NCBI RefSeq assembly: GCF_022919175.1 | Contig: NZ_CP095043.1 | Span: 1,550,001-1,614,000, forward strand | Reading direction: 5' to 3' | Origin: Leucobacter rhizosphaerae | GTDB lineage: Bacteria; Actinomycetota; Actinomycetes; Actinomycetales; Microbacteriaceae | Length of the DNA stretch: 64,000 nt | Shown: piece after piece, positions 1-64,000 of the stretch | How positions within the stretch are numbered: the first letter of the stretch is position 1 | How the letters are laid out: the number at the start of each line of letters is the position of its first letter | Made by a program: the position numbers and the translations under genes | Notes under the pieces: model-generated | Databases searched by the model: none | What the model was told of the DNA's origin: nothing | What the model saw: only the letters and a program-made list of their open reading frames with translations

Positions 1-143
1 GCGCGCTCGCCGAGGATCATGGCGGCGGGATCGCCGGGCACGATCCGGAGCAGGAAGAACACCGCGACCACCACGCCGAGGACGACGGGCACGAGGCGCG
101 CCAGGGAGCGCCCCACGACTCGCACCACTCGACCGGTCCGCAT
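1..143 (-). CDS. ABC transporter permease, DppB/OppB type (N-terminal fragment)
   Basis: The minus strand read from the ATG at 143 gives 47 codons that run off the window. They show a basic N-terminus (MRTGRVVRVVGRS), one hydrophobic helix at about residues 15-33, and then RIVPGDPAAMILGE, the segment that follows helix 1 in dipeptide/oligopeptide permeases (family knowledge). The gene lies 136 bp downstream of the binding-protein gene on the same strand, so it is probably the first inner-membrane channel subunit of the same importer. A long hairpin occupies the gap between the two genes. A GGCGGTGA stretch just before the ATG is a weak ribosome binding site. The substrate cannot be read from this fragment. 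Confidence 0.8.
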   Translation of the reverse strand, partial: MRTGRVVRVVGRSLARLVPVVLGVVVAVFFLLRIVPGDPAAMILGER

Positions 144-203
144 CTTCACCGCCTCAGCGTATCTCTCGGCGTGCACGATCCCCGACGCCGGTCTCTCCCT
201 CGT

Positions 204-253
204 GTGAGCGATTTCTGTTGGATTTCGCGGAAATCTCAACAGAAATCGCTCAC
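204..253. repeat. Long inverted repeat (stem-loop element D)
   Basis: Perfect 17-bp arms at 204-220 and 237-253 (GTGAGCGATTTCTGTTG and its complement). The 16-bp loop is itself palindromic (ATTTC-GCG-GAAAT), and weaker pairing continues outward to about 188-270. The element sits between a binding-protein gene and its permease, where a hairpin often reduces read-through or protects the upstream message. No T-run follows, so it is not a textbook intrinsic terminator. Confidence 0.8.
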
Positions 254-279
254 GCAAGGAGAGGCCGGGGATGCCAGCC

Positions 280-1869
280 TCAGGAGCCCGCGAGCCAGAC
301 GTCCTGGAACCGCACGCTGCCGTTCGGCAGCACCGCGAAGCCCTGCACCTCGGCGGTGGTCGCCTTCAGGTTCGACGGGAAGAAGAGCGGGATGTAGGGC
401 ACCTGCTCCGCGAGGATCTCCTGGATCTCGAGGTAGATGGCCTCGCGGGCGTCGCCGTTCGGGGTCTCGCGCCCTTCGTGCATGAGCTCGGTCACCCGCT
501 CATCGGTGAAGTGCGTCCAGTAGGACTTGCTGAAGCCCTCGGGATCGGCCTGGAACGTGATGAACCCGTTCGGATCCGGCGCGTCCGACTGCCCGCTGTT
601 GAGCATGAAGTCGAAGTCGTACGCGAAGAACCGCTCCCGGAAGACCGCGATGTCGAGCTGCTCGATCTCGACCGTGATGCCGATCTCGGCGAGCGACTCC
701 TGCACGATCTGCGCGATCTGCGCGCGCTGCGAGTTGCCGCTCGCGATCAGCAGCGTCGTGGAGAAGCCGTCGGGGTAGGCCGACTTCGCCAGTTCGGCCT
801 TCGCCGCCGCGAGATCGTGCTCGAGCGCAATGCCCGGCTCAGCATTGGCGGAATACAGAATGCTCGGCGGCAGGAGCACGTTCGCGACCTCGGCGGTGTC
901 GAACGTGGTGGCGGCCGTGATCCCCTCGCGGTCGAGGGCATGGGCGATCGCGCGCCGCACGTGCTCGTCGGCGAACTGCTCGCGCTCGGTGTTGAAGAAG
1001 ACCTGCTCGGTGGCCCACGACTCGGTCTGGCTCAGCACCGTGTCGGCCGCTGCATCGACCTCGGCCGCGTTCGCCGCGGGCACCGTGTCGATCGCGTCGA
1101 TCTGCCCGGCCGCGAGCTGCTGCCGGAGCTGCGTGTCATCCGCGATGAAGCGGTAGACGAGCCCGTCGAGGTAGGGCTTGCCCTCCTGCCAGTAGTGCTC
1201 GTTCTTCACGAAGCTGATGTCGCCGTTCGGATCCCACTCGTCCACGACGAACGGCCCCGTGCCGATGGGATCCGCGAAGAACTCCTCCTCGGTCTGCCCG
1301 CCGAAGTCGGCCGGGAAGATGCCGTTCGCAAAGCCCGAGAGCTCGGAGAGGAACGGCGTGTAGGGGCCGCTGAGCGTGATCGTGACATCCCGCTCCCCCG
1401 TCGCCTCGATGGACTCGATGGGGGCCGTGAGCGGCAGCGGCCCGCCGACCTCGAGGTGGCGATTGAGGGAGAAGACGACGTCGTCGGGGGTGACGGGATC
1501 CCCATTCGAGAACGACACCCCGTCGCGCAGCGTGAACGTGTAGACCAGACCGGCCTCGTCGACCTCGTAGTCGGCGAGCCAGGGAATGATCTCGCCGCTC
1601 TCATCAAAGCTGACGAGGGGCTCGAAGATCTTGTCGATCGCAAAGGCGTTGTTCGCCGTGATCTGCTGGTTCAGATCGAGGTCGTTCACGGCGGCGACGC
1701 GGCCGAACGTGAGGGTGCCTCCGCTCACGGGATCGGCGCCGGCCTCGGACGGGGCGGGGCCGGATCCCGCGGCGCAGGCGCTCAGCAGCATCGCTGCGGC
1801 GAGCGCGGCGGCAGCCGCGGAGATCCCGCGCCGACGGGTACGGGATCGCGGGGAGGTGGTGCGGGTCAC
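280..1869 (-). CDS. ABC transporter substrate-binding lipoprotein (SBP_bac_5 / DppA-like)
   Basis: 529-residue extracytoplasmic solute receptor of a peptide/opine/nickel-type ABC importer. Residues 1-32 form a lipoprotein signal: a basic stretch (SPRSRTRRR), an Ala-rich core and a lipobox LSAC with Cys32. The mature part carries family-5 features such as GGTLTFGRV, TFTLRDGVSFSNGDPVT, ALDREGI and ADPEGF. The GTG start at 1869 shares four bases with the stop of the upstream amidohydrolase (GTGA), so the two are translationally coupled. The open frame extends much further upstream, but only this start produces a signal peptide. The amidohydrolase neighbour suggests a dipeptide or cyclic-amide substrate (inference). 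Confidence 0.9.
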   Translation of the reverse strand: MTRTTSPRSRTRRRGISAAAAALAAAMLLSACAAGSGPAPSEAGADPVSGGTLTFGRVAAVNDLDLNQQITANNAFAIDKIFEPLVSFDESGEIIPWLADYEVDEAGLVYTFTLRDGVSFSNGDPVTPDDVVFSLNRHLEVGGPLPLTAPIESIEATGERDVTITLSGPYTPFLSELSGFANGIFPADFGGQTEEEFFADPIGTGPFVVDEWDPNGDISFVKNEHYWQEGKPYLDGLVYRFIADDTQLRQQLAAGQIDAIDTVPAANAAEVDAAADTVLSQTESWATEQVFFNTEREQFADEHVRRAIAHALDREGITAATTFDTAEVANVLLPPSILYSANAEPGIALEHDLAAAKAELAKSAYPDGFSTTLLIASGNSQRAQIAQIVQESLAEIGITVEIEQLDIAVFRERFFAYDFDFMLNSGQSDAPDPNGFITFQADPEGFSKSYWTHFTDERVTELMHEGRETPNGDAREAIYLEIQEILAEQVPYIPLFFPSNLKATTAEVQGFAVLPNGSVRFQDVWLAGS

Positions 1870-3140
1870 GGAGCATCCTCTCGGGTGGTCGACGGGGTCG
1901 ACGGGGTGGCGGGGGTGATGGGGTTCGGGAGCGTCGGCGGGATCGGGAGCGTCGGCGGGTTCGGGAGCACCGGCGGGTCCGGGAGCACCGGCGGGTCCGG
2001 GATCTCGCCGTGCACCACGGCGCCGCCGCGGATGACGGCGACCACCGCGGCGGGATCGCTGAGCGCCCCCGGGATCCGCGGGTCGGCGCGCAGCAGCACG
2101 GCGTCGGCGACCGAGCCGTCGGCGATCCGGCCGTCCGGAGCCGCGGCGGGGTCGGCCGCTACCCGGGCGAGCAGCGCGGCCCCGGAGCGCGTGGCCGCGA
2201 CGAGCGCCTCCTGGGGACTGAGCCCCGCCGCCACGAGGGCGTCGACCTCGAGCCGGTTGGTCCCGTGCTGAGCCGTCGTGCCGTAGTCCGTGCCGAGCGC
2301 AATGGCGAGCCCGGCGTCGCGGGCCCGCCGCACGGCGAGCGCGTGCACGTCGACCGCCTCGTCCACCCGGGCCCGGAACGCGGCGGGCAGCGATCCGTCC
2401 GCGATCATGCGCTGCACCAGACGGTAGATCCGCAGGGTCGGTACCAGGGTCATGCCGCGCTCGGCGGCCCGCCGCGCCTGGCCGTCCGTCAGGTACATGC
2501 CGTGCTCGATGCTCATGGCTCCGGCCTCGATCGCGTCGTCGATCGCGGGGCCGCCCCACGCGTGGACCATCACCCCGGCGCCGGACAGCGCCGCACGCGT
2601 GGCCGCATCGCCGATCTCCGCCCGGCTGAAGACGGGCGCGAGATCTGCGCCGGCGGGCGCGGCAACACCGGCGGTGGCGACGAGCTTGACCCACCGCGCA
2701 CCGCCCTCGAGCACCGACTCCACCGCGGCGACGAGTCCTCCGGCCGCCGCGGCCGCCGCCCGATCGATGAGCGCGACGGAGAGCTGGAGCCGGGGCCTCG
2801 CGTCCTCGGGAAGTTCAGTCGCCATCGCCAGGGTGAGCCCTCCGGCGTCGCGCGCGCTCGTCACCCCCGCTGCCAACGTCCGCGCGAGGGCCTCCGCCGT
2901 CAGCTGGAGCGTCATGCGGGGACTGACTCGGTCGCGGTCGGCCGTGTCAAAGGCGTGCCAGGCGGCGTGCAGGTGCGTGTCGACGAGCCCTGGGATCAAC
3001 CACAGGCCCGCGCCGTCGAGATCGCCGGGCCGGGGAGCTCCGCCCAGCACGAAGCGCCCCTCCGCCCAGCCCACGCGCGCGGGAGCGGCGAAGTCGCCGT
3101 CGTCCCGCATCGCGCGCACCGAGTGCAGGGTCATCGTCAC
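1866..3140 (-). CDS. Metal-dependent amidohydrolase with a repeat-encoded Pro-rich tail
   Basis: 424-residue amidohydrolase-superfamily enzyme of the imidazolonepropionase/Xaa-Pro dipeptidase-like branch. The metal-binding HLH of VDTHLHAAWH is at residues 56-58; a Lys in RWVKLVATAG, a His in VMVHAWGG, a His in SIEHGMYL and an Asp in LGTDYG complete the expected metal-ligand set. GTG at 3140 is chosen because GAAGGAG lies six bases upstream; an ATG two codons inside is the alternative. The enzyme ends near residue 375, and the last ~48 residues are a low-complexity PDPPVL/PNPPTL tail encoded by 18-bp tandem repeats. The gene is coupled to the binding-protein gene downstream. It probably hydrolyses what the importer brings in (inference). 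Confidence 0.87.
   Translation of the reverse strand: MTMTLHSVRAMRDDGDFAAPARVGWAEGRFVLGGAPRPGDLDGAGLWLIPGLVDTHLHAAWHAFDTADRDRVSPRMTLQLTAEALARTLAAGVTSARDAGGLTLAMATELPEDARPRLQLSVALIDRAAAAAAGGLVAAVESVLEGGARWVKLVATAGVAAPAGADLAPVFSRAEIGDAATRAALSGAGVMVHAWGGPAIDDAIEAGAMSIEHGMYLTDGQARRAAERGMTLVPTLRIYRLVQRMIADGSLPAAFRARVDEAVDVHALAVRRARDAGLAIALGTDYGTTAQHGTNRLEVDALVAAGLSPQEALVAATRSGAALLARVAADPAAAPDGRIADGSVADAVLLRADPRIPGALSDPAAVVAVIRGGAVVHGEIPDPPVLPDPPVLPNPPTLPIPPTLPNPITPATPSTPSTTREDAP
1922..2003. repeat. 18-bp tandem repeats inside the amidohydrolase C-terminus
   Basis: Four 18-bp units (1922-1939, 1940-1957, 1958-1975, 1976-1993) and a partial fifth, of the form GGTTCGGGAGCACCGGCG. They are in frame on the minus strand and encode repeated six-residue Pro-rich units. 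Copy number is likely to vary between strains. Confidence 0.9.
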
Positions 3141-3314
3141 GGAGCGCTCCTTCGGGTTCAGAGGGTTCGGATGGTTCGGCGGTCGGGGGTGCGGGGATCA
3201 CGTCGCCGGGTCCTCACTTTGGTCTATTCATCGACGCTACTCCAAGGTACATCAATGGACCACTTGCCGCGTCGCTCACTAAACCACCGGCGAATCGCCC
3301 AGGCGGACCCCGGG

Positions 3315-3320
3315 TAGACT
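3315..3320 (+). promoter_or_regulatory. -10 box of a leaderless promoter (YrdB-like gene)
   Basis: TAGACT ends six bases before the GTG start at 3327. This matches the TANNNT box of actinobacterial leaderless transcripts, and no ribosome binding site is visible. Confidence 0.6.
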
Positions 3321-3326
3321 GCTGGG

Positions 3327-3704
3327 GTGACCAGCACCACCGAACGCCCGCACGTCCAGCCCGCGCGATCCACGATCCTGCTCCAGCTCGCGCGCGGCAT
3401 CTTCCACTTCGTCGCCATCGTGTCGGTGACCGTCTGGGGCTTCCTGGCGTGGCCGCTGCCGTTCCCGGGCGTCCTCACCGGCATCGGATTCCTCGTGCTG
3501 TCGGTGCTCATCTGGGCACTCTTCCTGTCGCCGCGGCCGGTGCTCCGCACGGACCGCTTCGGGCAGGCGCTCGTCGAGCTGCTGCTGCTCGCCGCCGCCG
3601 TCGCCGCGCTGCTCGATTTCGGCGTGTTCTGGGTGTGGGCCGCGCTGTTCGGCGTGGTCGCCGCCGTCGTCGGCTACATCGTCTCCACGCGCACCGCGGA
3701 ATAG
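3327..3704 (+). CDS. YrdB family (DUF2568) membrane protein
   Basis: 125-residue integral membrane protein with four hydrophobic segments at about residues 22-42, 46-66, 79-98 and 100-119. A short charged loop (LSPRPVLRTDRFGQA) lies between the second and third. Size and pattern match the DUF2568/YrdB family, whose function is unknown. The GTG start at 3327 follows a TAGACT box by six bases, so the message is probably leaderless. It stands alone, divergent from the amidohydrolase operon and 28 bp ahead of the LLM oxidoreductase, with which it may be co-transcribed. Confidence 0.75.
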   Translation: MTSTTERPHVQPARSTILLQLARGIFHFVAIVSVTVWGFLAWPLPFPGVLTGIGFLVLSVLIWALFLSPRPVLRTDRFGQALVELLLLAAAVAALLDFGVFWVWAALFGVVAAVVGYIVSTRTAE

Positions 3705-3732
3705 CCGCGCCCCGCCCGCTGTTGCTGTGGGC

Positions 3733-4830
3733 ATGACCGATACTCCCGCCACTCCGGCGCTCTCCCCCGTCCGCACCGTCGCAGGTGCGGCGCCGAGCGA
3801 AGTGATCCTCGGCCTCGACACGTTCGGGGACGTCACCACCACGCTCGACGGCGCCCGCGTCTCGCACGCGCAGGTGCTCCGGGATGTCGTCGAGCAGGCC
3901 GTCCTCGCCGACGGTCTCGGCGTCGACGCGATCACCCTCGGCGAGCACCACCGCGACGACTTCGCGCTGAGCTCACCCGAGATCGCCCTCGCCGCGATCG
4001 CCGGACGCACCGAGCGGATCCTGCTCGGCACCGGCGTCACGGTGCTCTCGAGCGACGACCCCGTGCGCGTCTACGAGCGCTTCGCGACGCTCGACGCCGT
4101 CTCGAACGGCCGGGCCGAGGTGATCCTCGGCCGCGGCTCATTCACCGAGTCGTTCCCGCTGTTCGGCTACGAGCTCAGCGACTACGAAACCCTCTTCACC
4201 GAAAAGCTCGAGCTCTTCTCGCGTCTGCGCGCGGAAGGCCCGGTCACCTGGTCGGGCCGACACCGCAGCCCCCTCACCGGGCAGGAGGTCTACCCCAAGA
4301 CCGAGCACTCCGACGGCGTACAGGCCTGGATCGGCGTCGGTGGCAGCCCGCACTCGGTGCTGCGTGCCGTGCAGGTCGGGATCCCGATGATGCTCGCGAT
4401 CATCGGCGGCGACCCGGCTCGGTTCCTTCCGTTCGCGAACCTCTACCGTCAGACCCAGGACGAACTCGGACGCGAGGCGATGCCGCTCGGCGTGCACTCG
4501 CCCGGACACATCGCCGCGACGGATGCCGAGGCCCGGGAGCAGCTGTGGCCGCACTTCCAGGCGAACCGCAATCGCATCGGTGCCGAGCGGGGCTGGCCGA
4601 GCACCACACGCGCCGAATTCGAGCAGGAGGCGGACGCGGGATCGCTGTACGTCGGGTCACCCGAGACGGTGGCGCAGCGGATCGCGTCGACGATCCGAAC
4701 GCTCGGCGCGGATCGCTTCGACCTGAAGTACGCGAACGGCACGATGCCGCACGAGCAGCTGCTGTCGAGCATCGAGCTGTACGGCACGGTGGTGATCCCG
4801 CGCGTGCGCGAGCTGCTGGCGGGGGCGTAA
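3733..4830 (+). CDS. LLM class flavin-dependent oxidoreductase
   Basis: 365-residue bacterial-luciferase-like monooxygenase, expected to fold as a TIM barrel and use reduced FMN or F420. Typical features are LADGLGVDAITLGEHH near residue 60, LLGTGVTVLSSDDPVRVYERFATLD, an ILGRGSFTESFPLFGY segment, and a C-terminal VGSPETVAQRI followed by GADRFDLKYANG. The ATG at 3733 is preferred; a GTG two codons upstream is possible. No strong ribosome binding site is seen. The substrate is unknown, and the gene is followed by a long inverted repeat facing a convergent gene. Confidence 0.85.
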   Translation: MTDTPATPALSPVRTVAGAAPSEVILGLDTFGDVTTTLDGARVSHAQVLRDVVEQAVLADGLGVDAITLGEHHRDDFALSSPEIALAAIAGRTERILLGTGVTVLSSDDPVRVYERFATLDAVSNGRAEVILGRGSFTESFPLFGYELSDYETLFTEKLELFSRLRAEGPVTWSGRHRSPLTGQEVYPKTEHSDGVQAWIGVGGSPHSVLRAVQVGIPMMLAIIGGDPARFLPFANLYRQTQDELGREAMPLGVHSPGHIAATDAEAREQLWPHFQANRNRIGAERGWPSTTRAEFEQEADAGSLYVGSPETVAQRIASTIRTLGADRFDLKYANGTMPHEQLLSSIELYGTVVIPRVRELLAGA

Positions 4831-4882
4831 CACCCCGCCCGAACGGCCCCCGTCGGCCGCGAGGGTCGACCGGAAGGCTCGG

Positions 4883-4968
4883 ACGCCGAGCGCCTCCTTC
4901 CTCGCCGAGCGCCCGCATTCTGAGCGTGCAGAACTGAGGGTCTCGGCAACAAAGGAGGCGCTCGGCGT
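4883..4968. repeat. Long inverted repeat, palindrome family A (copy A1)
   Basis: Arms 4883-4921 and 4930-4968. The outer 17 bp (4883-4899 with 4952-4968, ACGCCGAGCGCCTCCTT) pair perfectly; inner GCCGAG and TTCTG blocks also pair around a short GC loop. It occupies the space between two convergent genes. The 29 bp from 4884 recur with three differences at 43358-43386 and, more diverged, at 44569-44597. Confidence 0.85.
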
Positions 4969-4984
4969 TTCGCCGGACACCCGC

Positions 4985-6085
4985 CTATCGGAAGCGGCGC
5001 GCTCCGTGCTCCGCGAGCGCCGCGGGTGACCCCGGGAAGTACTCGAGCTCGCCGTCAGCCACGTTGAGCCCCACCGTGAGCAGGGTCGTCCACTGCTCGT
5101 GCAGGGGCTCGGCGGGATCCGGGCGGAAGCACACCGGCGCAAGGGCCCCGGCCTCGCCGCACATCTGCGCTGCGCGCTCCTCGATCCCGCGCCCGGCCAT
5201 CGACGCCTGGTGCGCACCGAGGTGCGCGAGCCGCACGTAGGACGTCGACTTGTCGCGTGTCGCCTCACCCGGCAGCTGCTCCGACGCGATGAAGTTGTTC
5301 GTATGGAGCAGCACTCCGGCCTCATCCGGCCGCACGACGGCCACCCGCTCCGGCGAGATCTCGAAGCACGCGGCGCGGTGCGGCGCCTCGTCGCGGGCGA
5401 GCACCGTGAGCACCGTCGACGCGCTCGCGGGCGCCGAGCGGATGATCGCCTCGGCCTCGTCCACGCTCGTCGCCTCGTCGAGCACCCGCCGCGCGATGGC
5501 GTGCACCGGGACACCGCCCGTGCCGCGGTCGCTTGCGTGGTGCAGGATGTTGAAGTGCACGCCGACCCCGGCGTCGTTCACACCGATCTTGCCGAGCACG
5601 CCGAACTCGGTGAACATCGCCACCCGGCCGACACGGCGGCTTCCCTCCGCGGGCGCGTCCGGCGTGTACGAGAAGACGAACCCGCGCGGGCACAGGTGCT
5701 CGTGCCAGTCCCAGGTCTGGATCGACTGCGGCGCGTCCGAACCCGCCGGCGCGAATACGGCGGTCGAGCACTCTCCCTCGGTGTCTGGCGGCACGATCGC
5801 GAGCACCTCGGTGCGGGCGTTCAGCGCGGCGAGCTGCCAGCGCTCCACCTCCGCCGCCTCGGCGGTGGCCGTGAGTTCGTCCGCGAGATTCGGGGCCCAT
5901 TCGGCGAGTGCCGCAAAGCAGCTCTCCGCGATCTCCCGCACCCGGGATCCTGCGACGCCGCGGATCTCGAAGAATTCGAGGTATCGCCTGACGGCCTCCC
6001 GGATGTCGGCGGCGTGCGCGATCCCGATCTCGGTCCCGCGGCTGCGCGGATCGGTCCCGCTGATCGTGGCTGTGATGATGTCCAA
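4985..6085 (-). CDS. C45 family peptidase / acyltransferase-like amide hydrolase (copy 1)
   Basis: 366-residue Ntn-hydrolase of MEROPS family C45, which includes isopenicillin-N acyltransferase and the beta-alanyl-amine hydrolase Tan. These enzymes self-cleave so that a Cys becomes the N-terminal nucleophile; here the candidate is Cys106 in GECSTAVF. Conserved surroundings are LAALNARTEVL, QTWDWHEHL, GKIGVNDAGVGVHFNIL and TNNF. The start is a TTG at 6085; no in-frame ATG is nearby, and this start aligns with copy 2 at 14609. It lies 72 bp after the P1 peptidase as the last gene of the importer operon. It probably hydrolyses an imported acylated or beta-aminoacyl amine (inference). Confidence 0.83.
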   Translation of the reverse strand: MDIITATISGTDPRSRGTEIGIAHAADIREAVRRYLEFFEIRGVAGSRVREIAESCFAALAEWAPNLADELTATAEAAEVERWQLAALNARTEVLAIVPPDTEGECSTAVFAPAGSDAPQSIQTWDWHEHLCPRGFVFSYTPDAPAEGSRRVGRVAMFTEFGVLGKIGVNDAGVGVHFNILHHASDRGTGGVPVHAIARRVLDEATSVDEAEAIIRSAPASASTVLTVLARDEAPHRAACFEISPERVAVVRPDEAGVLLHTNNFIASEQLPGEATRDKSTSYVRLAHLGAHQASMAGRGIEERAAQMCGEAGALAPVCFRPDPAEPLHEQWTTLLTVGLNVADGELEYFPGSPAALAEHGARRFR

Positions 6086-6157
6086 CGTCTGTCTTTCTCT
6101 TTCGGGGGTGCTCCGGAGTGCGCCGGCCCGGTCGGTGCGCGCGTGCGCGGATGGTCC

Positions 6158-7237
6158 TTACTTGGCGGCTTCGAGCAGCGCGTCCCACATCACCTCGGAC
6201 GCGATGGCACCGAGCGCCGTCGCGTTCACCGACAGGCGGCCGCGCGACGATCCCGGCGTCGTCGGCAGGTCGATCTCGTCGGTGGTCACGGCGAAGAGCG
6301 TGTCACCGTCCATATCGGTGTGGAAGGGCTGGATGCCGCGGTGCATCGAGCTGTGCACCTGCTTCGCGAACTGATTCAGCTCGACGGGCGACAGTCGCAC
6401 GTTGGTGATGAGCGCGCTGATCGTCGTGTTGCCCGACTCGGTGGCCGCGGGAAGCTGCTCGGCGAAGGCCTCCTGATAGTCGTAGACCGGGTGGCGGCGG
6501 GTGCCGGTCGCGGCGTCGTAGTTGCCGCGCACGACACGACCGCTGCGATCGAGGATCACGCCGACCGGGTTCGGCACCACCACGGCGAGCACCTTCACGT
6601 CGCCCAGCTGGCGGAACGCGGCGCCCTGACCGGTGATCTCCGTGCGCTCCCAGTCCACTTTGCCCGACGACGCGCTCATGCCGGCGCCGGCGCGACCCTG
6701 CGGGAACGAGCCCTCGACGGCGTACTCGAGCGCGGCGCGCCCCAGTGCCTTGTCTGGGTAGACCGCGGTCGAGCGAGCCGAGAAGTCGTAGATGATCGCG
6801 GACGACACGAGCTGCAGCTCGGCGAAACCCGTCATGTTCTGGTGGCGCTCGAGGAGCAGGTCGCTGACGCCCGCTCCCGCCTCCAGTCCGTAGACGGATC
6901 CTCCGGCGAGGCAGATCGCGTGGTTGAAGTCGTAGCCGCCCGAGAGTCCGACCGCACCGCCGCGGGCGTCGACCGCCGTGCGCGCACCCGCGGGGAGGTG
7001 GATCACCGTGGCGCCCGTCGGCCCCTCGGCGTAGTGCGCTGAGCCGATCCGCACCCCGGGGAAGTCGAACTCCAGCGCCTCGCGCCCCTCGCTCCGGACC
7101 GGCGTGAGGTCGAAGTCGGTGTTGCCGGGGCCGCCGAACACGGGCGCGCCCGCCAGTCGCGGCGCGGGATCGATGGTGAGGCCGGGATCGAGATCGGCGA
7201 GGGCGTGGGTCGGGATCGATGCCGGGGAGGTGCTCAT
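6158..7237 (-). CDS. P1 family peptidase (DmpA/BapA-like aminopeptidase)
   Basis: 359-residue self-processing N-terminal-nucleophile hydrolase of the S58/P1 family, whose members release D-amino acids or beta-amino acids from peptides, amides and esters. Family features are GPGNTDFDLTPVR, GGAVGLSGGYDFNHA, a GSVYGLEAGAGV helix and the processing site SGN-TT, where Thr271 would be the new N-terminal nucleophile; known members have Ser or Thr there. The start overlaps the stop of the upstream ABC ATPase by four bases (ATGA, 7234-7237), so hydrolysis is coupled to import. It probably acts in the cytoplasm, since no signal peptide is seen. Confidence 0.87.
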   Translation of the reverse strand: MSTSPASIPTHALADLDPGLTIDPAPRLAGAPVFGGPGNTDFDLTPVRSEGREALEFDFPGVRIGSAHYAEGPTGATVIHLPAGARTAVDARGGAVGLSGGYDFNHAICLAGGSVYGLEAGAGVSDLLLERHQNMTGFAELQLVSSAIIYDFSARSTAVYPDKALGRAALEYAVEGSFPQGRAGAGMSASSGKVDWERTEITGQGAAFRQLGDVKVLAVVVPNPVGVILDRSGRVVRGNYDAATGTRRHPVYDYQEAFAEQLPAATESGNTTISALITNVRLSPVELNQFAKQVHSSMHRGIQPFHTDMDGDTLFAVTTDEIDLPTTPGSSRGRLSVNATALGAIASEVMWDALLEAAK

Positions 7238-8007
7238 AGTGACTCCAAGAGTGTCTGCGAGTAGGGGTGTTGGGGGGTCTGGAAGAAGTCTGCCGTGTCG
7301 GCCGTCTCGACGAGGTCGCCGCGGAAGAGCACGGCGACCCGATCGGCGACCCGGCGCACGGCGCCGAGGTCGTGCGAGATGAAGAGCGCACCGAAGCGGT
7401 GCTCCGCCTGCAGCTCGCGGATGAGCGTCAGGATCTGCATCTGCACCGCGACGTCGAGCGCGCTGACGGCTTCATCGAAGACGATGAAGCGCGGTTCGGT
7501 GACGAGTGCGCGCGCGACCGAGACGCGCTGCCGCTGCCCGCCCGAGAGCTCGTGCGGGTAGCGATCCGCGAACTCGGGATTGAGGCCGACCTGTTCGAGC
7601 ATGTCGCGCACGCGCATCCGCTGCTCGGCGCGACCGAGGTCCCGGCGCGCGACGGTGAGCGGCTCGCGCACCGACTCTCCGACCCGGCGCCGCGGGTTGA
7701 GCGACCAGTGCGGGTGCTGCAGCACGGCCTGGATCTTGCCGGCGATCGCCCGGCGCGAACGAGTGAACGGGCGACCGAGCAACTCGACCTCGCCGCTGTC
7801 GGGCTTGCGGAGACCGAGCGCCACCGCCGCGGTCGTCGTTTTGCCCGAACCGGATTCGCCCACGAGTCCGAGCGTTTCGCCCGGGGCCACCTCGAGGCTG
7901 ACGCCGTTCATGGCCCGGTTCGTGCGGCGCTTCGCACCGGCCCCGCTGGTGAACGAGACGCTGACGTCTCGCAGCTCCAGCACGGGGGCTTCGGTCGACG
8001 GGGTCAT
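7234..8007 (-). CDS. ABC transporter ATP-binding protein (DppF/OppF type)
   Basis: 257-residue nucleotide-binding subunit of the dipeptide-type importer. Walker A GESGSGKTTT lies near residue 50, the Q-loop region reads QHPHWSLNP, the signature is LSGGQRQR, Walker B is RFIVFDEAVSALD, and the switch His is in FISHDLGAV. The C-terminal TPQHPYSQTLLES matches the HPYT motif of peptide transporters. The ATG at 8007 overlaps the preceding ATPase stop (ATGA), and its own stop overlaps the peptidase start. The longer frame upstream is discarded because it duplicates the neighbour's coding region. Confidence 0.92.
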   Translation of the reverse strand: MTPSTEAPVLELRDVSVSFTSGAGAKRRTNRAMNGVSLEVAPGETLGLVGESGSGKTTTAAVALGLRKPDSGEVELLGRPFTRSRRAIAGKIQAVLQHPHWSLNPRRRVGESVREPLTVARRDLGRAEQRMRVRDMLEQVGLNPEFADRYPHELSGGQRQRVSVARALVTEPRFIVFDEAVSALDVAVQMQILTLIRELQAEHRFGALFISHDLGAVRRVADRVAVLFRGDLVETADTADFFQTPQHPYSQTLLESL

Positions 8008-8870
8008 CGCTCCTCCTCCGGTCCGACGTTCTCCGCGCGTTCCGCGACCGGCACATTGCCGGGCATCGCAGCGACGAGCGTCCGGGTGTAATCCGCCTCG
8101 GGGTGATCGAGCACCTGCGCGGTCGGCCCCTCCTCGACGATCCGACCCTGGTGCATCACGACGACGCGGTCGCACCACTTCCGCACGGCACCCAGGTCGT
8201 GGCTGATCCAGATCAGACTCGCACCCGAGCTCCGCACGAGACCGACGATGAGGCTCAGGATCTCGTCGCGCACCTGCGCATCGAGCGATGCTGTCGGCTC
8301 ATCGGCGATCAGGATCTGCGGCTCGCGCGCCATGGTGAGGGCGATCGCGATGCGCTGCGCCATGCCGCCCGACACCTCGTGGGGGAAGAGGCGGAGCACC
8401 CGAGCGGGCTCGAGGATCCGCACGCTCTCGAGCAGCGCTTCGAGCGAGGCGCGGTCGGTGGCCCGGCCGAGCGGCCGGAGCGCGAGCTCGAGCTGCCGCT
8501 GGATGCGCATCGTCGGGTTCAGCGACGCGATCGGATCCTGCGGGATGAACCCCAGGGAGTCGCGGCGCAGCGCTCGGATGGCATCGGGGTCGAGCCCGGC
8601 GAGGTCCCGGCCGAGCACGTGCACCGACCCGGCCGTGATGTGGCAGGCGCGGGGCAGCATGCGCCCGATCGCCTGCGACACCGTGGACTTGCCGGATCCC
8701 GACTCGCCCACGATCGCGAGCAGCTCGCCGGGCGCGACGCTGAGGTCGATGCCGTCGAGCGCACGGGTCGTGCCGAGGCGCGTCCGGTACTCGGCGGTGA
8801 GTCCATCGATGCGGACCGTCGCGGTTGCGGTGCCCGCGGGCACTCGCGGCTGCAGCAGTGCGGCGCTCAT
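8004..8870 (-). CDS. ABC transporter ATP-binding protein (DppD/OppD type)
   Basis: 288-residue partner ATPase. Walker A is GESGSGKSTVSQA (about residues 50-62), the Q-loop is FIPQDPIASLNPT, the signature is VSGGMAQRIAIA, Walker B is ILIADEPTASLD and the switch is WISHDLGAV. The signature has GGM in place of the usual GGQ; this occurs in DppD-type subunits and is not thought to inactivate them. Both ends overlap neighbours by four bases (8004-8007 and 8867-8870), giving an unbroken coupled chain from permease to peptidase. Confidence 0.92.
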   Translation of the reverse strand: MSAALLQPRVPAGTATATVRIDGLTAEYRTRLGTTRALDGIDLSVAPGELLAIVGESGSGKSTVSQAIGRMLPRACHITAGSVHVLGRDLAGLDPDAIRALRRDSLGFIPQDPIASLNPTMRIQRQLELALRPLGRATDRASLEALLESVRILEPARVLRLFPHEVSGGMAQRIAIALTMAREPQILIADEPTASLDAQVRDEILSLIVGLVRSSGASLIWISHDLGAVRKWCDRVVVMHQGRIVEEGPTAQVLDHPEADYTRTLVAAMPGNVPVAERAENVGPEEER

Positions 8871-9739
8871 ACGAGGCTCCTCGTCTCTCGGGGGTCGAGG
8901 CGATCGCGGAGCGTGTCGCCGATGAGGTTGATCGCGAGGATCGCGACCACGAGCACCACCGCGGGTGCGAAGAGCAGCCACGGCGCCTGCACCATGTAGC
9001 TGCCGCCTTCCTGGATCAGGAGTCCGAGCGAGGACTGCGGCAGCTGCACGCCGTATCCCAGGAAGCTCAGGCCGCCCTCGACGAGGATCCCGACCGAGAG
9101 CGCATACGTGCCCTGCACCGCGATGGTGCCGCTCACGTTCGGCAGCAGGTGGCGGAACAGGATGACCGGCGCGGAGACCCCGCTGATCTTGGCGGTCGTG
9201 ACGAAGTCGCGCTTCGCCACGGCCATCGCCGCGGCGCTCACCATGCGGGTCATGAGCGGCACGGTGACGAGCACGATGCTGGCGAGCGCGGCCACCTGCC
9301 CCGGGCCGACGACCGCGGCGATGAGGATCGCGAGCACGATCGACGGGAACGAGTAGAGCACGTCGACGAAGCGCATGACCCCCTCGCGGGTCCAGCCGCC
9401 AAGGTAGCCGGCGATGAGGCCCAGGATCACGCTGATCACCGCGGTGCACACGACGGCGACGGTCGAGAGCACCAGGGTGGTGCCGATCCCCTCGAGCAGC
9501 CGGGCGAGGACGGAGCGGCCGAGCGCGTCGGTGCCGAGCAGGTACGCCGACGACGGCGGGCTGAGGCGCGGGCCGACGATCTTCGCGGGATCTCCGGCGA
9601 ACGGGACGATCGCGGCGACGACGGCGATGCCGACGATGAGACCCAGCGCACCGACCGCGGAGGCGAACAGGCCGTCGCGCTGCGGGCGCGCCCGGCCCGC
9701 GCGCTTGCGTCGGACGAGCGGGAGCGAATACGTGGTCAT
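8867..9739 (-). CDS. ABC transporter permease (DppC/OppC type)
   Basis: 290-residue inner-membrane subunit with an N-terminal anchor helix (about residues 27-50), a periplasmic loop containing YLLGTDALGRSVLARLL (the conserved LGTD..GRD-like segment of DppC proteins), and five further membrane segments. The coupling-helix region reads TTAKISGVSAPVILFRHLLPN, the EAA-type loop that contacts the ATPases. The C-terminus ends RDRLDPRE, typical of the family. Start at 9739 and stop at 8867 overlap both neighbours by four bases. Confidence 0.92.
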   Translation of the reverse strand: MTTYSLPLVRRKRAGRARPQRDGLFASAVGALGLIVGIAVVAAIVPFAGDPAKIVGPRLSPPSSAYLLGTDALGRSVLARLLEGIGTTLVLSTVAVVCTAVISVILGLIAGYLGGWTREGVMRFVDVLYSFPSIVLAILIAAVVGPGQVAALASIVLVTVPLMTRMVSAAAMAVAKRDFVTTAKISGVSAPVILFRHLLPNVSGTIAVQGTYALSVGILVEGGLSFLGYGVQLPQSSLGLLIQEGGSYMVQAPWLLFAPAVVLVVAILAINLIGDTLRDRLDPRETRSLV

Positions 9740-10707
9740 GATCCTGCCTTCCCGGTCACGGCGACCCGCGGATCGAGCGCGCTCGTGATGAGGTCGAGCA
9801 CGAGGCTGACCACGATGAACACCGTCGCGGCGAAGAGGACCGCTGCCTGCACGACCGCGAAGTCGCGGCGATCGAGCCCGGTCACCATGAAGGAGCCGAG
9901 ACCCGGAATGTTGAAGATGGTCTCGACGATCACAGCGCCGCCGAGCAGGTAGGCGGTGACCGTCGCGAGCAGCGTGAGGATCGGGATCCCCGCGTTGCGG
10001 ATCACATGGTGGCGCACGATGTGCCAGGGCGTCTCGCCCCGCGCCACGGCCGCGGTGATGTGCGGCTCGACGAGCACGCTCATCACCGCGTCGCGGGTGG
10101 TGCGAGCGGCCGCGGCGACGCAGAAGACGGAGAGCACGAGCGCCGGCAGCAGAAGCGCCTGGAACGTCGGCCCGAACCCGCTGCCGATGTTCGAGAAGCC
10201 GCCGACCTGGATCCCGAGCGAGAGCCGGGAGAACACGAAGATCACGATGCTGCCGAGCACGAACTCCGGCACGCTGATCCCGAAGCCCGACGCGATCCGG
10301 CCCATCGCGCCGCCCTGCTTCGCGCCGGATCGCACGCCGGTCCAGATCCCGAGCGGGATGCCGATCACCAGCGTCACGAAGAGCGCCATCACCGTCAGCA
10401 GCGCGGTGACGGGGATCCGCTTCGCGAGCTCCTCGACCACCGGACTCTGCGTGACGAACGAGACCCCGAGGTCGCCCGTCAGGATCTGCCCGATCCACGC
10501 GAAGTACTGGATGATGATGGGCTGGTCGAGCCCGTACGCGGCCGCGAGGGCGGCACGCTCCTCGGGCGAGGCGAGGGGTCCGAGGATGATGTCCTCGTAC
10601 CCGCCCGGCATCAGCCGAACTGCGGCGAAGATCAGGATGGACACCCCGAGCAGGGTGATGAGCGCGCTCACCACCCGCCCGGCGGACCAGCGAAGTGTCT
10701 GCAACAT
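9736..10707 (-). CDS. ABC transporter permease (DppB/OppB type)
   Basis: 323-residue permease with an N-terminal helix followed by RLMPGGYEDIILG, a large loop containing the SPEERAALAAAYGLDQPI sequence typical of DppB, then five membrane segments. The ATPase-contact loop is ARGETPWHIVRHHVIRN, and the C-terminal LDLITSALDPRV matches the family end. The ATG at 10707 lies 31 bp after the binding-protein stop. Together with the 290-residue permease it forms the channel of the importer encoded here. Confidence 0.92.
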   Translation of the reverse strand: MLQTLRWSAGRVVSALITLLGVSILIFAAVRLMPGGYEDIILGPLASPEERAALAAAYGLDQPIIIQYFAWIGQILTGDLGVSFVTQSPVVEELAKRIPVTALLTVMALFVTLVIGIPLGIWTGVRSGAKQGGAMGRIASGFGISVPEFVLGSIVIFVFSRLSLGIQVGGFSNIGSGFGPTFQALLLPALVLSVFCVAAAARTTRDAVMSVLVEPHITAAVARGETPWHIVRHHVIRNAGIPILTLLATVTAYLLGGAVIVETIFNIPGLGSFMVTGLDRRDFAVVQAAVLFAATVFIVVSLVLDLITSALDPRVAVTGKAGS

Positions 10708-10738
10708 ACGTGGGTCTCTGCGTTCTGGCTCTCGGTGG

Positions 10739-12382
10739 TTACTCTGCGGCCGGGAGGCGGTACTCGGTGATGTCGCGCAGGATGTTACCGTAGCCCTCGT
10801 TGCTCTGGATGGTCGGGCTCAGCGCTGCGGTGTCGAAGCCGACGATCGAGGGACGGTGCACAAGCGGCACGATCTCCGAGTACTCATCGGCCGTGGCGCA
10901 GAGCTCGGTGAAGACCTCGGCGCGCGCCTCGGGGTCGGTCTCGCTCGCCCCCGCGGTGATGAGCTCGTTCAGATCCTCGTGGACCCCGGTGTAGCCGGCG
11001 TTGAAGAGCGCCTGCTCGGGGTTCCACCACTTGGTCACCATCGACGGATCGACGTAGCCCGCGAACCAGCCGACCGAGAGGTCGAAGTCGGCCGGGGCGC
11101 CGAAGACGCGCGCGTTGTAGGTGGCGGTGTCGAACTGCTCGATCTCGACGGTGACGCCGATCTCGTCGAGCTGCTGCTGGATGAGCTGGGCGATCTGGCC
11201 CATCACGGGCTCCGAGGTGTAGACGACCATGTTCAGCGTCGTGTCGCCGGCACCCGACTCCTCGATGATCTTCTTCGCGTCCTCGATCGTCGCCTGCTCC
11301 GACGGCAGTGCGTCGACCGAGCACGCGCCCGGCAGGTTCGAGGGGGTGACGCCGGTGGGCGCGGTCTCACCCGCGAACACGATGTCGGCGATCGCCTGGC
11401 GGTCGATCGCGGTGTTGATCGCGAAGCGCACGTCCTGATCCTCGAGCGGCGAGCCGGGCGTCTGCGAGTTGACGTTCACGTAGTAGAAATCGCTCTGCGA
11501 CTGGTTGAGCACGCGGGCGTCGGGCGCGTCGGCGAGCTGGGTCAGCGCGTCGATGCTCACGAAGTTCGCGAGACCCGCGCTGCCCTCGCGCAGGGCGGCC
11601 TGACGGGTCGACTCCTGGTCGACGATCTGCAGTTCGAGCGTCTGCACGGCGAGGTCGTCGCCGCCGCGCCACTCGGGGTTCGCCGTGAAGGTCCAGGACT
11701 CGTCCTGGCGGTGCGCGTCGACCAGGTAGGGGCCGGTGCCGAGCATGGTCGTGGTGAGGTCGACGCTGCCGTCGTTCACCTCTTGCATGGGCAGGATCGC
11801 GGCGGGCGTGTTGGCGAGGGCGGCGAGGAACGGCGCGTAGGGCTCGCTCAGCTTCACGGTGACCTGGTCGGCGCCGGTCGCCTCGATCGACTCGACGGGG
11901 CCCATCTGGCCCGACCAGACGCTCAGGCTCTCCATCTGGCGCTGCAGGCTGCCGACGACGTCCTCCGGGGTCAGCGCGCGGCCATTCGAGAACGTGGCCG
12001 CGGTGTCGATGGTGAAGACGTAGGTGGTGTCATCCGGCTGCTCCCAGGCGGTGGCAAGCCCCGGCTGGATCTCGAAGTTCTCATCGGTGGTGACGAGCGT
12101 TTCGTAGACGAGGCCCATGATCATCCAGGAGCGCGCCGTCTGCGCGGTCTGCGGGTCGAGGCCGTCCGCCTCGCTCGTGTCGTAGTCGAGCTGCACGGTG
12201 AGCGCGCCGCTGCCCGTGAGCGCGTCGTCGGCGACCGCGAGGAAGCCGGGGGCCGCCTCGGTCTGCGTCGCGGATCCCGACTCCGACGCGGGTGCGGCGC
12301 ACGAGCTCAGCACGCACGCGAGACCCAGTGCAAGCGCGGTACCGGTGGCCGCTCGGGCGCGGGTTCGATTCTGTTTCATCAC
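10739..12382 (-). CDS. ABC transporter substrate-binding lipoprotein (SBP_bac_5)
   Basis: 547-residue solute-binding lipoprotein and first gene of the importer operon. The signal peptide ends in the lipobox LSSC with Cys28. Family-5 hallmarks include ALTPEDVVGSLQRQ, VTVKLSEPYAPFLAAL, INTAIDRQAIADIVF and FDLSVGWFAGYVDPS. The start is GTG at 12382, eight bases after GGAG; an adjacent ATG at 12379 is equally possible. A -35/-10 pair at 12496-12501/12473-12478 brackets a LacI-type palindrome, so this gene and the whole downstream operon are probably repressed by the divergent LacI-family protein (inference). Confidence 0.9.
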   Translation of the reverse strand: MMKQNRTRARAATGTALALGLACVLSSCAAPASESGSATQTEAAPGFLAVADDALTGSGALTVQLDYDTSEADGLDPQTAQTARSWMIMGLVYETLVTTDENFEIQPGLATAWEQPDDTTYVFTIDTAATFSNGRALTPEDVVGSLQRQMESLSVWSGQMGPVESIEATGADQVTVKLSEPYAPFLAALANTPAAILPMQEVNDGSVDLTTTMLGTGPYLVDAHRQDESWTFTANPEWRGGDDLAVQTLELQIVDQESTRQAALREGSAGLANFVSIDALTQLADAPDARVLNQSQSDFYYVNVNSQTPGSPLEDQDVRFAINTAIDRQAIADIVFAGETAPTGVTPSNLPGACSVDALPSEQATIEDAKKIIEESGAGDTTLNMVVYTSEPVMGQIAQLIQQQLDEIGVTVEIEQFDTATYNARVFGAPADFDLSVGWFAGYVDPSMVTKWWNPEQALFNAGYTGVHEDLNELITAGASETDPEARAEVFTELCATADEYSEIVPLVHRPSIVGFDTAALSPTIQSNEGYGNILRDITEYRLPAAE

Positions 12383-12472
12383 CGTACTGACTCCTTCGAC
12401 ACATGTGGTGGGGCGGGTGCTGCGATGCGCTCCGCCGAGGCGTCACCCGCCTGTGGGGCGCCTTGGATGATC

Positions 12473-12501
12473 AACGTACAGACATAAATCGTTTTATGCA
12501 A
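12473..12501 (-). promoter_or_regulatory. Promoter of the peptide importer operon
   Basis: On the minus strand, a -35 TTGCAT (12496-12501) and a -10 TACGTT (12473-12478) are separated by exactly 17 bp. The LacI-type palindrome 12483-12498 fills the spacer, the usual arrangement for repression by steric block. Confidence 0.55.
12483..12498. promoter_or_regulatory. LacI-type operator, site 1
   Basis: CATAAATCGTTTTATG is a 16-bp palindrome with one mismatch and the central CG typical of LacI-family sites. It lies between the -35 and -10 boxes of the importer operon and upstream of the LacI-family gene. Confidence 0.65.
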
Positions 12502-12516
12502 GCTGCAGTGATGGGA

Positions 12517-12532
12517 TATACATCGATTTACT
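12517..12532. promoter_or_regulatory. LacI-type operator, site 2 (degenerate)
   Basis: TATACATCGATTTACT keeps the CG centre and one good half site (GATTTA). Its centre is 34 bp from that of site 1, about three helical turns. It lies 46 bp before the LacI-family start codon and may serve autoregulation. Confidence 0.4.
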
Positions 12533-12577
12533 TGGCGGAATCCCGCTAGTCTCGTGTGAGAGCCCCGAGGAGGCACC

Positions 12578-13600
12578 ATGGCCGGACATCGCAACGTCAC
12601 CATCAAAGACGTTGCCGCACGCGCCGGAGTCTCCATCACGGCGGTGTCGCACGCGCTCAACGACAAGGGCACACTCTCGGAGGAGACGCGGATCCGGATC
12701 CGCGAGATCGCCGCATCGATGGGCTACCGAGCCGACGCCCTCGCGCGCGGGCTCCGGCGATCCCAGATCGGGGTCATCGGCATCGTGCTGCGCCCCCTCG
12801 ATGCCCTCGAGAACTACAGCCCGCCCGGCGTCGACTACTTCCTCCGCTTCGCGGGAGCCGCCGCCGTGAGCGCGCTCGACCACGGCCTCAGCCTCATGCA
12901 GGTCGCCGACCTCGTGAAGGGTCCGGTCACCCCGCTCGCCTTCTCTCTCGACGGCTACATCGTGACGGATCCGGTCCGCAACGATCCGGTGGTCGCGCTC
13001 CTCGAATCCCGGTCGATCCCCTACGTCACCCTCGGCCGCGACCCGGGCAAACCCGACGCGAGCAACTGGGTCGCCTCCGACGATGTCGACGCGACCCTGC
13101 AGGCCCTCACCCACCTCGCGGACCAGGGCGCGCGCACGATCGCGTTCGTGGGCGGTCAGGACGACAACTCCTGGAACGCGGACGCCGAGTCGGCCTACCG
13201 GGACTGGTGCGCGCGCAACGGGCAGGCCGAGCGCCTGTTCCGCCTCCCGGAGGGGCGCGGCGAGGCCGGCGGCCGGGAGCTGGTCCCGGACCTCCTCGCC
13301 GACGGCGCGCCCGACGCGATCTACTCCCTCACCGGGCGCCACGCCGCCGGCATCCAGGAGGCGATGCGCGAGCGCGGGCTCACCGCCCCCGACGACTACC
13401 TGCTCGCCTGCGGCACCGACGCGGACCAGACCCGGACCGCCGAGCCGCCCATCACCGCGATCAATCTGCGCCCCGAGGTGCTGGCGCACGACACGGTGGG
13501 GCTGCTGGCGGCGATCACGCGCGGCGAGAACCCGGCGGGTCGCGGGCTCGTGCGGTCGGAGCTGATCGTCCGGCGCTCGTCGCAGCGCGACGCGGGCTGA
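12578..13600 (+). CDS. LacI family transcriptional regulator
   Basis: 340-residue one-component regulator. The N-terminal helix-turn-helix reads VTIKDVAARAGVSITAVSHAL (residues 7-27), followed by the LacI hinge region ALARGLRRSQIGVIGIV and a periplasmic-binding-protein-like sensor domain (VASDDVDATLQALTHL, TIAFVGG, ACGTDADQTRTAEPPITAI). The ATG at 12578 follows GAGGAGGCACC. It is divergent from the importer operon and precedes the PaiB-like and C45 genes. The four matching palindromes in the two surrounding control regions make it the obvious regulator of the locus (inference). The inducer is presumably the imported compound or a hydrolysis product. Confidence 0.93.
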   Translation: MAGHRNVTIKDVAARAGVSITAVSHALNDKGTLSEETRIRIREIAASMGYRADALARGLRRSQIGVIGIVLRPLDALENYSPPGVDYFLRFAGAAAVSALDHGLSLMQVADLVKGPVTPLAFSLDGYIVTDPVRNDPVVALLESRSIPYVTLGRDPGKPDASNWVASDDVDATLQALTHLADQGARTIAFVGGQDDNSWNADAESAYRDWCARNGQAERLFRLPEGRGEAGGRELVPDLLADGAPDAIYSLTGRHAAGIQEAMRERGLTAPDDYLLACGTDADQTRTAEPPITAINLRPEVLAHDTVGLLAAITRGENPAGRGLVRSELIVRRSSQRDAG

Positions 13601-13712
13601 GCGGCGCGCTGCGCCTCCAGTCCCTCCGCCACGCTCCTCGCCGGGCGCCGCCACCTCGCTGGGCGCCAACACCCCACTGGCGCCGCCATCCCACCGCCAC
13701 CGCCACTCACGT

Positions 13713-13774
13713 CGGAGATCTCACTCGCAACGGACCACATCCCCCATGTGGATCCGCCATTGCTGAGATCTCCG
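13713..13774. repeat. Long inverted repeat (stem-loop element E)
   Basis: The outer arms CGGAGATCTCA (13713-13723) and TGAGATCTCCG (13764-13774) are perfect. The inner hairpin CCACAT-CCCCC-ATGTGG (13735-13751) is also perfect; the middle section pairs imperfectly. It lies between the convergent LacI-family and PaiB-like genes. Confidence 0.8.
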
Positions 13775-13808
13775 CCGTAATTGGCGCGCAGCCCCGCTGC
13801 CGGCGCGC

Positions 13809-14465
13809 CTACTCCCGGGAATCCTCCAGGGCGGTCACGCCGACCTCGTCCATGAGGTCGGCGACATCGGGGTGCCGGTGGTCGCCCGTGCGCAAGTCCT
13901 GCTGAACCCGCGCGTGCACGTCGCTCGGCATGTCCTGACTGAGCTTGAACATCGCCGATTCGGTCTCGATGTCGATCGTGAAGGAGACCACGCCGTTCAG
14001 GATCTTCCGGAAGACGTCCTTCGAATCGGTCGGATCCCACGGCTCTCGGCGGTGACCCTCGAACTGCTGCACCGTCTGCTCCACGACCGCGAGGTTCGCC
14101 TCGGGATCCTCGAGCACCGTGACCCGCCCCGTGAGGTGCACGGTGGCGTAGTCGAGCGTCGGCACGGCCGGCGTGAACTCGTAGCTGCTCGGCGACACGT
14201 AGGCGTGCGACGACGAGAAGACGAGCAGCACCTCCGGCCGCTCGGCGAACAGCTTCCAGTGCTCGTTCGCCCGACCGACGTGCCCCCACAGCCGCGTACC
14301 GACGAGCGTCTCCCCCGGCTCGGTGCCGGGCGGGAACACGATCGGGGTGTGCGTCGCGAGCGGCGCACCCTCGGTCGACGAGATGACCACCGCGAACGGG
14401 TTGCGGTGCACGAACTCGGTGATCGCGCGCCCGGACGGTGCGACGTAGCTGGGATAGGTGTGCAT
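13809..14465 (-). CDS. FMN-binding negative transcriptional regulator family (PaiB-like)
   Basis: 218-residue protein of the PaiB family, a split-barrel flavin-binding fold related to pyridoxamine-phosphate oxidases. Visible family features are the N-terminal MHTYPSYVAP, NPFAVVISSTEGAPLATHTPIV, GHVGRANEHWK, VLLVFSSSHAYVSPSSY, and VPTLDYATVHLTGRV. The start at 14465 is preferred over an in-frame codon 90 bp upstream because family members begin with this sequence and AGGGGG lies nine bases upstream. It is divergent from C45 copy 2 across two LacI-type operators, so both should respond to the same regulator. Despite the family name, a DNA-binding role is not shown by the sequence; a redox or resistance role is possible. 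Confidence 0.8.
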   Translation of the reverse strand: MHTYPSYVAPSGRAITEFVHRNPFAVVISSTEGAPLATHTPIVFPPGTEPGETLVGTRLWGHVGRANEHWKLFAERPEVLLVFSSSHAYVSPSSYEFTPAVPTLDYATVHLTGRVTVLEDPEANLAVVEQTVQQFEGHRREPWDPTDSKDVFRKILNGVVSFTIDIETESAMFKLSQDMPSDVHARVQQDLRTGDHRHPDVADLMDEVGVTALEDSRE

Positions 14466-14522
14466 GCGCTGGAGCCCCCTGAGGCGAGTCGGGATCGGGG
14501 GAGCTCTCGCTCGCCCCTGAGC

Positions 14523-14538
14523 CATAAAACGATTTGTC
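14523..14538. promoter_or_regulatory. LacI-type operator, site 3
   Basis: CATAAAACGATTTGTC matches the consensus CATAAAACGWTTTATG in 13 of 16 positions. It lies in the divergent control region of the PaiB-like gene and C45 copy 2. Confidence 0.6.
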
Positions 14539-14555
14539 ACGGGCCACCCTAGCAA

Positions 14556-14571
14556 ACTAAAACGTTTTATG
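14556..14571. promoter_or_regulatory. LacI-type operator, site 4
   Basis: ACTAAAACGTTTTATG is a near-perfect palindrome centred on CG, 33 bp centre to centre from site 3, essentially the same spacing as sites 1 and 2. It lies 38 bp upstream of the C45 copy 2 start. Confidence 0.65.
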
Positions 14572-14608
14572 AGCTACGATGCAGAGAACACTTCGAGAGG
14601 ACCCCGAC

Positions 14609-15697
14609 ATGATCCGCATCGACATTCACGGCAGCACTCCCCGCGAACGCGGCATCGACCGCGGCCGCCAGGTCGCCCGCGTGGTGCGGGATCACTGGGA
14701 CACCCACCGCACGCTCTTCGCCGCAGTCGGTCGCTCCGAGGCCGATACGCTCGCACTCGGCCTCGCGTCGCTCGACGCCACGGCGGAGTGGTGGCCAGAG
14801 GCGCGGGAGGAGATCGCCGGGATCGCCGAGGGCGCCGAACTCGACCTCTCGATCGTCGCTGCACTCAATGCCCGCACCGAACTCCTCGTCGCCCCCGGAT
14901 CCGCCCCCGGATCCGCCCCCAGCCCCGCCACCCCGCACCCCCTCGGCCACGAGTGCACCTCCGTCGCCATCGCCGAGCCGTTCGCGGCGCAGGTGCAGAC
15001 CTGGGACTGGCACCGCGAACTCAACCGGGCCTGGCACGCGCAGCGGGTCACGGGCACGCCCGTCCCCTACGCCGGGCTCACGGAGCACGGGATCCTCGCG
15101 AAGATCGGTCGCAACGATGCGGGGGTCGGGATCATCATCTCGATCCTGTCCCACTCGGACGACGCCGCCGGGCGCGTGCCCATCCACGTCGTCAGCCACC
15201 GCGTGCTCGCCGAGGCCCGCAGTCTCGCTGAGGCCCGCGAGCTGCTGCTCACGGCCCCCGTCGGCGCCTCGACCGTCTTCACGGTCGTGGGCCCCGACGG
15301 CATCGGCTCCTTCGAACTCTCCCCGGTCGGCGCGGCCGAGCTCGAGCCGCTCGGGCGCTGGTTCATCCACTCGAACCACTTCATCTCTCCCGAGCTGGCG
15401 TCGGGATCGCGTACCTTCCGCAACGATCCCGACTCCCAGGAGCGCCTGCAGATGCTCCGCGAGCGGATCGCCGCCGAGCCCGAGATCACCTCGGCCGCGC
15501 AACTGGCCCCGATGCTGCACTCCGGCCCCGACGACATCGGGAACATCTGCTGCGTACCGACTCCGGAGCAGCCCCTGGGGCGCGCGTGGGAGACGCAGGC
15601 GACCGTGTGGATGACCACCGACGAGATGACGATCTCGGCAGGCTCGCCCCTCGATCTGGCGACGGCGGAGCAGATTCGCTTCGCGGGCCGGGTCTGA
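14609..15697 (+). CDS. C45 family peptidase / acyltransferase-like amide hydrolase (copy 2)
   Basis: 362-residue paralogue of the C45 enzyme at 4985-6085. The expected self-cleavage nucleophile is Cys116 in GHECTSVAI. Shared blocks include RERGIDRGRQVA, VAALNARTELL, QVQTWDWHREL, LAKIGRNDAGVGIIISIL and HSNHFIS. The ATG at 14609 is chosen because AGAGGA precedes it; the frame is open ten codons further. A short Pro/Ala/Ser insertion (GSAPGSAPSPATPHP) precedes the active site. Its promoter region carries two LacI-type operators, so the two C45 enzymes flank and probably serve the same imported substrates. Confidence 0.85.
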   Translation: MIRIDIHGSTPRERGIDRGRQVARVVRDHWDTHRTLFAAVGRSEADTLALGLASLDATAEWWPEAREEIAGIAEGAELDLSIVAALNARTELLVAPGSAPGSAPSPATPHPLGHECTSVAIAEPFAAQVQTWDWHRELNRAWHAQRVTGTPVPYAGLTEHGILAKIGRNDAGVGIIISILSHSDDAAGRVPIHVVSHRVLAEARSLAEARELLLTAPVGASTVFTVVGPDGIGSFELSPVGAAELEPLGRWFIHSNHFISPELASGSRTFRNDPDSQERLQMLRERIAAEPEITSAAQLAPMLHSGPDDIGNICCVPTPEQPLGRAWETQATVWMTTDEMTISAGSPLDLATAEQIRFAGRV

Positions 15698-15771
15698 GGG
15701 ATCGGATCTGAGCCCGCCGCTCCACGAGGACGTACCGGAATAGCTCGACGGATCGCGGCGTTCCACCCCTC

Positions 15772-16725
15772 ATGGAATCGACGACCTCCGCACCCGCGCG
15801 TGGACCCCGCCTCGACCCGTATGCCCGGGACGCCGCGATCGACCGCGTGCTCGCCGACATCGACGTCCGGCTCCGGCATCAGCATCGGATCACCCTCCGT
15901 GCGGGTGAGGTCACCGAGATCCCGAGCTCGCGCGTCACGCTCGTTTACATCATCGAGGGAGGTGTCACGGTCGGGGCACCGGGATCCGGCGCGTCGCACG
16001 CATCGGCGGGCGCGCCCCCCGTTCCTGCCGGGGCGACCTCGGACTTCAGAGCGGGTGACGCGCTGATGTTCACGGGCGGCGCGCCCCACAGCCTGCGCGT
16101 GGCCGAGCACGCCTTCGTGCTCCTCTCCGCGCTCGACTTCGCGCCGGAGTCGCACCACGTACTGGGCCTGCTCCCGGACCTCCTCTCGGTTCGGGATCTC
16201 GCGGGCAGCGAGCCGGCGGTCGCCGCCCTCGCGTCGCTCCTCGGGCCCGAGCTCGGCAGCGACCAGACGCCGTGCGAGACGCAGGCGGGCAGCCCGGTGG
16301 TCTGCGGCATGATGGCGAACACCGTGCTCGTGTCGGTGGTCCGAGCCTGGGTGCTGCACGGCTGTGCGCCCGACGGCTGGCCGTCGCGCACGAACGACCC
16401 GTTCCTCGACCGGGTGGTCGAGGCGATCCACGCGGATCCGGCTCGCGCCTGGACCATCGAGGATCTCGCCCGCACGGGGGCGATGTCCCGCTCCGTCTTC
16501 GCGGCACGCTTCCGCTCGGCGACCGGCACGTCGCCCGCGAGCTATCTCGCAGAGGTGCGCATCCGCTCGGCGCAGGACCTGCTGGCCCGCGGACTCGGCG
16601 TGTCCGAGGTGTCGCGCGCCATCGGCTACGGCTCCGACGAGGGGTTCAGCCGAGCCTTCCGGCGTCACGTGGGGCTGAGCCCCTCGACCTGGCGCTCGAC
16701 CGCGCTGCGCGCCGCCGCGGCCTAG
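15772..16725 (+). CDS. AraC family transcriptional regulator with cupin_6-like sensor
   Basis: 317-residue regulator. Residues 1-200 resemble the AraC-type cupin sensor (LVYIIEGGVTVG, GDALMFTGGAPHSLRV, VLLSALDFAPESHHVLGLLPDLL). The C-terminal ~100 residues hold two helix-turn-helix units: WTIEDLARTGAMSRSVFAARFR and VSEVSRAIGYGSDEGFSRAFRR, with the LGLSP-type end GLSPSTWR. It is convergent with the MFS exporter downstream. AraC/cupin_6 regulators are often found beside efflux carriers, so it may control that gene, but no operator was identified. Confidence 0.88.
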   Translation: MESTTSAPARGPRLDPYARDAAIDRVLADIDVRLRHQHRITLRAGEVTEIPSSRVTLVYIIEGGVTVGAPGSGASHASAGAPPVPAGATSDFRAGDALMFTGGAPHSLRVAEHAFVLLSALDFAPESHHVLGLLPDLLSVRDLAGSEPAVAALASLLGPELGSDQTPCETQAGSPVVCGMMANTVLVSVVRAWVLHGCAPDGWPSRTNDPFLDRVVEAIHADPARAWTIEDLARTGAMSRSVFAARFRSATGTSPASYLAEVRIRSAQDLLARGLGVSEVSRAIGYGSDEGFSRAFRRHVGLSPSTWRSTALRAAAA

Positions 16726-16728
16726 ACG

Positions 16729-16784
16729 CGCCGGATCGGCAGCGCGGCCGCGGCCGAGAGTCGCCGGATCGGCAGCGCGGCCGC
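16729..16784. repeat. Pair of 23-bp direct repeats
   Basis: An identical 23-bp sequence beginning CGCCGGATCGGCAGCG and ending CGGCCGC occurs at 16729-16751 and 16762-16784, 33 bp apart. It lies between the convergent AraC and MFS genes and contains no reading frame of note. Confidence 0.8.
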
Positions 16785-16818
16785 CTGCAGCACGGCCGCC
16801 GCGACCACCGCCGGCGGC

Positions 16819-18066
16819 TCAGTCCCGCGACACCGAGGGGCCGCGCCGCGCCGACATCCGATCCGAGCACCCGAACAGCACCGCCCCGATCAGCAGGAGC
16901 GCCGCACCGGCCGCGTACACCGGCGCGATCCCGAGCAGGTCGATCAACGCGCCGCCCACGGCTGCGGCGATCATGATGCCGGCCTGGAAGCCGACCACGA
17001 TCAGGCTGCCGCCGGCCTCGAGCTGGTCGGGCATCCGGTGCCCGACCCAGGTGTTCGCGATCAGCAGCCACGAGGCGAAGAAGAAGCCCCACACGAACAC
17101 GGCAGCGCCCGTGGCCCACATCGAGCCGGACACGGCGACCACGAGCAGCAGCAGCCCCGCGATCACCACCGGGGTGAGCACGGCGAGCACCCGATAGCGG
17201 CGATCCACGACCATGCCGATCACCAGGTTGCCGATGAGGCCCCCGAGCCCGAAGAGCGCGAGCAGCACGACGATCGTGTCGGCACCGATGGGCACACCGC
17301 CGTCGCTCACCCGCTCCAGGGCGACGCGCACGTAGGTGTAGGCCAGGAAGTGTCCCGACACCACGAGGATGTTCGCGATCACGCCGATCCCGATCCCGGG
17401 TCGGCGGAGCGCTGCAACGAGGGTGGAGAGCCGGGCGGAACCCGCGGCCGGCACGGAGGGCAGCACGAACCGCAGCTGCACCGCGAGTGCGGCGCTCAGG
17501 ATCGCGGCGATCCCGAACACCCCGCGCCAGTCGATGAGCTCGCTCAGCATGACCCCGAGCGGCACGCCCGCGACGGTGGCGAGGGAGACGCCGGCGGAGT
17601 TGAACATCACCGCGCGACCGAGTCGCTCCGGGCCCGCGATGCGCGCGGCCACGGTCACCGACATCGCCCAGAACCCCGAGATCGCCACCCCCAGGAGGAA
17701 GCGGGCGAGGAGCACCAGCACGAGGCTCGGCGCGACCGCGACCAGCGCGTTCGAGACCGCGGCGGCGATCGACATCCACATGAGCAGCGACCGGCGATCG
17801 AGCCGCGGCAGCAGGATTCCGACGGTCGGCGCCGCGAGCAGCCCCGCGAGCGCGGTGATCGAGACCATCTGCCCGGCCTGCCCGGTCGTGACGTCGAGTC
17901 CATCGGCGATCCGGGTCAGCATGCCGCTCGGCAGGAACTCGGCGGTCACCAGGAAGAAGCTCGTGAGCATCATGGTGATGAGCGCCCCGTAGGCGAGTCG
18001 CGGCGGGCGCTCCGGGCCCTGCTCGGGGCCGGTCGGGATCGTGGGGACGGGTGCGGTGACGGTCAT
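16819..18066 (-). CDS. MFS transporter (DHA1-like)
   Basis: 415-residue major facilitator with 12 predicted helices. It begins TAPVPTIPTGPEQGP, then GALITMMLTSFFLVTAEFLP, and the conserved loop 2-3 motif appears as GILLPRLDRRSLLMW. Helix-5 sequence NSAGVSLATVAGVPLGVML matches the DHA1 drug/sugar-efflux group (AraJ/NepI-like). The start at 18066 gives the usual length; the frame remains open to 18309 but that section has no membrane character. Export of a drug, sugar or purine is plausible; the substrate is not readable from sequence. Confidence 0.85.
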   Translation of the reverse strand: MTVTAPVPTIPTGPEQGPERPPRLAYGALITMMLTSFFLVTAEFLPSGMLTRIADGLDVTTGQAGQMVSITALAGLLAAPTVGILLPRLDRRSLLMWMSIAAAVSNALVAVAPSLVLVLLARFLLGVAISGFWAMSVTVAARIAGPERLGRAVMFNSAGVSLATVAGVPLGVMLSELIDWRGVFGIAAILSAALAVQLRFVLPSVPAAGSARLSTLVAALRRPGIGIGVIANILVVSGHFLAYTYVRVALERVSDGGVPIGADTIVVLLALFGLGGLIGNLVIGMVVDRRYRVLAVLTPVVIAGLLLLVVAVSGSMWATGAAVFVWGFFFASWLLIANTWVGHRMPDQLEAGGSLIVVGFQAGIMIAAAVGGALIDLLGIAPVYAAGAALLLIGAVLFGCSDRMSARRGPSVSRD

Positions 18067-18175
18067 GACTCCATCATGCTCCGACGGCGGATCGAGCGCC
18101 CGACGCCGAGTCCCGGGCATCCGACCGATCGTCCGCGGGCTGCGCGTGCGGGATCGCGGTTGCGCGTCGCGCGAT

Positions 18176-19102
18176 TCAGGCCCGTGGCCGGGACAGTGTT
18201 GCCACTGCGACCCCCGCGAGGCACACGGCACCCCCGATGAGCGCCGCAACCGCCGGAACCTCGGCGAGGAGCATCCAGGACAGCAGCACGACAATCGGTG
18301 GCACGACATAGGTCGAGGCGGCGAGCCGGCCGGCGCTCATCCGCGACAGCGCGACGCCCCAGGTCGCGAAGGCGATGGCGGTCGGGAACACCCCGAGGTA
18401 GACGACGCCGAGGATCGACGGAAGCGGTGCACGCCCGACCGCTGCGACGAGTTCGGGGGCGAACGGCAGGCAGACAAGGGCACCGACGAGGCAGCCGAGC
18501 CACGTGATCGTCAGCGGGTCGATGCGAATCAGCACCCGCTTCTGCACGATGACACTCGCGGCGTACAGGACCGCCGCCACCAGGGCGAGCAGCATCCCCG
18601 TCGCATCACCCTGCCCCGTCCAGGTCGTCGATGCGATGGCCACGACGCCGAGCAGCGCGACCGACATGCCGATCATCAGTCGCGCCGGGAACCCCTCGCC
18701 GAGCAGAAGTCCCGCGAACACGGCGACGAGCAGGGGCGAGACATTGACCAGCAGTGCGGTGGTGCCCGCATCGAGCCGCAACTCGGCTGCGTTCAGCGCG
18801 AGGTTGTAGCCTCCGAACCACGCGGCGCCCCAGGCGATCGCGACGGCGAGGACCCGGCCGCGCGGGAGCACCGGGAGGGTGCCGGATCGCACCGCCCGAA
18901 CGCCGACGAACACGGTGAGGGCGATGACCCCGACACCGAGACGCCCGAGCGCGAGTGCACCGGGCGAGAACTCGGCACCCACGGCACGGATCACGACGAA
19001 CGCGGACGCCCAGAGCAGCACGGTGACCCCGACCATCAGCAGCGGCAGCGTGCGATTCGGTGACGCACTGGACCGTGACGCGACGGGGGTGGAAGTGACC
19101 AT
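18176..19102 (-). CDS. EamA/DMT family transporter
   Basis: 308-residue drug/metabolite-type carrier with ten hydrophobic segments and two EamA halves. Half 1 contains VTVLLWASAFVVIRAVGAEFSPGAL-type sequence and the second repeat starts at about residue 155. The family motif PLLVAVFAGLLLGE is visible. ATG at 19102 is used; GTG at 19135 and ATG at 19129 are possible earlier starts. It is divergent from the LysR regulator with only 81 bp between them, the standard arrangement for a LysR-controlled exporter. Confidence 0.85.
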   Translation of the reverse strand: MVTSTPVASRSSASPNRTLPLLMVGVTVLLWASAFVVIRAVGAEFSPGALALGRLGVGVIALTVFVGVRAVRSGTLPVLPRGRVLAVAIAWGAAWFGGYNLALNAAELRLDAGTTALLVNVSPLLVAVFAGLLLGEGFPARLMIGMSVALLGVVAIASTTWTGQGDATGMLLALVAAVLYAASVIVQKRVLIRIDPLTITWLGCLVGALVCLPFAPELVAAVGRAPLPSILGVVYLGVFPTAIAFATWGVALSRMSAGRLAASTYVVPPIVVLLSWMLLAEVPAVAALIGGAVCLAGVAVATLSRPRA

Positions 19103-19171
19103 GACTTCATGGTGCTCCCAGTCACGCATTAGCACCAGTTCATATCCCTATCCGACACTTCAGTGGAGCTG

Positions 19172-19177
19172 TAGTAT
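19172..19177 (+). promoter_or_regulatory. -10 box of a leaderless promoter (LysR gene)
   Basis: TAGTAT ends six bases before the ATG at 19184; no Shine-Dalgarno sequence is present. Confidence 0.6.
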
Positions 19178-19183
19178 CGCAGC

Positions 19184-20143
19184 ATGATCGACCTGCATCG
19201 TCTCCGCATCTTCCGCTCGGTCGTTGCCAGCGGTTCGGTGCAGGCCGCGGCCGCGCACCTCGGGTACACCTCGTCGGCGGTGAGTCAGCACCTCACCGCG
19301 CTGCAGCGGGAGCTCGGACTCACGCTGCTCGAACGCGCCGGGCGAGGCGTGCGCCCCACCGCTGCGGGCCTCACGCTCGCCGCGGAGGCCGACGGTGTGC
19401 TCGCCCGGATCGGTGAGGCGGAGACCCTGGTCTCCGACCTGCGCACAGGCCGCACGGGCAGACTCTCGATCGCCTACTTCGCATCGGTCGGCAGTGCCTG
19501 GCTGCCGCCCGTCGTGCGGCGTCTCTCAGAGGACTTCCCGGGGGTCCGGCTCGATCTGCGGCTCAGCGACAACACCCCGGAGAACACGGACGAACTCGCG
19601 GATCTTCACCTCGTCGTCGCACGGCACGACTTCGCGGCGGGGCGCGGCTTCACCGCGCACCACCTGCTCGACGAGCCCTACGTCGTCGCGCTGCCTGCGG
19701 GCCACCCACTCGCGACCGCCTCGAGCGTGGAGCTGAGCGCCCTCCCCGCTGAACGCTGGATCGACAACGACTTCACCCGCGGCTGGTGCCGCCAGGTGCT
19801 GCTCGACGCGTGCGCCGCCGCGGGGTTCCGCCCGACCTTCCACGTCGAGACGCACGACTACCGCGCCGCGATGGCGTTCGTGTCCGCCGGGATCGGGATC
19901 ACGGTCCTGCCGGCGCTCGGCGCGGTCGAGCCGCCGGCAGGAGTCGAGCTCCGTCCGCTCGTGAACCCCACGCCGGTACGCTCCATTCACGCCGTGGTGC
20001 GCGATGCCGTCGCGGTCACTCCGACGGCCCGCGCGGCGCTCGACCTGCTCAGGGCCGAGGCGAGACGCAACCGCACGGAGGCATCGCACGACACGCCCGC
20101 AGCAACGCGAAACGGGGCCGGTACCGACGTACCGACCCCGTGA
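19184..20143 (+). CDS. LysR family transcriptional regulator
   Basis: 319-residue regulator. The N-terminal winged helix (residues 1-60) reads MIDLHRLRIFRSVVASGSVQ, then AAAHLGYTSSAVSQHLTALQ and ELGLTLLERAGRGVRPT. The effector domain begins near residue 88 (GRLSIAYFASVGSAWLPPVV). It is divergent from the EamA exporter, its likely target. The last 30 bp of the gene form half of a bidirectional terminator hairpin shared with icd. Confidence 0.9.
   Translation: MIDLHRLRIFRSVVASGSVQAAAAHLGYTSSAVSQHLTALQRELGLTLLERAGRGVRPTAAGLTLAAEADGVLARIGEAETLVSDLRTGRTGRLSIAYFASVGSAWLPPVVRRLSEDFPGVRLDLRLSDNTPENTDELADLHLVVARHDFAAGRGFTAHHLLDEPYVVALPAGHPLATASSVELSALPAERWIDNDFTRGWCRQVLLDACAAAGFRPTFHVETHDYRAAMAFVSAGIGITVLPALGAVEPPAGVELRPLVNPTPVRSIHAVVRDAVAVTPTARAALDLLRAEARRNRTEASHDTPAATRNGAGTDVPTP
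20112..20141. terminator. Bidirectional terminator hairpin (LysR gene / icd)
   Basis: 13-bp arms ACGGGGCCGGTAC (20112-20124) and GTACCGACCCCGT (20129-20141) with one mismatch and a four-base loop. The hairpin overlaps the 3' end of the LysR gene and lies 34 bp past the icd stop. No T-run is present, as is common in high-GC actinobacteria. Confidence 0.6.
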
Positions 20144-20175
20144 TCCCGCGGCGAAACGCGGAAGATCCGAACTGA

Positions 20176-21402
20176 CTACGCCAGGCGCGTTTGCAGGTTC
20201 TCGTCGATCGCTGCGAGGAAGTCCTCGGTCGTGAGGAACGCCTGATCCGGGCCGACGAGGAGCGCGAGGTCCTTGGTCATCTTGCCGGACTCGACGGTCT
20301 TGATGACCACGTCCTCGAGCGTCAGCGCGAACTCGATGAGCGCGTCGTTGCCGTCGAGCTTGCCGCGGTGCTGCAGCCCACGGGTCCACGCGAAGATCGA
20401 GGCGATCGGGTTCGTGGAGGTGGGCTTGCCCTGCTGGTGCTGCCGGTAGTGACGCGTCACGGTGCCGTGCGCGGCCTCCGCCTCGACGACCTTGCCGTCC
20501 GGCGTCGCGAGCACGGAGGTCATGAGGCCGAGCGAGCCGAAGCCCTGCGCAACGGTGTCCGACTGCACGTCGCCGTCGTAGTTCTTGCAGGCCCAGACGT
20601 AGCCGCCCTCCCACTTCATGGCCGAGGCGACCATGTCGTCGATGAGGCGGTGCTCGTAGGTGAGGCCCGCGGCCTCGAACTGCTCCTTGAACTCGGTGTC
20701 GTAAATCTCCTGGAAGATGTCCTTGAAGCGGCCGTCGTAGGCCTTCAGGATCGTGTTCTTCGTGGAGAGGTAGACCGGGTACTTGCGGTTCAGACCGTAG
20801 TTCAGTGAGGCGCGCGCGAAGTCGCGGATCGAGGCGTCGAGGTTGTACTGCACCTGAGCGATGCCGTCGCCGGGCGACTGGAAGACCTCGAACTTCTGCG
20901 GCTCGGAGCCATCGTTCGGGGTGAACTCGACCGTGAGGGTGCCCTCGCCCTGGAAGCGGAAATCGGTCGCGCGGTACTGGTCGCCGAAGGCGTGGCGGCC
21001 GATGATGATCGGCTTGTTCCAGCCCGGCACCAGACGCGGGATGTTCGAGATGATGATGGGCTCGCGGAAGATCACGCCGCCGAGGATGTTGCGGATCGTG
21101 CCGTTCGGGCTCCGCCACATCTTCTTCAGGCCGAACTCCTCGACGCGCGCCTCGTCGGGGGTGATCGTCGCGCACTTGACGCCGACGCCGTGCTTCTGGA
21201 TGGCGTGCGCCGCATCGATCGTGACCTGGTCGTTGGTCTCGTCGCGGTACTGGATCCCGAGGTCGTAGTACTCGAGCGTGAGGTCGAGATAGGGGTGGAT
21301 CAGGCGGTCCTTGATGAACTGCCAGATGATGCGAGTCATCTCGTCGCCGTCGAGCTCGACGACCGTACCTTCAACCTTGATCTTCGCCAACGCTTCTCCC
21401 AT
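20176..21402 (-). CDS. icd: NADP-dependent isocitrate dehydrogenase (homodimeric type)
   Basis: 408-residue TCA-cycle enzyme converting isocitrate to 2-oxoglutarate, CO2 and NADPH. It belongs to the eukaryote-like homodimeric group: [55 protein letters not shown], the substrate-binding [28 protein letters not shown] with catalytic Lys and Asp, and the NADP region [21 protein letters not shown] -10 TAAGAT at 21427-21432 would start transcription about 20 nt before ATG 21402, which favours this start over the ATG at 21423. A palindrome overlaps the -35 region. It is monocistronic and divergent from the ROK gene. Confidence 0.95.
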
Positions 21403-21426
21403 GTCTTGATGTGTGAGCCGCATTCC

Positions 21427-21432
21427 ATCTTA
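21427..21432 (-). promoter_or_regulatory. -10 box of the icd promoter
   Basis: TAAGAT on the minus strand lies about 25 bp before the preferred start. The corresponding -35 region (21450-21455) is a poor match and lies inside the palindrome 21448-21467. Confidence 0.4.
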
Positions 21433-21447
21433 CCCGAGGTTGCGAGT

Positions 21448-21467
21448 TTGTCTTGACGTCGAGATAA
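21448..21467. promoter_or_regulatory. Candidate operator palindrome at icd
   Basis: TCTTGAC-GTCGAGA (21451-21464) is a palindrome with one mismatched pair, extended by TT/AA pairs to 20 bp. It overlaps the -35 region of icd. The regulator is not identifiable from the window. Confidence 0.45.
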
Positions 21468-21575
21468 TCCGCGAACCGCTGATTGCCGGTTACGCTGGTG
21501 GAGCGGGTGCTGATCCCGCTCGCCCACCGTCGGGCCCCGGACCCGGCCGCGCGACGCGAGAGAGACGGAGCCCCC

Positions 21576-22484
21576 ATGACCACACCACGCCCCGCGCACA
21601 TCGGCATGGACATCGGCGGCACCAAGACCGAGGCGCTCGTGCTCGACGCCGACGGTCAGGTCGAAGCCCGGATCTCGTTTCCCACGGAGCAGGGCGACGA
21701 GGGGGTGCTGGGCACCGCGGAGCGCGCCATCGCCGCGCTCTGCGAGCGCAGCGGACGCACGCTCGTCGATGTGTCATCGGTCGGAATCGGGATCCCGGGT
21801 CAGGTCGATCACGAGCTCGGTACCGTGCGGCACGCCTACAACATCGGCATCGACGAGCTGGATCTGGCCGCGCGCCTGCAGGAGCGCATCGGCCTCCCCG
21901 TCTCACTCGACAACGACGTCACGGCTGCCGCGATCGGCGCCGCTCACCTCATGGAGCTCCCCGGCACCACCGCGTACCTCAATCTGGGCACCGGGATCGC
22001 CGCGGGCTTCGTCATCGACGATCAGCCGCTGCGGGGGGCCCACGGAATCACCGGCGAGATCGGTCACCTCGCGATCGATCCGCTCGGCCGCCCGTGCCCG
22101 TGCGGTCAGACGGGGTGCCTCGAGACCGTTGCGAGCGGGTCGGCGCTGAAATCGTTCTGGCACCCGGACGGCGACGGCCGTGTGCTGCTCGCCGACGCGG
22201 CGGCCGGGGATCCGGCGGCCGTCGAGGCGCTCTCGCTGCTCGTGACGGGGGCCGCGGCCGGGATCCGGCTCCTCGTCATGACGTTCGATCCGCACACCCT
22301 CGTGATCGGCGGCGGGCTGAGGATGCTCGGCGCTCCGCTCCTGGACGGGATCCGCGACACCCTGGACGGATGGGCCGACGCATCGCCGTTCCTCGCGAGC
22401 CTCGGCATGAGCGACCGCATCCGGATCCTCCCCGACGGGTCTCCGGCAGCCGCGGTCGGCGCGGCGCTCTCCTACCGCTCGTAG
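21576..22484 (+). CDS. ROK family sugar kinase (glucokinase-like)
   Basis: 302-residue ROK (repressor/ORF/kinase) protein lacking the DNA-binding half, hence a kinase. The ATP phosphate-binding motif is DIGGTKTEALV (residues 12-22). The catalytic Asp is in LDNDVTAAA. The zinc signature is His164 in GEIGH plus Cys174, Cys176 and Cys181 in CPCGQTGCLE. A second ATP segment is NLGTGIAAGFV. The ATG at 21576 follows CGGAG by five bases. It probably phosphorylates glucose or N-acetyl-sugars; the exact sugar is not determined. A TACGCT -10 at 21491 suggests a leader of about 70 nt. Confidence 0.9.
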   Translation: MTTPRPAHIGMDIGGTKTEALVLDADGQVEARISFPTEQGDEGVLGTAERAIAALCERSGRTLVDVSSVGIGIPGQVDHELGTVRHAYNIGIDELDLAARLQERIGLPVSLDNDVTAAAIGAAHLMELPGTTAYLNLGTGIAAGFVIDDQPLRGAHGITGEIGHLAIDPLGRPCPCGQTGCLETVASGSALKSFWHPDGDGRVLLADAAAGDPAAVEALSLLVTGAAAGIRLLVMTFDPHTLVIGGGLRMLGAPLLDGIRDTLDGWADASPFLASLGMSDRIRILPDGSPAAAVGAALSYRS

Positions 22485-22522
22485 CGGGCGGATCCCGTGC
22501 TTGCGCATCGGCGGGCACACGC

Positions 22523-22528
22523 TAGCCT
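22523..22528 (+). promoter_or_regulatory. -10 box of a leaderless promoter (GNAT gene)
   Basis: TAGCCT ends six bases before the ATG at 22535. Confidence 0.6.
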
Positions 22529-22534
22529 GGACCC

Positions 22535-22993
22535 ATGAGCGCACTGAGACTGGAAGAACTGTCCGCCGGCACCATCGTCGCCGTCAACACGCTCGGCCTG
22601 AAGCCGGGCCAGGAGCAGTTCGTCACGCCGGTCTCCTATGCCGCCGCCGCCGCGGTGACCCCTGCGCACACCGCCTGGCAGCGCGTGGTGCTCGACAACG
22701 ATCGGGTCGTCGGCTTCATCCACGGCAACTTCGATCCGGATGCCCCACAGGAGGAGTTCCGCGCGGCGCTCTGGCGCATCAACGTCGACGCCGATGCGCA
22801 GGGCATGGGTGTCGGTACCTTCGCGGTTCGCGCACTCATCGAGGAGGCGCGTCGCCGTGAGGTCGAGCGACTGACCGTGCTCTGGGAGCGCGGCGAGGAC
22901 GGCCCCGAGGCGTTCTTCCTGTTCATCGGCTTCGTGCCGATCGGCGAGACGCCGTACGGGGAAGTCATCGGCGCGATCCAGCTCTCGGAGTGA
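22535..22993 (+). CDS. GNAT family N-acetyltransferase
   Basis: 152-residue acetyl-CoA-dependent acyltransferase. The acetyl-CoA loop (motif A) is seen in INVDADAQGMGVGTFAVRAL, with QGMGVG matching the Q/RxxGxG consensus, followed by the motif-B-like FLFIGFVPIGET end. A V-shaped region RVVGFIHGNFDP precedes it. The message is likely leaderless. Its stop overlaps the start of the RarD-like transporter by four bases (GTGA, 22990-22993), so the two are coupled. The acceptor substrate is unknown. Confidence 0.83.
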   Translation: MSALRLEELSAGTIVAVNTLGLKPGQEQFVTPVSYAAAAAVTPAHTAWQRVVLDNDRVVGFIHGNFDPDAPQEEFRAALWRINVDADAQGMGVGTFAVRALIEEARRREVERLTVLWERGEDGPEAFFLFIGFVPIGETPYGEVIGAIQLSE

Positions 22994-23913
22994 CGCGGCA
23001 GCTCTCCCAGGGATCCCGCGGCGCACTCGCGTCGGTCGGCTCGTCCCTCGCCTTCGCGGGCGTCTACTTCGTCACACCGCTGCTCGCTCCCGCCGCAGCC
23101 GAATCCATCTGGGCGCTGCGCAATCTCATCACGCTCCCCGTCATCCTGCTGGCGATCATCGCCGTGCGGCAGGGGCACCTCATCACCGAGATCGCACGCC
23201 GGATCCGGCGCCGCCCGCTCCTGCTCCTCGGGATCCTGGTCTGCGGACTGCTGATCGCGGCGCAGCTCTGGGTGTTCACGTGGGCCCCGCTCCACGGCCG
23301 CGGGCTGCAGGTCGCGCTCGGCTACTTCCTCCTCCCACTGGTGCTCATCGTGCTGGGCCGCTTCCTCTACGGCGACCGGTTGAGCTGGTGGCAGTGGCTC
23401 GCCGCCGGCATCGCCGCCCTGGGCGTCGCGGTGGAGCTCGTGCGCGTGGGCGGGGTGTCCTGGGAGACGCTGCTCGTCGCCCTCGGCTACCCCCTCTACT
23501 TCGTGCTCCGGCGCGCGATGGGGACCGGGCACATGGGTGGGATGTTCTGGGAGTTCCTCGTGCTCGTCCCGCTCGCCGTCACCCTCGTGATGGTCGAGAT
23601 CGTGCGGGGCACCGCCACCGCCGAGAACCCCAGCCTGTGGTGGTCGGCGCCGCTGTTCGCCGTCTGGTCCGGGGTCGGGATCGTGCTCTACGTCGCGGCG
23701 TCTCGCCTGCTGACGATGAGCATCTTCGGGTTGCTGAGCTATCTCGAACCGGCCCTGCTCGTCGTCGCATCGGTGCTCAACGGCGAACGGATCACGGAAG
23801 GCGAGTGGTTCATCTACGGCGCGATCTGGACCTCTGTGCTCGTGCTCATCGCGGGCGGCACGGTGCTCGTGCTGCGATCCCGGAGAGGCCGCCCACCGGC
23901 GCCGGCCACCTGA
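22990..23913 (+). CDS. EamA family transporter, RarD-like
   Basis: 307-residue ten-helix carrier of the drug/metabolite superfamily. RarD-type features include a start TRQLSQGSRGALASVGSS, SIWALRNLITLPVILLAI, LWVFTWAPLHGRGLQVALGY (the W.P..G...A.LGYF signature) and YGDRLSWWQWLAAGIAALGV. It uses a GTG start at 22990 inside the stop of the upstream GNAT gene. Export of an amino acid or drug is likely; it may be functionally tied to the acetyltransferase (inference). Confidence 0.85.
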   Translation: MTRQLSQGSRGALASVGSSLAFAGVYFVTPLLAPAAAESIWALRNLITLPVILLAIIAVRQGHLITEIARRIRRRPLLLLGILVCGLLIAAQLWVFTWAPLHGRGLQVALGYFLLPLVLIVLGRFLYGDRLSWWQWLAAGIAALGVAVELVRVGGVSWETLLVALGYPLYFVLRRAMGTGHMGGMFWEFLVLVPLAVTLVMVEIVRGTATAENPSLWWSAPLFAVWSGVGIVLYVAASRLLTMSIFGLLSYLEPALLVVASVLNGERITEGEWFIYGAIWTSVLVLIAGGTVLVLRSRRGRPPAPAT

Positions 23914-23971
23914 CCGCGTCGCCCCGCCGGGTGTTCGCGCACAGCGGCTCGAATCAGAGCCCGCGCGCGTG

Positions 23972-23977
23972 TACAGT
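23972..23977 (+). promoter_or_regulatory. -10 box of a leaderless promoter (CsoR-like gene)
   Basis: TACAGT ends six bases before the ATG at 23984. Confidence 0.6.
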
Positions 23978-23983
23978 GCTGAC

Positions 23984-24316
23984 ATGAGCGACTCCCCGGA
24001 CTCCCCCGCCGTCACTACCGATCACGCCGATCACGGCGATCACGGATACATCGGCCACAAGGACGAACTCCTCAAGCGGCTGCGCCGCGCGGAGGGCCAG
24101 GTCCGGGGTGTGCACCGGATGGTCGAGGAGGATGTCTACTGCATCGACATCCTCACGCAGGTGTCCGCCGCGACGAAGGCGCTCGAGCGGGTCGCTCTGA
24201 GCCTCCTCGACGACCACCTCGGTCACTGCGTCGCCGCCGCAGCTGCCGAGGGCGGCGAGGTCGCCTCCGAGAAGCTCCAGGAGGCGTCGGCCGCGATCGC
24301 GCGCCTCGTCCGATAG
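23984..24316 (+). CDS. CsoR family copper-sensing transcriptional repressor
   Basis: 110-residue all-helical repressor of the CsoR/RcnR/FrmR family. The conserved KRLRRAEGQVRGVHRMVEED opens helix 1, and the Cu(I) ligand triad C-H-C is present as Cys53 (VYCIDIL), His78 and Cys82 (DDHLGHC). That pattern is the copper class rather than the nickel or formaldehyde class. The N-terminal tail is His-rich (DHADHGDHG), which is unusual and may bind extra metal. No copper ATPase, copZ or oxidase lies nearby, so its targets are elsewhere. The ATG at 23984 follows a leaderless TACAGT box. Confidence 0.87.
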   Translation: MSDSPDSPAVTTDHADHGDHGYIGHKDELLKRLRRAEGQVRGVHRMVEEDVYCIDILTQVSAATKALERVALSLLDDHLGHCVAAAAAEGGEVASEKLQEASAAIARLVR

Positions 24317-24373
24317 CCCCGCGGGGCTTGGAGGATTCACCCAGAAGACGCTCGGCATGCTCCGGCGAATCCA

Positions 24374-24379
24374 TAGACT
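24374..24379 (+). promoter_or_regulatory. -10 box upstream of the PPK2 gene
   Basis: TAGACT lies 54 bp before the PPK2 start. A ribosome binding site (AAGGA) precedes the ATG, so this message has a leader, unlike its neighbours. Confidence 0.35.
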
Positions 24380-24433
24380 GGGAATGACGGGGGCAGTCGA
24401 GCGTCCGTCGATCCGCACAGTGAAGGAACGCGC

Positions 24434-25393
24434 ATGGCACACGATTCCACCCCCGACTCCGCACACGAGTCCTTCGACCTGGCGGAGCCGGGTCAGGTCG
24501 ACGTCACCCCCGAGATCGATGAGATCAGCGAGCTCCTGAGCCATGAGCGCGAGGACGACAATGGACCGGACGCGGCGTGGCGTCAGGGGTACCCCTACTC
24601 CGAGAAGATCTCGCGCAAGGACTACGAGAAGCAGAAGCGGAAGCTGCAGATCGAGCTGCTGAAGCTGCAGGCGTGGGTCAAGGAGTCCGGGGAGCGCATC
24701 GTCATCCTCTTCGAGGGTCGCGACGCCGCCGGAAAGGGCGGCGCGATCAAACGCTTCACCGAGCACATGAACCCCCGTGGCGCCCGCGTCGTCGCGCTCG
24801 AGATCCCCACCGAGCGCGAGCGCACCCAGTGGTACTTCCAGCGTTATGTGCAGCATCTGCCCTCGGCCGGTGAGATCGTGCTCTTCGACCGCTCCTGGTA
24901 CAACCGGGCCGGGGTCGAGCGCGTCATGGGGTACTGCACCCCGCAGCAGTACCTCGAGTTCACCCGATCCGCCCCCGAGTTCGAGCGCATGCTCGTGAAC
25001 TCCGGCACGCACCTCATCAAGTTCTGGTTCTCGGTCGGCAAGGCCGAGCAGCGCGAGCGGTTCGTGGCGCGATCGCAGGATCGGGTCAAGCAGTGGAAGC
25101 TCTCCCCGACAGACCTCGCCAGCCTCGACAAGTGGGAGGACTACTCGGCCGCGAAGGAGGCCATGTTCTTCTACACCGACACGCCTCACGCGCCGTGGAC
25201 CGTCGTGAAGTCGAACGACAAGAAGCGGGCGCGGCTCGAGGCCATGCGCTGGGTCCTGTCGCGCTTCAACTACCCCGACAAGGATCACGCGGTGGTCGGT
25301 ACCCCCGACCCGAAGCTGATCGGCGCACCGTCGGCGGTCTACGACGAGGGTGAAACGCCCACCGGCACCTTCCCGGTCGTCAGCACGAACTGA
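24434..25393 (+). CDS. ppk2: Polyphosphate kinase 2 family protein
   Basis: 319-residue single-domain PPK2, which transfers phosphate between polyphosphate and nucleotides. Walker A is FEGRDAAGKGGAIKRF with residues 94-103 as the core. The lid and Walker B region reads VLFDRSWYNRAGVERVMGYC with Asp152. The IKFWFSVGKAEQRERF, KQWKLSPTDL and APWTVVKSNDKKRARLEAMR blocks are diagnostic of PPK2. A ~55-residue acidic N-terminal extension precedes the domain. The ATG at 24434 has AAGGAA upstream. The single-domain form usually phosphorylates nucleoside diphosphates. Confidence 0.93.
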   Translation: MAHDSTPDSAHESFDLAEPGQVDVTPEIDEISELLSHEREDDNGPDAAWRQGYPYSEKISRKDYEKQKRKLQIELLKLQAWVKESGERIVILFEGRDAAGKGGAIKRFTEHMNPRGARVVALEIPTERERTQWYFQRYVQHLPSAGEIVLFDRSWYNRAGVERVMGYCTPQQYLEFTRSAPEFERMLVNSGTHLIKFWFSVGKAEQRERFVARSQDRVKQWKLSPTDLASLDKWEDYSAAKEAMFFYTDTPHAPWTVVKSNDKKRARLEAMRWVLSRFNYPDKDHAVVGTPDPKLIGAPSAVYDEGETPTGTFPVVSTN

Positions 25394-25416
25394 GCGAGGC
25401 CGCCTGCGGGCGGCAC

Positions 25417-25458
25417 AAGGGGCGGTCGGCATCCTCGCTCGGATGCCGACCGCCCCTT
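25417..25458. terminator. Bidirectional terminator (PPK2 gene / ccsB)
   Basis: Perfect 18-bp arms AAGGGGCGGTCGGCATCC (25417-25434) and their complement (25441-25458) around TCGCTC. They lie between convergent genes; the arms end in AA/TT, the closest thing to an intrinsic terminator in this window. Confidence 0.85.
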
Positions 25459-25465
25459 GACCGTG

Positions 25466-26377
25466 TTAGAGCCCCGAGTAGGCGTGCAGGCCCTTGAAGA
25501 ACACGTTGACGATCGTGAAGTTGAAGATGACCGCGGTGTACGCGATGATCGACAGCCAGGCCGAGCGGGTGCCGCGCCACCCACGGGTCGCGCGCGCGTG
25601 GATGAAGCCGGCGTAGAGCACCCAGATCACGAAGGTCCAGACCTCCTTGGTGTCCCAGCCCCAGTACCGGCTCCAGGCCGCCTCGGCCCAGATCGACCCG
25701 GCGATGAGCGTGAACGTCCAGAAGACGAAGCCGATGATCGCCATCCGGTACGACAGGTCCTCGAGCCGCACGGCGCCCGGCAGGCTGTTCAGGAAGCGGA
25801 GGCCGCCGGGCTCCCCGGCGGCGATCCGGCCCTCGCGACGCGTCTGCAGCAGCTGCAGGAGCGAGAGCCCGAATGACAGCGTGAGGAATGCGACGGCGAG
25901 CACCGCCACGAGGATGTGGATGACGAGCCAGTAGGAGTCGAGCGCCGGCGGCAGCGGCACGATCGGCACGTAGAAATTGATCTTGCTGATCCCGAGGAAC
26001 AGCACGGTGAGGCCGGTGACGAGTGTGCCCAGGAAGCGCAGGTCCACGAAGAACTGCACGAGCAGGAAGATCAGCACGATCGCGCAGGTCGCGGTGAGCG
26101 CGAACTCGTACATGTTGGCCCACGGCACGCGCTCGGCACCGATCCCGCGCAGGATCGTCGCCGCCAGGTGCAGGACGAAACCGAGCACGGTGAGGGAGAA
26201 TCCGATGCGGAGGCTGCGGGATCGCGGCTGCTTCACGGGGGTGCCGGCGGCACTCGCGGCGACCGGATCGCCGCTCCGGTTCGCGAGGTCCACAGCGTAG
26301 AAGACGAAGGCGATCGAGTACACGATCATCGCCGAATACAGGGAGATCGTTGAGTAGTGTTCCAGCTCGCTCAGCAC
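25466..26377 (-). CDS. ccsB: Cytochrome c biogenesis protein CcsB (CcsA/ResC family)
   Basis: 303-residue membrane protein of the System II heme-handling pathway, which delivers heme for covalent attachment to apocytochrome c outside the membrane. The tryptophan-rich heme-binding signature WAEAAWSRYWGWDTKEVW is complete. Flanking His residues in WLVIHILVAV and GFIHARATRGW fit the external and internal heme ligands. About eight helices are visible. It starts with GTG at 26377 behind TAGTGT, eight bases upstream. Its usual partners ResB and CcdA are not in this stretch. Confidence 0.88.
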   Translation of the reverse strand: MLSELEHYSTISLYSAMIVYSIAFVFYAVDLANRSGDPVAASAAGTPVKQPRSRSLRIGFSLTVLGFVLHLAATILRGIGAERVPWANMYEFALTATCAIVLIFLLVQFFVDLRFLGTLVTGLTVLFLGISKINFYVPIVPLPPALDSYWLVIHILVAVLAVAFLTLSFGLSLLQLLQTRREGRIAAGEPGGLRFLNSLPGAVRLEDLSYRMAIIGFVFWTFTLIAGSIWAEAAWSRYWGWDTKEVWTFVIWVLYAGFIHARATRGWRGTRSAWLSIIAYTAVIFNFTIVNVFFKGLHAYSGL

Positions 26378-26456
26378 AGTCTTTTACACTACCGCTTCGC
26401 GGTCGGAAGATGACTGTGAGCCGCGGAATCCCGGGGCGCTCGCCGCGCCGGGGGCG

Positions 26457-26846
26457 TCACGTCGCGTCGGTGACGACCACGGTGAACGTGAGAGGCTGGA
26501 TCCCGCCCTGCTCGTTGGTCATCGTGACCTCGGTGCTCCCTGCGGCGAGCGCCGTCACCCCGGGGTTGAACTCCGCGGAGTCGTCGATCCGGCCCTCGGT
26601 GAACTCCGCGACCGCGGTGTCGGACACCTCACCCGTATAGCTGTCGACCGCGAGGCTGTCGGTCGAGATGTTGAGCACCTGTCCCACGACGAGGTCGACG
26701 GTCTCCCCCTGCAGTTCGTTGACGCTCATCGTGACGGGTGCGATCACGTCGCCGCCGATCGGCTCGGACGCGGTGCCGCCGCAGCCGGCAAGCGAGGCCG
26801 CGAGTACTCCGGCGGCGGCGATGGCGAACACAGATGTCAGGCGCAT
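26457..26846 (-). CDS. Small secreted lipoprotein, function unknown
   Basis: 129-residue protein with a clear lipoprotein signal (MRLTSVFAIAAAGVLAASLA followed by GCGG, Cys22). The mature part is about 107 residues, rich in Thr, Val and Glu, and ends LTFTVVVTDAT; the alternating hydrophobic pattern (NELQGETVDLVVGQVLNIST) suggests an Ig-like beta-sandwich. GAGGGC lies just before the ATG at 26846. It may be co-transcribed with ccsB 80 bp downstream, although ccsB has its own promoter-like box. No specific family was recognised. Confidence 0.75.
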   Translation of the reverse strand: MRLTSVFAIAAAGVLAASLAGCGGTASEPIGGDVIAPVTMSVNELQGETVDLVVGQVLNISTDSLAVDSYTGEVSDTAVAEFTEGRIDDSAEFNPGVTALAAGSTEVTMTNEQGGIQPLTFTVVVTDAT

Positions 26847-27008
26847 GCCCTCATCATGGCATCGCACCGCCGCGTGCGACCCGATCTCGGGCGAATACAC
26901 AGCGATGCGCGGGTGAGGCGGAGTGGACCGCACATAGGATAATGTTGGACGTCATCCACCTTATGGATCCGAATCCCCGTCGCATCGCCGCCACTGAAGG
27001 AGCGCCCC

Positions 27009-27947
27009 ATGACCCAGCACCTCGACACCCCGTCCGCTGAGGCCCCAGTCGGTTGCCCGGTCGCGCACGGCGGCGCTCAGCGATCCGTCCACATTCCCGG
27101 TTCGAGCGACGGGCGCACCGATGGGCGCACCGACGACGGCTACTTCGGCCCCGACAGCATCAGTTGGCGGCTCTTCTCGGACCCGTCCTCCAAGCTCGGC
27201 GGCGTCGCCGCGATCCTGCTGCAGTCGCTCAACCCGATGATGATGCGCGTCTTCGCGGGCACGAGCGGCTACGCGACCGACGTGGAGGGGCGCGGCGAAC
27301 GCACCGGGCGCTACGTCGACACCACGATCTTCGGCGACCGCGCGCACGCCGACGCGGCCGGAGAGGCCGTGCAGCGCCTCCACGCCCACAGCGTGTGGAC
27401 GGATCCCCGCACGGGCGAGGAGCTGCGCGCCGACACCGAGGAGTGGCTGGCCTGGACCCACAACGCGATCGTCTACGGCGTACTCCGGGCCGCCGACGCC
27501 TTCGGTCCGTTGCTCACCGTGGCCGAGCAGGACCGGTTCGTCACGGAGCAGCTGGAGGCCGCCCGCATCGTCGGGATCACGGACGCCTCGCTGCTGCCGA
27601 CGAGCCGCGCGGCCCTCGACGCGTACATCGACGAGAACAAGGACTGGATGGCGCTCACGCTCCCGGCGGCGGAGCTCTCCCGCAGCCTCCGCAAACCGAG
27701 CCTTGCCGGCAACCCCGTGAAGGTGTGGGCCACCCTCAACATTCAGGACGGGATCCTGTCACTCTTGCCGGACTGGGCGCTCCTGCTCTTCGGCATCGAC
27801 GGCCGCCCCATGAACCTGCGTGCCGCCGCCCGGACGACGCGCCGCTTCATCCAGTCCGCGCGCTCGCGCACCTCGGCTGAGGAGATGGTGACCGAGATCA
27901 CCGAGCGGGTGCAGACCCACCCGTACCGCAGGGTACGCTCTCGCTAG
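27009..27947 (+). CDS. Oxygenase MpaB family protein (DUF2236)
   Basis: 312-residue protein with the DUF2236/MpaB-like helical fold, a family with heme-dependent oxygenases such as rubber oxygenase and MpaB. Recognisable segments are ISWRLFSDPSSKLGGVAAIL, LLQSLNPMMMRVFAGTSGY, the FGDRAHADAAGEAVQRLHAH block, EWLAWTHNAIVYGVLRAADAF and LLPDWALLLFGI. The His residues in QRLHAH and WTHN are candidates for heme or metal contact (inference). GAAGGAG sits eight bases before the ATG. Its substrate is unknown. Confidence 0.8.
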   Translation: MTQHLDTPSAEAPVGCPVAHGGAQRSVHIPGSSDGRTDGRTDDGYFGPDSISWRLFSDPSSKLGGVAAILLQSLNPMMMRVFAGTSGYATDVEGRGERTGRYVDTTIFGDRAHADAAGEAVQRLHAHSVWTDPRTGEELRADTEEWLAWTHNAIVYGVLRAADAFGPLLTVAEQDRFVTEQLEAARIVGITDASLLPTSRAALDAYIDENKDWMALTLPAAELSRSLRKPSLAGNPVKVWATLNIQDGILSLLPDWALLLFGIDGRPMNLRAAARTTRRFIQSARSRTSAEEMVTEITERVQTHPYRRVRSR

Positions 27948-27971
27948 GGATGATCTCGGGGGTGAGTGCCC

Positions 27972-29822
27972 ATGGCCGCAACGACCGGCACCGCAGCGCG
28001 AAGCGTGTGGGCTGAGACCGGCGCGCTCGTGCGGGGTTCGTGGACCCTCGTGCGCCACGGCGGGGCTCGACTTGCGGGGCTGATCCTCGGCACCCAGCTC
28101 ATCATCCTGGTGGTCGCACTGCCCGTCTTCGGGTGGCTCTTCCGCGAGGCGCTCCGGGCGAACGGCATGCACGGGTTGGATCTCGGCAATCTGCGGCTCG
28201 GCTCGGGGATCCCGCTCACCCTGGCGCTCATCGCGCTCATCGTCGTTCTCGCCTTCTGGCTCATCGCCGTGCAGTTCACGGCACTCGTGGTGCTGCTCCG
28301 ATGGTCCGAGGACGGGATCACGGGCCGGCAGTTCGCGCGCGAGCTCGGGCGGGTCGCGCGGAAGCTCCTGCGGCCGTCATCGCTCCCCCTCGTCGGATAC
28401 CTGTTCGTGCTGGTGCCGCTCACCGGGTTCGGCTTCACCTCCGCGCTCGTGCGCGGCGTCGCGATCCCGCAGTTCATTTCGGGCGAGCTCCTGAAGACCG
28501 TCACCGGCGGCATCATCTACATCGTCTTCCTCCTGGTGCTCGCGTTCGTGAACGTACGCCTCGCCGCCACCGTGCCCGTCTTCGTGCTGACGGACGCGAC
28601 CGGGCATCAGTCGATGCGCGCGAGCTGGCGGATGACCCGCGGGATCCGGCGGTTCATGTCGCTGATCTTCGCGGGGTTCGTCGTATTCGTCTGCGGCGCT
28701 CTCGTCTCGTTCGCCCTCACCGTGGTCGCGATCGTGCCCACGGCGCTCACCGACGCGCTCGCCCCCGACGCCTCTGTTGTGGTCGCAGCGTATTCGCTCG
28801 GCGTCGCGCAGGTCGCGGGCTTTCTCATCACCGGCGGCATGACCGCCGCCATCGCCGGCATCCTCATCACCCGGGTGCGGACCGCGCAGTCGGGCGGGGA
28901 TGCGGTGCCGCCCGAACGCCCGCGTGCCGACGAGACGGCCGTCGGCCGCCAGACTCGACGCGCCTGGCTCGGCGTCGGCGCCGCCGCGCTCGTCGTGGCA
29001 CTCGGCGTCGGCACGGCCAGCATCGCCACCTTCGACACGCTCTCCCGAGCACCGAAGACCCTCGTGCTCGCGCACCGCGGGTTCACCGAGGGCGGCGTCG
29101 AGAACACCCTCAGCGGTCTCGACGCGGCGCACGCGGCCGGAGCGGACCTCGTCGAGATGGACGTGATGCAGACGAAGGACGGAGAGTTCATCGCGATGCA
29201 CGACGCGACGCTCGGCCGCCTCGCCGATCGCCCCGACGCCGTGAAGGATCTCACGCTCGACGAGCTCACGCGAATCACCGTGCGCGACCTGCAGGGGCAC
29301 AGCGACACGATCCCGGCCTTTCGCGACTATGTGCGGCACGCCGAGGAGATCGGCATGCCGCTGCTCATCGAGATCAAGCTCGGCGGCGCCGACACCGAGG
29401 ACCACGTCGAGCGGCTGATCGCGGAGCTCGAAGAGCTCGGCTCGCTCGACCAGCACATCTATCACTCGCTCGACCCTGCAAGTGTCGCGACCCTGAAGCG
29501 GCTGCGCCCGGACCTCACGGTCGGGTACACCATGGCGTTCGCGGGTGGCGACATCCCGGATACCCCGGCGGACTTCATCGTGGTCGAGGAGTGGACGGCC
29601 ACGGAGGACATGCAGGCGGCCGCGGCCCGCGCGGGGCTCGGGTTCATGGTGTGGACGGTGAACGAGGTCCCGAGCATGCGCGAGCACCTGCGACGCAGCA
29701 CCGACGGGATCATCAGCGACCGGCCCGACCTGGCGCTCGCCGCCCGCGCGGAGATGCAGCAGGAATCGGGCCTCGTCGACGTGCTCGGCGACGCGCTGAC
29801 GCGCTTCGTCAAGATTCCGTAG
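27972..29822 (+). CDS. Glycerophosphodiester phosphodiesterase with N-terminal membrane domain
   Basis: 616-residue fusion. Residues 1-350 contain eight or so hydrophobic helices of the GPDPase membrane domain. Residues ~362-600 are a GDPD TIM barrel: LVLAHRGFTEGGVENTL with the catalytic His near 368, DLVEMDVMQTKDGEFIAMHD with Glu, Asp and the second His, and LLIEIKLGG with the Glu ligand. It hydrolyses glycerophosphodiesters to glycerol-3-phosphate and an alcohol; the catalytic part probably faces outward. ATG at 27972 is preferred (GGGGGTGA upstream); GTG at 27966 is possible. The fusion is common in Gram-positives. Confidence 0.9.
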   Translation: MAATTGTAARSVWAETGALVRGSWTLVRHGGARLAGLILGTQLIILVVALPVFGWLFREALRANGMHGLDLGNLRLGSGIPLTLALIALIVVLAFWLIAVQFTALVVLLRWSEDGITGRQFARELGRVARKLLRPSSLPLVGYLFVLVPLTGFGFTSALVRGVAIPQFISGELLKTVTGGIIYIVFLLVLAFVNVRLAATVPVFVLTDATGHQSMRASWRMTRGIRRFMSLIFAGFVVFVCGALVSFALTVVAIVPTALTDALAPDASVVVAAYSLGVAQVAGFLITGGMTAAIAGILITRVRTAQSGGDAVPPERPRADETAVGRQTRRAWLGVGAAALVVALGVGTASIATFDTLSRAPKTLVLAHRGFTEGGVENTLSGLDAAHAAGADLVEMDVMQTKDGEFIAMHDATLGRLADRPDAVKDLTLDELTRITVRDLQGHSDTIPAFRDYVRHAEEIGMPLLIEIKLGGADTEDHVERLIAELEELGSLDQHIYHSLDPASVATLKRLRPDLTVGYTMAFAGGDIPDTPADFIVVEEWTATEDMQAAAARAGLGFMVWTVNEVPSMREHLRRSTDGIISDRPDLALAARAEMQQESGLVDVLGDALTRFVKIP

Positions 29823-29850
29823 CGGGGCCGTTCCGCAGCGGCGCGGTTCT

Positions 29851-29953
29851 GCGAGATGCCACCGTCTCACCGAGATGCCACCGTCTCACCGAGATGCCAT
29901 CGCAGCGGCGGCGATACCGTGGCATCTCGGTGAGACGGTGGCATCTCAGCGAG
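29851..29953. repeat. Long inverted repeat with duplicated arm (stem-loop element B)
   Basis: The left side carries two exact 19-bp direct copies, CGAGATGCCACCGTCTCAC (29852-29870, 29871-29889), and a partial third (29890-29899). The right side (29919-29947) is the exact complement of 29 bases of that array, so it can pair in two registers. The element lies between convergent genes. Confidence 0.85.
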
Positions 29954-29966
29954 GATCGCGCTGGTC

Positions 29967-30959
29967 CTACCCGGCGAGCACCTCGGCCTCGAGCCGCGCG
30001 AAGCCCGACTCCATGCCGTCGACCATGCCGGTGGCGAGGATCTGCTCCCGGATCTCGGCGTCCGGGTACGTGATCACGTACGCGACGAGTGTCCCGCCCT
30101 CGACCGGGGTCAAGGTCAGCTCGTTCAGGGTCTGCGGGCTCTCGAGACCCTCGGGATCCTGCGGCGAGATCATGCGCTCGGTGGTGACGAAGCGCGTCGG
30201 CCGCACCGCCTCGACGACCTCGCCGGCGAACCCGAACCGCTCACCCGAGTCGTCGCTCTGCCACTCCGACCGGAGTCGGGCACCGACCTCGGTGCTCACC
30301 TCGCAGACCGGCATGCTCCACCCGTCGGGCCCGAGCTGCCAGCGCCGCAGCAGTGCCGGATCGGTGTGCGCCTGCCACACCTGCTCCACGCTGCCCCGGA
30401 CGATCCGGGAGACGCGGGCCCGCGTGTCGCCGAGGCGCTGCAGTTCGGTGCCCTGCCCGGCAGCGAACGACGTCAGATCTGCGACCACGTCGTCGATCTG
30501 CGCCATCGCGGCGCGCATGCCGTCCTCCATGCCCATCTGCTGCAGCTGCTCGAGCTCGGCGAGCGAACCGAAGTGCGTGACGGTCGTGACCCTGGAGCCG
30601 AGTGCGGTCTCCACGAAGCTGAACACCATGCGCATCGACGGCAGCTCGGTGTTCGGCGTGCCGTCCTCGCCGGCGAAGCCGTCGCGCACCTCGAACGAAT
30701 GGGGCGCATCCACTGCCGTCCACTCCCAGTACCCGCCGTGCGCGTCGCCGTCGGGGCCGGTCATCCGGTACTGCGACCGCCCGCCGGGCGCCACGTCGTG
30801 GCGGAGGAACGTCGCGGGGTACCCGGGCGGGCCCCAGAAGCGCTCGATCTGGCGCGGGTCCGCGTAGGCGTCCCAGAGGCGCGCGAGCGGCACGGTGAAG
30901 TCGGCGATCACGGTGAGCGTCAGTGCCTCGGGATCGGTGTGGACGGCGGTGATGGGCAT
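29967..30959 (-). CDS. Tandem SRPBCC/AHSA1 domain protein
   Basis: 330-residue protein made of two START-like (SRPBCC, AHSA1) domains. Domain 1 (about residues 10-150) has PLARLWDAYADPRQIERFWGP and YRMTGPDGDAHGGYWEW. Domain 2 (about 175-325) has VSRIVRGSVEQVWQAHTDP and LLRRWQLGPDGWSMPVCEV. Both ends carry the family's terminal helix (MGMEDGMRAAM and ATGMVDGMESGF). These domains bind small hydrophobic ligands. ATG at 30959 follows AGAGGA. The ArsR gene lies 25 bp upstream, an arrangement typical of ArsR-AHSA1 pairs, so the two form one autoregulated operon (inference). Confidence 0.88.
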   Translation of the reverse strand: MPITAVHTDPEALTLTVIADFTVPLARLWDAYADPRQIERFWGPPGYPATFLRHDVAPGGRSQYRMTGPDGDAHGGYWEWTAVDAPHSFEVRDGFAGEDGTPNTELPSMRMVFSFVETALGSRVTTVTHFGSLAELEQLQQMGMEDGMRAAMAQIDDVVADLTSFAAGQGTELQRLGDTRARVSRIVRGSVEQVWQAHTDPALLRRWQLGPDGWSMPVCEVSTEVGARLRSEWQSDDSGERFGFAGEVVEAVRPTRFVTTERMISPQDPEGLESPQTLNELTLTPVEGGTLVAYVITYPDAEIREQILATGMVDGMESGFARLEAEVLAG

Positions 30960-30984
30960 GAGAGGTCCTCTCGAAGGGGGTGGA

Positions 30985-31335
30985 TCAGGTGTGGGGATCG
31001 TCCGGCGTCTCGGCGAACAGCGCGTCGAGCCGGTCGATGCGACCGCGCCAGATCTGCTCGAAGTGCCCGAGCAGGTCCTGGGCGCGTCGAATGGTCTCGG
31101 GGTTGCCGTGGATGATGCGCTCCCTCCCGCGCGGGATCCGCGCGACCAGGTCGGCGGCCTCGAGCACGGCGACGTGCTTCTGGACGGCCGCGAACGACAT
31201 GTCGTAGTCGCGGGCGAGCTCCGAGATCGAGGCGTCCGCGGTGAGTGTGCGACGCACGATGTCGCGCCGCGTGGTGTCGGCAAGCGCCCGGAAGATCCGG
31301 TTCGCCTGCTCGTCGAGTTCCTGTTGTGCAACCAT
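30985..31335 (-). CDS. ArsR/SmtB family transcriptional regulator
   Basis: 116-residue winged-helix repressor: RIFRALADTTRRDIVRRTL, then ASISELARDYDMSFAAVQKH (recognition helix) and VLEAADLVARIPRGRERIIH (wing). It has no Cys cluster for metal sensing, matching the AHSA1-linked subgroup. ATG 31335 is preferred to ATG 31347 because a TAATGT -10 ends eight bases ahead, giving a leaderless message. The longer start would lie inside the promoter. A perfect 22-bp palindrome covers the -10 and the start codon, so the protein probably represses its own operon. Confidence 0.88.
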   Translation of the reverse strand: MVAQQELDEQANRIFRALADTTRRDIVRRTLTADASISELARDYDMSFAAVQKHVAVLEAADLVARIPRGRERIIHGNPETIRRAQDLLGHFEQIWRGRIDRLDALFAETPDDPHT

Positions 31336-31346
31336 TTGGTTGCACA
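31325..31346. promoter_or_regulatory. Autoregulatory operator of the ArsR operon
   Basis: Perfect palindrome TGTGCAACCA-TT-TGGTTGCACA that overlaps the -10 box, the predicted transcription start and the start codon of the ArsR gene. Confidence 0.75.
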
Positions 31347-31372
31347 TTACGCCGCGCAGTCGCTGGGGTCAA
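31344..31372 (-). promoter_or_regulatory. Promoter of the ArsR-SRPBCC operon
   Basis: -35 TTGACC (31367-31372) and -10 TAATGT (31344-31349) with 17-bp spacing on the minus strand, one of the best promoter matches in the window. Confidence 0.7.
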
Positions 31373-31398
31373 CCCCGACGTCAACGATCCGGCGCTGG

Positions 31399-32142
31399 TT
31401 ACTCGGTGGCGTCGACGATCGTCGGCGTCTCGACCGCGGATGCTCCGGCCGCGGGCGCGACACCCGCGCGCTTGGCGCGCCAGGACCTGAACGCGCGCCA
31501 CAGCTCGAAGAGGATCGGGATGCCCGGGATCAGCACGAGCACGATGATGAAAACCTCGCTGTACTGCTGCACGAACGGGATACGGCCCAGGAAGTACCCG
31601 ATGAGCGTCACGCCCACACCCCACAGGAACGCCCCGACCGCGTTGTACACGATGAACTGGCGGTACCGCATGCGCCCGACGCCGGCGGCGGCGGGCACGA
31701 ACGCGCGGAAGATCGGGAGGAACCTCGCGATGATGATGGCCTTGGGCCCGTGCTTCTCGAAGAAGGCGTGGGTGCGCTCGACGTTCTCGGGGTTGAAGAG
31801 CCGACTCTTCTCGCGCTTGAAGATGGCGGGCCCGAGTCGGCGACCGATCATGAACCCCATCTGATCGCCCGCGAACGCGCAGACGAAGAGCAGGAGGCAG
31901 GTGATCCAGATCGGCACGTCGATGATGCCGGTCGCCGAGAAGAGCCCCACGGTGAAGAGCAGCGAGTCGCCCGGAAGGAAGCCGAGCACGAGCACGCCGG
32001 TCTCCAGGAACACGAACGCGCAGGCGAGCACGAGAGCGATCCATCCGCCGGCGCTCAACAGCGTCTCGGGGTCGAGCCAATCGATGCCGAAGAGGGCCGG
32101 GACCGTCGCGATCGTGGAGAGGGCGGTGGTGGTCAGGGTCAC
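31399..32142 (-). CDS. DedA family membrane protein
   Basis: 247-residue DedA/SNARE-associated protein, a family implicated in membrane-lipid flipping and proton-dependent homeostasis. Hallmarks are ETGVLVLGFLPGDSLLFTVG (the E..... F.PGD motif), CAFAGDQMGFMIGRRLG, the KHGPKAIIIARFLPIFRAFV segment containing the FxRFxP..R-like motif, and AGVGRMRYRQFIVYNAVGAF. The GTG start at 32142 gives standard length; the open frame continues upstream to 32217 with a basic stretch lacking membrane character. Residues after ~218 form an Ala-rich cytoplasmic tail. Confidence 0.87.
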   Translation of the reverse strand: MTLTTTALSTIATVPALFGIDWLDPETLLSAGGWIALVLACAFVFLETGVLVLGFLPGDSLLFTVGLFSATGIIDVPIWITCLLLFVCAFAGDQMGFMIGRRLGPAIFKREKSRLFNPENVERTHAFFEKHGPKAIIIARFLPIFRAFVPAAAGVGRMRYRQFIVYNAVGAFLWGVGVTLIGYFLGRIPFVQQYSEVFIIVLVLIPGIPILFELWRAFRSWRAKRAGVAPAAGASAVETPTIVDATE

Positions 32143-32263
32143 GTCTGGGCTCGGCTTTCGTCGGGATGGTTCGCGGGCACGACGCCTTCCAGTATGCCCG
32201 GCTTGCCTGAAAGGCACTCTCCGACACCGAGCGCGCCCGCAGAAACGGACCCCGAATGACGAC

Positions 32264-32297
32264 GATGACCCCGGGGTGCGGCCACCCCGGGGTCATC
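32264..32297. terminator. Terminator hairpin downstream of folD
   Basis: Perfect 15-bp arms GATGACCCCGGGGTG (32264-32278) and their complement (32283-32297) with a four-base loop, 12 bp past the folD stop. Confidence 0.75.
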
Positions 32298-32308
32298 AAG
32301 AACGGAGA

Positions 32309-33223
32309 CTACGCGGCGGCGCGCTCCGCCATCTCCACGACGTTCTTCAGGAGCAGCGCCCGCGTCATCGGGCCGATGCCGCCCGGGTTCGGCGACACCC
32401 AGCCGGCGACCGCGGCGACTCCGGGATCGACGTCGCCGACGACACGGCTCTTCCCGGTCTCGGGATCCTCGCGGCGCGAGACCCCCACGTCGAGCACGAT
32501 CGCCCCCGGCTTCACGTCTTCCGGGCGCACGATGCCCTCGACGCCGGCCGCAGCCACAATCACGTCGGCCCGGCGCAGCTCGGCGCCGAGATCCTGCGTG
32601 CCCGTGTGGGTCAGCGTGACCGTCGCGTTGACGTCTCGGCGCGTGAGCAGCGGTCCGATCGGACGACCGACGGTCACCCCGCGGCCGATCACCACCACGT
32701 GCTTGCCCGACCACGAGAGCCCATTGCGCTCCACGAGCTCGATCACGCCGCGCGGTGTGCACGGCAGGGGCGAGAGGATCTCGGTCGTCGCGTTCAGCAC
32801 GAGGCGCCCGAGGTTCGTCGGGTGCAGCCCGTCCGCGTCCTTGGACGGGTCGATCCGCTCGAGGATCCGGTCGGTGTCGATGTGCTTCGGCAGCGGCAGC
32901 TGCACGATGTAGCCCGTGCAGGCGGGGTCCGCGTTCAGCTCGTCGAGGACGGCCTCCAGCTCCTCCTGCGTCACTGTCTCCGGCAGCTCGCGCTTGATCG
33001 ACGTGATGCCGACCTGGGCGCAGTCGCGGTGCTTGCCCGCGACGTACCACTGCGATCCCGGATCGGTACCGACCAGCACGGTCGCGAGGCCCGGGACCAC
33101 ACCGCGGGCCGCCAGCGCGGCGACGCGCTCCGACAGCTCGAGTTTGATCGCCGCCGCGGCGGCGGTGCCGTCGAGGATCCGTGCGGACGACGCGTCAGCG
33201 GCCTCCGACACGGGGCTCACCAC
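32309..33223 (-). CDS. folD: Bifunctional methylene-THF dehydrogenase / methenyl-THF cyclohydrolase
   Basis: 304-residue FolD interconverting methylene-, methenyl- and 10-formyl-tetrahydrofolate with NADP. Visible motifs are [18 protein letters not shown] (catalytic Lys region), [29 protein letters not shown], the Rossmann [15 protein letters not shown], and the C-terminal [13 protein letters not shown] (the PGGVGPMT motif). It starts with GTG at 33223 (or 33220), overlapping the glyA stop. It forms an operon with glyA under the ZTP riboswitch, linking purine stress to one-carbon supply. Confidence 0.95.
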
Positions 33224-34500
33224 TCTTCGAGGCCGGGGTAGAGCGGGAACGCATCCGCCAGCGCCGTCACGCGCGCGGAGAGGGCCTCGAGATCGCCGGC
33301 CTGCTGGAGCGTCAGCGCGATGATGTCGGCCACCTCGGCGAACTCGACGTCGCCGAAGCCACGGGTCGCGAGCGCCGGGGTGCCGATGCGGAGACCGCTC
33401 GTCACCATCGGCGGGCGGGGATCGAACGGCACCGCGTTGCGGTTCACCGTGATGCCCACGGCGTGCAGCGCGTCCTCGGCCTGCTGGCCGTCGAGCGGCG
33501 AGTGGCGCAGATCGGCGAGCACCAGGTGCACATCGGTGCCTCCGGTGAGCACGTCGACACCAGCCGCCTTCGAGGCCTCGGTGGTGAGCGCGTCGGCGAC
33601 CAGGCGTGCACCCGACAGCGTGCGCTGCTGGCGATCCTTGAACTCGTCCGTCGCAGCGAGCTTGAAGGCGGTGGCCTTCGCGGCGATCACGTGCATGAGC
33701 GGGCCGCCCTGCTGCCCCGGGAAGACGTTCGAGTTGAGCTTCTTGTAGAGGTCCAGATCATCGGTGAGGATGAAGCCGGAGCGGGGGCCGCCGATCGTCT
33801 TGTGGACGGTCGAGGAGGTGACGTGCGCGTGCGGCACGGGGCTCGGGTACAGGCCCGCGGCGACGAGACCCGCGAAGTGCGCCATGTCGACCCAGAGCGT
33901 CGCACCGACCTCGTCCGCGATCGCGCGGAACGCGGCGAAGTCGAGCGTGCGGGGGTACGCCGACCAGCCGGCGATGATGACCTTGGGCTTGTGCTCGAGG
34001 GCCTTCTGACGCACGACCTCCATGTCGATCAGGAAGGTCTCGGGATCGACGCCGTAGTGCACGACGTTGTAGAGCTTGCCGGAGAAGTTGAGCTTCATGC
34101 CGTGGGTGAGGTGCCCACCGTGCGAGAGCTCGAGGCCGAGGATCGTGTCGCCGGGCTCGGCGATCGCGGAGAGCACGGCGGCGTTCGCGGACGCGCCGGA
34201 GTGCGGCTGGACGTTGGCGTACTTGGCGCCGAACAGGCTCTTCGCGCGCTCGCGGGCCAGGTCCTCGGCCACGTCGACGAACTCGCAGCCGCCGTAGTAG
34301 CGGCGCCCGGGGTAGCCCTCGGCGTACTTGTTCGTGAGCACGGAGCCCTGAGACTCGAGCACGGCGCGCGGCACGAAGTTCTCGCTCGCGATCATCTCGA
34401 GCGTCGAACGCTGGCGATTGAGCTCGTTCTGGAGCACCGCGGCGATCTCGGGATCGACGACCTCGAGCGGCTCGTTGAAGAATTCGGACTGGGTTGACAT
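33217..34500 (-). CDS. glyA: Serine hydroxymethyltransferase
   Basis: 427-residue PLP enzyme that converts serine and THF to glycine and methylene-THF. Motifs include [53 protein letters not shown] and the PLP-Lys segment [19 protein letters not shown] at 34500 is chosen because GGAGG is seven bases ahead; the upstream ATG at 34506 touches the Shine-Dalgarno and cannot be used well. A ZTP riboswitch fills the leader. The stop overlaps folD, so both enzymes are made together. Confidence 0.96.
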
Positions 34501-34520
34501 AGACATTCCTCCATGAACTT

Positions 34521-34598
34521 TGCGACCCAGGCGAGCGGCCTAAAACACGAGTGTCGTTCCCCGATGGTGTCCCATCTGCACGCCAGTCACGACGCCCA
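34521..34598 (-). ncRNA. ZTP riboswitch (pfl motif)
   Basis: On the minus strand the leader of glyA contains GGGCGTCGTGACTGGCG, then ATGGGACACCATCGGGGAACG, a variable hairpin, and the hallmark GGCCGCTCGCCTGGGTCGC. These match the conserved blocks of the ZTP/ZMP-sensing pfl motif, including the ACUGGCG strand and the CCGCxxGCCUGGG end. It starts a few bases after a TAGGAT -10 and ends 21 bp before the glyA start. It normally turns expression on when the folate-shortage signal ZTP/ZMP accumulates. Confidence 0.88.
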
Positions 34599-34600
34599 CC

Positions 34601-34606
34601 ATCCTA
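34601..34606 (-). promoter_or_regulatory. -10 box of the glyA-folD transcript
   Basis: TAGGAT on the minus strand, placed so that transcription begins at the 5' edge of the riboswitch. Confidence 0.6.
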
Positions 34607-34644
34607 GCAAGCGCCGGGCCCCCGGGTCACCCGTCGCCATCCAC

Positions 34645-34650
34645 TACCCT
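34645..34650 (+). promoter_or_regulatory. -10 box of a leaderless promoter (purU)
   Basis: TACCCT ends eight bases before the GTG at 34659. It is divergent from the glyA promoter, with 38 bp between the two boxes. Confidence 0.55.
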
Positions 34651-34658
34651 TGTACCTC

Positions 34659-35549
34659 GTGAACACGATTGCCGCGCTCCCCGCCACCGACGACACCCAG
34701 TGGGTCCTGACGCTCTCCTGCATCGACGGTCCCGGGATCGTGCACGCCATCAGCGGCGCGGTGGTCGCGGCGGGTGGCAACATCGCCGAGAGCCAGCAGT
34801 TCGCGAGCGCCGACACCGGCCGGTTCTTCATGCGGCTCCAGGTCGAGGCCATCGCGCAGCCCGAGTCGTTCCAGGAGCGCTTCACCGGTTCTCTCGCCCC
34901 CGTCACCGAGCGCTATCACATGACCTGGCGCCTCGACACGGTCGGCCGCCCGGTGCGCACGCTGATCCTCGGCTCGACCGCAACGCATTGCGTGAACGAC
35001 CTGCTCTACCGCCGCCGCGGCGGCCAGCTCCCCATCGAGGTCCCGCTTGTGCTGTCGAACCACGACACCATGCGCGACATCGCCGAGTTCTACGATGTCC
35101 CCTTCGAGCACCGCGCGATCGCCGGCCCGGAAGACAAGGCTGCCTTCGAGGCGCGCGTGCTCGAGGCTGTCGAGGAGCTCGACATCGAGCTCGTGGTGCT
35201 CGCCCGCTACATGCAGATCCTCTCCCCCGAACTGTGCGAGGCGCTCGCGGGCAAGGCGATCAACATCCACCACTCTTTCCTGCCCGGGTTCAAGGGGGCG
35301 AACCCCTACAAGCAGGCGCACCAGCGCGGCGTGAAGCTCATCGGTGCGACCGCACACTTCGTCACCACCGACCTCGACGAGGGCCCGATCATCGAGCAGG
35401 ACGTCACTCGAGTCGACCACTCCTACTCACCGCGCGAGCTCGTGCAGCTCGGACAGGACGAGGAGGCGCGGGTGCTGCGCCGGGCCGTGAACTGGTTCGC
35501 GGAGAACCGGATCCTGGCCGACGGCGACCGCACCATCATCTTCCGCTGA
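34659..35549 (+). CDS. purU: Formyltetrahydrofolate deformylase
   Basis: 296-residue PurU, which hydrolyses 10-formyl-THF to formate and THF and so balances the folate pool. Residues ~10-85 form the regulatory ACT domain (WVLTLSCIDGPGIVHAISGA, NIAESQQFASADTGRFFMR). The formyltransferase-like domain follows: VPLVLSNHDTMRDIAEFYDV, LVVLARYMQILSPELC, the INIHHSFLPGFKGANPY signature, and IGATAHFVTTDLDEGPIIEQ with the catalytic His/Asp. The GTG start at 34659 fits the leaderless box. Its 3' end overlaps the convergent TetR gene by 14 bp. Confidence 0.95.
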   Translation: MNTIAALPATDDTQWVLTLSCIDGPGIVHAISGAVVAAGGNIAESQQFASADTGRFFMRLQVEAIAQPESFQERFTGSLAPVTERYHMTWRLDTVGRPVRTLILGSTATHCVNDLLYRRRGGQLPIEVPLVLSNHDTMRDIAEFYDVPFEHRAIAGPEDKAAFEARVLEAVEELDIELVVLARYMQILSPELCEALAGKAINIHHSFLPGFKGANPYKQAHQRGVKLIGATAHFVTTDLDEGPIIEQDVTRVDHSYSPRELVQLGQDEEARVLRRAVNWFAENRILADGDRTIIFR

Positions 35550-36201
35550 TCAGTTCGGCGCGGAGGCCCGCCACGATCGCGTCGATCCCGATCCGGTAGG
35601 CCTCGTCGGCGGGCCCGCCGCCCGCCGCGGCGAGCGCGCGCTTGCGGGCCGCGAACGCGCCGGAGAACTCGCGCACGTCGTCGCGCGGTCCGGGATCGAG
35701 CATGTCGGGATCCGCGGCCGCGTCGAGCGCGGCCCCGAGCAGGAACGCCTCGATCGCCACGATCACGGCGAGGGCGCGTTCCTCCGGCCAGCCGGCGCGT
35801 ACGAGTGCGCGCACCACGGCGTCGTACATGAGGCTCGTCCGCGAGTCGGGGGTGAGCGGTGTCGTCGCGAGGAGCGCGATCGTCGGCGGGTGCGCGGCGA
35901 ACGCCGCGCGATACGAGTCGGCCCAGCGGATGAGCGCCTCGTCCCACGGCAGCTCCTCGAAGCAGTCGACGTCGATCCGATCGCTGATGAGCTCGCGGAT
36001 GCCGCCAATCAGATCCTCGCGCCCCGCGACGTGGTTGTAGAGCGCCGACGGACGCACCCCCAGTTCGCGGGCGACCTCGCGCATGCCCGCACCGGCCTCG
36101 CCGCGCTCATCGAGGAGTCGCAGCGCGGTGTCGAGAATCAGCTCGCGAGAAAGCAGCGGCGTGCGCGGTCGTCCCGCACGCCGTCGCCCCTGCTCCTCCA
36201 T
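35536..36201 (-). CDS. TetR family transcriptional regulator
   Basis: 221-residue regulator. Helix-turn-helix: LILDTALRLLDERGEAGAGM, REVARELGVRPSALYNHVAG (recognition helix), REDLIGGIRELI. The rest (from about residue 85) resembles the TetR/ActII C-terminal class. ATG 36201 is supported by a TACAGT -10 box (36210-36215) eight bases upstream, implying a leaderless message; the frame stays open to a GTG at 36285. It is divergent from the YtcJ-like amidohydrolase and APC permease genes, which it probably controls (inference). The 3' end overlaps purU. Confidence 0.88.
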   Translation of the reverse strand: MEEQGRRRAGRPRTPLLSRELILDTALRLLDERGEAGAGMREVARELGVRPSALYNHVAGREDLIGGIRELISDRIDVDCFEELPWDEALIRWADSYRAAFAAHPPTIALLATTPLTPDSRTSLMYDAVVRALVRAGWPEERALAVIVAIEAFLLGAALDAAADPDMLDPGPRDDVREFSGAFAARKRALAAAGGGPADEAYRIGIDAIVAGLRAELISGR

Positions 36202-36209
36202 GAGCACTG

Positions 36210-36215
36210 ACTGTA
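36210..36215 (-). promoter_or_regulatory. -10 box of a leaderless promoter (TetR gene)
   Basis: TACAGT on the minus strand ends eight bases before the ATG at 36201. Confidence 0.5.
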
Positions 36216-36324
36216 CCGTGTCGCGCTGGCCCGCGTCGGGCGGGGCCGCGGGCCCAGACCACTTTCTCCGAGCAAAACGGGCCACTCGCGACGATTTCGT
36301 ATTATCCTCGTCTATCGGGTGTAA

Positions 36325-36341
36325 AACGAACCCTGTTCATT
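36325..36341. promoter_or_regulatory. Candidate TetR operator
   Basis: AACGAAC-CCT-GTTCATT is a pseudo-palindrome with one mismatch per arm pair, in an AT-rich stretch 35 bp before the amidohydrolase start and downstream of a TATTAT box (36300-36305). Spacing and position fit a TetR-type site; there is no direct proof. Confidence 0.4.
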
Positions 36342-36375
36342 TACTAGTTCGTCCGCACGAGCATGGAGGCTTTGC

Positions 36376-38010
36376 ATGGGCATCACGGTATTCACCGGCG
36401 GCACGATCCTCGTCGATCCCGCCCCCGGAGCCACCCCGATCACGAGTGACGCCCTCGCGGTGCGCGACGGTGCGGTGGTTGCGCTCGGCACCGAGGCCGC
36501 GTCGCTCGCCGCGGATCCGACCGCCGAGGTCGTCGACCTCGCCGGCGGCACCCTGGCGCCCGCGGTTGGCGACGGGCACGCGCATCCGATGCTCGGCGGG
36601 GTCGAGGCTCTCGGCCCCGCGATCCGGCAGGCCGAGGATCTCCCCGGGATCCTCGCGGCCGTCGCCGCCTGGCGCGAGGCGCACCCTGACGCGCCCTGGA
36701 TCGTCGGCGGCAGCTATGACGCCACGTTCACGGACGAGGGTCTGTTCGATGCCCGCTGGCTCGACGAGGTCACGGGCGACACCCCCACGATCCTGCGCGC
36801 GTGGGACTACCATACCGCCTGGGTCAACAGCGCAGCGCTGGCCGCCGGCGGCATCACGGCCGACACCGAGGACCCCGCGCTCGGGCGCATCGTCCGTCGT
36901 GCGGACGGCTCCCCGCTCGGCACGCTCCAGGAAGCCGCGGCGAACGACTTCCTCGCCGAGGTCGTGCCGCCCTTCACCCTCGAGCAGCGGATCGACGCGC
37001 TCGATCGCGCGACCCGCGCCTACGCCGCGCAGGGCACCACGTGGGTGCAGGACGCCTGGGTCGAGCCGAGCGACATCGAGGTCTACGTCGCCGCCGTCGC
37101 GCAGGATCGCCTGCACACGCGCGTCAACCTGGCCCAGCGGGCCGATCCCGCGCGCTGGCGCGAGCAGGTCGCGTCGTTCGTCGCCACGCGTGCCGCGGTG
37201 CGCGAGCTCGGTGCGGAGCGGCTCAGCGCCGAGACGGTGAAGTTCTTCGTCGACGGGGTGATCGAGAGCCACACCGCGGCCATGATCGACCCGTACGCGG
37301 ATCGCCCCGACGAGCGCGGGCTGCCGAACTGGACCGCCGAGGAGCTCACCGAGGCCGCCATCGCGTTCGACGCCGAGGGCTTCCAGCTCCACCTCCACGC
37401 GATCGGAGACGCGGCGAACCGCAGCGCGCTCGACGCCATCGAGGCCGCGACCCGCTCGGGGGCGCCCCGCGACCGGCACCACGTCATCGCCCACGTCGCC
37501 GTGCTCGATCCCGCCGACGTCGCGCGCTTCGCCGAGCTCGACGTCATCGCCAACTTCGAGCCGTACTGGGCCCAGTGCGACGCCGTGATGCGCGACCTCA
37601 CGATCCCGCACCTCGGCGAGCCGCGCGACACGTGGCAGTACCTCATCGGATCCGTGCAGCGCAGCGGCGCCACCGTGTCGTTCGGCAGCGACTGGCCGGT
37701 GACCACCATCGACTGGCGGCCGGCGCTTGCGACCGGCATCACCCGGCACAGCCACACGGACGCCGACGCCGAGGCCTGGCTGCCCGAGGAGCGCGTCGAT
37801 CCCGCGACCGCGTTCGCCGCGTACACCCAGGGCATCGCCCGCCAGGCGCTCGTCACCGACCGCGGCACGCTCGCGGTCGGCATGGTCGCCGACGCCGTCT
37901 GGCTGTCGGCGAACCCGCTCGACATCGCACCCGAGGCGATCGCCGACGTCAGCGTGCACGGGACCTGGCTCGCCGGCATCCGCACCTTCGACCACCGCGC
38001 TGCTTCGTAA
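36376..38010 (+). CDS. YtcJ-like metal-dependent amidohydrolase
   Basis: 544-residue amidohydrolase_3-family enzyme. Metal ligands are in PAVGDGHAHPMLGG (HxH near residue 73), VKFFVDGVIESHTA (the Lys/Glu region), LHLHAIGDAANRSALDAIE, HHVIAHVAVLDPAD and FGSDWPVTTIDW (Asp). The family hydrolyses amide or carbamate bonds; NfdA-like members act on N-substituted formamides. The ATG at 36376 follows a GGAGG. It is followed after 44 bp by an amino-acid permease and preceded by a divergent TetR gene, which suggests inducible uptake and hydrolysis of an N-acyl or formyl amine (inference). Confidence 0.88.
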   Translation: MGITVFTGGTILVDPAPGATPITSDALAVRDGAVVALGTEAASLAADPTAEVVDLAGGTLAPAVGDGHAHPMLGGVEALGPAIRQAEDLPGILAAVAAWREAHPDAPWIVGGSYDATFTDEGLFDARWLDEVTGDTPTILRAWDYHTAWVNSAALAAGGITADTEDPALGRIVRRADGSPLGTLQEAAANDFLAEVVPPFTLEQRIDALDRATRAYAAQGTTWVQDAWVEPSDIEVYVAAVAQDRLHTRVNLAQRADPARWREQVASFVATRAAVRELGAERLSAETVKFFVDGVIESHTAAMIDPYADRPDERGLPNWTAEELTEAAIAFDAEGFQLHLHAIGDAANRSALDAIEAATRSGAPRDRHHVIAHVAVLDPADVARFAELDVIANFEPYWAQCDAVMRDLTIPHLGEPRDTWQYLIGSVQRSGATVSFGSDWPVTTIDWRPALATGITRHSHTDADAEAWLPEERVDPATAFAAYTQGIARQALVTDRGTLAVGMVADAVWLSANPLDIAPEAIADVSVHGTWLAGIRTFDHRAAS

Positions 38011-38054
38011 CCCCCGACCAGCGATCACCCCTCACCCCGTTCAAAGGAGAAATC

Positions 38055-39473
38055 GTGAGCGATTCGTCTCAACCCCGATTGAAGAGGACTCTCGGCCTGA
38101 CCGGCCTGACCCTCTTCGGCGTCACCTACATGACCGTCATCACGGTCTTCACGACGTACGGCATCGTGAACCAGGTCACCGACGGGCACCTGCCCGCCGC
38201 CTACATCGTCGCGGTCGTCGCGATGCTCTTCACCGCGGCCAGCTACGGCGCCATGGTGCGGCGGTACCCGGTTGCGGGGTCTGCCTATACCTACTCGCAG
38301 CAGTCCTTCGGCGGCGCCGCGGGCTTCCTGACCGGCTGGGTCATGCTGCTCGACTACCTCTTCATCCCGATGATCAACTTCATGCTGATCGGGATCTACT
38401 TGAACACGCAGTTCCCGGACATCCCCGTGTGGGCGTTCACACTCGCCGCGCTGCTCCTCGTGCTGCTGTTCAACATCCTCGGCATCACGCTGGTCAGCAA
38501 GCTGAACATGGCGATCATCGGCCTCTCGGTGATCCTCGTCGTCGTCTTCGTGGCGCTCTCCTTCAAGACCGCGTTCGGCGGCGACGCCTCCGTCAGCCTC
38601 ATCGAGCCCTTCACCTTCGGTGAGGGCGGCATCGGCGCCATCGCGTCGGGCGCCGCGATCCTCGCGCTGTCGTTCCTCGGCTTCGACGCCGTGTCCACGC
38701 TCTCCGAGGAGGCGAAGAACCCGCGCAAGGACATCCCCCGCGCCATCGTGCTCTCGACCCTCGTCGGCGGTCTGCTCTTCATCATCGTGTCGTGGGCCGG
38801 GTCGCTCGCGTTCCAGCCGGACTGGGCGAGCCTCAGCCAGGCCGAGGTCGACGCCGCCGGTACGACGGTCATGGACAGCTTCGGTGTGCCGTGGATGACC
38901 TCGTTCTTCGTCGCGGTGTACGTTGTCGGCGCGTTCGGCTCGGGCATGACCGGCCAGGTCTCCGTGTCGCGCATCCTGTACGCGATGGGCCGCGACGGCA
39001 TGCTGCCGAAGCCGCTGTCGCGTCTGCACCAGCGCTTCGGCACGCCCATCGTCGCCGCCATCACGGTGTCGGTGTTCGCGCTCTCCGCGCTGTTCCTGTC
39101 GCTCGACACGGTCGCCTTCATGATCAGCTTCGGCGCGCTCGCCGCGTTCGCGATGGTCAACCTGTCGGTGATCCGCACGTACATCTTCCCGAAGGGCGGC
39201 CGGCGCGAGCCGCTGGGCGCGCGCAGCATCATCGTCCACCTCATCTTCCCGCTCATCGGCTTCGCGCTGACGATCTGGCTCTGGACGTCGCTGCAGCCCA
39301 CGACCTGGATCGTCGGCGCCATCTGGCTGGCGGTCGGCGTGGTGATCATCGCGATCGTCACGGGCGGATTCAAGCGCCCCGTGCCGAAGATGGACTTTTC
39401 GGAGCAGGATCCCACCACGGAGCAGATCGACCAGCTCGGCGAGGACTTCCCGTTCGAGGGCACCCGCCGCTAG
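38055..39473 (+). CDS. APC family amino acid permease
   Basis: 472-residue secondary carrier with 12 membrane segments. It opens RLKRTLGLTGLTLFGVTYMT, with the APC helix-1 G.T..G-like segment, then YGAMVRRYPVAGSAYTYSQQ (the conserved P.AGS.Y.Y motif) and FLGFDAVSTLSEEAKNPRKD (the helix-6 F.G.D..... EE..NP motif). The acidic C-terminus ends GEDFPFEGTRR. The GTG start at 38055 has an ideal AAAGGAG eight bases upstream; the longer frame upstream belongs to another gene's shadow. It resembles putrescine/amino-acid importers of the PuuP/YcaM type and shares the operon with the amidohydrolase. Confidence 0.92.
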   Translation: MSDSSQPRLKRTLGLTGLTLFGVTYMTVITVFTTYGIVNQVTDGHLPAAYIVAVVAMLFTAASYGAMVRRYPVAGSAYTYSQQSFGGAAGFLTGWVMLLDYLFIPMINFMLIGIYLNTQFPDIPVWAFTLAALLLVLLFNILGITLVSKLNMAIIGLSVILVVVFVALSFKTAFGGDASVSLIEPFTFGEGGIGAIASGAAILALSFLGFDAVSTLSEEAKNPRKDIPRAIVLSTLVGGLLFIIVSWAGSLAFQPDWASLSQAEVDAAGTTVMDSFGVPWMTSFFVAVYVVGAFGSGMTGQVSVSRILYAMGRDGMLPKPLSRLHQRFGTPIVAAITVSVFALSALFLSLDTVAFMISFGALAAFAMVNLSVIRTYIFPKGGRREPLGARSIIVHLIFPLIGFALTIWLWTSLQPTTWIVGAIWLAVGVVIIAIVTGGFKRPVPKMDFSEQDPTTEQIDQLGEDFPFEGTRR

Positions 39474-39496
39474 CTCGGCCGCTCCGGGCACCACCC

Positions 39497-39562
39497 CAGT
39501 TGCGGGGTCACTTTGGAGGAGTGTTGCGCAGGCGACACCCCGCGAAAGTGACCCCGCAACTG
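39497..39562. repeat. Long inverted repeat (stem-loop element C)
   Basis: Perfect 18-bp arms CAGTTGCGGGGTCACTTT (39497-39514) and their complement (39545-39562). Further partial pairing continues inside to a small loop near 39529. It lies between the convergent APC permease and birA genes. Confidence 0.85.
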
Positions 39563-39617
39563 TTGGTTCGAGGTCGAGTGCGTGGGGAGGTCAGGAGCCG
39601 GGCGGCCACGCGCGGGA

Positions 39618-40454
39618 TCACCGCAGGTGCTGGACGTCTCCCGCCGACACCGTCAGCTCCCCGCCCGTCGGCAGATCGACGACGAGCGCTCCGTCCGACC
39701 CGAGCTCGCGAGCCCGACCGTCGACGATGCGCTCGTCGGGCAGGTGCACCCGCACCTCGCTGCCGAGGGTCAGCGAGTGCCGCGCGACCCGGATCCGCAC
39801 CGCGGCCGGGTCGTCCGCGGCGAGCGCCACGAGCCGCAGCAGCTCAGCGGCGATGTCGTGCAGCACCCGGTCCGCCAGATCCTGACCCTCGGCGTCGGCG
39901 AGCGACTCGGCGCGCCCCACGTCGGCGCCCGCGGCCAGGAGCGACGTCGCCCGGTCCGTCGGCAGCTCCCACTCGGGGATGAGCAGGTTGAGCCCCATCC
40001 CCACCACGATCGATCCACCGGGCAGCATCTCGCACAGGATCCCGCAGAGCTTCTTGCCCGGGTTCCCCTCCTCGGCGTCGGCCTCCGTACGCACGTGCAC
40101 GTCGTTCGGCCACTTGACGCCGACGCGCCGCCCCTCTCCGAAGAGCGGCTGCAGCGCGCGCACGACGGCCGACCCCGCGATCAGCGGCAGCCAGCTCGCC
40201 GGCAGCGATGCCGGATCCCCCGCCCCGAATCCCCGGATCAGGAACGACGCCGCCACTGCCGTGTCGGGCGGCATCACCCACCCCCGCCCCAGTCGGCCGC
40301 GCCCCGCCGGCTGGTCTGCCGTGGCGAGGAGCGTGCCGTGCGGTGCGGCCTCCACTCCCTGCACGGCGAGCTCCCGCAGTTCGAGGTTGGTCGATGGAGA
40401 GCTCTCCCGCCAGATCACCCGGGGGAGGATCGCGCGGGTCCGGGTCAGTTCCAT
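39618..40454 (-). CDS. birA: Biotin-[acetyl-CoA-carboxylase] ligase (no DNA-binding domain)
   Basis: 278-residue biotin protein ligase that activates biotin as biotinyl-AMP and attaches it to carboxylase carrier domains. The biotinoyl-AMP loop GRGRLGRGW (residues 51-59) and KWPNDVHV (114-121) are intact, with KKLCGILCEM and VVGMGLNLLIP further on, and a C-terminal SH3-like domain (VRVHLPDERIVDGRARELG). The N-terminal helix-turn-helix of E. coli BirA is absent, so it is a ligase only. It is divergent from the acyl-CoA carboxylase genes, whose biotinylated partner subunit it serves. A 991-codon open frame runs through it but only this part is real. Confidence 0.93.
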   Translation of the reverse strand: MELTRTRAILPRVIWRESSPSTNLELRELAVQGVEAAPHGTLLATADQPAGRGRLGRGWVMPPDTAVAASFLIRGFGAGDPASLPASWLPLIAGSAVVRALQPLFGEGRRVGVKWPNDVHVRTEADAEEGNPGKKLCGILCEMLPGGSIVVGMGLNLLIPEWELPTDRATSLLAAGADVGRAESLADAEGQDLADRVLHDIAAELLRLVALAADDPAAVRIRVARHSLTLGSEVRVHLPDERIVDGRARELGSDGALVVDLPTGGELTVSAGDVQHLR

Positions 40455-40570
40455 GCTTCCGAGCGTACCGCTCGCTCCCTGTGCCCCGATGCCTCGACGC
40501 TGTAGGGATTCGCACAAGGATTTCGGAATCCGTTGGAGGAGAACTCCGGCGAATGGCATGGGCCCCGCGC

Positions 40571-40576
40571 TAGGCT
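40571..40576 (+). promoter_or_regulatory. -10 box of a leaderless promoter (carboxylase beta gene)
   Basis: TAGGCT ends seven bases before the GTG at 40584. Confidence 0.6.
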
Positions 40577-40583
40577 GGCTTCC

Positions 40584-42185
40584 GTGACTGCAGACAACAC
40601 CTCTGAGCCCGACCTCACGACGACGGCCGGCCGCATCGCCGACCACCGCCGGAAGTACCAGGAGGCCGTGGGTGATCGTGACGCCGCAGCCGCCGCGAAG
40701 CAGCACCCGCGCGGCAAGATGACGGCGCGCGAGCGGATCACCGCGCTGCTGGATCCGGGATCCTTCGTCGAGTTCGACAAGTACGTCAAGCACCGCACGC
40801 AGGGCTTCGGTATGGAGCACAGCCGCCCGTTCGGCGACGCGGTCGTCACCGGTGCCGGCACGATCCATGGCCGCCAGGTCGTCGTGTACGCTCAGGACTT
40901 CACCACCTTCGGCGGGTCGCTCGGCGAGGTCGCCGGCGAGAAGATCGTCAAGGCGATGGAGTTCGCGCTGAAGACCGGCGCGCCGATCCTCGGCATTCTG
41001 GACTCGGGCGGGGCGCGGATCCAGGAGGGTGTGGTCGCGCTCTCGAACTACGCCAAGATCTTCCGTCTGAACACGATGTGCTCCGGCGTGATCCCGCAGA
41101 TCTCGCTGGTCATGGGGCCGTCCGCGGGCGGCGCGGTGTACTCCCCGGCGCTCACCGACTTCGTGATCATGGTCGACCAGACGAGCCACATGTTCGTCAC
41201 CGGCCCCGACGTCATCAAGACGGTCACCGGCGAGGAGGTCGGCTTCGAGGAGCTCGGCGGCGCGCTCACCCACAACAAGACCAGCGGCGTCTCGCACTAC
41301 CTCGCGAGCGACGAGCTCGACGCGCTCGATTACGCCCGTGCGCTCATCAGCTTCCTCCCCGACAACAACCTCGCCGAGCTGCCCGTCTACGACAGCGACA
41401 CGGCGCTCGAGATCACCGCGGGCGACCGGCGTCTGAACACGCTGATCCCGGACAGCCCGAATCAGCCGTACGACATGAAGGTCGTCATCGAGGCGATCCT
41501 CGACGGCGGCGACTTCCTCGAGGTGCAGCCGCTCTTCGCGCCGAACATGCTCATCGGCTTCGGCCGGGTCGAGGGCCGCACCGTCGGCATCATCGCGAAC
41601 CAGCCGAACCAGATGGCCGGCACGCTGAACATCGACGCGAGCGAAAAGGCCGCGCGCTTCGTGCGGTTCTGCGACGCGTTCTCGATCCCGATCCTGACGC
41701 TCGTCGACGTGCCCGGCTACCTGCCCGGCACCGACCAGGAGTTCCAAGGCGTCATCCGTCGCGGCGCGAAGCTGCTGTACGCGTACGCCGAGGCGACCGT
41801 GCCCCTCGTTACGATCATCACCCGCAAGGCCTACGGCGGCGCGTACATCGTGATGGGGTCGAAGCAGATGGGCGCCGACTTCAACATCGCGTGGCCCACG
41901 GCCGAGATCGCCGTGATGGGCGGCGCCGGCGCCGTGAACATCCTGTACCGCAAGGAGCTCGCCGCGGCTGCGGCCGCCGGGGAGGACGTCGAGGCGCTGC
42001 GCGCGGAGCTCACCGCGAAGTACACCGCAGACGTCACGAGCCCGTTCCTCGCCGCCGAGCGCGGCGAGCTCGACAACGTGCTCGAGCCCGCCGGCAGCCG
42101 CCTCGCCGTGATCAAGGCGCTCCGCGGTCTCCGCGGCAAGCGCACCGAGCAGCCGGCCAAGAAGCACGGCAACATCCCGCTGTGA
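40584..42185 (+). CDS. Acyl-CoA carboxylase beta subunit (carboxyltransferase)
   Basis: 533-residue carboxyltransferase of the AccD/PccB family; it moves CO2 from biotin to acetyl-, propionyl- or longer acyl-CoA for fatty-acid or methylmalonyl-CoA synthesis. Features: [20 protein letters not shown] near the N-terminus, [14 protein letters not shown] and [16 protein letters not shown] (first oxyanion hole), [18 protein letters not shown], and [20 protein letters not shown] (second oxyanion hole). The GTG at 40584 fits the leaderless box. Its stop overlaps the epsilon subunit start (GTGA). The biotin-carrying alpha chain is not in the window. Confidence 0.94.
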
Positions 42186-42478
42186 GCGAGTCGACTCCCA
42201 TGGACGCCCTCTCTGCATCGTCGCTCCCGCCGGACGCCGCCGAGCGCGACGCGGCGCGGCGCGGCGGTGCGTCCGAAGCGGACCAGGCGATCGTCGGCGA
42301 CGACATCCACTTCGTGACGGCGCAGGTCTCGGACGAGGAGCGCGCCGCGGTGATCGCGGTGCTGACCCGCGTGCGGGCCGAGGAGACGCAGCAGGTGAAG
42401 CGGGTCGCCCGTCGGGACCGCGAGCCATGGGCCCGATCGCAGCGGGTGCCCGAGGGGATCGGCGAGCTGCTCGGCTGA
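42182..42478 (+). CDS. Acyl-CoA carboxylase epsilon subunit-like protein
   Basis: 98-residue protein translated from a GTG that overlaps the stop of the carboxylase beta gene by four bases. The C-terminal half ([20 protein letters not shown], then [16 protein letters not shown]) matches the small epsilon subunits (AccE/PccE) that stabilise actinobacterial acyl-CoA carboxylase complexes. The first ~35 residues are a poorly conserved Ala/Ser-rich tail. The call rests on position, size and the short AAV-type helix and Trp end. Confidence 0.75.
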
Positions 42479-42563
42479 GTTCGGCTCGGCTGGGCCCGGC
42501 TGGGCCCGGTTCGTCTGCCGCGCACTGCGGCTCGCCCGCATGACGCTCGGCTGCCGGCCCCGA

Positions 42564-42569
42564 TAGGCT
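42564..42569 (+). promoter_or_regulatory. -10 box of a leaderless promoter (Nudix gene)
   Basis: TAGGCT ends seven bases before the ATG at 42577, the same arrangement as at 40571. Confidence 0.6.
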
Positions 42570-42576
42570 GGCTGCC

Positions 42577-43269
42577 ATGTCAGGCTCGGTCACTCAGGCG
42601 CAGGAGCAGCTTCGCGCGCTCCTGCAGCGGGGCATCACCCTCGACATCGCCGCCCAGGGCGGCCTCGGCGACACCCCGGTGCGCCGATCCTCCGTGCTCA
42701 TCCTCTTCGGGGCGCTCGATCGCACCCCCGCGGTCGATGCCCGCTCGGTCCAGACGATCCCGCCCGAGCTCGACGTGCTCCTCACCATGCGCGCGGCAGG
42801 AATGCGGCATCACGCCGGCCAGATCGCCTTCCCTGGTGGGGGCGCGGAGCCGGAGGACGCCGATGTCGCCGCGACCGCGCTTCGCGAGGCGACCGAGGAG
42901 ACCGGGCTCGATGCGAGCGGGGTCGAGGTGCTCGGCGCATTGCCGGAGGTGCACATCCCGGTGAGCAACAACCTCGTCACCCCGGTCGTCGGCTGGTGGA
43001 CCCTTCCGAGCGAGATCGCCGCAGACTCCGTCGAGTCGGTCGAGGTGTTCCGGGCGCCGGTCGCGGAGCTGCTGGATCCGTCCGCGCGCGGCACGTCGGT
43101 GCTGGATCGGGGCGGGATGCACTTCCGCGGCCCGGCGTTCCGGCTCGGACCCCGCTTCGGCGGTCAGGTCGTCTGGGGCTTCACCGGGATCCTGCTCGCG
43201 ACACTCTTCGACGAGCTGGGGTGGGCCGTGCCCTGGGACGCGTCGCGGGAGTTCCCCGTGCGGCCGTAG
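42577..43269 (+). CDS. CoA pyrophosphatase-like Nudix hydrolase (NudL type)
   Basis: 230-residue Nudix enzyme. The Nudix box is GGGAEPEDADVAATALREAT followed by EETGL, conforming to GX5EX7REUXEEXGU. Immediately upstream, LLTMRAAGMRHHAGQIAFPG matches the UPF0035/CoA-binding motif that distinguishes CoA pyrophosphatases. It would cleave CoA and its derivatives to acyl-phosphopantetheine and 3',5'-ADP. A leaderless promoter precedes it. The neighbouring acyl-CoA carboxylase genes fit a role in CoA turnover. Confidence 0.88.
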   Translation: MSGSVTQAQEQLRALLQRGITLDIAAQGGLGDTPVRRSSVLILFGALDRTPAVDARSVQTIPPELDVLLTMRAAGMRHHAGQIAFPGGGAEPEDADVAATALREATEETGLDASGVEVLGALPEVHIPVSNNLVTPVVGWWTLPSEIAADSVESVEVFRAPVAELLDPSARGTSVLDRGGMHFRGPAFRLGPRFGGQVVWGFTGILLATLFDELGWAVPWDASREFPVRP

Positions 43270-43357
43270 TCGGGCCACCCCGATTCCCTCGCCGCCGCTC
43301 GCCTCGCCTCGCCACCCTTCCCCGCCCACGCCGCGGCTCCCCCTCCCCCCCCCGTTT

Positions 43358-43439
43358 CGCCGAACGCCTCCTTTCACGCCGAGCGCTACCCACATGCGCG
43401 CGCACTTCGCAGGGTCTCGGCGAGGTGAGAGGGGCTCGA
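43358..43439. repeat. Inverted repeat, palindrome family A (copy A2)
   Basis: Partial palindrome: CGCCGAG (43378-43384) pairs with CTCGGCG (43416-43422), with weaker outer pairing. Bases 43358-43386 match copy A1 at 26 of 29 positions and copy A3 at 26 of 29, and the TGCGCGCGCA core and AGGGTCTCGGC right arm also recur. It lies upstream of the DUF559 gene, in the largest gene-free stretch of the window (43270-43562); the remaining bases there show nothing else. Confidence 0.75.
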
Positions 43440-43562
43440 GGTACCTGGCCGCGCGGGTCGCATCTGCAGAGGCATCCGCTCACAGCGGCGTGTCAGGGCC
43501 CATCGATCCACATGGAACCGGTTCGGGCTCCGTTCCGCACGCGTTTGGGCTTCACTCGAACG

Positions 43563-44555
43563 ATGACCCCCGATCACATCGACACCGTCGCGCAGCACAT
43601 CAGAACGATCGATGCGTATCTGCGCGAGGGCGTTTCCCGCCGTGACATCGCTCGGCGACTCCGCGCGAAGACGTGGCGTCGGGTCGGGAAAGGAGGAGTC
43701 GTGCCGACCTCCGTCTGGGATCAGTGGTTCCCCCACCAGCGTCATCTTGCACGGGTGATCGTCGCTTCGCGAGAAACTCGAAGTCGACCCGTGTTCTCCC
43801 ATCAGTCGGCAGCGGCACTGCTCGGGAGTCCGATCTGGCAGTTCGAAGATGCTGCTCCACACATCATTTCCTCCTCCGCGCACGGCCGCACCCCGACGCT
43901 GGTAAGGCACCAGTTCGCAGTGGACGAATGCGATGTCACGGAGATCCACGGGTTTCGGTGCACGGCGCCGGAGAGGACCCTGGTCGACCTCTCAACGACG
44001 CACACCCGCCCCGAACAACTCCTCACGTTCGCGGATTCGATTCTCGCCCGACACGCACGACGCGAACGACGGGTCGATCGTGAGGCGACGGAACTGTGGC
44101 GCTTGGCAATGGAGAAGCGCCTCCGCGCCGCCCGCGGGCAACGAGGCGTGAGACTCCTTCGAAGCGTCGTCAGCTTCGCGGACGCGCGATCCGATTCGCC
44201 ACTCGAAAGCACCAGCCGTTGGCGGTTCCACGAGTTCGGTATTGCCGTGGAACCCCAATATGCCGTGCCGTCGCCTCGCGGCGTGTGCTACTTCGTCGAT
44301 TTCCATCTCTCTGGACGTGCAATCTTCGGCGAGTGCGATGGGCGGAGCAAGTATCTGGACCCGAACCTTCGAGGAGGTCTGAGCCCCGGCGAAGCCATGC
44401 TCGAGGAGAAGCGTCGCGAGGACTGGATCACCGCGACCACCGGCAACCGATTCATCAGGTGGGGCGTCCCAGAAGTCTCGACGCCAAAACGCTTCGGCGA
44501 GATGCTGCACGCCTTTCGTATCCCACTCGATCCGCCGGGGCGCCGACTCTGGTGA
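43563..44555 (+). CDS. DUF559/Vsr-fold nuclease with AbiEi-like N-terminal region
   Basis: 330-residue protein of the actinobacterial DUF559 group. The N-terminal half (IDAYLREGVSRRDIARRLRA, VFSHQSAAALLGSPIWQFED, GFRCTAPERTLVDLS) resembles AbiEi-type antitoxin proteins, a helix-turn-helix followed by a beta-rich region. The C-terminal part has PD-(D/E)XK nuclease features: Glu215 in SPLES, Asp246 in YFVDFHLSG, Glu257 and Asp259 in FGECDG, Lys263. It has no adjacent AbiEii-type toxin. Codon use is less GC-biased than neighbouring genes, suggesting transfer. Two direct copies of palindrome family A flank it. ATG 43563 is used; ATG 43512 is possible. Its role is unknown. Confidence 0.75.
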   Translation: MTPDHIDTVAQHIRTIDAYLREGVSRRDIARRLRAKTWRRVGKGGVVPTSVWDQWFPHQRHLARVIVASRETRSRPVFSHQSAAALLGSPIWQFEDAAPHIISSSAHGRTPTLVRHQFAVDECDVTEIHGFRCTAPERTLVDLSTTHTRPEQLLTFADSILARHARRERRVDREATELWRLAMEKRLRAARGQRGVRLLRSVVSFADARSDSPLESTSRWRFHEFGIAVEPQYAVPSPRGVCYFVDFHLSGRAIFGECDGRSKYLDPNLRGGLSPGEAMLEEKRREDWITATTGNRFIRWGVPEVSTPKRFGEMLHAFRIPLDPPGRRLW

Positions 44556-44568
44556 TGGACGATACGTG

Positions 44569-44640
44569 CGTCGAACGTCTCCTTTCTCGCCGAGCGCCTC
44601 CGAAGTGTGCGCGCAGATCAGGGGCGTTCGGTGGAGGGGT
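44569..44640. repeat. Inverted repeat, palindrome family A (copy A3)
   Basis: Bases 44569-44597 match copy A2 at 26 of 29 positions in the same orientation; the TGTGCGCGCA core follows. The right arm is more diverged (GGGGCGTTCGGTGGAGG). It starts 14 bp after the DUF559 stop, so A2 and A3 bracket that gene as direct repeats about 1.2 kb apart. Confidence 0.75.
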
Positions 44641-44678
44641 TGCGGGCCAGCGGCGCGGCGGCACTCACGGCGCCTCGC

Positions 44679-45335
44679 CTACGCGTGGGTCGCGGTGTCG
44701 TCCGGGAAGACCGTGTCCAAGTCGCCCAGCTGCAGCGCGAGCGCCGTCGCCTGCGCCGCGTCCTCGAGGTTGAGCGCACGGCGGTACGCCATCTGCACAT
44801 CACCGGCCACGACCGAGCATCCGTGGTGCTGCATCACGACGCAGTCGTGATCGCGAAGCGCCTCTGCGGCGGTGTCGGCGAGTTCATCGGTGCCGTTGTG
44901 GAAGAACGGGGTCACCGCGATCTCGCCCAGGTAATAGGCGTGATCGAGCGTGAGGCGCCGGATCGGCCGCCCGAGACTCGCCAGCACCACGGCGGTGCGC
45001 GGGTGCAGGTGCAGCACGCACTCGGCGTCGGGACGCGCGCGGTAGGCGCGGTGGTGCAGCTTCCATTCGCTCGATGGTTCCGGCCCGACATCGACCGGCG
45101 CACCGGTCTCGTCGTCGTCCAGGGTCAGGAGCGCAAAGCTCTCGGGGGTGAGACGATCCAGCCAGCTGCCCTTTGCCGTCACCAGGAACTCGCGCTCGGA
45201 GACCCGGACCGACAGGTTGCCGGCGCTCGCGAGCACGAGCCCGCGGCCCACCGCGTCGCGCCCGACGGCGATGAGCTCGTCGACGAGGCGTCCGCGATCC
45301 CGCGTCCCGCGATCCCGAATCCGTGTGCCACTCAT
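44679..45335 (-). CDS. Class II aldolase/adducin family protein
   Basis: 218-residue zinc aldolase of the fuculose/rhamnulose-phosphate aldolase family. Key elements: GLVLASAGNLSVRV (substrate loop), LVTAKGSWLDRLTPESFALL, the catalytic Glu in SSEWKLHH, zinc ligands in HLHPRTAVV, and the third ligand in VVMQHHGCSVVAGDVQMA. It would cleave or form a 2-hydroxy-3-keto bond producing dihydroxyacetone phosphate, or act as a decarboxylase-type relative. ATG 45335 shares one base with the stop of the dGTPase gene, so it is translated after it. The pairing with a dNTPase has no obvious metabolic logic. Confidence 0.87.
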   Translation of the reverse strand: MSGTRIRDRGTRDRGRLVDELIAVGRDAVGRGLVLASAGNLSVRVSEREFLVTAKGSWLDRLTPESFALLTLDDDETGAPVDVGPEPSSEWKLHHRAYRARPDAECVLHLHPRTAVVLASLGRPIRRLTLDHAYYLGEIAVTPFFHNGTDELADTAAEALRDHDCVVMQHHGCSVVAGDVQMAYRRALNLEDAAQATALALQLGDLDTVFPDDTATHA

Positions 45336-46981
45336 CAATGATCTCCCCCGCTGAGCGCTCGATACGTCGTGATGGCCTGCTGATCGCTGAACGAGGAGAC
45401 GTAGTCGAGGATCGCCCGCGTGCGCCCCTGCCGCACGAGACCCGCGTCGCTGACATCGCCGCTCAGCAGCTCCGGACGGTCGCGGCGCAGTTCAAAGGTC
45501 GCCTCGGTCGCCTCGTCGATCCACTCGACCAGGCGGCGCGGCGCGCGCACCGCGTCGGCGGGATCATCGAGCCACTCCTCGAACCCGAGCGCGAGCCCGG
45601 CCACGATGCGGGCGCGACCCCGCTGCGGCTGCCCGAGCTCGGGACGCTCCAGCACGAAATGTGCGTGCACGAACTTCAGCACCATCACCTCGTGCCAGGC
45701 CTGCTGGTTCAGTCGCACGTGCCCGCTCCGTACGTGCGGGTGCGCCTCGACCACGATCGAGGTGCGGAGGTGCTCGATCCATCGCCGCGTGAACCCCGAC
45801 ACGGCGCGCTCGCTCTCGATCCCGCCGTCGTAGGGCACCGCGAGCAGCGCATCGCCGATCTCGTCGCTCACCCGCTGCACCGCCGCCGCGAAGGCGTCGC
45901 GGTCCGCGATCCAGCCGTCCTTGAGCCGGAGGCGACGCCACAGCAGCTCGAGCGCGCAGCCGGGAGCGAGCCACCGGGTCGCCGGATCCGGCAGGGACAT
46001 CTCGGCGAACTCCGCGGCACCGTCGAGCCAGGCCCGGAACTCCCCGGAGACGGCCGCCTGCTGCAGCACCCCCGCGCGGGTGAAGTCGTCGAGGTCGTGC
46101 ACCGCGTACGCGATGTCGTCGGCGAGGTCCATCACGGCGCACTCCACCGTCTGCACACCGCGGCCGATGTTCGGGAACGCGGCGAGCGCCTCCGCCATCT
46201 CCGGGGCGTCGAGCGCGTAGGCGGAGAACTTCTCGGCGCCGCCCACAACATCGTCGCCCACCCCGCGCGGCCGCTCGGTCACGGAGATCTCGTCGAGGCT
46301 CGTGCCGATCCACTCGGCCCGGGTCCACGGGTACTTCAGCGTCGCCGCGCGCACCGCGGCGGTGAGGTTCAGGCCCGGGAAATCGCGTCCGAGCGTATCC
46401 AGCTGCGTCACGATCCGGAACGTCTGCGCGTTGCCCTCGAACCCCTCCGCGAGCCCCAACCGCTCGCGCGCGACTCGGTCGAGCACCCGCTCGCCGAGGT
46501 GCCCGAACGGCGGGTGACCGAGGTCGTGGGCGTGCGCGGCGGCCTGGACGACGATGGTGTCGCAGCCGCCGAGCCGAGTGACGATGGCTCCCACGGCGTC
46601 GTCCTCGCTCCGCTCGCCCCGCGCGAACTCGGCGTGCCGCGTCGCGTGCCCCGCGAGCTGCGACGCGATTACGCGGGCGACCGCACTGACCTTCAGGGAG
46701 TGCGTGAGCCGGTTGTGCATGACGGGCCCCACGCCGGAGCGCGGCACCACCTGGGTGACATCCGAGAGTCGCGCGAAGTACGAGGAGAAGCGGAGGCGCT
46801 CGAGGTCGATGCGAAACGCCTGCGGATCCCGCGGCGGCACCGTGCCCGACGACTCGAGGTCGAGATCCGGGTCGCCCGCGGCCGCCGAGCGGTGCTGGGA
46901 GACCTCTCGCTCCGCATAGCGCCGGGACTCCCGGGTCACCCGCGTCTCACTCCCCACGCCGCACCGCACTCGTCCCCGCAT
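45335..46981 (-). CDS. Deoxyguanosinetriphosphate triphosphohydrolase-like protein (dGTPase)
   Basis: 548-residue HD-domain dNTP triphosphohydrolase that cleaves dNTPs to nucleoside and triphosphate, controlling pool size. Diagnostic parts: VVPRSGVGPVMHNRLTHSLK with the first His ligands, AAAHAHDLGHPPFGHLGE (the HD pair), GFEGNAQTFRIVTQLD, and CAVMDLADDIAYAVHDLDD with the metal-binding Asp. GGAGG precedes two candidate starts, GTG 46984 and ATG 46981; the ATG is used. It is longer than minimal dGTPases because of a C-terminal helical extension seen in actinobacterial members. Confidence 0.9.
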   Translation of the reverse strand: MRGRVRCGVGSETRVTRESRRYAEREVSQHRSAAAGDPDLDLESSGTVPPRDPQAFRIDLERLRFSSYFARLSDVTQVVPRSGVGPVMHNRLTHSLKVSAVARVIASQLAGHATRHAEFARGERSEDDAVGAIVTRLGGCDTIVVQAAAHAHDLGHPPFGHLGERVLDRVARERLGLAEGFEGNAQTFRIVTQLDTLGRDFPGLNLTAAVRAATLKYPWTRAEWIGTSLDEISVTERPRGVGDDVVGGAEKFSAYALDAPEMAEALAAFPNIGRGVQTVECAVMDLADDIAYAVHDLDDFTRAGVLQQAAVSGEFRAWLDGAAEFAEMSLPDPATRWLAPGCALELLWRRLRLKDGWIADRDAFAAAVQRVSDEIGDALLAVPYDGGIESERAVSGFTRRWIEHLRTSIVVEAHPHVRSGHVRLNQQAWHEVMVLKFVHAHFVLERPELGQPQRGRARIVAGLALGFEEWLDDPADAVRAPRRLVEWIDEATEATFELRRDRPELLSGDVSDAGLVRQGRTRAILDYVSSFSDQQAITTYRALSGGDH

Positions 46982-47046
46982 CACTCATGCCTCCATTCAA
47001 GCACGCCGGGTGGATAGACTGACGCCAGACCGACGGGAGGGTGATC

Positions 47047-47619
47047 ATGAGCGACGCCGCGCAGTCCGAGACCAACAAGACCCGTGCGGAGAGCATCCCC
47101 GGCATCGAGCGCGCGACCGGCCGCAGCTGGGCGGAGTGGGTCGAGATCTTCGAGTCCCAGGGCGCCCGCACCCTCCCCCACCCGAAGATCGCGATCGTCG
47201 CGCGCGCCGCGGTACCCGAGACCCTCGCGAACCCCGACTGGTGGGCGCAGGGCATCGCCATCGCCTACGAGCAGCACGCGGGCCTGCGGGTGCCGGGCCA
47301 GTCGTCGACCGGGACGTTCCGGGTGAGCGCAAGCCGCACGCTGTCGGCCGATCGCGACGCGATCATCGACGCCTGGGCCGCGCTCGCCGAGACGCGCACC
47401 GAGCACCTGGGGCACGCGCCCGGGGAGCCGCGGCGATCCCGCACCGACAAGCGCACCTTCTGGCGTCTGGACCTCGACGGCGCCGGCCGGGTCGAGGTCG
47501 CCGCGAGCCCGAAGACCGACGACAAGGTGATCGTCGCGGTGAGCCAGGACGGCCTGCCCGACGGGAACCGGATCGAGGAGTGGCGAGCGCACTGGAAGGC
47601 GCTGCTCGCCGAGCTGTAG
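47047..47619 (+). CDS. Uncharacterised small protein (DUF4287-like N-terminal part)
   Basis: 190-residue soluble protein. Residues ~14-80 (GIERATGRSWAEWVEIFESQ ... NPDWWAQGIAIAYEQHAGLR) resemble the short DUF4287-type domain that pairs with AHSA1-like proteins. The C-terminal part (KRTFWRLDLDGAGRVEVAAS, DDKVIVAVSQDGLPD, EEWRAHWKALLAEL) looks like a degenerate SRPBCC tail. The ATG at 47047 has GGGAGG six bases ahead; a TAGACT -10 lies about 35 bp upstream. The function is unknown and the family match is tentative. Confidence 0.7.
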   Translation: MSDAAQSETNKTRAESIPGIERATGRSWAEWVEIFESQGARTLPHPKIAIVARAAVPETLANPDWWAQGIAIAYEQHAGLRVPGQSSTGTFRVSASRTLSADRDAIIDAWAALAETRTEHLGHAPGEPRRSRTDKRTFWRLDLDGAGRVEVAASPKTDDKVIVAVSQDGLPDGNRIEEWRAHWKALLAEL

Positions 47620-47686
47620 GGCGATCTTCGGATCGCACGACCCGCGGCGGCGAGTGCCCGCCGCCCACAACCGAGGGGACACCGCC

Positions 47687-48658
47687 ATGGGCGACACGCA
47701 GACCGAGACGTACGGCATCGTCTGGAATCCGTCGAAGGCCGACGGCGGCGAGCTGCAGGACGCGCTCGACGCCGCGCTGCGCGCGACGCTCGGGCCCGAG
47801 GATCCCGCGCCCGAGGTGCTGTGGTTCGAGACGACCCCGGAGGATCCCGGCCAGGGCGCGACGGGCGAGGCGCTCGACGCGGGATGCACCGTCGTGATCG
47901 CCGCGGGTGGGGACGGCACCGTGCGAGCGGTGGCCGAGCGCCTCGGCGCCTCCGGCTCGCCCGCCGCGGACCTCGGGATCGTGCCGCTCGGCACCGGCAA
48001 CCTGCTGGCGCGCAATCTGGGAGTGCCGCTCAGCACCCCGCGCGCCGCGCTCGAACGTGCGTTCACACGCGCTGCCGTGCCACTCGACCTCGGCACGATC
48101 GAGACGACCCTCGCCGACGGTTCGACCGCCAGCGCCGGCTTCGTGGTGATGGTCGGGTTCGGGATCGACGCGCAGATGATCGTCGAGACGGACGACGAGC
48201 TGAAGGCGAAGGCGGGCTGGCTCGCGTACGTCGAGTCGCTCGGTCGCGCCGCGTCGTCGACCGAGGTGGTGGAGTTCTCGCTGACGCTCGACGACGGCGA
48301 ACCGGTGCTGGAGCAGGCGCACACCCTGCTCATCGCGAACTGCGGCAGCATTCAGGGCGGGATCACCCTGCTGCCGGATGCCGCACCCGACGACGGCGAG
48401 CTCGATCTGCTCGTGCTGCGCGCGGACGGTGTCGCGGCCTGGCTCGACACCATGCGCAACATGATGTGGGACAACGGACTGAAGCGGCTCATCACTCGCG
48501 CCGCATCGGCCGAGAGCTCGGACACGACGACCCACCTGCGCGCCACGCGCGTGCGGGTCTCCCTCCCGCGCCCGCTCGTGATCGAAGTCGACGGCGACGA
48601 GATTGGCGAGGTCTCCGACTTCACCGTGAGCGTGGCGCCGGCACTCCGCGTGCGGTAG
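47687..48658 (+). CDS. Diacylglycerol kinase-like lipid kinase
   Basis: 323-residue protein with the DAGK catalytic fold. The nucleotide-binding motif IAAGGDGTVRAVAERL is followed by LGIVPLGTGNLLARNLGVP, both diagnostic of the DgkB/YegS/sphingosine-kinase group. The second domain contains FVVMVGFGIDAQMIVETDDE and LLIANCGSIQGGITLLPDA. It phosphorylates diacylglycerol or a related lipid at the membrane. The ATG at 47687 follows GAGGGGA by ten bases, a somewhat long spacing. Confidence 0.9.
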   Translation: MGDTQTETYGIVWNPSKADGGELQDALDAALRATLGPEDPAPEVLWFETTPEDPGQGATGEALDAGCTVVIAAGGDGTVRAVAERLGASGSPAADLGIVPLGTGNLLARNLGVPLSTPRAALERAFTRAAVPLDLGTIETTLADGSTASAGFVVMVGFGIDAQMIVETDDELKAKAGWLAYVESLGRAASSTEVVEFSLTLDDGEPVLEQAHTLLIANCGSIQGGITLLPDAAPDDGELDLLVLRADGVAAWLDTMRNMMWDNGLKRLITRAASAESSDTTTHLRATRVRVSLPRPLVIEVDGDEIGEVSDFTVSVAPALRVR

Positions 48659-48696
48659 GCGCGGCGGGCGCATTGCTCGCGGGTGCCTCGCGCTGC

Positions 48697-48712
48697 GGTG
48701 CCGTCGGGCACC
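48697..48712. terminator. Possible terminator hairpin after the lipid kinase gene
   Basis: GGTGCC-GTCG-GGCACC with further GC pairing outside (GCGGGTGCC/GGCACCCGC), 39 bp past the stop. The surroundings are so GC-rich that chance pairing is not excluded. Confidence 0.4.
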
Positions 48713-48840
48713 CGCGTGCGCGTGCGACTCGCGCGGGCCCGCGAGCGACGGCCGGATTGCCAGGTTCCTCTCGATCGGCTCTGAGGGGATTCATTGCCGC
48801 GGCTGCGAGCCTGGAACTCCAGTCGACGTCAGGAGCACGC

Positions 48841-49551
48841 GTGAAGAAATCCCAGAAGGTCCTCATCGGCGTCGGAGTCGGCGTCCTCATCGTCGGTGGC
48901 GCCGCCGCGATCGCGGGCCCCATCATCTACCGCGACTTCATCGCGCCCCCGGCTGCGGAGGCGCCCTCGCTGAGCGCCGATGAGGACGTCATGAACCCGT
49001 CCGCGGGCGCGCTGGACCCCACGGCGCTCGCCGGCACCTGGGAGGTCGCCGACGCCTCAGAGGCCGGCTACCGCGTCGACGAGGTGCTCAACGGCACGGA
49101 CGTCACCGTCACCGGACGCACGGACCAGGTCGAGGGCCGCTTCACGATCGATGCCACCGGGCTCACCCTCGAGGCCGCGGAGCTCACCGTCGACGTGGCC
49201 TCCATCACCACCGACAGCGACCAGCGCGACGCGTACTTCCGCGATCAGGCACTGCGGGCTTCCGAGAACCCCACCGCGACCTTCACGCTCACGAGCCCGG
49301 TGACACTCGAGTCCGCCCCCGATTCCGGCGACGTCGTGCAGGCCGAGGCGACGGGCGACCTCACCATCGCCGGCGTCACGCAGACCGTCACCGCGACCGT
49401 CGAGGTGCAGAGCGACGGCACGACCGCCGCGATCGCCGGGTCGATCCCGATCACCTTCGCCGACTTCGGCGTCGAGGCGCCGAGTCTCGGATTCGTCTCC
49501 GTGGAGCCGACCGGATTCGTGGAGTTCCAGCTCACGGCCGACCGGGCGTAG
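48841..49551 (+). CDS. YceI family protein, membrane-anchored
   Basis: 236-residue protein. Residues 1-31 (KKSQKVLIGVGVGVLIVGGA) form an uncleaved signal anchor. After a ~35-residue linker, residues ~64-235 form a YceI lipocalin-like barrel: LAGTWEVADASEAGYRVDEV, EGRFTIDATGLTLEAAELTV, DQRDAYFRDQALRASENPTA, and TIAGVTQTVTATVEVQSDG (the family's L.GVT..V motif). YceI proteins bind isoprenoid-type lipids outside the cytoplasm. The GTG start at 48841 follows AGGAG by five bases. The longer open frame upstream is the shadow of the lipid kinase gene. Confidence 0.88.
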   Translation: MKKSQKVLIGVGVGVLIVGGAAAIAGPIIYRDFIAPPAAEAPSLSADEDVMNPSAGALDPTALAGTWEVADASEAGYRVDEVLNGTDVTVTGRTDQVEGRFTIDATGLTLEAAELTVDVASITTDSDQRDAYFRDQALRASENPTATFTLTSPVTLESAPDSGDVVQAEATGDLTIAGVTQTVTATVEVQSDGTTAAIAGSIPITFADFGVEAPSLGFVSVEPTGFVEFQLTADRA

Positions 49552-49576
49552 CGCGCCGGGGCTCGCGGACGGCCAC

Positions 49577-50782
49577 TCAGCCGTCCGCGAGCTCCCGGGC
49601 CTCCTTGGAGAGCTTCCGCACCCGCGCGCGGCGCCGCTTGCGCTCCGGGATCATCGACCGCATCTCCTCCAGCTTGCCGAAGCAGAGGAGACGATCCTCC
49701 GCTTCCAGCACGACGTGCTTTCTCGGGTTCGGGATCACCTGCACTCCGCGGTGCAGGGTCAGTACTGTGATGTCACGATCCCACAGCCCGAGCTCGCCGA
49801 GCGTCTTGCCGACGTGCTCGGCGCCCGCGTGCATCGACAGCTCCGCCACCCCGTAGCCGGTGGAGACGCTGAGGCGCTGCCGCACGTCGATCTCGGGGAA
49901 GTTCACCTGGTTCGCGATGTAGTCGATGATCGCGCCGGCGACGTCGAGCCCCGTCGCGCTCTCGATGCCCTGCAGCCCGGGAGAGGAGTTCACCTCCATC
50001 ACGAGCGGCCCTTCGTCGCCCTCCAGCATGTCCACGCCGGCGACCCGCAGCCCCATGATCTGCGCCGCGCGCACGGCGGCCTCCTCGTACGCCGCATCGA
50101 GCTGCACGGCCTCGACGGTGCCACCTCGATGCACGTTCGAGCGGAACTCGTCACCGCTCGCGATCCGGCGCATCGCCGCGACCACACGGTCGCCGACCAC
50201 GAGCGCACGCACGTCGCGGCCCCGGCTCTCCGACACGAAGCGCTGGATCAGCACGTTCTGGCGGGTCGAGTGCAGCGTCTCGATGATCGCCTCGGCGACC
50301 TTGACCTGCGGGGCGAGGATCACTCCGATGCCCTGCGTGCCCTCGAGCAGCTTGATCACGACCGGCGCACCGCCGACGCTCTCGATGGCGGGCCGCACGT
50401 CCGCGCGGTTGCGCACGAACGCGGTCGCCGGCATCTCGATGTTGTGGCGCGAGAGGATCTGGGTCGCGCGCAGCTTGTCGCGGGCGTTCGAGATCCCGTT
50501 CGCCGTGTTGGGTGTGTAGACGTCCATCTGCTCGAACTGCCGCACCACGGCCGTGCCGAAGTAGGTGATCGAGCTGCCGATCCGGGGCAGGATCGCGTCG
50601 TAATCGCTCAGCTGCTTGCCGCGGTAGAGGAGGTCCGGATCCTCACCCGCGAGGTCGATCGAGAAGCGCAGCGTGTTGAGCACACGGGCGGAGTGACCGC
50701 GGTCGAGCGCGGCGGCGTGGAGCCGCTGCGTCGAGTACGCCTGGGGGGCGCGCGACAAGATCGCGAGTTTCAACGTGTGCAC
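49577..50782 (-). CDS. RimK-type ATP-grasp glutamate ligase with C-terminal RCK_C domain
   Basis: 401-residue protein. Residues 1-298 match RimK family alpha-L-glutamate ligases: KLAILSRAPQAYSTQRLHAA, DAILPRIGSSITYFGTAVVR, ATP-grasp VVIKLLEGTQGIGVILA, RFVSESRGRDVRALVVGD and the metal-binding VMEVNSSPGLQGIE. Residues ~313-375 (HAGAEHVGKTLGELGLWDRD, HRGVQVIPNPRKHVVLEAED, RLLCFGKLEE) look like an RCK_C/TrkA_C ligand-binding domain, about 100 residues beyond E. coli RimK. GTG 50782 follows a TATCTT box by five bases. It is divergent from a RimB-like protease gene, its usual partner. Confidence 0.9.
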   Translation of the reverse strand: MHTLKLAILSRAPQAYSTQRLHAAALDRGHSARVLNTLRFSIDLAGEDPDLLYRGKQLSDYDAILPRIGSSITYFGTAVVRQFEQMDVYTPNTANGISNARDKLRATQILSRHNIEMPATAFVRNRADVRPAIESVGGAPVVIKLLEGTQGIGVILAPQVKVAEAIIETLHSTRQNVLIQRFVSESRGRDVRALVVGDRVVAAMRRIASGDEFRSNVHRGGTVEAVQLDAAYEEAAVRAAQIMGLRVAGVDMLEGDEGPLVMEVNSSPGLQGIESATGLDVAGAIIDYIANQVNFPEIDVRQRLSVSTGYGVAELSMHAGAEHVGKTLGELGLWDRDITVLTLHRGVQVIPNPRKHVVLEAEDRLLCFGKLEEMRSMIPERKRRRARVRKLSKEARELADG

Positions 50783-50798
50783 CTGCCAAGATAGAGGG

Positions 50799-51281
50799 GT
50801 GATCGGACACCACCATTCAAGCACTCTCACGGGTTGGCGTGAATGGGTGCGTCTGCCGGGCGTGGGAGTCTCCTGGGTGAAGGCCAAGATCGACACCGGC
50901 GCGCAGACCTCCGCCCTGCACGCCGACGGCATCGCGGAGTTCGAGCGCGACGGAACGCCGTGGGTGCGATTCACGGTGCAGCCGTGGCAGCTCTCGGAAT
51001 CCGACACCGTGACCGTCGAGCTGCCGATCCACGATCGGCGCACCGTGCGCAGCTCCTCCGGCCACGCGCAGGCGAGGCTCGTGGTGATGATGGACATCGA
51101 GCTCGCGGGGCGGCGGATCCCGGCCGAAGTGACGCTCACGGACCGCGACGAGATGGTGTTCCGCATGCTCATCGGCCGCGAGGCGCTGCGGCAGGGGTTC
51201 ATCGTGGACTCGAGCGCGTCGTTCCTGGGCGGAAAGCCCCCGAAGGAGATCCGCCGGAAGAACCGCGGGCTCGCGGCCTAG
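50799..51281 (+). CDS. Retropepsin-like ATP-dependent zinc protease (RimB/DUF785)
   Basis: 160-residue protein of the putative ATP-dependent zinc protease family, a retropepsin-like fold. The active-site motif is KAKIDTGAQTSALHA with Asp32, then VRFTVQPWQLSESDTVTVEL and a second part DRDEMVFRMLIGREALRQGF. In other bacteria RimB removes glutamate tails that RimK adds; the divergent RimK gene 16 bp away supports that pairing. GTG 50799 gives the best family length and an almost leaderless message; a TTG/ATG-like start further upstream would overlap RimK. Confidence 0.83.
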   Translation: MIGHHHSSTLTGWREWVRLPGVGVSWVKAKIDTGAQTSALHADGIAEFERDGTPWVRFTVQPWQLSESDTVTVELPIHDRRTVRSSSGHAQARLVVMMDIELAGRRIPAEVTLTDRDEMVFRMLIGREALRQGFIVDSSASFLGGKPPKEIRRKNRGLAA

Positions 51282-51301
51282 GTGAGATCGGCCACCGGGG
51301 A

Positions 51302-51307
51302 TACGCT
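51302..51307 (+). promoter_or_regulatory. -10 box of a leaderless promoter (N-formylglutamate amidohydrolase gene)
   Basis: TACGCT ends six bases before the ATG at 51314. Confidence 0.6.
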
Positions 51308-51313
51308 GGGCAC

Positions 51314-52411
51314 ATGAGCGCCAGCGACCTCGATCTCATCCCCGCCGGGACGGTCTTCACCGCCGAGCAGATCACCCACTACGCCGATCCCGACACCCGG
51401 AGCCTCGAGCAGGCGATCATCGACGCCGATGTGCTCGTGAGCGCGCCGCACGCCGGGGCCGCGATTCCTGAGGAAGTTGCCGAGTTCCTCTCCCCGGAGC
51501 TCACGCGGCGGCTGCAGTACGACTTCAGCGACGTCTCGACGGCTGCCGTGGTGCGCCGCTGGGCCGAGATCGATCCGCGCATCGTCGCGGTCGTGAACCC
51601 GCACCCCCGGCTTGTGCGGGATCCAAACCGGCCGAAGCCGGCCGACGTCCGTGCCGATCTCACCGCCGCGGTCAGGCGTGTCCGCGACGCGGGCGCCTGG
51701 CAGCCCGTCGACCTGAGCGGGGTCGACGCCATTCGACCTGTCACGTTCTCGTTCTTTCCGATCCTCGAGATCCCCGAGACCGATGCCGAGCTGACGCGCC
51801 TCGTCGAGGCCTTCGCCGCGGCCGCCGAGCAGGGCCTCGGGGTCTACGAGCGCACGCGGGACGAGCTGACCGATCTCTTCCTGGCGCACGGACTCGCGCA
51901 CGGCGGCTCGTTCACGCGGCTCTCGTTCCACGACACGATGAACACCACCACGACGCGCGACGGTGCGGTGTCGGTGGCGCGGGCGGAGCAGGATCGCCTG
52001 CCGGCCGTCGTCGCCCTCTCGAATCGCGGAGATCACCACGGCAACGAGCGCGACCCCGAGGATCCGCCCACCATGCGGCCTGAGGCGGTGCGGGATCTCG
52101 CTGCCGCGCACCGCGAGGGCTTCGAGGTCACGGATCCCGCCGCGGTGCTCCTCAACCAGCCGTACCTCGGCAGCCAGGAGATCCGCGCCGACGGCGCCAA
52201 GTTCCGGTTGCTCGCCGAGGACGCGCACGAGGCCGGGCTGCAACTCGGCGCGGTGCAGGCCGAGTTCCTGCGGGAGTTCCTGCTCGGGGCCGCGGCGACC
52301 GCGGAGCTCCACGAACCCGGCACGGACTGGATCACCGAGGATCGCGAGCACATCGACGCGCTCGCGTACGCGTGCAAGCGCTCCTGGGACACGTTCCGCG
52401 ACCTGCGCTGA
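51314..52411 (+). CDS. N-formylglutamate amidohydrolase family protein
   Basis: 365-residue hydrolase-type protein. The core DADVLVSAPHAGAAIPEEVA, YDFSDVSTAAVVRRWAEIDP, NPHPRLVRDPNRPKPADVRA and FLLGAA regions match the FGase family, in which His and Asp/Glu residues bind a metal. It is longer than HutG-type enzymes. No histidine-degradation genes are nearby; instead it follows RimK and RimB, enzymes of glutamate tailing, and faces a dicarboxylate transporter. Its substrate may therefore be a glutamyl or acyl-glutamate compound (inference). The message is probably leaderless. Confidence 0.8.
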   Translation: MSASDLDLIPAGTVFTAEQITHYADPDTRSLEQAIIDADVLVSAPHAGAAIPEEVAEFLSPELTRRLQYDFSDVSTAAVVRRWAEIDPRIVAVVNPHPRLVRDPNRPKPADVRADLTAAVRRVRDAGAWQPVDLSGVDAIRPVTFSFFPILEIPETDAELTRLVEAFAAAAEQGLGVYERTRDELTDLFLAHGLAHGGSFTRLSFHDTMNTTTTRDGAVSVARAEQDRLPAVVALSNRGDHHGNERDPEDPPTMRPEAVRDLAAAHREGFEVTDPAAVLLNQPYLGSQEIRADGAKFRLLAEDAHEAGLQLGAVQAEFLREFLLGAAATAELHEPGTDWITEDREHIDALAYACKRSWDTFRDLR

Positions 52412-52449
52412 GTCGGGGGCCCGGGGGAACCTGAGGTGACCTGATACCG

Positions 52450-53793
52450 CTACCCGCCCCAGAGGGCGCCGAACGCGGCACCCGCGGCGATGGTCGTCGC
52501 GGCGAGCACGAGGGTCGGCACGAAGAACGAGTGGTCGACGAGTTTGGTGCCGAGCTTCGTGCTGCCGGAGGTGTCGAAGTTCGCGGCCGCGATCTGCGAG
52601 CCGTTCGTCGGCAGCAGGTAGATGCCTGCGAAGGCACCCGCCCACATGCCCGAGAGCAGCCCGAGGGGGATCCCAGCTGCAAGACCGATCGGCACGATCG
52701 TCCGGGTGGCGGTCGACTGGCTCGTGGTGAGCACGCACACGAGGAACACGCCGAGCGCGAAGATCCACGGCACCGCGGTCACGAGGCCGCCGACGCCGCC
52801 CGCGATCAGCTCCGTATGCGCCCCGAGGAATGTATCGGTGAGCCACGCGAGGCCGAAGAGGGCGATCGCCGAGACCATACCGGCTTTGAAGACCGTCATC
52901 GTTGGGATCTCGGCGACCTTGGGCCGCGACACCAGCAGGATGAGCGTGCCGGCGACGAACATCACGATCTCGATGATCGGGGTCATCGCGACGGGATCCC
53001 CCTCCGCGTCGAGCGGTCGGAGCCCCTTGAAGAGACCGAAGACGACGATCGCCGCGACCCCCAGCAGGAAGATCGTGGCCGCGTTGCGCCCGGCCTTCGT
53101 GACCGTGACCTCGGCGCGCACCGCCTGCGCATTCGCGTGCGGCGCGGGGATATCGCCGGCGGCGATCTTGGCCTGGATCTCGGGATCCTCCGCGATGTCC
53201 TTGCCGAGCCGATTCACAACGATGCTCGAGAGCACGATCCCGACGACCGCGGCCGGGATCGTCACCTTCAGGATGTCGACGAGCTCGAAGTTCCACGGCG
53301 CCGTGTCGGTGAGCGTGACCATGGCCGCCATCGCCGCGGAGACCGGGCTGCACGCGAGCGCCACACCCGTCGCGACGACCGACAGCGACAGCGGGCGGGA
53401 GGGCCGGATCCCGTTGCGGTACGCGAGATCCTGAATCACGGGGAGCAGGGGGTACAGGATGTTCGACGTGCCGGCCCCGACGGAGAAGAGGAAGGCGACG
53501 AGCGGGGCGACCAGCGTGATCTGCTTCGGGCTCTTCTCGATCAGCTTCGCCGCGATCGACACCATCCAGTCGATGCCGCCCGCGGACTGCATCATCGACG
53601 ACGCGAGCACGACCACGAGCACGATGAGCAGCGCGTCGACCGGCGGGTTGCCCGGTGCCAGCTGGAACACGAAGACCAGGATCGCGACTCCGGTGCCTCC
53701 CCAGAGGCCCAGGCCGACGCCGCTGGAGCGGGTGCCCATCACGATGCAGCCGAGCACCACCAGCAACTGGGTGACAAACAGTACGGTTTCCAT
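52450..53793 (-). CDS. Anaerobic C4-dicarboxylate transporter family protein (DcuA/DcuB)
   Basis: 447-residue carrier with about 11 membrane segments. It opens ETVLFVTQLLVVLGCIVMGT with RSSGVGLGLWGGTGV, closely matching DcuA/DcuB N-termini. Typical later parts are LIEKSPKQITLVAPLVAFLF, GTSNILYPLLPVIQDLAYRN, RPSRPLSLSVVATGVALACS and the end GIYLLPTNGSQIAAANFDTS. It exchanges or imports aspartate, malate, fumarate or succinate. ATG 53793 is preceded by AGGGG; the frame remains open upstream. A perfect 9-bp inverted repeat lies about 55 bp before the start. Confidence 0.9.
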   Translation of the reverse strand: METVLFVTQLLVVLGCIVMGTRSSGVGLGLWGGTGVAILVFVFQLAPGNPPVDALLIVLVVVLASSMMQSAGGIDWMVSIAAKLIEKSPKQITLVAPLVAFLFSVGAGTSNILYPLLPVIQDLAYRNGIRPSRPLSLSVVATGVALACSPVSAAMAAMVTLTDTAPWNFELVDILKVTIPAAVVGIVLSSIVVNRLGKDIAEDPEIQAKIAAGDIPAPHANAQAVRAEVTVTKAGRNAATIFLLGVAAIVVFGLFKGLRPLDAEGDPVAMTPIIEIVMFVAGTLILLVSRPKVAEIPTMTVFKAGMVSAIALFGLAWLTDTFLGAHTELIAGGVGGLVTAVPWIFALGVFLVCVLTTSQSTATRTIVPIGLAAGIPLGLLSGMWAGAFAGIYLLPTNGSQIAAANFDTSGSTKLGTKLVDHSFFVPTLVLAATTIAAGAAFGALWGG

Positions 53794-53845
53794 CGCAGTC
53801 CCCTGATCCCGCGTGCGCCGACGCACGCCCCATGAGCGCTAGCGT

Positions 53846-53877
53846 ACTGAGACTCGAATCAGGGCAACAGTCTCAGT
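53846..53877. promoter_or_regulatory. Inverted repeat upstream of the dcu-type gene
   Basis: ACTGAGACT (53846-53854) and AGTCTCAGT (53869-53877) are perfect complements with a 14-bp spacer containing TTGCCC on the minus strand. It could be an operator of the transporter gene or a weak terminator of the META gene. Confidence 0.5.
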
Positions 53878-53957
53878 TCGGGATCAGGCACGGACGATGT
53901 CGAGGACCTCGCTGGGTAGTGGTGCGACGCACCCCAGCAGGACAGTGGAGAACGGAC

Positions 53958-54389
53958 CTATGAGGACTGGCGCTCGAGCTGTCCGATCTCGGTGCCGGAG
54001 GCGTTCTTCACGACGAGGGTGTCGCCGTCGACGGTCACCTCGCGCACCCCGCGAAGCCAATCGTCAACGCCCTGGCAGGCCATCATCGTGGAGGCGAACT
54101 GCTCGAGTACGACTCGATCCCCCTCAACGGTGTAGGTCGTGGAGATGCCGTTGCAACCGTCAGTCCCGCTGACCGCACCGTCTTCCGCGAACTCCAAGGT
54201 GGGTGTGCCCTTCGCGTCGATCGACCAGGTTCCGAGAATGTCTTCGGTGTTCACGCTCGCGTCTCCTCCATTGGGTGTGGTGCCGTCGGTGCCTGTCGGG
54301 CTGCTTCCGAATCCCGCGCACGCGCTCAGCGTCACGGCTAGGGCAGCGCACGCGGCTCCCACCAGGACCAGCGATTTGACGTTCCGCAT
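53958..54389 (-). CDS. META (HslJ-like) domain lipoprotein
   Basis: 143-residue lipoprotein: MRNVKSLVLVGAACAALAVT then LSAC with Cys24. A Gly/Thr-rich linker leads to a single META domain (about residues 48-135): DILGTWSIDAKGTPTLEFAE, GTDGCNGISTTYTVEGDRVV, and the family signature T-M-MAC in ASTMMACQGVDDWL. META domains occur in heat-shock protein HslJ and secreted proteins; the biochemical role is unclear. ATG 54389 follows AAGG by eight bases; an in-frame ATG 30 bp upstream would weaken the signal peptide. Confidence 0.85.
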   Translation of the reverse strand: MRNVKSLVLVGAACAALAVTLSACAGFGSSPTGTDGTTPNGGDASVNTEDILGTWSIDAKGTPTLEFAEDGAVSGTDGCNGISTTYTVEGDRVVLEQFASTMMACQGVDDWLRGVREVTVDGDTLVVKNASGTEIGQLERQSS

Positions 54390-54672
54390 CGGTGCGACCT
54401 TCCCCTCGAGCAATCCCATATGACGAATCGTAACGTCGAAGTATGAGGGCGAGTTCAGGAATTTCTTTCTCACGCGGCATCGGGGATTCTTCGTCTGATG
54501 AGCTCCTTCACACCCGGCACTCGCCTTGTCTTCAGCCAAATCGCAGGTTAGGTTGGATCTCGGTGTCGAGTCCCAGTTGGGCCTTGCTCGCGGGGAGATG
54601 CGCAAGCGTCCGAGCCTGATCCACGTCCTTCGACACCACTTCGCTCACCAACAATCGCTTAGGGGAATACAC

Positions 54673-56826
54673 GTGACGAAACGTCGTCCACTCGCGCTCG
54701 GCGCGGCAGCTGCGATCGGGTTCGGGAGCCTCTTCATCGCCTCGCCGGCGATCGCTGAAGAGATCCAGGCTCCGGTCACCGAAGAGACCACCGCTCCGAC
54801 GGAGGAGACCACCGCTCCTGCCGAGGAGACCACCGCTCCCGCCGAGGATGCGCCCAAGACCGAGGAAGCCCCTGAGGCCACGGTCCCCGAGGAGCTCCCC
54901 GCCGACCAGCGCGAGGCACTCGCCGAGGACAGCATCGTCGCCTTCGGCACGAACGCGGCGGGCAACCCCGTCGTCGTGATCGAGTCGACCGACGCCGCGA
55001 CCATCGCCGAGGCCGAGGCCAATCCCTCCGCCTTCACCGAGGTCAAGGAGATCCTGGGCACCGACGTTGCTCCGGAGATCGTCTCCGTTCCCGCCGTCCC
55101 CGAGGCCTGGGCCGAGGGTGACGTCGTCGCCGGTTCCGGCTATGCCTCCCCCGGCCAGTTCATCAGCGGCGGAGAGACCGTGAACGGCCTCTTCGCTTGC
55201 TCGATCGGCTTCAACGCGTTCACCGCTGAGGGCGACCCCGCCATCCTGAGCGCCGGCCACTGCGGCTACGACGCGCTCGGGAACGCGATGACGGCCAACT
55301 TCCTCACCATCCCGGGCGAGGAGCCCGCGGTCGGTGGCGAGGGCTACGAGTTCACTGACCCGCCCGTGCAGTTCGGCGCGTTCAGCTTCGCTCAGTTCGG
55401 CGGCCCGAACGGCACCACCGGCTCGAACGGCGACGTGAACTCCACCGACGTCTCGGTCATCGATGTGGCTCCCAACGGCTGGAACCTCCTCCCCGAGGTC
55501 ACCAACTGGTCAACCGCTGGCGCAGCGCTGGATTCGCTGTCGAACGGCACCATCCCCGTGAAGACCGTCGGCTCCCCGGCAACCGGCACCGTCTCGAAGA
55601 GCGGCCGCACGACCGGCTTCACCAACGGCAACGTTTCCGCCACGGACATCCTCGACGGCTGGAGCCAGATCGAGGACCGCTGGGTTCGCGGCTTCTCGAG
55701 CAACGTCCAGGCCGGTCCCGGCGACTCAGGCGGATCGGTGCTCCAGGGCACGACCGCTGTCGGCCTGATCTCGGGCGGTCTGACCCCCGAGCAGAACAAC
55801 GGCGTGCAGTGGACCTGGTCCACCTCGCTGGTGCACGCGCTCACCTTCACCGACGTTGAGGTCGCCCTCGACATCGACGAGCCCACCGTGGCGCCCGCTG
55901 CGGGCTCGCAGGTTCCCGCCGGCAGCGCGATCTCGGTGACCGTGCCGAGCAACGCGACCGAGCTCGTCGTAGGCTTCGGTCAGGCTGGCGACGTCCGCCC
56001 CGTCACCGGTGGCGAGACCGTCATCGTCAACGCACCGAACGAGATCGGCGAGTTCACCTACTCGTTCACCGCGACGAACGGCCAGAGCTCCTCTGCGACC
56101 GTCGAGTACACGGCTGAGGTCGTGCTCGCTGCCCCCGGCATCAACCCGGTCGACACCGACAGCTCGACGTTCGCTCTCTCGGGCACCGGCGTTGTCGGCG
56201 CGGAGATCAACGGTTCCGTGAACCCGCCCGTGGGCGTCCTGGCCGACGGTCCGACCACGGCTGACTTCACCGCCACCGTTGAGGCCGACGGCACGTGGAG
56301 CGTCGACCTGGAGCTCGCCATCGGCGCGTACCAGGCCACCGCTACGCAGACCGTCGACGGCGAGGAATCCGCCGCTGCCACGGCCGACGTGATCGTGCGC
56401 CCGGTCGCTCCGGTGATCACCTCGATCGCCGAGGGCTCCAGCTTCGCCGCCGCCAAGGCTCCGAGCTCCGTCTCGGGCACCGGCAGCGAGGGTGCGACCA
56501 TCGTCCTCGCATGGGGCGACCAGGCCGTCGAGACCACCGTCGTCGACGGCGCATGGACCGTCGACTTCGGCGCTCCGCTCGCAGCCGGCGACTACGCGCT
56601 TGCCGCCACGCAGAACGTGAACGCGGTCAGCTCCGACGCAACGACCGTCTCGTTCAGCGTGCTGGCCGATGGCACCGTCCCGCCCGCCAACCCGGGCAAC
56701 GGTGACCTCGCCAACACCGGTGGTGCACCGCTGATGCCGCTCGGCATCGCCGCGTTCGCCATGCTCCTCGTGGGCGGCGCCGTGACGATCGCCATGGCAC
56801 GTCGCAAGAAGGCAACCGAGATCTAA
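54673..56826 (+). CDS. Secreted S1 family serine protease with LPXTG-like cell-wall anchor
   Basis: 717-residue exported protease. A signal peptide ends at AIA-EE (residue 28). Residues ~36-60 are Glu/Thr-rich repeats (TEETTAPTEETTAPAEE), followed by a propeptide-like region to about 145. The chymotrypsin-fold domain has His196 (LSAGHCG), Asp259 (STDVSVID) and Ser352 (GPGDSGGS), with Cys176 and Cys197 as a likely disulfide. Three Ig-like beta domains cover ~415-670. The end is LANTGG (679) plus a hydrophobic helix and RRKK, a sortase-type sorting signal with Ala in place of Pro. GTG 54673 follows AGGGGA by six bases. This resembles streptogrisin-type alpha-lytic proteases. Confidence 0.88.
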   Translation: MTKRRPLALGAAAAIGFGSLFIASPAIAEEIQAPVTEETTAPTEETTAPAEETTAPAEDAPKTEEAPEATVPEELPADQREALAEDSIVAFGTNAAGNPVVVIESTDAATIAEAEANPSAFTEVKEILGTDVAPEIVSVPAVPEAWAEGDVVAGSGYASPGQFISGGETVNGLFACSIGFNAFTAEGDPAILSAGHCGYDALGNAMTANFLTIPGEEPAVGGEGYEFTDPPVQFGAFSFAQFGGPNGTTGSNGDVNSTDVSVIDVAPNGWNLLPEVTNWSTAGAALDSLSNGTIPVKTVGSPATGTVSKSGRTTGFTNGNVSATDILDGWSQIEDRWVRGFSSNVQAGPGDSGGSVLQGTTAVGLISGGLTPEQNNGVQWTWSTSLVHALTFTDVEVALDIDEPTVAPAAGSQVPAGSAISVTVPSNATELVVGFGQAGDVRPVTGGETVIVNAPNEIGEFTYSFTATNGQSSSATVEYTAEVVLAAPGINPVDTDSSTFALSGTGVVGAEINGSVNPPVGVLADGPTTADFTATVEADGTWSVDLELAIGAYQATATQTVDGEESAAATADVIVRPVAPVITSIAEGSSFAAAKAPSSVSGTGSEGATIVLAWGDQAVETTVVDGAWTVDFGAPLAAGDYALAATQNVNAVSSDATTVSFSVLADGTVPPANPGNGDLANTGGAPLMPLGIAAFAMLLVGGAVTIAMARRKKATEI

Positions 56827-56844
56827 GTCTCAACGCCTGACGAG

Positions 56845-56880
56845 ACGCGGGGCTCCGACCGAAAGGTCGGGGCCCCGCGT
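56845..56880 (+). terminator. Terminator after the S1 protease gene
   Basis: 16-bp arms ACGCGGGGCTCCGACC (56845-56860) and GGTCGGGGCCCCGCGT (56865-56880), one mismatch, GAAA tetraloop, followed by TCGTGTT. Confidence 0.85.
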
Positions 56881-56976
56881 TCGTGTTCCCGGCTCTATGA
56901 CCATATGTGTCGCCGAACATGACGGCGCTTTACCTCCCGGCTCGCATTGCGGCTCCGACCGCGCGACGATGGCTCC

Positions 56977-58245
56977 ATGGCTGCTGACTGTACCGACCCG
57001 AGCGGTGTCCCGTTCGCGGAACTCGATCCCGAGATCTTGCGCTCGCAGCGGACGAGCCTGAAGTGGACCCGGTTTCCTGAGGACGTCCTGCCGCTCTTCG
57101 TCGCCGAGATGGACTTCACCCTCGCCCCCGTGATCCAGCGCACGCTCATCGAGCGTGTCCAGGCCTCGGACATCGGATACCTCGACGGCCCCGGCCCGCT
57201 CGCGCACGCCTTCGCCGATTTCGCACGCACCCGCTGGGGCTGGGAGGTCTCGCCCTCCCACGTGCACCTCGCGACCGACGTGGCGACCGGGATCGTCGAA
57301 GCCATCCGCGCCGCCCGCCCGAACGGCGGACGGGTGGCCCTCGCCACCCCCACCTACCCGAGCTTCTTCGAGATGTTCCAGGAACTCCCCGTCGAGGTGG
57401 TCGAGCTGCCGCTGATCGTCGAGCACGGAGCCAGAGCCGGATCCGGCACCACGACCCTCCCGGCCACCGACGCCGCAAGAATCCCGACGCCGGGCCCCAC
57501 CGTGCGCCTCGACCTCGCGGCGATCGAGCGCGCCTTCGCCGAGGGCATCGATGTCTTCTTGCTCTGCAACCCGCACAACCCCCACGGCCTCCTGCACTCC
57601 GCAGAGGATCTCGCCGAGCTCGCCCGCCTCGCCGCGGCGCACGACGTGTTCGTCGTCTCCGACGAGATCCACGCGCCCCTCACCCACGAGGGCGAGGTCT
57701 TCACCCCGTTCGCGCCCCTCGCCGCCGCGGCCGGCGCCCTCGCCGTGATCACGACCTCCGCGAGCAAGGGCTGGAATCTCGCCGGGGCGAAGTGCTCCGT
57801 CGTGGTGGCCGCCGACGAGCGGGCCAACGCCGTGCTGCACCGACTTCCGCCCGAGACCGTGACCCGCACCAGCATTCTCGGCCTGCACGCCAGCGTCGCG
57901 GCGTTCACCGAGGGCCGCGACTGGCTCGAGCGCGCAATCGCGCAGATCGAGGCGAACGGCGACCTGCTCGCCGACCTCGTGGCGCGCGAGCTCCCGGGCG
58001 TGCACTACACGCGGCCCCGGGCCGGCTACCTCGCCTGGCTCGACTTCCGCGACGCGGGCCTCGGCGACGATCCGGGTTCCGAGATCCTGCACCGCGCCAG
58101 GGTCGCCCTCAACAACGGCAAGCACTTCGGCGCGGGCGGAGCGGGGCACGTGCGCCTCAATCTCGCGTGCGCCCCCGACACGATCCGGGAGGCCGTGCGA
58201 CGCATCGCGGCGATCCTCCCGACACCCCAGGAGGTCTCACGATGA
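56977..58245 (+). CDS. Aminotransferase class I/II, PatB/MalY-type C-S lyase
   Basis: 422-residue PLP enzyme of the cystathionine beta-lyase PatB/MalY group. Its pattern: RTSLKWTRFPEDVLPLFVAE (the WT..P.dvLPlWVAdMDF opening), GYLDGPGPLAHAFADFARTR, NPHNPHGLLHSAEDLAELAR, VSDEIHAPLTHEG and the PLP Lys in TTSASKGWNLAGAKC. The GxHFGxGGxGHxRLNxAC end (NGKHFGAGGAGHVRLNLAC) is typical. It would split cystathionine or cysteine conjugates to homocysteine or thiol, pyruvate and ammonia. ATG 56977 is used. Its stop overlaps the next gene start (ATGA), so the two form one sulfur operon. Confidence 0.88.
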   Translation: MAADCTDPSGVPFAELDPEILRSQRTSLKWTRFPEDVLPLFVAEMDFTLAPVIQRTLIERVQASDIGYLDGPGPLAHAFADFARTRWGWEVSPSHVHLATDVATGIVEAIRAARPNGGRVALATPTYPSFFEMFQELPVEVVELPLIVEHGARAGSGTTTLPATDAARIPTPGPTVRLDLAAIERAFAEGIDVFLLCNPHNPHGLLHSAEDLAELARLAAAHDVFVVSDEIHAPLTHEGEVFTPFAPLAAAAGALAVITTSASKGWNLAGAKCSVVVAADERANAVLHRLPPETVTRTSILGLHASVAAFTEGRDWLERAIAQIEANGDLLADLVARELPGVHYTRPRAGYLAWLDFRDAGLGDDPGSEILHRARVALNNGKHFGAGGAGHVRLNLACAPDTIREAVRRIAAILPTPQEVSR

Positions 58246-59591
58246 GCGTCGAGCAGCTGATTGCGCGGGATCTCTCGCCCGCCGAACCGATCGTCGACTG
58301 GCTCGACTTCGACTTCGACACCCGCCAGGTGCACGCCGGCGAGTACCCCGATCTGAACACCGGGCTGCGCGTGCCGCCGATCGCCCTCTCCGCGGGGTAC
58401 GTCTTCGACAGCTTCGACGACCAGGTCGACCGCTTCGCCGGCCGGTCGATCGACCCGATCTACTCGCGGCAGGGCAACCCCACGAACTCGGTCGCCGAGG
58501 AGCGGCTCGCGTCCCTCGAGGGGGGCACGGTCTCGGTCGCCGTCTCGAGCGGCCAGGCCGCCATCTCGTCGGCGCTCTTCACCCTCGCCCAGGGCGGCGA
58601 TCACATCGTCTCTACGGCGTCGATCTACGGCGGCACCCGCATCCTCTTCGGCCGCAGCTTCAAGCGGTTCGGGATCGAGGTCGACTACGTCTGGGACGCG
58701 GACGACGACGCCGAGTGGGAGCGAGCGATCCGCCCGAACACCAAGGCGATCTACACGGAGACGATCCCGAACCCGCGCAACGATGTGACCGATCTGCGGC
58801 GCATCGCGGCCGTGGCGGCGAAGTACCACCTGCCGCTCGTGGTCGACAACACCGTCGGCACACCCGCGATCATCCGGCCGTTCGAGCACGGCGCGAACAT
58901 CGTGGTGCACTCGACCACGAAGTTCCTCACCGGGCACGGCGCCGCGGTGGGCGGGGCGATCGTCGACGGCGGCACCTTCGACTGGGAGGCCGCGGAGCGC
59001 GCGGGCCGATCCTTCCCGCTCATCACCGCCGCACCGCGCCCCGGCCTCGGCTCCATGCTCGACCGCTTCGGTACGGGCGCCTACGCACGTGCCGTGCGCG
59101 AGGCCGTAGTGAACGACATCGGGCCCTCGCTCTCCCCCTTCAACGGATTCCTGCTGCATCAGGGCATGGAGACGCTGTCGCTGCGGATGGAGCGGCACGT
59201 CGACTCCTCGCTCGCCATCGCGGCCTGGCTCGAGGAGCAGCCGGAGGTAACGTCGGTGGACTACACCGGCCTGCCCTCGAACCCGCTCTACGACCTCGCG
59301 CAGCGCGACTACGCCGGGCGCACCGGATCGGTCTTCGGTGTCACCGTGCGCGGCGGCATCGACGGGGCCCGCGAGTTCGTGAACGGTCTGCGGGTGTTCT
59401 CGCGCATGACCGGTATCGGTGACACCCGCTCGATGATCATCCACCCGCTGTCGTCGACGCACGCGACGTTCGCACCGGAGATCAACGAGCGGCTCGGGAT
59501 CACCCCCGGGCTGCTGCGGCTGTCGGTCGGGCTGGAGTCGGCACGGGATCTCATCACGGACCTGCGCGCAGGTCTGGATCGGGTGCGGTAG
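58242..59591 (+). CDS. O-acetylhomoserine sulfhydrylase-like / trans-sulfuration enzyme (MetY type)
   Basis: 449-residue Cys/Met-metabolism PLP enzyme. Features: FDTRQVHAGEYPDLNTGLRV, YSRQGNPTNSVAEERLASLE, VSSGQAAISSALFTLAQGGD, YTETIPNPRNDVTDLRRIAA, VVDNTVGTPAIIRPFEHGAN and the PLP Lys in VHSTTKFLTGHGAAVGGAI. Its length and LTGHG motif match O-acetylhomoserine aminocarboxypropyltransferase rather than short cystathionine gamma-synthases. CAGGAGG precedes ATG 58242, which lies in the stop of the PatB-like gene. Together they would make and break C-S bonds of homocysteine. Confidence 0.88.
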   Translation: MSVEQLIARDLSPAEPIVDWLDFDFDTRQVHAGEYPDLNTGLRVPPIALSAGYVFDSFDDQVDRFAGRSIDPIYSRQGNPTNSVAEERLASLEGGTVSVAVSSGQAAISSALFTLAQGGDHIVSTASIYGGTRILFGRSFKRFGIEVDYVWDADDDAEWERAIRPNTKAIYTETIPNPRNDVTDLRRIAAVAAKYHLPLVVDNTVGTPAIIRPFEHGANIVVHSTTKFLTGHGAAVGGAIVDGGTFDWEAAERAGRSFPLITAAPRPGLGSMLDRFGTGAYARAVREAVVNDIGPSLSPFNGFLLHQGMETLSLRMERHVDSSLAIAAWLEEQPEVTSVDYTGLPSNPLYDLAQRDYAGRTGSVFGVTVRGGIDGAREFVNGLRVFSRMTGIGDTRSMIIHPLSSTHATFAPEINERLGITPGLLRLSVGLESARDLITDLRAGLDRVR

Positions 59592-59652
59592 CTTCCGCGG
59601 TTCGCCGCTCTGGGGCTCGCCGCTCAGGAGCCACACCGCAGGGCGCTCCCGC

Positions 59653-59730
59653 CGCTCCTGCAGAGATCTGCACTCCTGCTGAGCTTCTGGGGCGATTCGG
59701 TCAGCAGAAACGCGGATCTCTGTCTGAGCG
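59653..59730. repeat. Long inverted repeat (stem-loop element F)
   Basis: 30-bp arms 59653-59682 and 59701-59730, about 24 of 30 positions paired, including CAGAGATC and CTGCTGA blocks, around an 18-bp loop. Weaker pairing extends to 59747. It lies between the convergent MetY-type and panB genes. Its AGATCTG/TCAGCAGAAACGCG segments resemble parts of elements E and D. Confidence 0.75.
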
Positions 59731-59817
59731 CAGGCGCAGCGGGGAGCCCAGCGCCCCGCCGGAGCGCGAGCTCAGCAGAAGCGCGACGCCCCGCCGCAGT
59801 GCGAACTCAGCGGACGG

Positions 59818-60675
59818 CTACCGCGCCTGCGCCGCGGCCAGCGCCGCGCGCGCGGCCGCCACGGCCTCATCACTCGCGCTGTACTGGTGCTCGGCACCGG
59901 GGAACGCACCGCTGCGCACCTCCGCCGCGTAACTCGAGAGCGCCGCGACCGTGTCGTCCCCGATGGACCCGAAGCGCTTCACGAACTTCGCGGTGTTGCC
60001 CTCGGTGACGCCGAGCAGGTCGTGCAGCACGAGCACCTGGCCGTGCGCCGGTCCGGCGCCGATCCCGATGATCGGAATCGGGAGCCCGTCCCGCAGCACG
60101 TCCGCGACCCCGGTCGGCACCGCCTCGATTACGACCAGGAACGCGCCGGCCTCGGCGACGGCGAAGGCCTCGCGCACCAACCGCTCCGCCGTCTCGGTCG
60201 TGCGACCCTGCGCGCGGAGACCACCCAGTGCGGTGGCGGTCTGGGGGGTGAGCCCGATGTGGGCGACGACCGGGATCCCGGCGTCGACGATCGCCCGGAT
60301 CCGGCTCAGACGCGACGCGTTGCCGCCCTCGAGCTTGACGGCATCGACCCCGGCCTCTTTGGCGAAGCGCACCGCCGTCGCAACTGCCTGCGCGTCGGAC
60401 TCCTCCGTCGACCCGAAGGGCACATCGGAGACCAGCAGCGCCGACTCGGTGCCGCGCCGCACGGCCTTCGCCATCATGAGCATCTCGTCGGTGGAGACGG
60501 GCACGGTCGACGGGTAGCCGAGCACGACCTGCGCACCGGAATCACCGACGAGCACCAGGTCGACGCCCGCGCGCTCGGCGGCGCGCGCCGCGGGGTAATC
60601 GTAGGCGGTGACCATGACGATCGGCTCTCCGTTGGCACGCTTCTCGCGCAGGTTCGGGATCGTGATCTGAGGCAT
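59818..60675 (-). CDS. panB: 3-methyl-2-oxobutanoate hydroxymethyltransferase
   Basis: 285-residue PanB, which adds a hydroxymethyl group from methylene-THF to alpha-ketoisovalerate to make ketopantoate. Visible motifs: IVMVTAYDYPAARAAERAGV, VLVGDSGAQVVLGYPSTVPV (metal-binding Asp), DVPFGSTEESDAQAVATAVR, GVDAVKLEGG (second metal ligand), IPVVAHIGLTPQTATALGG, VIEAVP and IIGIGAGPAHGQVLVLHDLLG. ATG 60675 lies one base after the panC stop, making a coupled pair. First committed step of pantothenate synthesis. Confidence 0.95.
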   Translation of the reverse strand: MPQITIPNLREKRANGEPIVMVTAYDYPAARAAERAGVDLVLVGDSGAQVVLGYPSTVPVSTDEMLMMAKAVRRGTESALLVSDVPFGSTEESDAQAVATAVRFAKEAGVDAVKLEGGNASRLSRIRAIVDAGIPVVAHIGLTPQTATALGGLRAQGRTTETAERLVREAFAVAEAGAFLVVIEAVPTGVADVLRDGLPIPIIGIGAGPAHGQVLVLHDLLGVTEGNTAKFVKRFGSIGDDTVAALSSYAAEVRSGAFPGAEHQYSASDEAVAAARAALAAAQAR

Positions 60676-60676
60676 C

Positions 60677-61570
60677 TCAGCCCTCCTTCGGGGTGGTCGG
60701 TGGGTGCAGCAGGACATTGTCGATGAGCCGGACGCCACCCACCCGGGCGGCGATGGCGCAGAGCGCCTCCCCCGCGAGCGTGTCGAGCGGCTCGAAGCGG
60801 TCTGGGTCGACGATCGCGACGTACTCGGGATCGATGCCGACGCCGACCTCGGGGCTCGACGTGCCGGCGAGCGTCTCCACGGCGAGGGCACGCAGGAGCG
60901 CCGCATCGGTCTCGCCCGCAGCGACGGCCGCCTCGACCGCGGTGAGGGCGCGCGGGATCGCGAGGGCGCGGCGACGCTGATCGACGCTGAGCCGGACGTT
61001 GCGGCTCGAGCGCGCGAGTCCATCGCGGTCGCGGGAGGTGGGGCAGGCGACGATGCGGGTCGGGATACCGAGGTCGCGGACCATTCGCTGCACGACGCGC
61101 AACTGCTGGGCATCCTTCTGGCCGAAGTAGGCGCGCTCCGGCAGCGCGGCGAGCAGCAGCTTCGCCACGACCGTGGCCACCCCGTCGAAGTGCGCGCTGC
61201 CGCGGCGCGCCCCCTCGAAGAGCGTCGTCAGCGGACTCTCGACGTGCACGGTCGTGGCGTGCCCGCTCGGATACATCTCGTCGACCGTCGGGGCGAAGAT
61301 GAGATCGGCACCGCCGCGCTCCGCGAGCTCGGCGTCCTGGGCCTCCTGGCGCGGGTACGCCTCGAGATCCGCCGACTCGTCGAACTGCGTGGGATTCACG
61401 AAGATCGACAGCACCACGCAGTCGTTCTCGGCGCGCGCGGCGCGGACGAGCGACAGGTGGCCCTCGTGCAGCGCCCCCATCGTGGGGACCATGCCGACAC
61501 TCGCGGCGCCGGCCGCGCGGGCATCACGGAGCGCGTGCTGCAGGTCTCGAATCGAGCGGACGATTCTCAT
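60677..61570 (-). CDS. panC: Pantothenate synthetase
   Basis: 297-residue PanC joining pantoate and beta-alanine with ATP. Class hallmarks: VGMVPTMGALHEGHLSLVRA (the HIGH-like signature), VLSIFVNPTQF, YPSGHATTVHVESP, FDGVATVVAKLLLAALPERA, YFGQKDAQQLRVVQRMVRDL, ARSSRNVRLSVDQRRRAL (KMSKS-like SSRN). ATG 61570 overlaps the stop of the DUF2520 gene by four bases. The beta-alanine substrate is noteworthy because enzymes that could release beta-alanine are encoded around 5-15 kb (inference). Confidence 0.95.
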   Translation of the reverse strand: MRIVRSIRDLQHALRDARAAGAASVGMVPTMGALHEGHLSLVRAARAENDCVVLSIFVNPTQFDESADLEAYPRQEAQDAELAERGGADLIFAPTVDEMYPSGHATTVHVESPLTTLFEGARRGSAHFDGVATVVAKLLLAALPERAYFGQKDAQQLRVVQRMVRDLGIPTRIVACPTSRDRDGLARSSRNVRLSVDQRRRALAIPRALTAVEAAVAAGETDAALLRALAVETLAGTSSPEVGVGIDPEYVAIVDPDRFEPLDTLAGEALCAIAARVGGVRLIDNVLLHPPTTPKEG

Positions 61571-62352
61571 GCGGGCACCCCGGTTCCGGATCCCGAACCG
61601 GATCCCGCGGCGGGCACCGACCCCGTATGCGACCCCGCGGCGAGCCGCCGCGTCTGCGCCACCAGCGCGTCGAAGAGTTCCAGCTGCTCCGGGGTTCGCC
61701 CAGCGACGGCCTCGCGCTGCCGAGCGACGGTCGCCTCGTCACCCCGCACGATCGGCCCCGTCAGCGCGGCTTCGGCGCCCCGATCGGCCCAGTTCCGCAG
61801 TGCGGCCTCGGCGAGCGGTCGGAGCGCCTCGCGCGGCACCCCGGCCGTCGCGGCGAGCTCCTCCGCGAAGGCCCCCAGGGTGACGAGGAAGTTCGAGGCG
61901 ACGGAGGCGGCTGCGTGATACGCCGCGCGATCCTCGTCGGCGACACGGAAGGCTCGCAGCCCCAGCAGCCGGGCGAGGTCCTCTGCCGCGGCGAGCCCGC
62001 GCGGCGTCGTCCCCGCGACTGCCGCGTGTGCGCCTTCGAAGACCGTGCCGGCCCCCGTCACGGTCAGCAGCGGGTGGAGGCTGAACCCCTCGTGCGCCCC
62101 GAGAGCGGCGAGGGGCGTGATCCCGGACACGTGCGCCACGAGCGGCCCCGGGGCGATCGCCTGGGCCGCCGCGGTGATCTCGGCGTCGGGGACGGCGAGC
62201 AATACGAGATCGGCGCCGACGCCGTCGTCACCGCGCCGTCCCGGGGGCAGCAGCGGCACGCCGGCATCGCGGAGCGCCGCGTCGAGCGCGAGCCCCATGC
62301 GTCCTCGTCCGACCACCTGCACCCGCACGGGAGCCGGGATCCCGTCCGACAC
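61567..62352 (-). CDS. Rossmann-like / DUF2520 dehydrogenase (ketopantoate-reductase-like)
   Basis: 261-residue protein with an NAD(P)-binding start (VRVQVVGRGRMGLALDAALR) and a C-terminal DUF2520 helical domain (FSLHPLLTVTGAGTVFEGAH, AYHAAASVASNFLVTLGAFA). DUF2520 genes next to panC are widespread, and the family is proposed to supply ketopantoate reductase activity; no panE is seen here. The GTG start at 62352 is two bases after the murB stop. A Gly/Ser-rich low-complexity tail (AAGSGSGSGTG) ends the protein. Confidence 0.8.
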   Translation of the reverse strand: MSDGIPAPVRVQVVGRGRMGLALDAALRDAGVPLLPPGRRGDDGVGADLVLLAVPDAEITAAAQAIAPGPLVAHVSGITPLAALGAHEGFSLHPLLTVTGAGTVFEGAHAAVAGTTPRGLAAAEDLARLLGLRAFRVADEDRAAYHAAASVASNFLVTLGAFAEELAATAGVPREALRPLAEAALRNWADRGAEAALTGPIVRGDEATVARQREAVAGRTPEQLELFDALVAQTRRLAAGSHTGSVPAAGSGSGSGTGVPA

Positions 62353-62354
62353 GA

Positions 62355-63554
62355 TTACAGTTCCAATCCGTACAGGTTCGGTTCGGGGGCGAGGATCACG
62401 CCGAACTCCTGCTGCACCCGCTGCACGACGAGGCGGGCCAGCTCAGCGACATCCGACGCCGACGCGCCACCGCGGTTGGTGATCGCGAGGGTGTGCTTCG
62501 AAGAGATCGCGGCTCCGGAGCCCGGCAGTCGATAGCCCCGCTCGATGCCGGCGTGCTCGATCAACCAGGCCGCGGAGAGCTTCACCATGGGGTCGGCGAC
62601 CGGCTCGGGCAACCGCAGCGGCGCACCCGCGGCGAGCTCCTCCAGAGTCGTGACGGCGGGTGCGGGCTCCTCCGCGGCGATCGGGAACCGCGGGGCGTCG
62701 GCCGGCAGGGTGCGCGCGAACGCCTCCGTGACGATCGGGTTGGTGAAGAACGACCCCGAGCTCCACGTGTCGTGATCGCTCGGGTCGAGCACCATGCCCT
62801 TTGAGGCGCGCAGCCGGAGCACGGAGTCGCGCAGCTGCCGGATCGGCACACGATCCCCGAGTTCGACTCCGAGTGCCTGCGCGAGCTGGGCGTAGGACAC
62901 CTCGGCCGTCGGTGCGGGGGCTTCGGCGTGCGCGCCGCGGGTCGCCTCGTCGAACTCCTCGGACAGCATCAGGTCGATCGAGACGACCACGCCCTCGAGT
63001 CCCTGTTTGATGATCGAGTCGCGGTATCCGAGCTCCAGCTCCGCCGCCGGGATCCGGCGCACCTCGCCGCGCTCCAGATCGAGGAACTCGATGGAGTGCA
63101 GCACTTGCGCGAGCTCCTGGCCGTACGCTCCGATGTTCTGGATCGGGGCCGCGCCCGCGGACCCCGGGATCCCGGAGAGCGCCTCGATCCCGGCCCAGCC
63201 GCGATCGACGCACGCGGCGACGAGCAGATCCCAGTCGTGACCCGCCTGCACGCGCAGCCGCACCTCGCCCGGCGCGGATCCGTCCGCCTCATCGGTGATG
63301 CGCGCTGCTCCCGTGTTCCGCACGAGCAGCACCGCGCCCGGGAATCCCTCGTCCGAGACGACCGTATTCGAGCCGCCGCCGAGCAGCATCCAGGGCTCGT
63401 CGCTCCGCCAGAGCTCCAGGGCGTGGGCGACGAGATCCTCCCGCGAGCGCGCGACGATCAGCCGCTCGGCCGGGCCGCCCACGCGCATCGTGGTCAGCTC
63501 CGAGAGCGGCGTGCCGTCTCCGATGGGCTCGGGGACGATGTCGGGGTAGTTCAC
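62355..63554 (-). CDS. murB: UDP-N-acetylmuramate dehydrogenase
   Basis: 399-residue FAD enzyme that reduces UDP-GlcNAc-enolpyruvate to UDP-MurNAc, an early peptidoglycan step. FAD-binding features: LSELTTMRVGGPAERLIVAR, MLLGGGSNTVVSDEGFPGAV, IEALSGIPGSAGAAPIQNIG, AYGQEL, LGYRDSIIKQGLEGVVVSID, and the catalytic Ser in WSSGSFFTNPIV (the GSFFKNP motif with Thr in place of Lys). It is longer than E. coli MurB by about 55 residues because of insertions. GTG 63554 overlaps the MaoC stop (GTGA). Confidence 0.93.
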   Translation of the reverse strand: MNYPDIVPEPIGDGTPLSELTTMRVGGPAERLIVARSREDLVAHALELWRSDEPWMLLGGGSNTVVSDEGFPGAVLLVRNTGAARITDEADGSAPGEVRLRVQAGHDWDLLVAACVDRGWAGIEALSGIPGSAGAAPIQNIGAYGQELAQVLHSIEFLDLERGEVRRIPAAELELGYRDSIIKQGLEGVVVSIDLMLSEEFDEATRGAHAEAPAPTAEVSYAQLAQALGVELGDRVPIRQLRDSVLRLRASKGMVLDPSDHDTWSSGSFFTNPIVTEAFARTLPADAPRFPIAAEEPAPAVTTLEELAAGAPLRLPEPVADPMVKLSAAWLIEHAGIERGYRLPGSGAAISSKHTLAITNRGGASASDVAELARLVVQRVQQEFGVILAPEPNLYGLEL

Positions 63555-64000
63555 GCGAACGCCGCGACCAACTGCGACTTGCCGAGCACGGTCGCGCCGT
63601 CGAAGACCACCTTGAGGTCGATCCGCGCGGTGCGGGCCTCGGCGTCGAGCGCGCCCACCGTCGCGGTCACGGTCAGCGTGGCTCCGGCCTCGGCGTCGAC
63701 CGGCACGGGGCGGGTGAAGCGCGACTGGAAGTCGGCGACGTGCCCCGCGGCACCGAGCCAGTCGGTCGCGACGGAGCCGGCGACCCCCATCGTGAGCATG
63801 CCGTGCGCGAGCACGCCGGGCAGGCCGACGGACGCGGCGACGTCGTCGCGGTAGTGGATGGGGTTGAAGTCGCCCGACGCCCCGGCGTAGCGCACGAGGG
63901 TGTCGCGGGTCAGGTGCACATCGCGCTCGGCGACGACGTCGCCCACGCTCAGCTGCTCGAACGTCGGAGCAGCGACGGAACCGGCAGTGGCGGCGCTCAT
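63551..64000 (-). CDS. MaoC family dehydratase (at the window edge)
   Basis: 149 residues from the ATG at 64000, the last base of the window. The hotdog-fold hydratase motif is YAGASGDFNPIHYRDDVAAS with catalytic Asp and His, followed by GLPGVLAHGMLTMGVAGSVA. It resembles HadB-like (R)-hydroxyacyl-ACP dehydratases that sit beside murB in many actinobacteria, often after a second MaoC half. The ATG is probably the true start, but an upstream extension cannot be excluded because the window ends. It is coupled to murB. Confidence 0.88.
   Translation of the reverse strand: MSAATAGSVAAPTFEQLSVGDVVAERDVHLTRDTLVRYAGASGDFNPIHYRDDVAASVGLPGVLAHGMLTMGVAGSVATDWLGAAGHVADFQSRFTRPVPVDAEAGATLTVTATVGALDAEARTARIDLKVVFDGATVLGKSQLVAAFA

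What the first reader, a model, noticed from the sequence alone, without database searches (positions are those of the whole stretch)
43358..44640. DUF559/Vsr-fold nuclease gene bracketed by direct copies of a palindromic element
Two ~75-85 bp palindromic elements (A2, A3) lie on either side of the gene in the same orientation; their first 29 bp match at 26 positions. A third copy (A1, 4883-4968) with a perfect 17-bp outer stem stands alone 38 kb away. The gene encodes an AbiEi-like N-terminal part and a nuclease-like C-terminus (Glu215, Asp246, Glu257, Asp259, Lys263), lacks a toxin partner and has less GC-biased codons than its neighbours. By analogy with REP/RAYT pairs, the protein might recognise, cut or spread the palindrome. 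That link is inference; the copies and the layout are seen directly.
Basis: partly seen in the sequence, partly recalled or inferred. Interest (0 to 1): 0.78.

Follow-up and report, generated by a model that had tools for sequence, protein, structure and literature searches.

The report
Nuclease genes bracketed by matching palindromes
Genes of an unstudied bacterial family that look like DNA-cutting enzymes are often sandwiched between two copies of a palindromic repeat private to that gene, in several cases also scattered elsewhere in the genome, which may be a new kind of selfish two-part mobile element.

Summary
In this Leucobacter genome family A has 19 detected places; the only two within 8.9 kb of each other bracket the gene. 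The product is a predicted two-domain protein: an AbiEi-like DNA-binding half and a Vsr / EDxHD-homing-endonuclease-fold half whose active-site residues are invariant in all 30 aligned proteins. Relatives are often bracketed too: 37 of 58 loci in Microbacteriaceae, against 5 of 556 control blocks, those 5 being tandem coding paralogues. The palindrome is private to the gene: three of six other paralogues here are bracketed, by three other families, two of them dispersed to 25 and 17 places. Palindrome and protein co-diverge (Mantel r 0.42, 0 of 2000 permutations); 20 of 22 loci with a tandem period have 19 bp. A sister-species pair shows the whole cassette present or cleanly absent. I read it as a REPtron-like selfish unit built on a restriction-fold nuclease, not a RAYT. 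Binding, cutting and movement are inferred. Ten searches of open-access papers listed no description.

The parts
43354..43444 (.). Element A2, family-A palindrome upstream of the gene (decayed copy; orientation ambiguous)
   Evidence: covariance model 78.2 bits on -, 68.4 on + (A2 is among the sequences that built the model); 81% direct match to A3 over 47 nt
43563..44555 (+). Gene of the two-domain protein, 330 aa (a start at 43512 giving 347 aa is also possible: database copy P0001 has 347 aa): AbiEi-like N-terminal half, Vsr/EDxHD-fold nuclease C-terminal half
   Evidence: open frame; relatives; model pLDDT 94 and fold matches
44566..44656 (+). Element A3, family-A palindrome; begins 10-13 bp after the stop codon
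   Evidence: 78.5 bits; loop sequence close to that of the other copies, 2 mismatches
4881..4971 (+). Element A1, solo family-A copy with an intact hairpin
   Evidence: 85.1 bits; fold z -6.8
29853..29947 (.). Solo copy of the palindrome family of paralogue G000:178457 (two units 19 bp apart plus an inverted arm)
   Evidence: 3 arm matches with 3 mismatches each; shuffles mean 0.01
39504..39555 (.). Solo copy of the palindrome family of paralogue G000:2764733
   Evidence: 2 arm matches with 2 mismatches each; shuffles 0
59660..59723 (.). Solo copy of the palindrome family of paralogue G000:2980794
   Evidence: 1 exact arm match, shuffles 0; a diverged right arm read
42577..43269 (+). NUDIX hydrolase, left neighbour (marks the insertion site; not part of the cassette)
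   Evidence: Pfam NUDIX 3.6e-12
44679..45338 (-). Class II aldolase, right neighbour (marks the insertion site; not part of the cassette)
   Evidence: Pfam Aldolase_II 2e-43

Best explanation
The gene and its two flanking palindromes form one selfish cassette, analogous to a REPtron but built on a different enzyme. Shown: the cassette layout, its recurrence in the family, the private palindrome of each bracketed gene that was compared within a genome, dispersed solo copies for the families that were searched, co-divergence of protein and palindrome, the 19-bp unit geometry, and clean presence/absence of one whole cassette. Inferred: the AbiEi-like half binds the units of its own palindrome (AbiEi proteins bind arrays of inverted repeats), and the Vsr/EDxHD-like half nicks or cuts there. 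Repair of the break then copies the palindrome into new intergenic places (solo copies) and lets the whole cassette spread or persist by homing-like recombination. The two copies beside the gene delimit the unit and may also repress it.
Against: 21 of 58 relatives fail the bracket test, although at least L143 is a false negative. Three own-genome paralogues, including the one most like the window protein (1022311, 44%), show no bracket. Best orientation is 19 direct and 18 inverted, so no fixed end geometry. Only 18 of 37 matched pairs have a copy that folds much better than shuffles (z below -3), 11 have both. For pairs of proteins with relative score under 0.5 the co-divergence is weak (r 0.13). 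The empty site in G200 has no element and I saw no target-site duplication. Gene-less G200 keeps a solo element at a site shared with G207. No binding, cleavage or movement was observed. No relative in the plasmid, phage or viral collections.
Confidence: 0.6

Rival explanations
1. Operator arrays of an AbiEi-like regulator. The palindromes are binding sites through which the protein regulates itself and, at solo copies, other genes; nothing moves.
For: AbiEi and Rv2827c autoregulate through arrays of inverted repeats (PMC7319586, passages); an element lies just upstream of the gene; repeated-unit geometry; 15 of 16 family-A elements examined are intergenic by a crude ORF caller.
Against: An operator does not need a matching downstream copy 10-13 bp after the stop; family-A places are not at matching sites in L. 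musarum except, clearly, the gene locus; an intact nuclease active site is conserved; the one family searched across the genus is confined almost to this species (3 of 54 genomes).
Confidence: 0.17
2. REP-like hairpins, spread by some other enzyme, act as insulators or terminators, and this gene family simply tends to sit between them.
For: Elements are mostly intergenic; by a crude ORF caller 6 of the 11 family-A sites with both neighbours called lie between convergent genes, a usual place for terminators and REPs (recalled).
Against: The pairing is specific to gene and paralogue; displaced blocks and NUDIX loci show no such bracketing except tandem coding paralogues; in the window the bracketed interval holds only this gene.
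Confidence: 0.12
3. A defence-type nuclease that uses the palindromes as self-marks or as a decoy, so elements and gene are kept together for host benefit.
For: REase-fold nuclease; the AbiEi half matches PADLOC AbiEi models (1.3e-10).
Against: No methylase or toxin gene among the two direct neighbours; patchy presence at one site; a private, species-specific palindrome per gene is odd for a host-selected mark.
Confidence: 0.08
4. Chance or composition artefact of a GC-rich genome.
For: Single copies A2 and A3 do not fold better than shuffles.
Against: 0 of 147 window blocks and 0 of 25 NUDIX loci pass; 0 reversed-pattern matches; bracketing in three species at one site.
Confidence: 0.01

Closest known systems
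REP / RAYT units (REPtrons) and TIRtrons
   Same: An enzyme gene bracketed by copies of a palindromic repeat that is also dispersed as solo copies; some families particular to one enzyme (PMC3733652, passages).
   Different: The enzyme is AbiEi-like plus a Vsr/EDxHD-fold nuclease, not an HUH tyrosine transposase; the family-A consensus has no GTAG tag; arms often built of 19-bp units; 17-25 places per family here, while REPs usually exceed 100 copies per genome (PMC2817692, abstract start in listing).
EDxHD homing endonucleases (I-Bth0305I) and free-standing homing endonuclease genes
   Different: No intron or intein seen; the putative target is a multi-copy palindrome private to each gene and present on both sides of it; the empty site that I could read does not contain the palindrome.
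Vsr-like / DUF559 / REase_MTES_1575 proteins
   Same: C-terminal fold, and Pfam matches of the paralogues.
   Different: The Caulobacter DUF559 protein VsrA is discussed as a mismatch-repair nuclease linked to a cytosine methylase (PMC12907096, passages); that text holds no word beginning 'palindrom'.
AbiEi antitoxins of type IV toxin-antitoxin systems
   Different: No AbiEii toxin beside the gene; a nuclease domain is joined on; repeats lie on both sides and are dispersed.

Membership tests
REP/RAYT (REPtron) | Enzyme is an HUH single-tyrosine (Y1) transposase | tested here: not met
   No His among the invariant or nearly invariant columns of 30 aligned proteins; both halves assigned to other folds
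REP/RAYT (REPtron) | Gene flanked by copies of a palindrome that is also dispersed in the genome | tested here: met
REP/RAYT (REPtron) | Palindrome tagged by GTAG at one end | tested here: not met
   neither GTAG nor CTAC in the family-A majority consensus; other families not tested
EDxHD homing endonuclease | Catalytic-domain fold | tested here: met
EDxHD homing endonuclease | Cuts the cassette-free allele at its insertion site | not testable with these tools
   needs purified protein; a cassette-free allele exists in G200
Pfam DUF559 (PF04480) | Match above the curated cut-off | tested here: not met
   window protein: 0 Pfam families at E up to 1; paralogue 2980794 is above cut-off
AbiE type IV toxin-antitoxin | Antitoxin gene adjacent to an AbiEii nucleotidyltransferase toxin | tested here: not met
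   neighbours are NUDIX and Aldolase_II
AbiE type IV toxin-antitoxin | AbiEi fold (wHTH plus second domain) | tested here: met
Insertion sequence with target-site duplication | Short target duplication at the cassette ends | tested here: inconclusive
   none seen in one present/absent pair about 84-87% identical at DNA level

The most novel reading that the evidence does not exclude
A new class of bacterial selfish element: a restriction-fold, homing-endonuclease-like protein with an AbiEi-type reader domain co-evolves one-to-one with its own palindrome, often built of 19-bp units. It cuts at that palindrome, spreads it as REP-like solo copies through the chromosome, and spreads its own gene between two copies. 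Several independent pairs coexist in one genome, and the class is widespread in Actinomycetota. It would give REP-like repeats a second, non-RAYT enzymatic origin.
Probability: 0.5. Interest if true: 0.92.

Novelty: categorically new. Interest (0 to 1): 0.85.

Why it matters
It gives a testable role to a family of lone AbiEi/DUF559-like genes (123 of 199 Microbacteriaceae genomes searched have a relative). [quoted passage not shown] It also supplies many natural candidate protein-site pairs for sequence-specific nucleases, because a bracketed gene carries its own putative target on both sides.

Tried and rejected
Rejected: family A as a two- or three-copy curiosity (19 places). Rejected: a one-genome oddity. 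Rejected as support: pattern hits in G240 about 1.1 kb apart, which have no such gene between them as far as I could see from the open frames. The five control positives are tandem coding paralogues: CNNM/CBS transporter-like pairs in L180 (both), L186 and L191, and an alpha/beta hydrolase region in L189 (Pfam of six of the frames; the second L186 and L189 frames were judged from the aligned letters only). The match at single-domain L264 is a short palindrome that looks like parS (recalled, not searched); I do not count it as support. Weak covariance hits in other Leucobacter genomes (44 bits and less) were not used as evidence of co-occurrence. Tandem repeats in the NUDIX-aldolase gap of some gene-less relatives are not family A. 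Rfam at its gathering cut-offs: only a ZTP riboswitch in the window. Plasmids, phages, viral contigs: no relative.

Dropped rows: of the 30 NUDIX loci, the own one (L113) and L119, L135, L136, L139 were left out of the NUDIX control (two carry the gene, two are short contigs), leaving 25. L203 was too short, L274 too short. In the phylum count of 28 scored loci, I counted the 15 with a frame of 282-434 codons; L259, whose frame I could not place, ten-odd single-domain-sized ones (1 passing, L264) and three with frames over 500 codons (0 passing) were set apart. Loci tested are the best-scoring relative of each genome, not a random draw; the named loci overlap the Leucobacter genomes. Thresholds differ between calls (z>6; z>=8 and score>=20; the count uses the latter). 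assumes a 330-codon gene when placing the start.

Full report
WHAT WAS CHECKED. The window lies at C1:1550001-1614000 of a 3.34-Mb single-contig genome. Genus-level relatives retrieved by name are mostly Leucobacter; the L. musarum CBX152 contig there has the same length and gene position as G220:C98. A2 and A3 are real: 81% alike over 47 nt, 26 of 29 positions at the start, 0 in 100 shuffles for the shared pattern. A1 is an intact hairpin (z -6.8), while A2 and A3 alone fold no better than shuffles (z -0.7, -0.3).

FAMILY A IN THE GENOME. Aligning 14 copies gives a consensus of two 19-bp-spaced units per arm inverted around a conserved loop; a consensus written from it folds as one nearly perfect hairpin. 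A covariance model finds 36 hits on the two strands, that is 19 distinct places, of which 14 built the model (150 of 7,050 candidates scored). By a crude ORF caller 15 of 16 examined places are intergenic. The closest two places are A2 and A3 (1,212 bp apart, start to start); the next closest pair is 8,975 bp apart. So the only near pair among the detected places encloses this gene.

SAME SITE, OTHER SPECIES. NUDIX matches occur in 52 of 54 Leucobacter genomes; 30 loci were fetched. The nuclease gene follows NUDIX in 3 of the 30: this genome, L. musarum (58% identical) and G207 (51%). In all three the covariance model finds an element on both sides of the gene, in G207 only at 31-35 bits. A tree of NUDIX plus carboxylase puts G200 as sister of G207 (100/97) and rejects a clade of the three carriers (AU p 4e-5; at least 3 changes). 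G200 has no match to the protein at E<=0.001. Its aldolase and NUDIX flanks align with G207 at 84-87% DNA identity, and the 1,656-bp array-element-gene-element-array block of G207 is replaced by 24 bp. No element or target duplication is visible at the empty site. Of six G207 element sites outside the cassette, one matches one of the three G200 sites examined, so solo elements can exist without the gene.

THE PATTERN IS GENERAL. I compared the 500 bp on each side of each relative with each other, against shuffles. With z>=8 and score>=20, 16 of 30 Leucobacter loci and 21 of 28 loci in other Microbacteriaceae pass: 37 of 58. Controls: 0 of 147 window blocks, 0 of 25 NUDIX loci, 5 of 384 displaced blocks in the named loci; those 5 are tandem coding paralogues. 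A partly overlapping set of named loci under a looser threshold gives 23 of 40 against 1 of 153. Failures are not all true negatives: L143 (L. musarum) fails, yet the model finds both its elements. Many of the matched flanks are long hairpins (25 loci shown), but by a shuffle test on the matched segments only 18 of 37 pairs have at least one copy with fold z below -3, and 11 have both. Among DUF559 genes elsewhere in the phylum, 6 of 15 with a two-domain-sized frame pass.

EACH BRACKETED GENE HAS ITS OWN PALINDROME. Of 6 other paralogues in this genome, 3 are bracketed, each by a different palindrome (z 14.8 to 17.4), and 3 are not. The palindrome of gene 2980794 has 44 arm matches at 25 places and that of gene 2764733 has 27 at 17 places, with 0 matches for the reversed patterns. 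Over 54 Leucobacter genomes a shortened form of the first pattern occurs in 3: 47 arms here, 6 in G240, 1 in G201. The third paralogue's palindrome was not searched genome-wide; it has a copy in the window. In four other genomes with two or three bracketed paralogues the palindromes are unrelated (cross-scores 7.0-11.0; 10 of the 19 loci in that call are bracketed). Across 37 loci, palindrome similarity follows protein similarity (Mantel r 0.418, 0 of 2000 permutations), and the own partner is the best match in 35. For pairs with relative protein score under 0.5 the correlation is weak (0.13), so palindromes turn over fast. Although sequences differ, 22 of 37 loci have a significant tandem period in the repeat and 20 of these include 19 bp.

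MOVEMENT. Family A has 17 places in L. musarum. Comparing flanks of the 19 places here with those regions, only the gene locus is clearly shared (one further partial match hits two places in one region, looks like coding paralogy, and was not verified). Next to A3 the aldolase is 96% identical between the two carriers G000 and G220, against 82-83% to G207 and G200, while three other neighbours show no such excess. At DNA level the raised identity (88-92%, against 62-88% for the eight other relatives in the same windows) spans about 44701-45200. This looks like a recombination tract ending at the cassette, as homing would leave, but it is one case, and the nuclease gene itself is only 58% identical.

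MECHANISM. AbiEi and Rv2827c bind two or four inverted repeats of 23 bp (PMC7319586, passages). I-Bth0305I dimerises on a target of nearly 60 bp (PMC3943268, passages). A protein joining both kinds of part, beside an array of inverted units, most simply binds that array and cuts there. That step, and the spread by repair, are inferred. The operator rival explains the upstream copy and the unit array but not the downstream copy, the private dispersed families or the conserved active site.

COMPARISON. In layout this is a REPtron (PMC3733652, passages), but the enzyme is unrelated and no GTAG tag is present in family A. I call it categorically new because neither the enzyme nor the repeat belongs to the known kind, while saying plainly that the layout is analogous. 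Searches of open-access papers for DUF559 with palindrome, AbiEi with DUF559, RAYT with palindromic, DUF559 with endonuclease and mobile, Vsr with homing endonuclease, I-Bth0305I, REP with Actinobacteria and endonuclease, AbiEi with inverted repeat, MTES_1575 (passages of PMC3710099 seen), and a mixed set listed no description in the titles and abstract starts shown; most preprints and subscription papers were not searched.

AFTER CHECKING.

Noticed in passing
window 34518-34600 (-): ZMP/ZTP riboswitch (RF01750), 58.9 bits.
   Followed up: no
window 29853-29947, 39504-39555, 59660-59723: Solo copies of three other paralogue-specific palindrome families, so the window holds members of four families.
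   Followed up: partly
window 44701-45200: Aldolase segment 88-92% identical to L. musarum against 62-88% for eight other relatives: a likely recombination tract abutting A3.
   Followed up: partly
L124, L125, L137: gap between NUDIX and aldolase: Other short tandem repeats fill this gap in gene-less relatives; the gap seems to attract repeats.
   Followed up: no
L066 and L283, both sides of the gene: Long arrays of repeat units (22-bp period in L066; a repeated motif of about 17 bp in L283) replace the simple hairpins.
   Followed up: no
G240:C35:14214-19554 (L333): Palindromes resembling the 2980794 family in another Leucobacter MAG, with no nuclease gene seen between them.
   Followed up: partly
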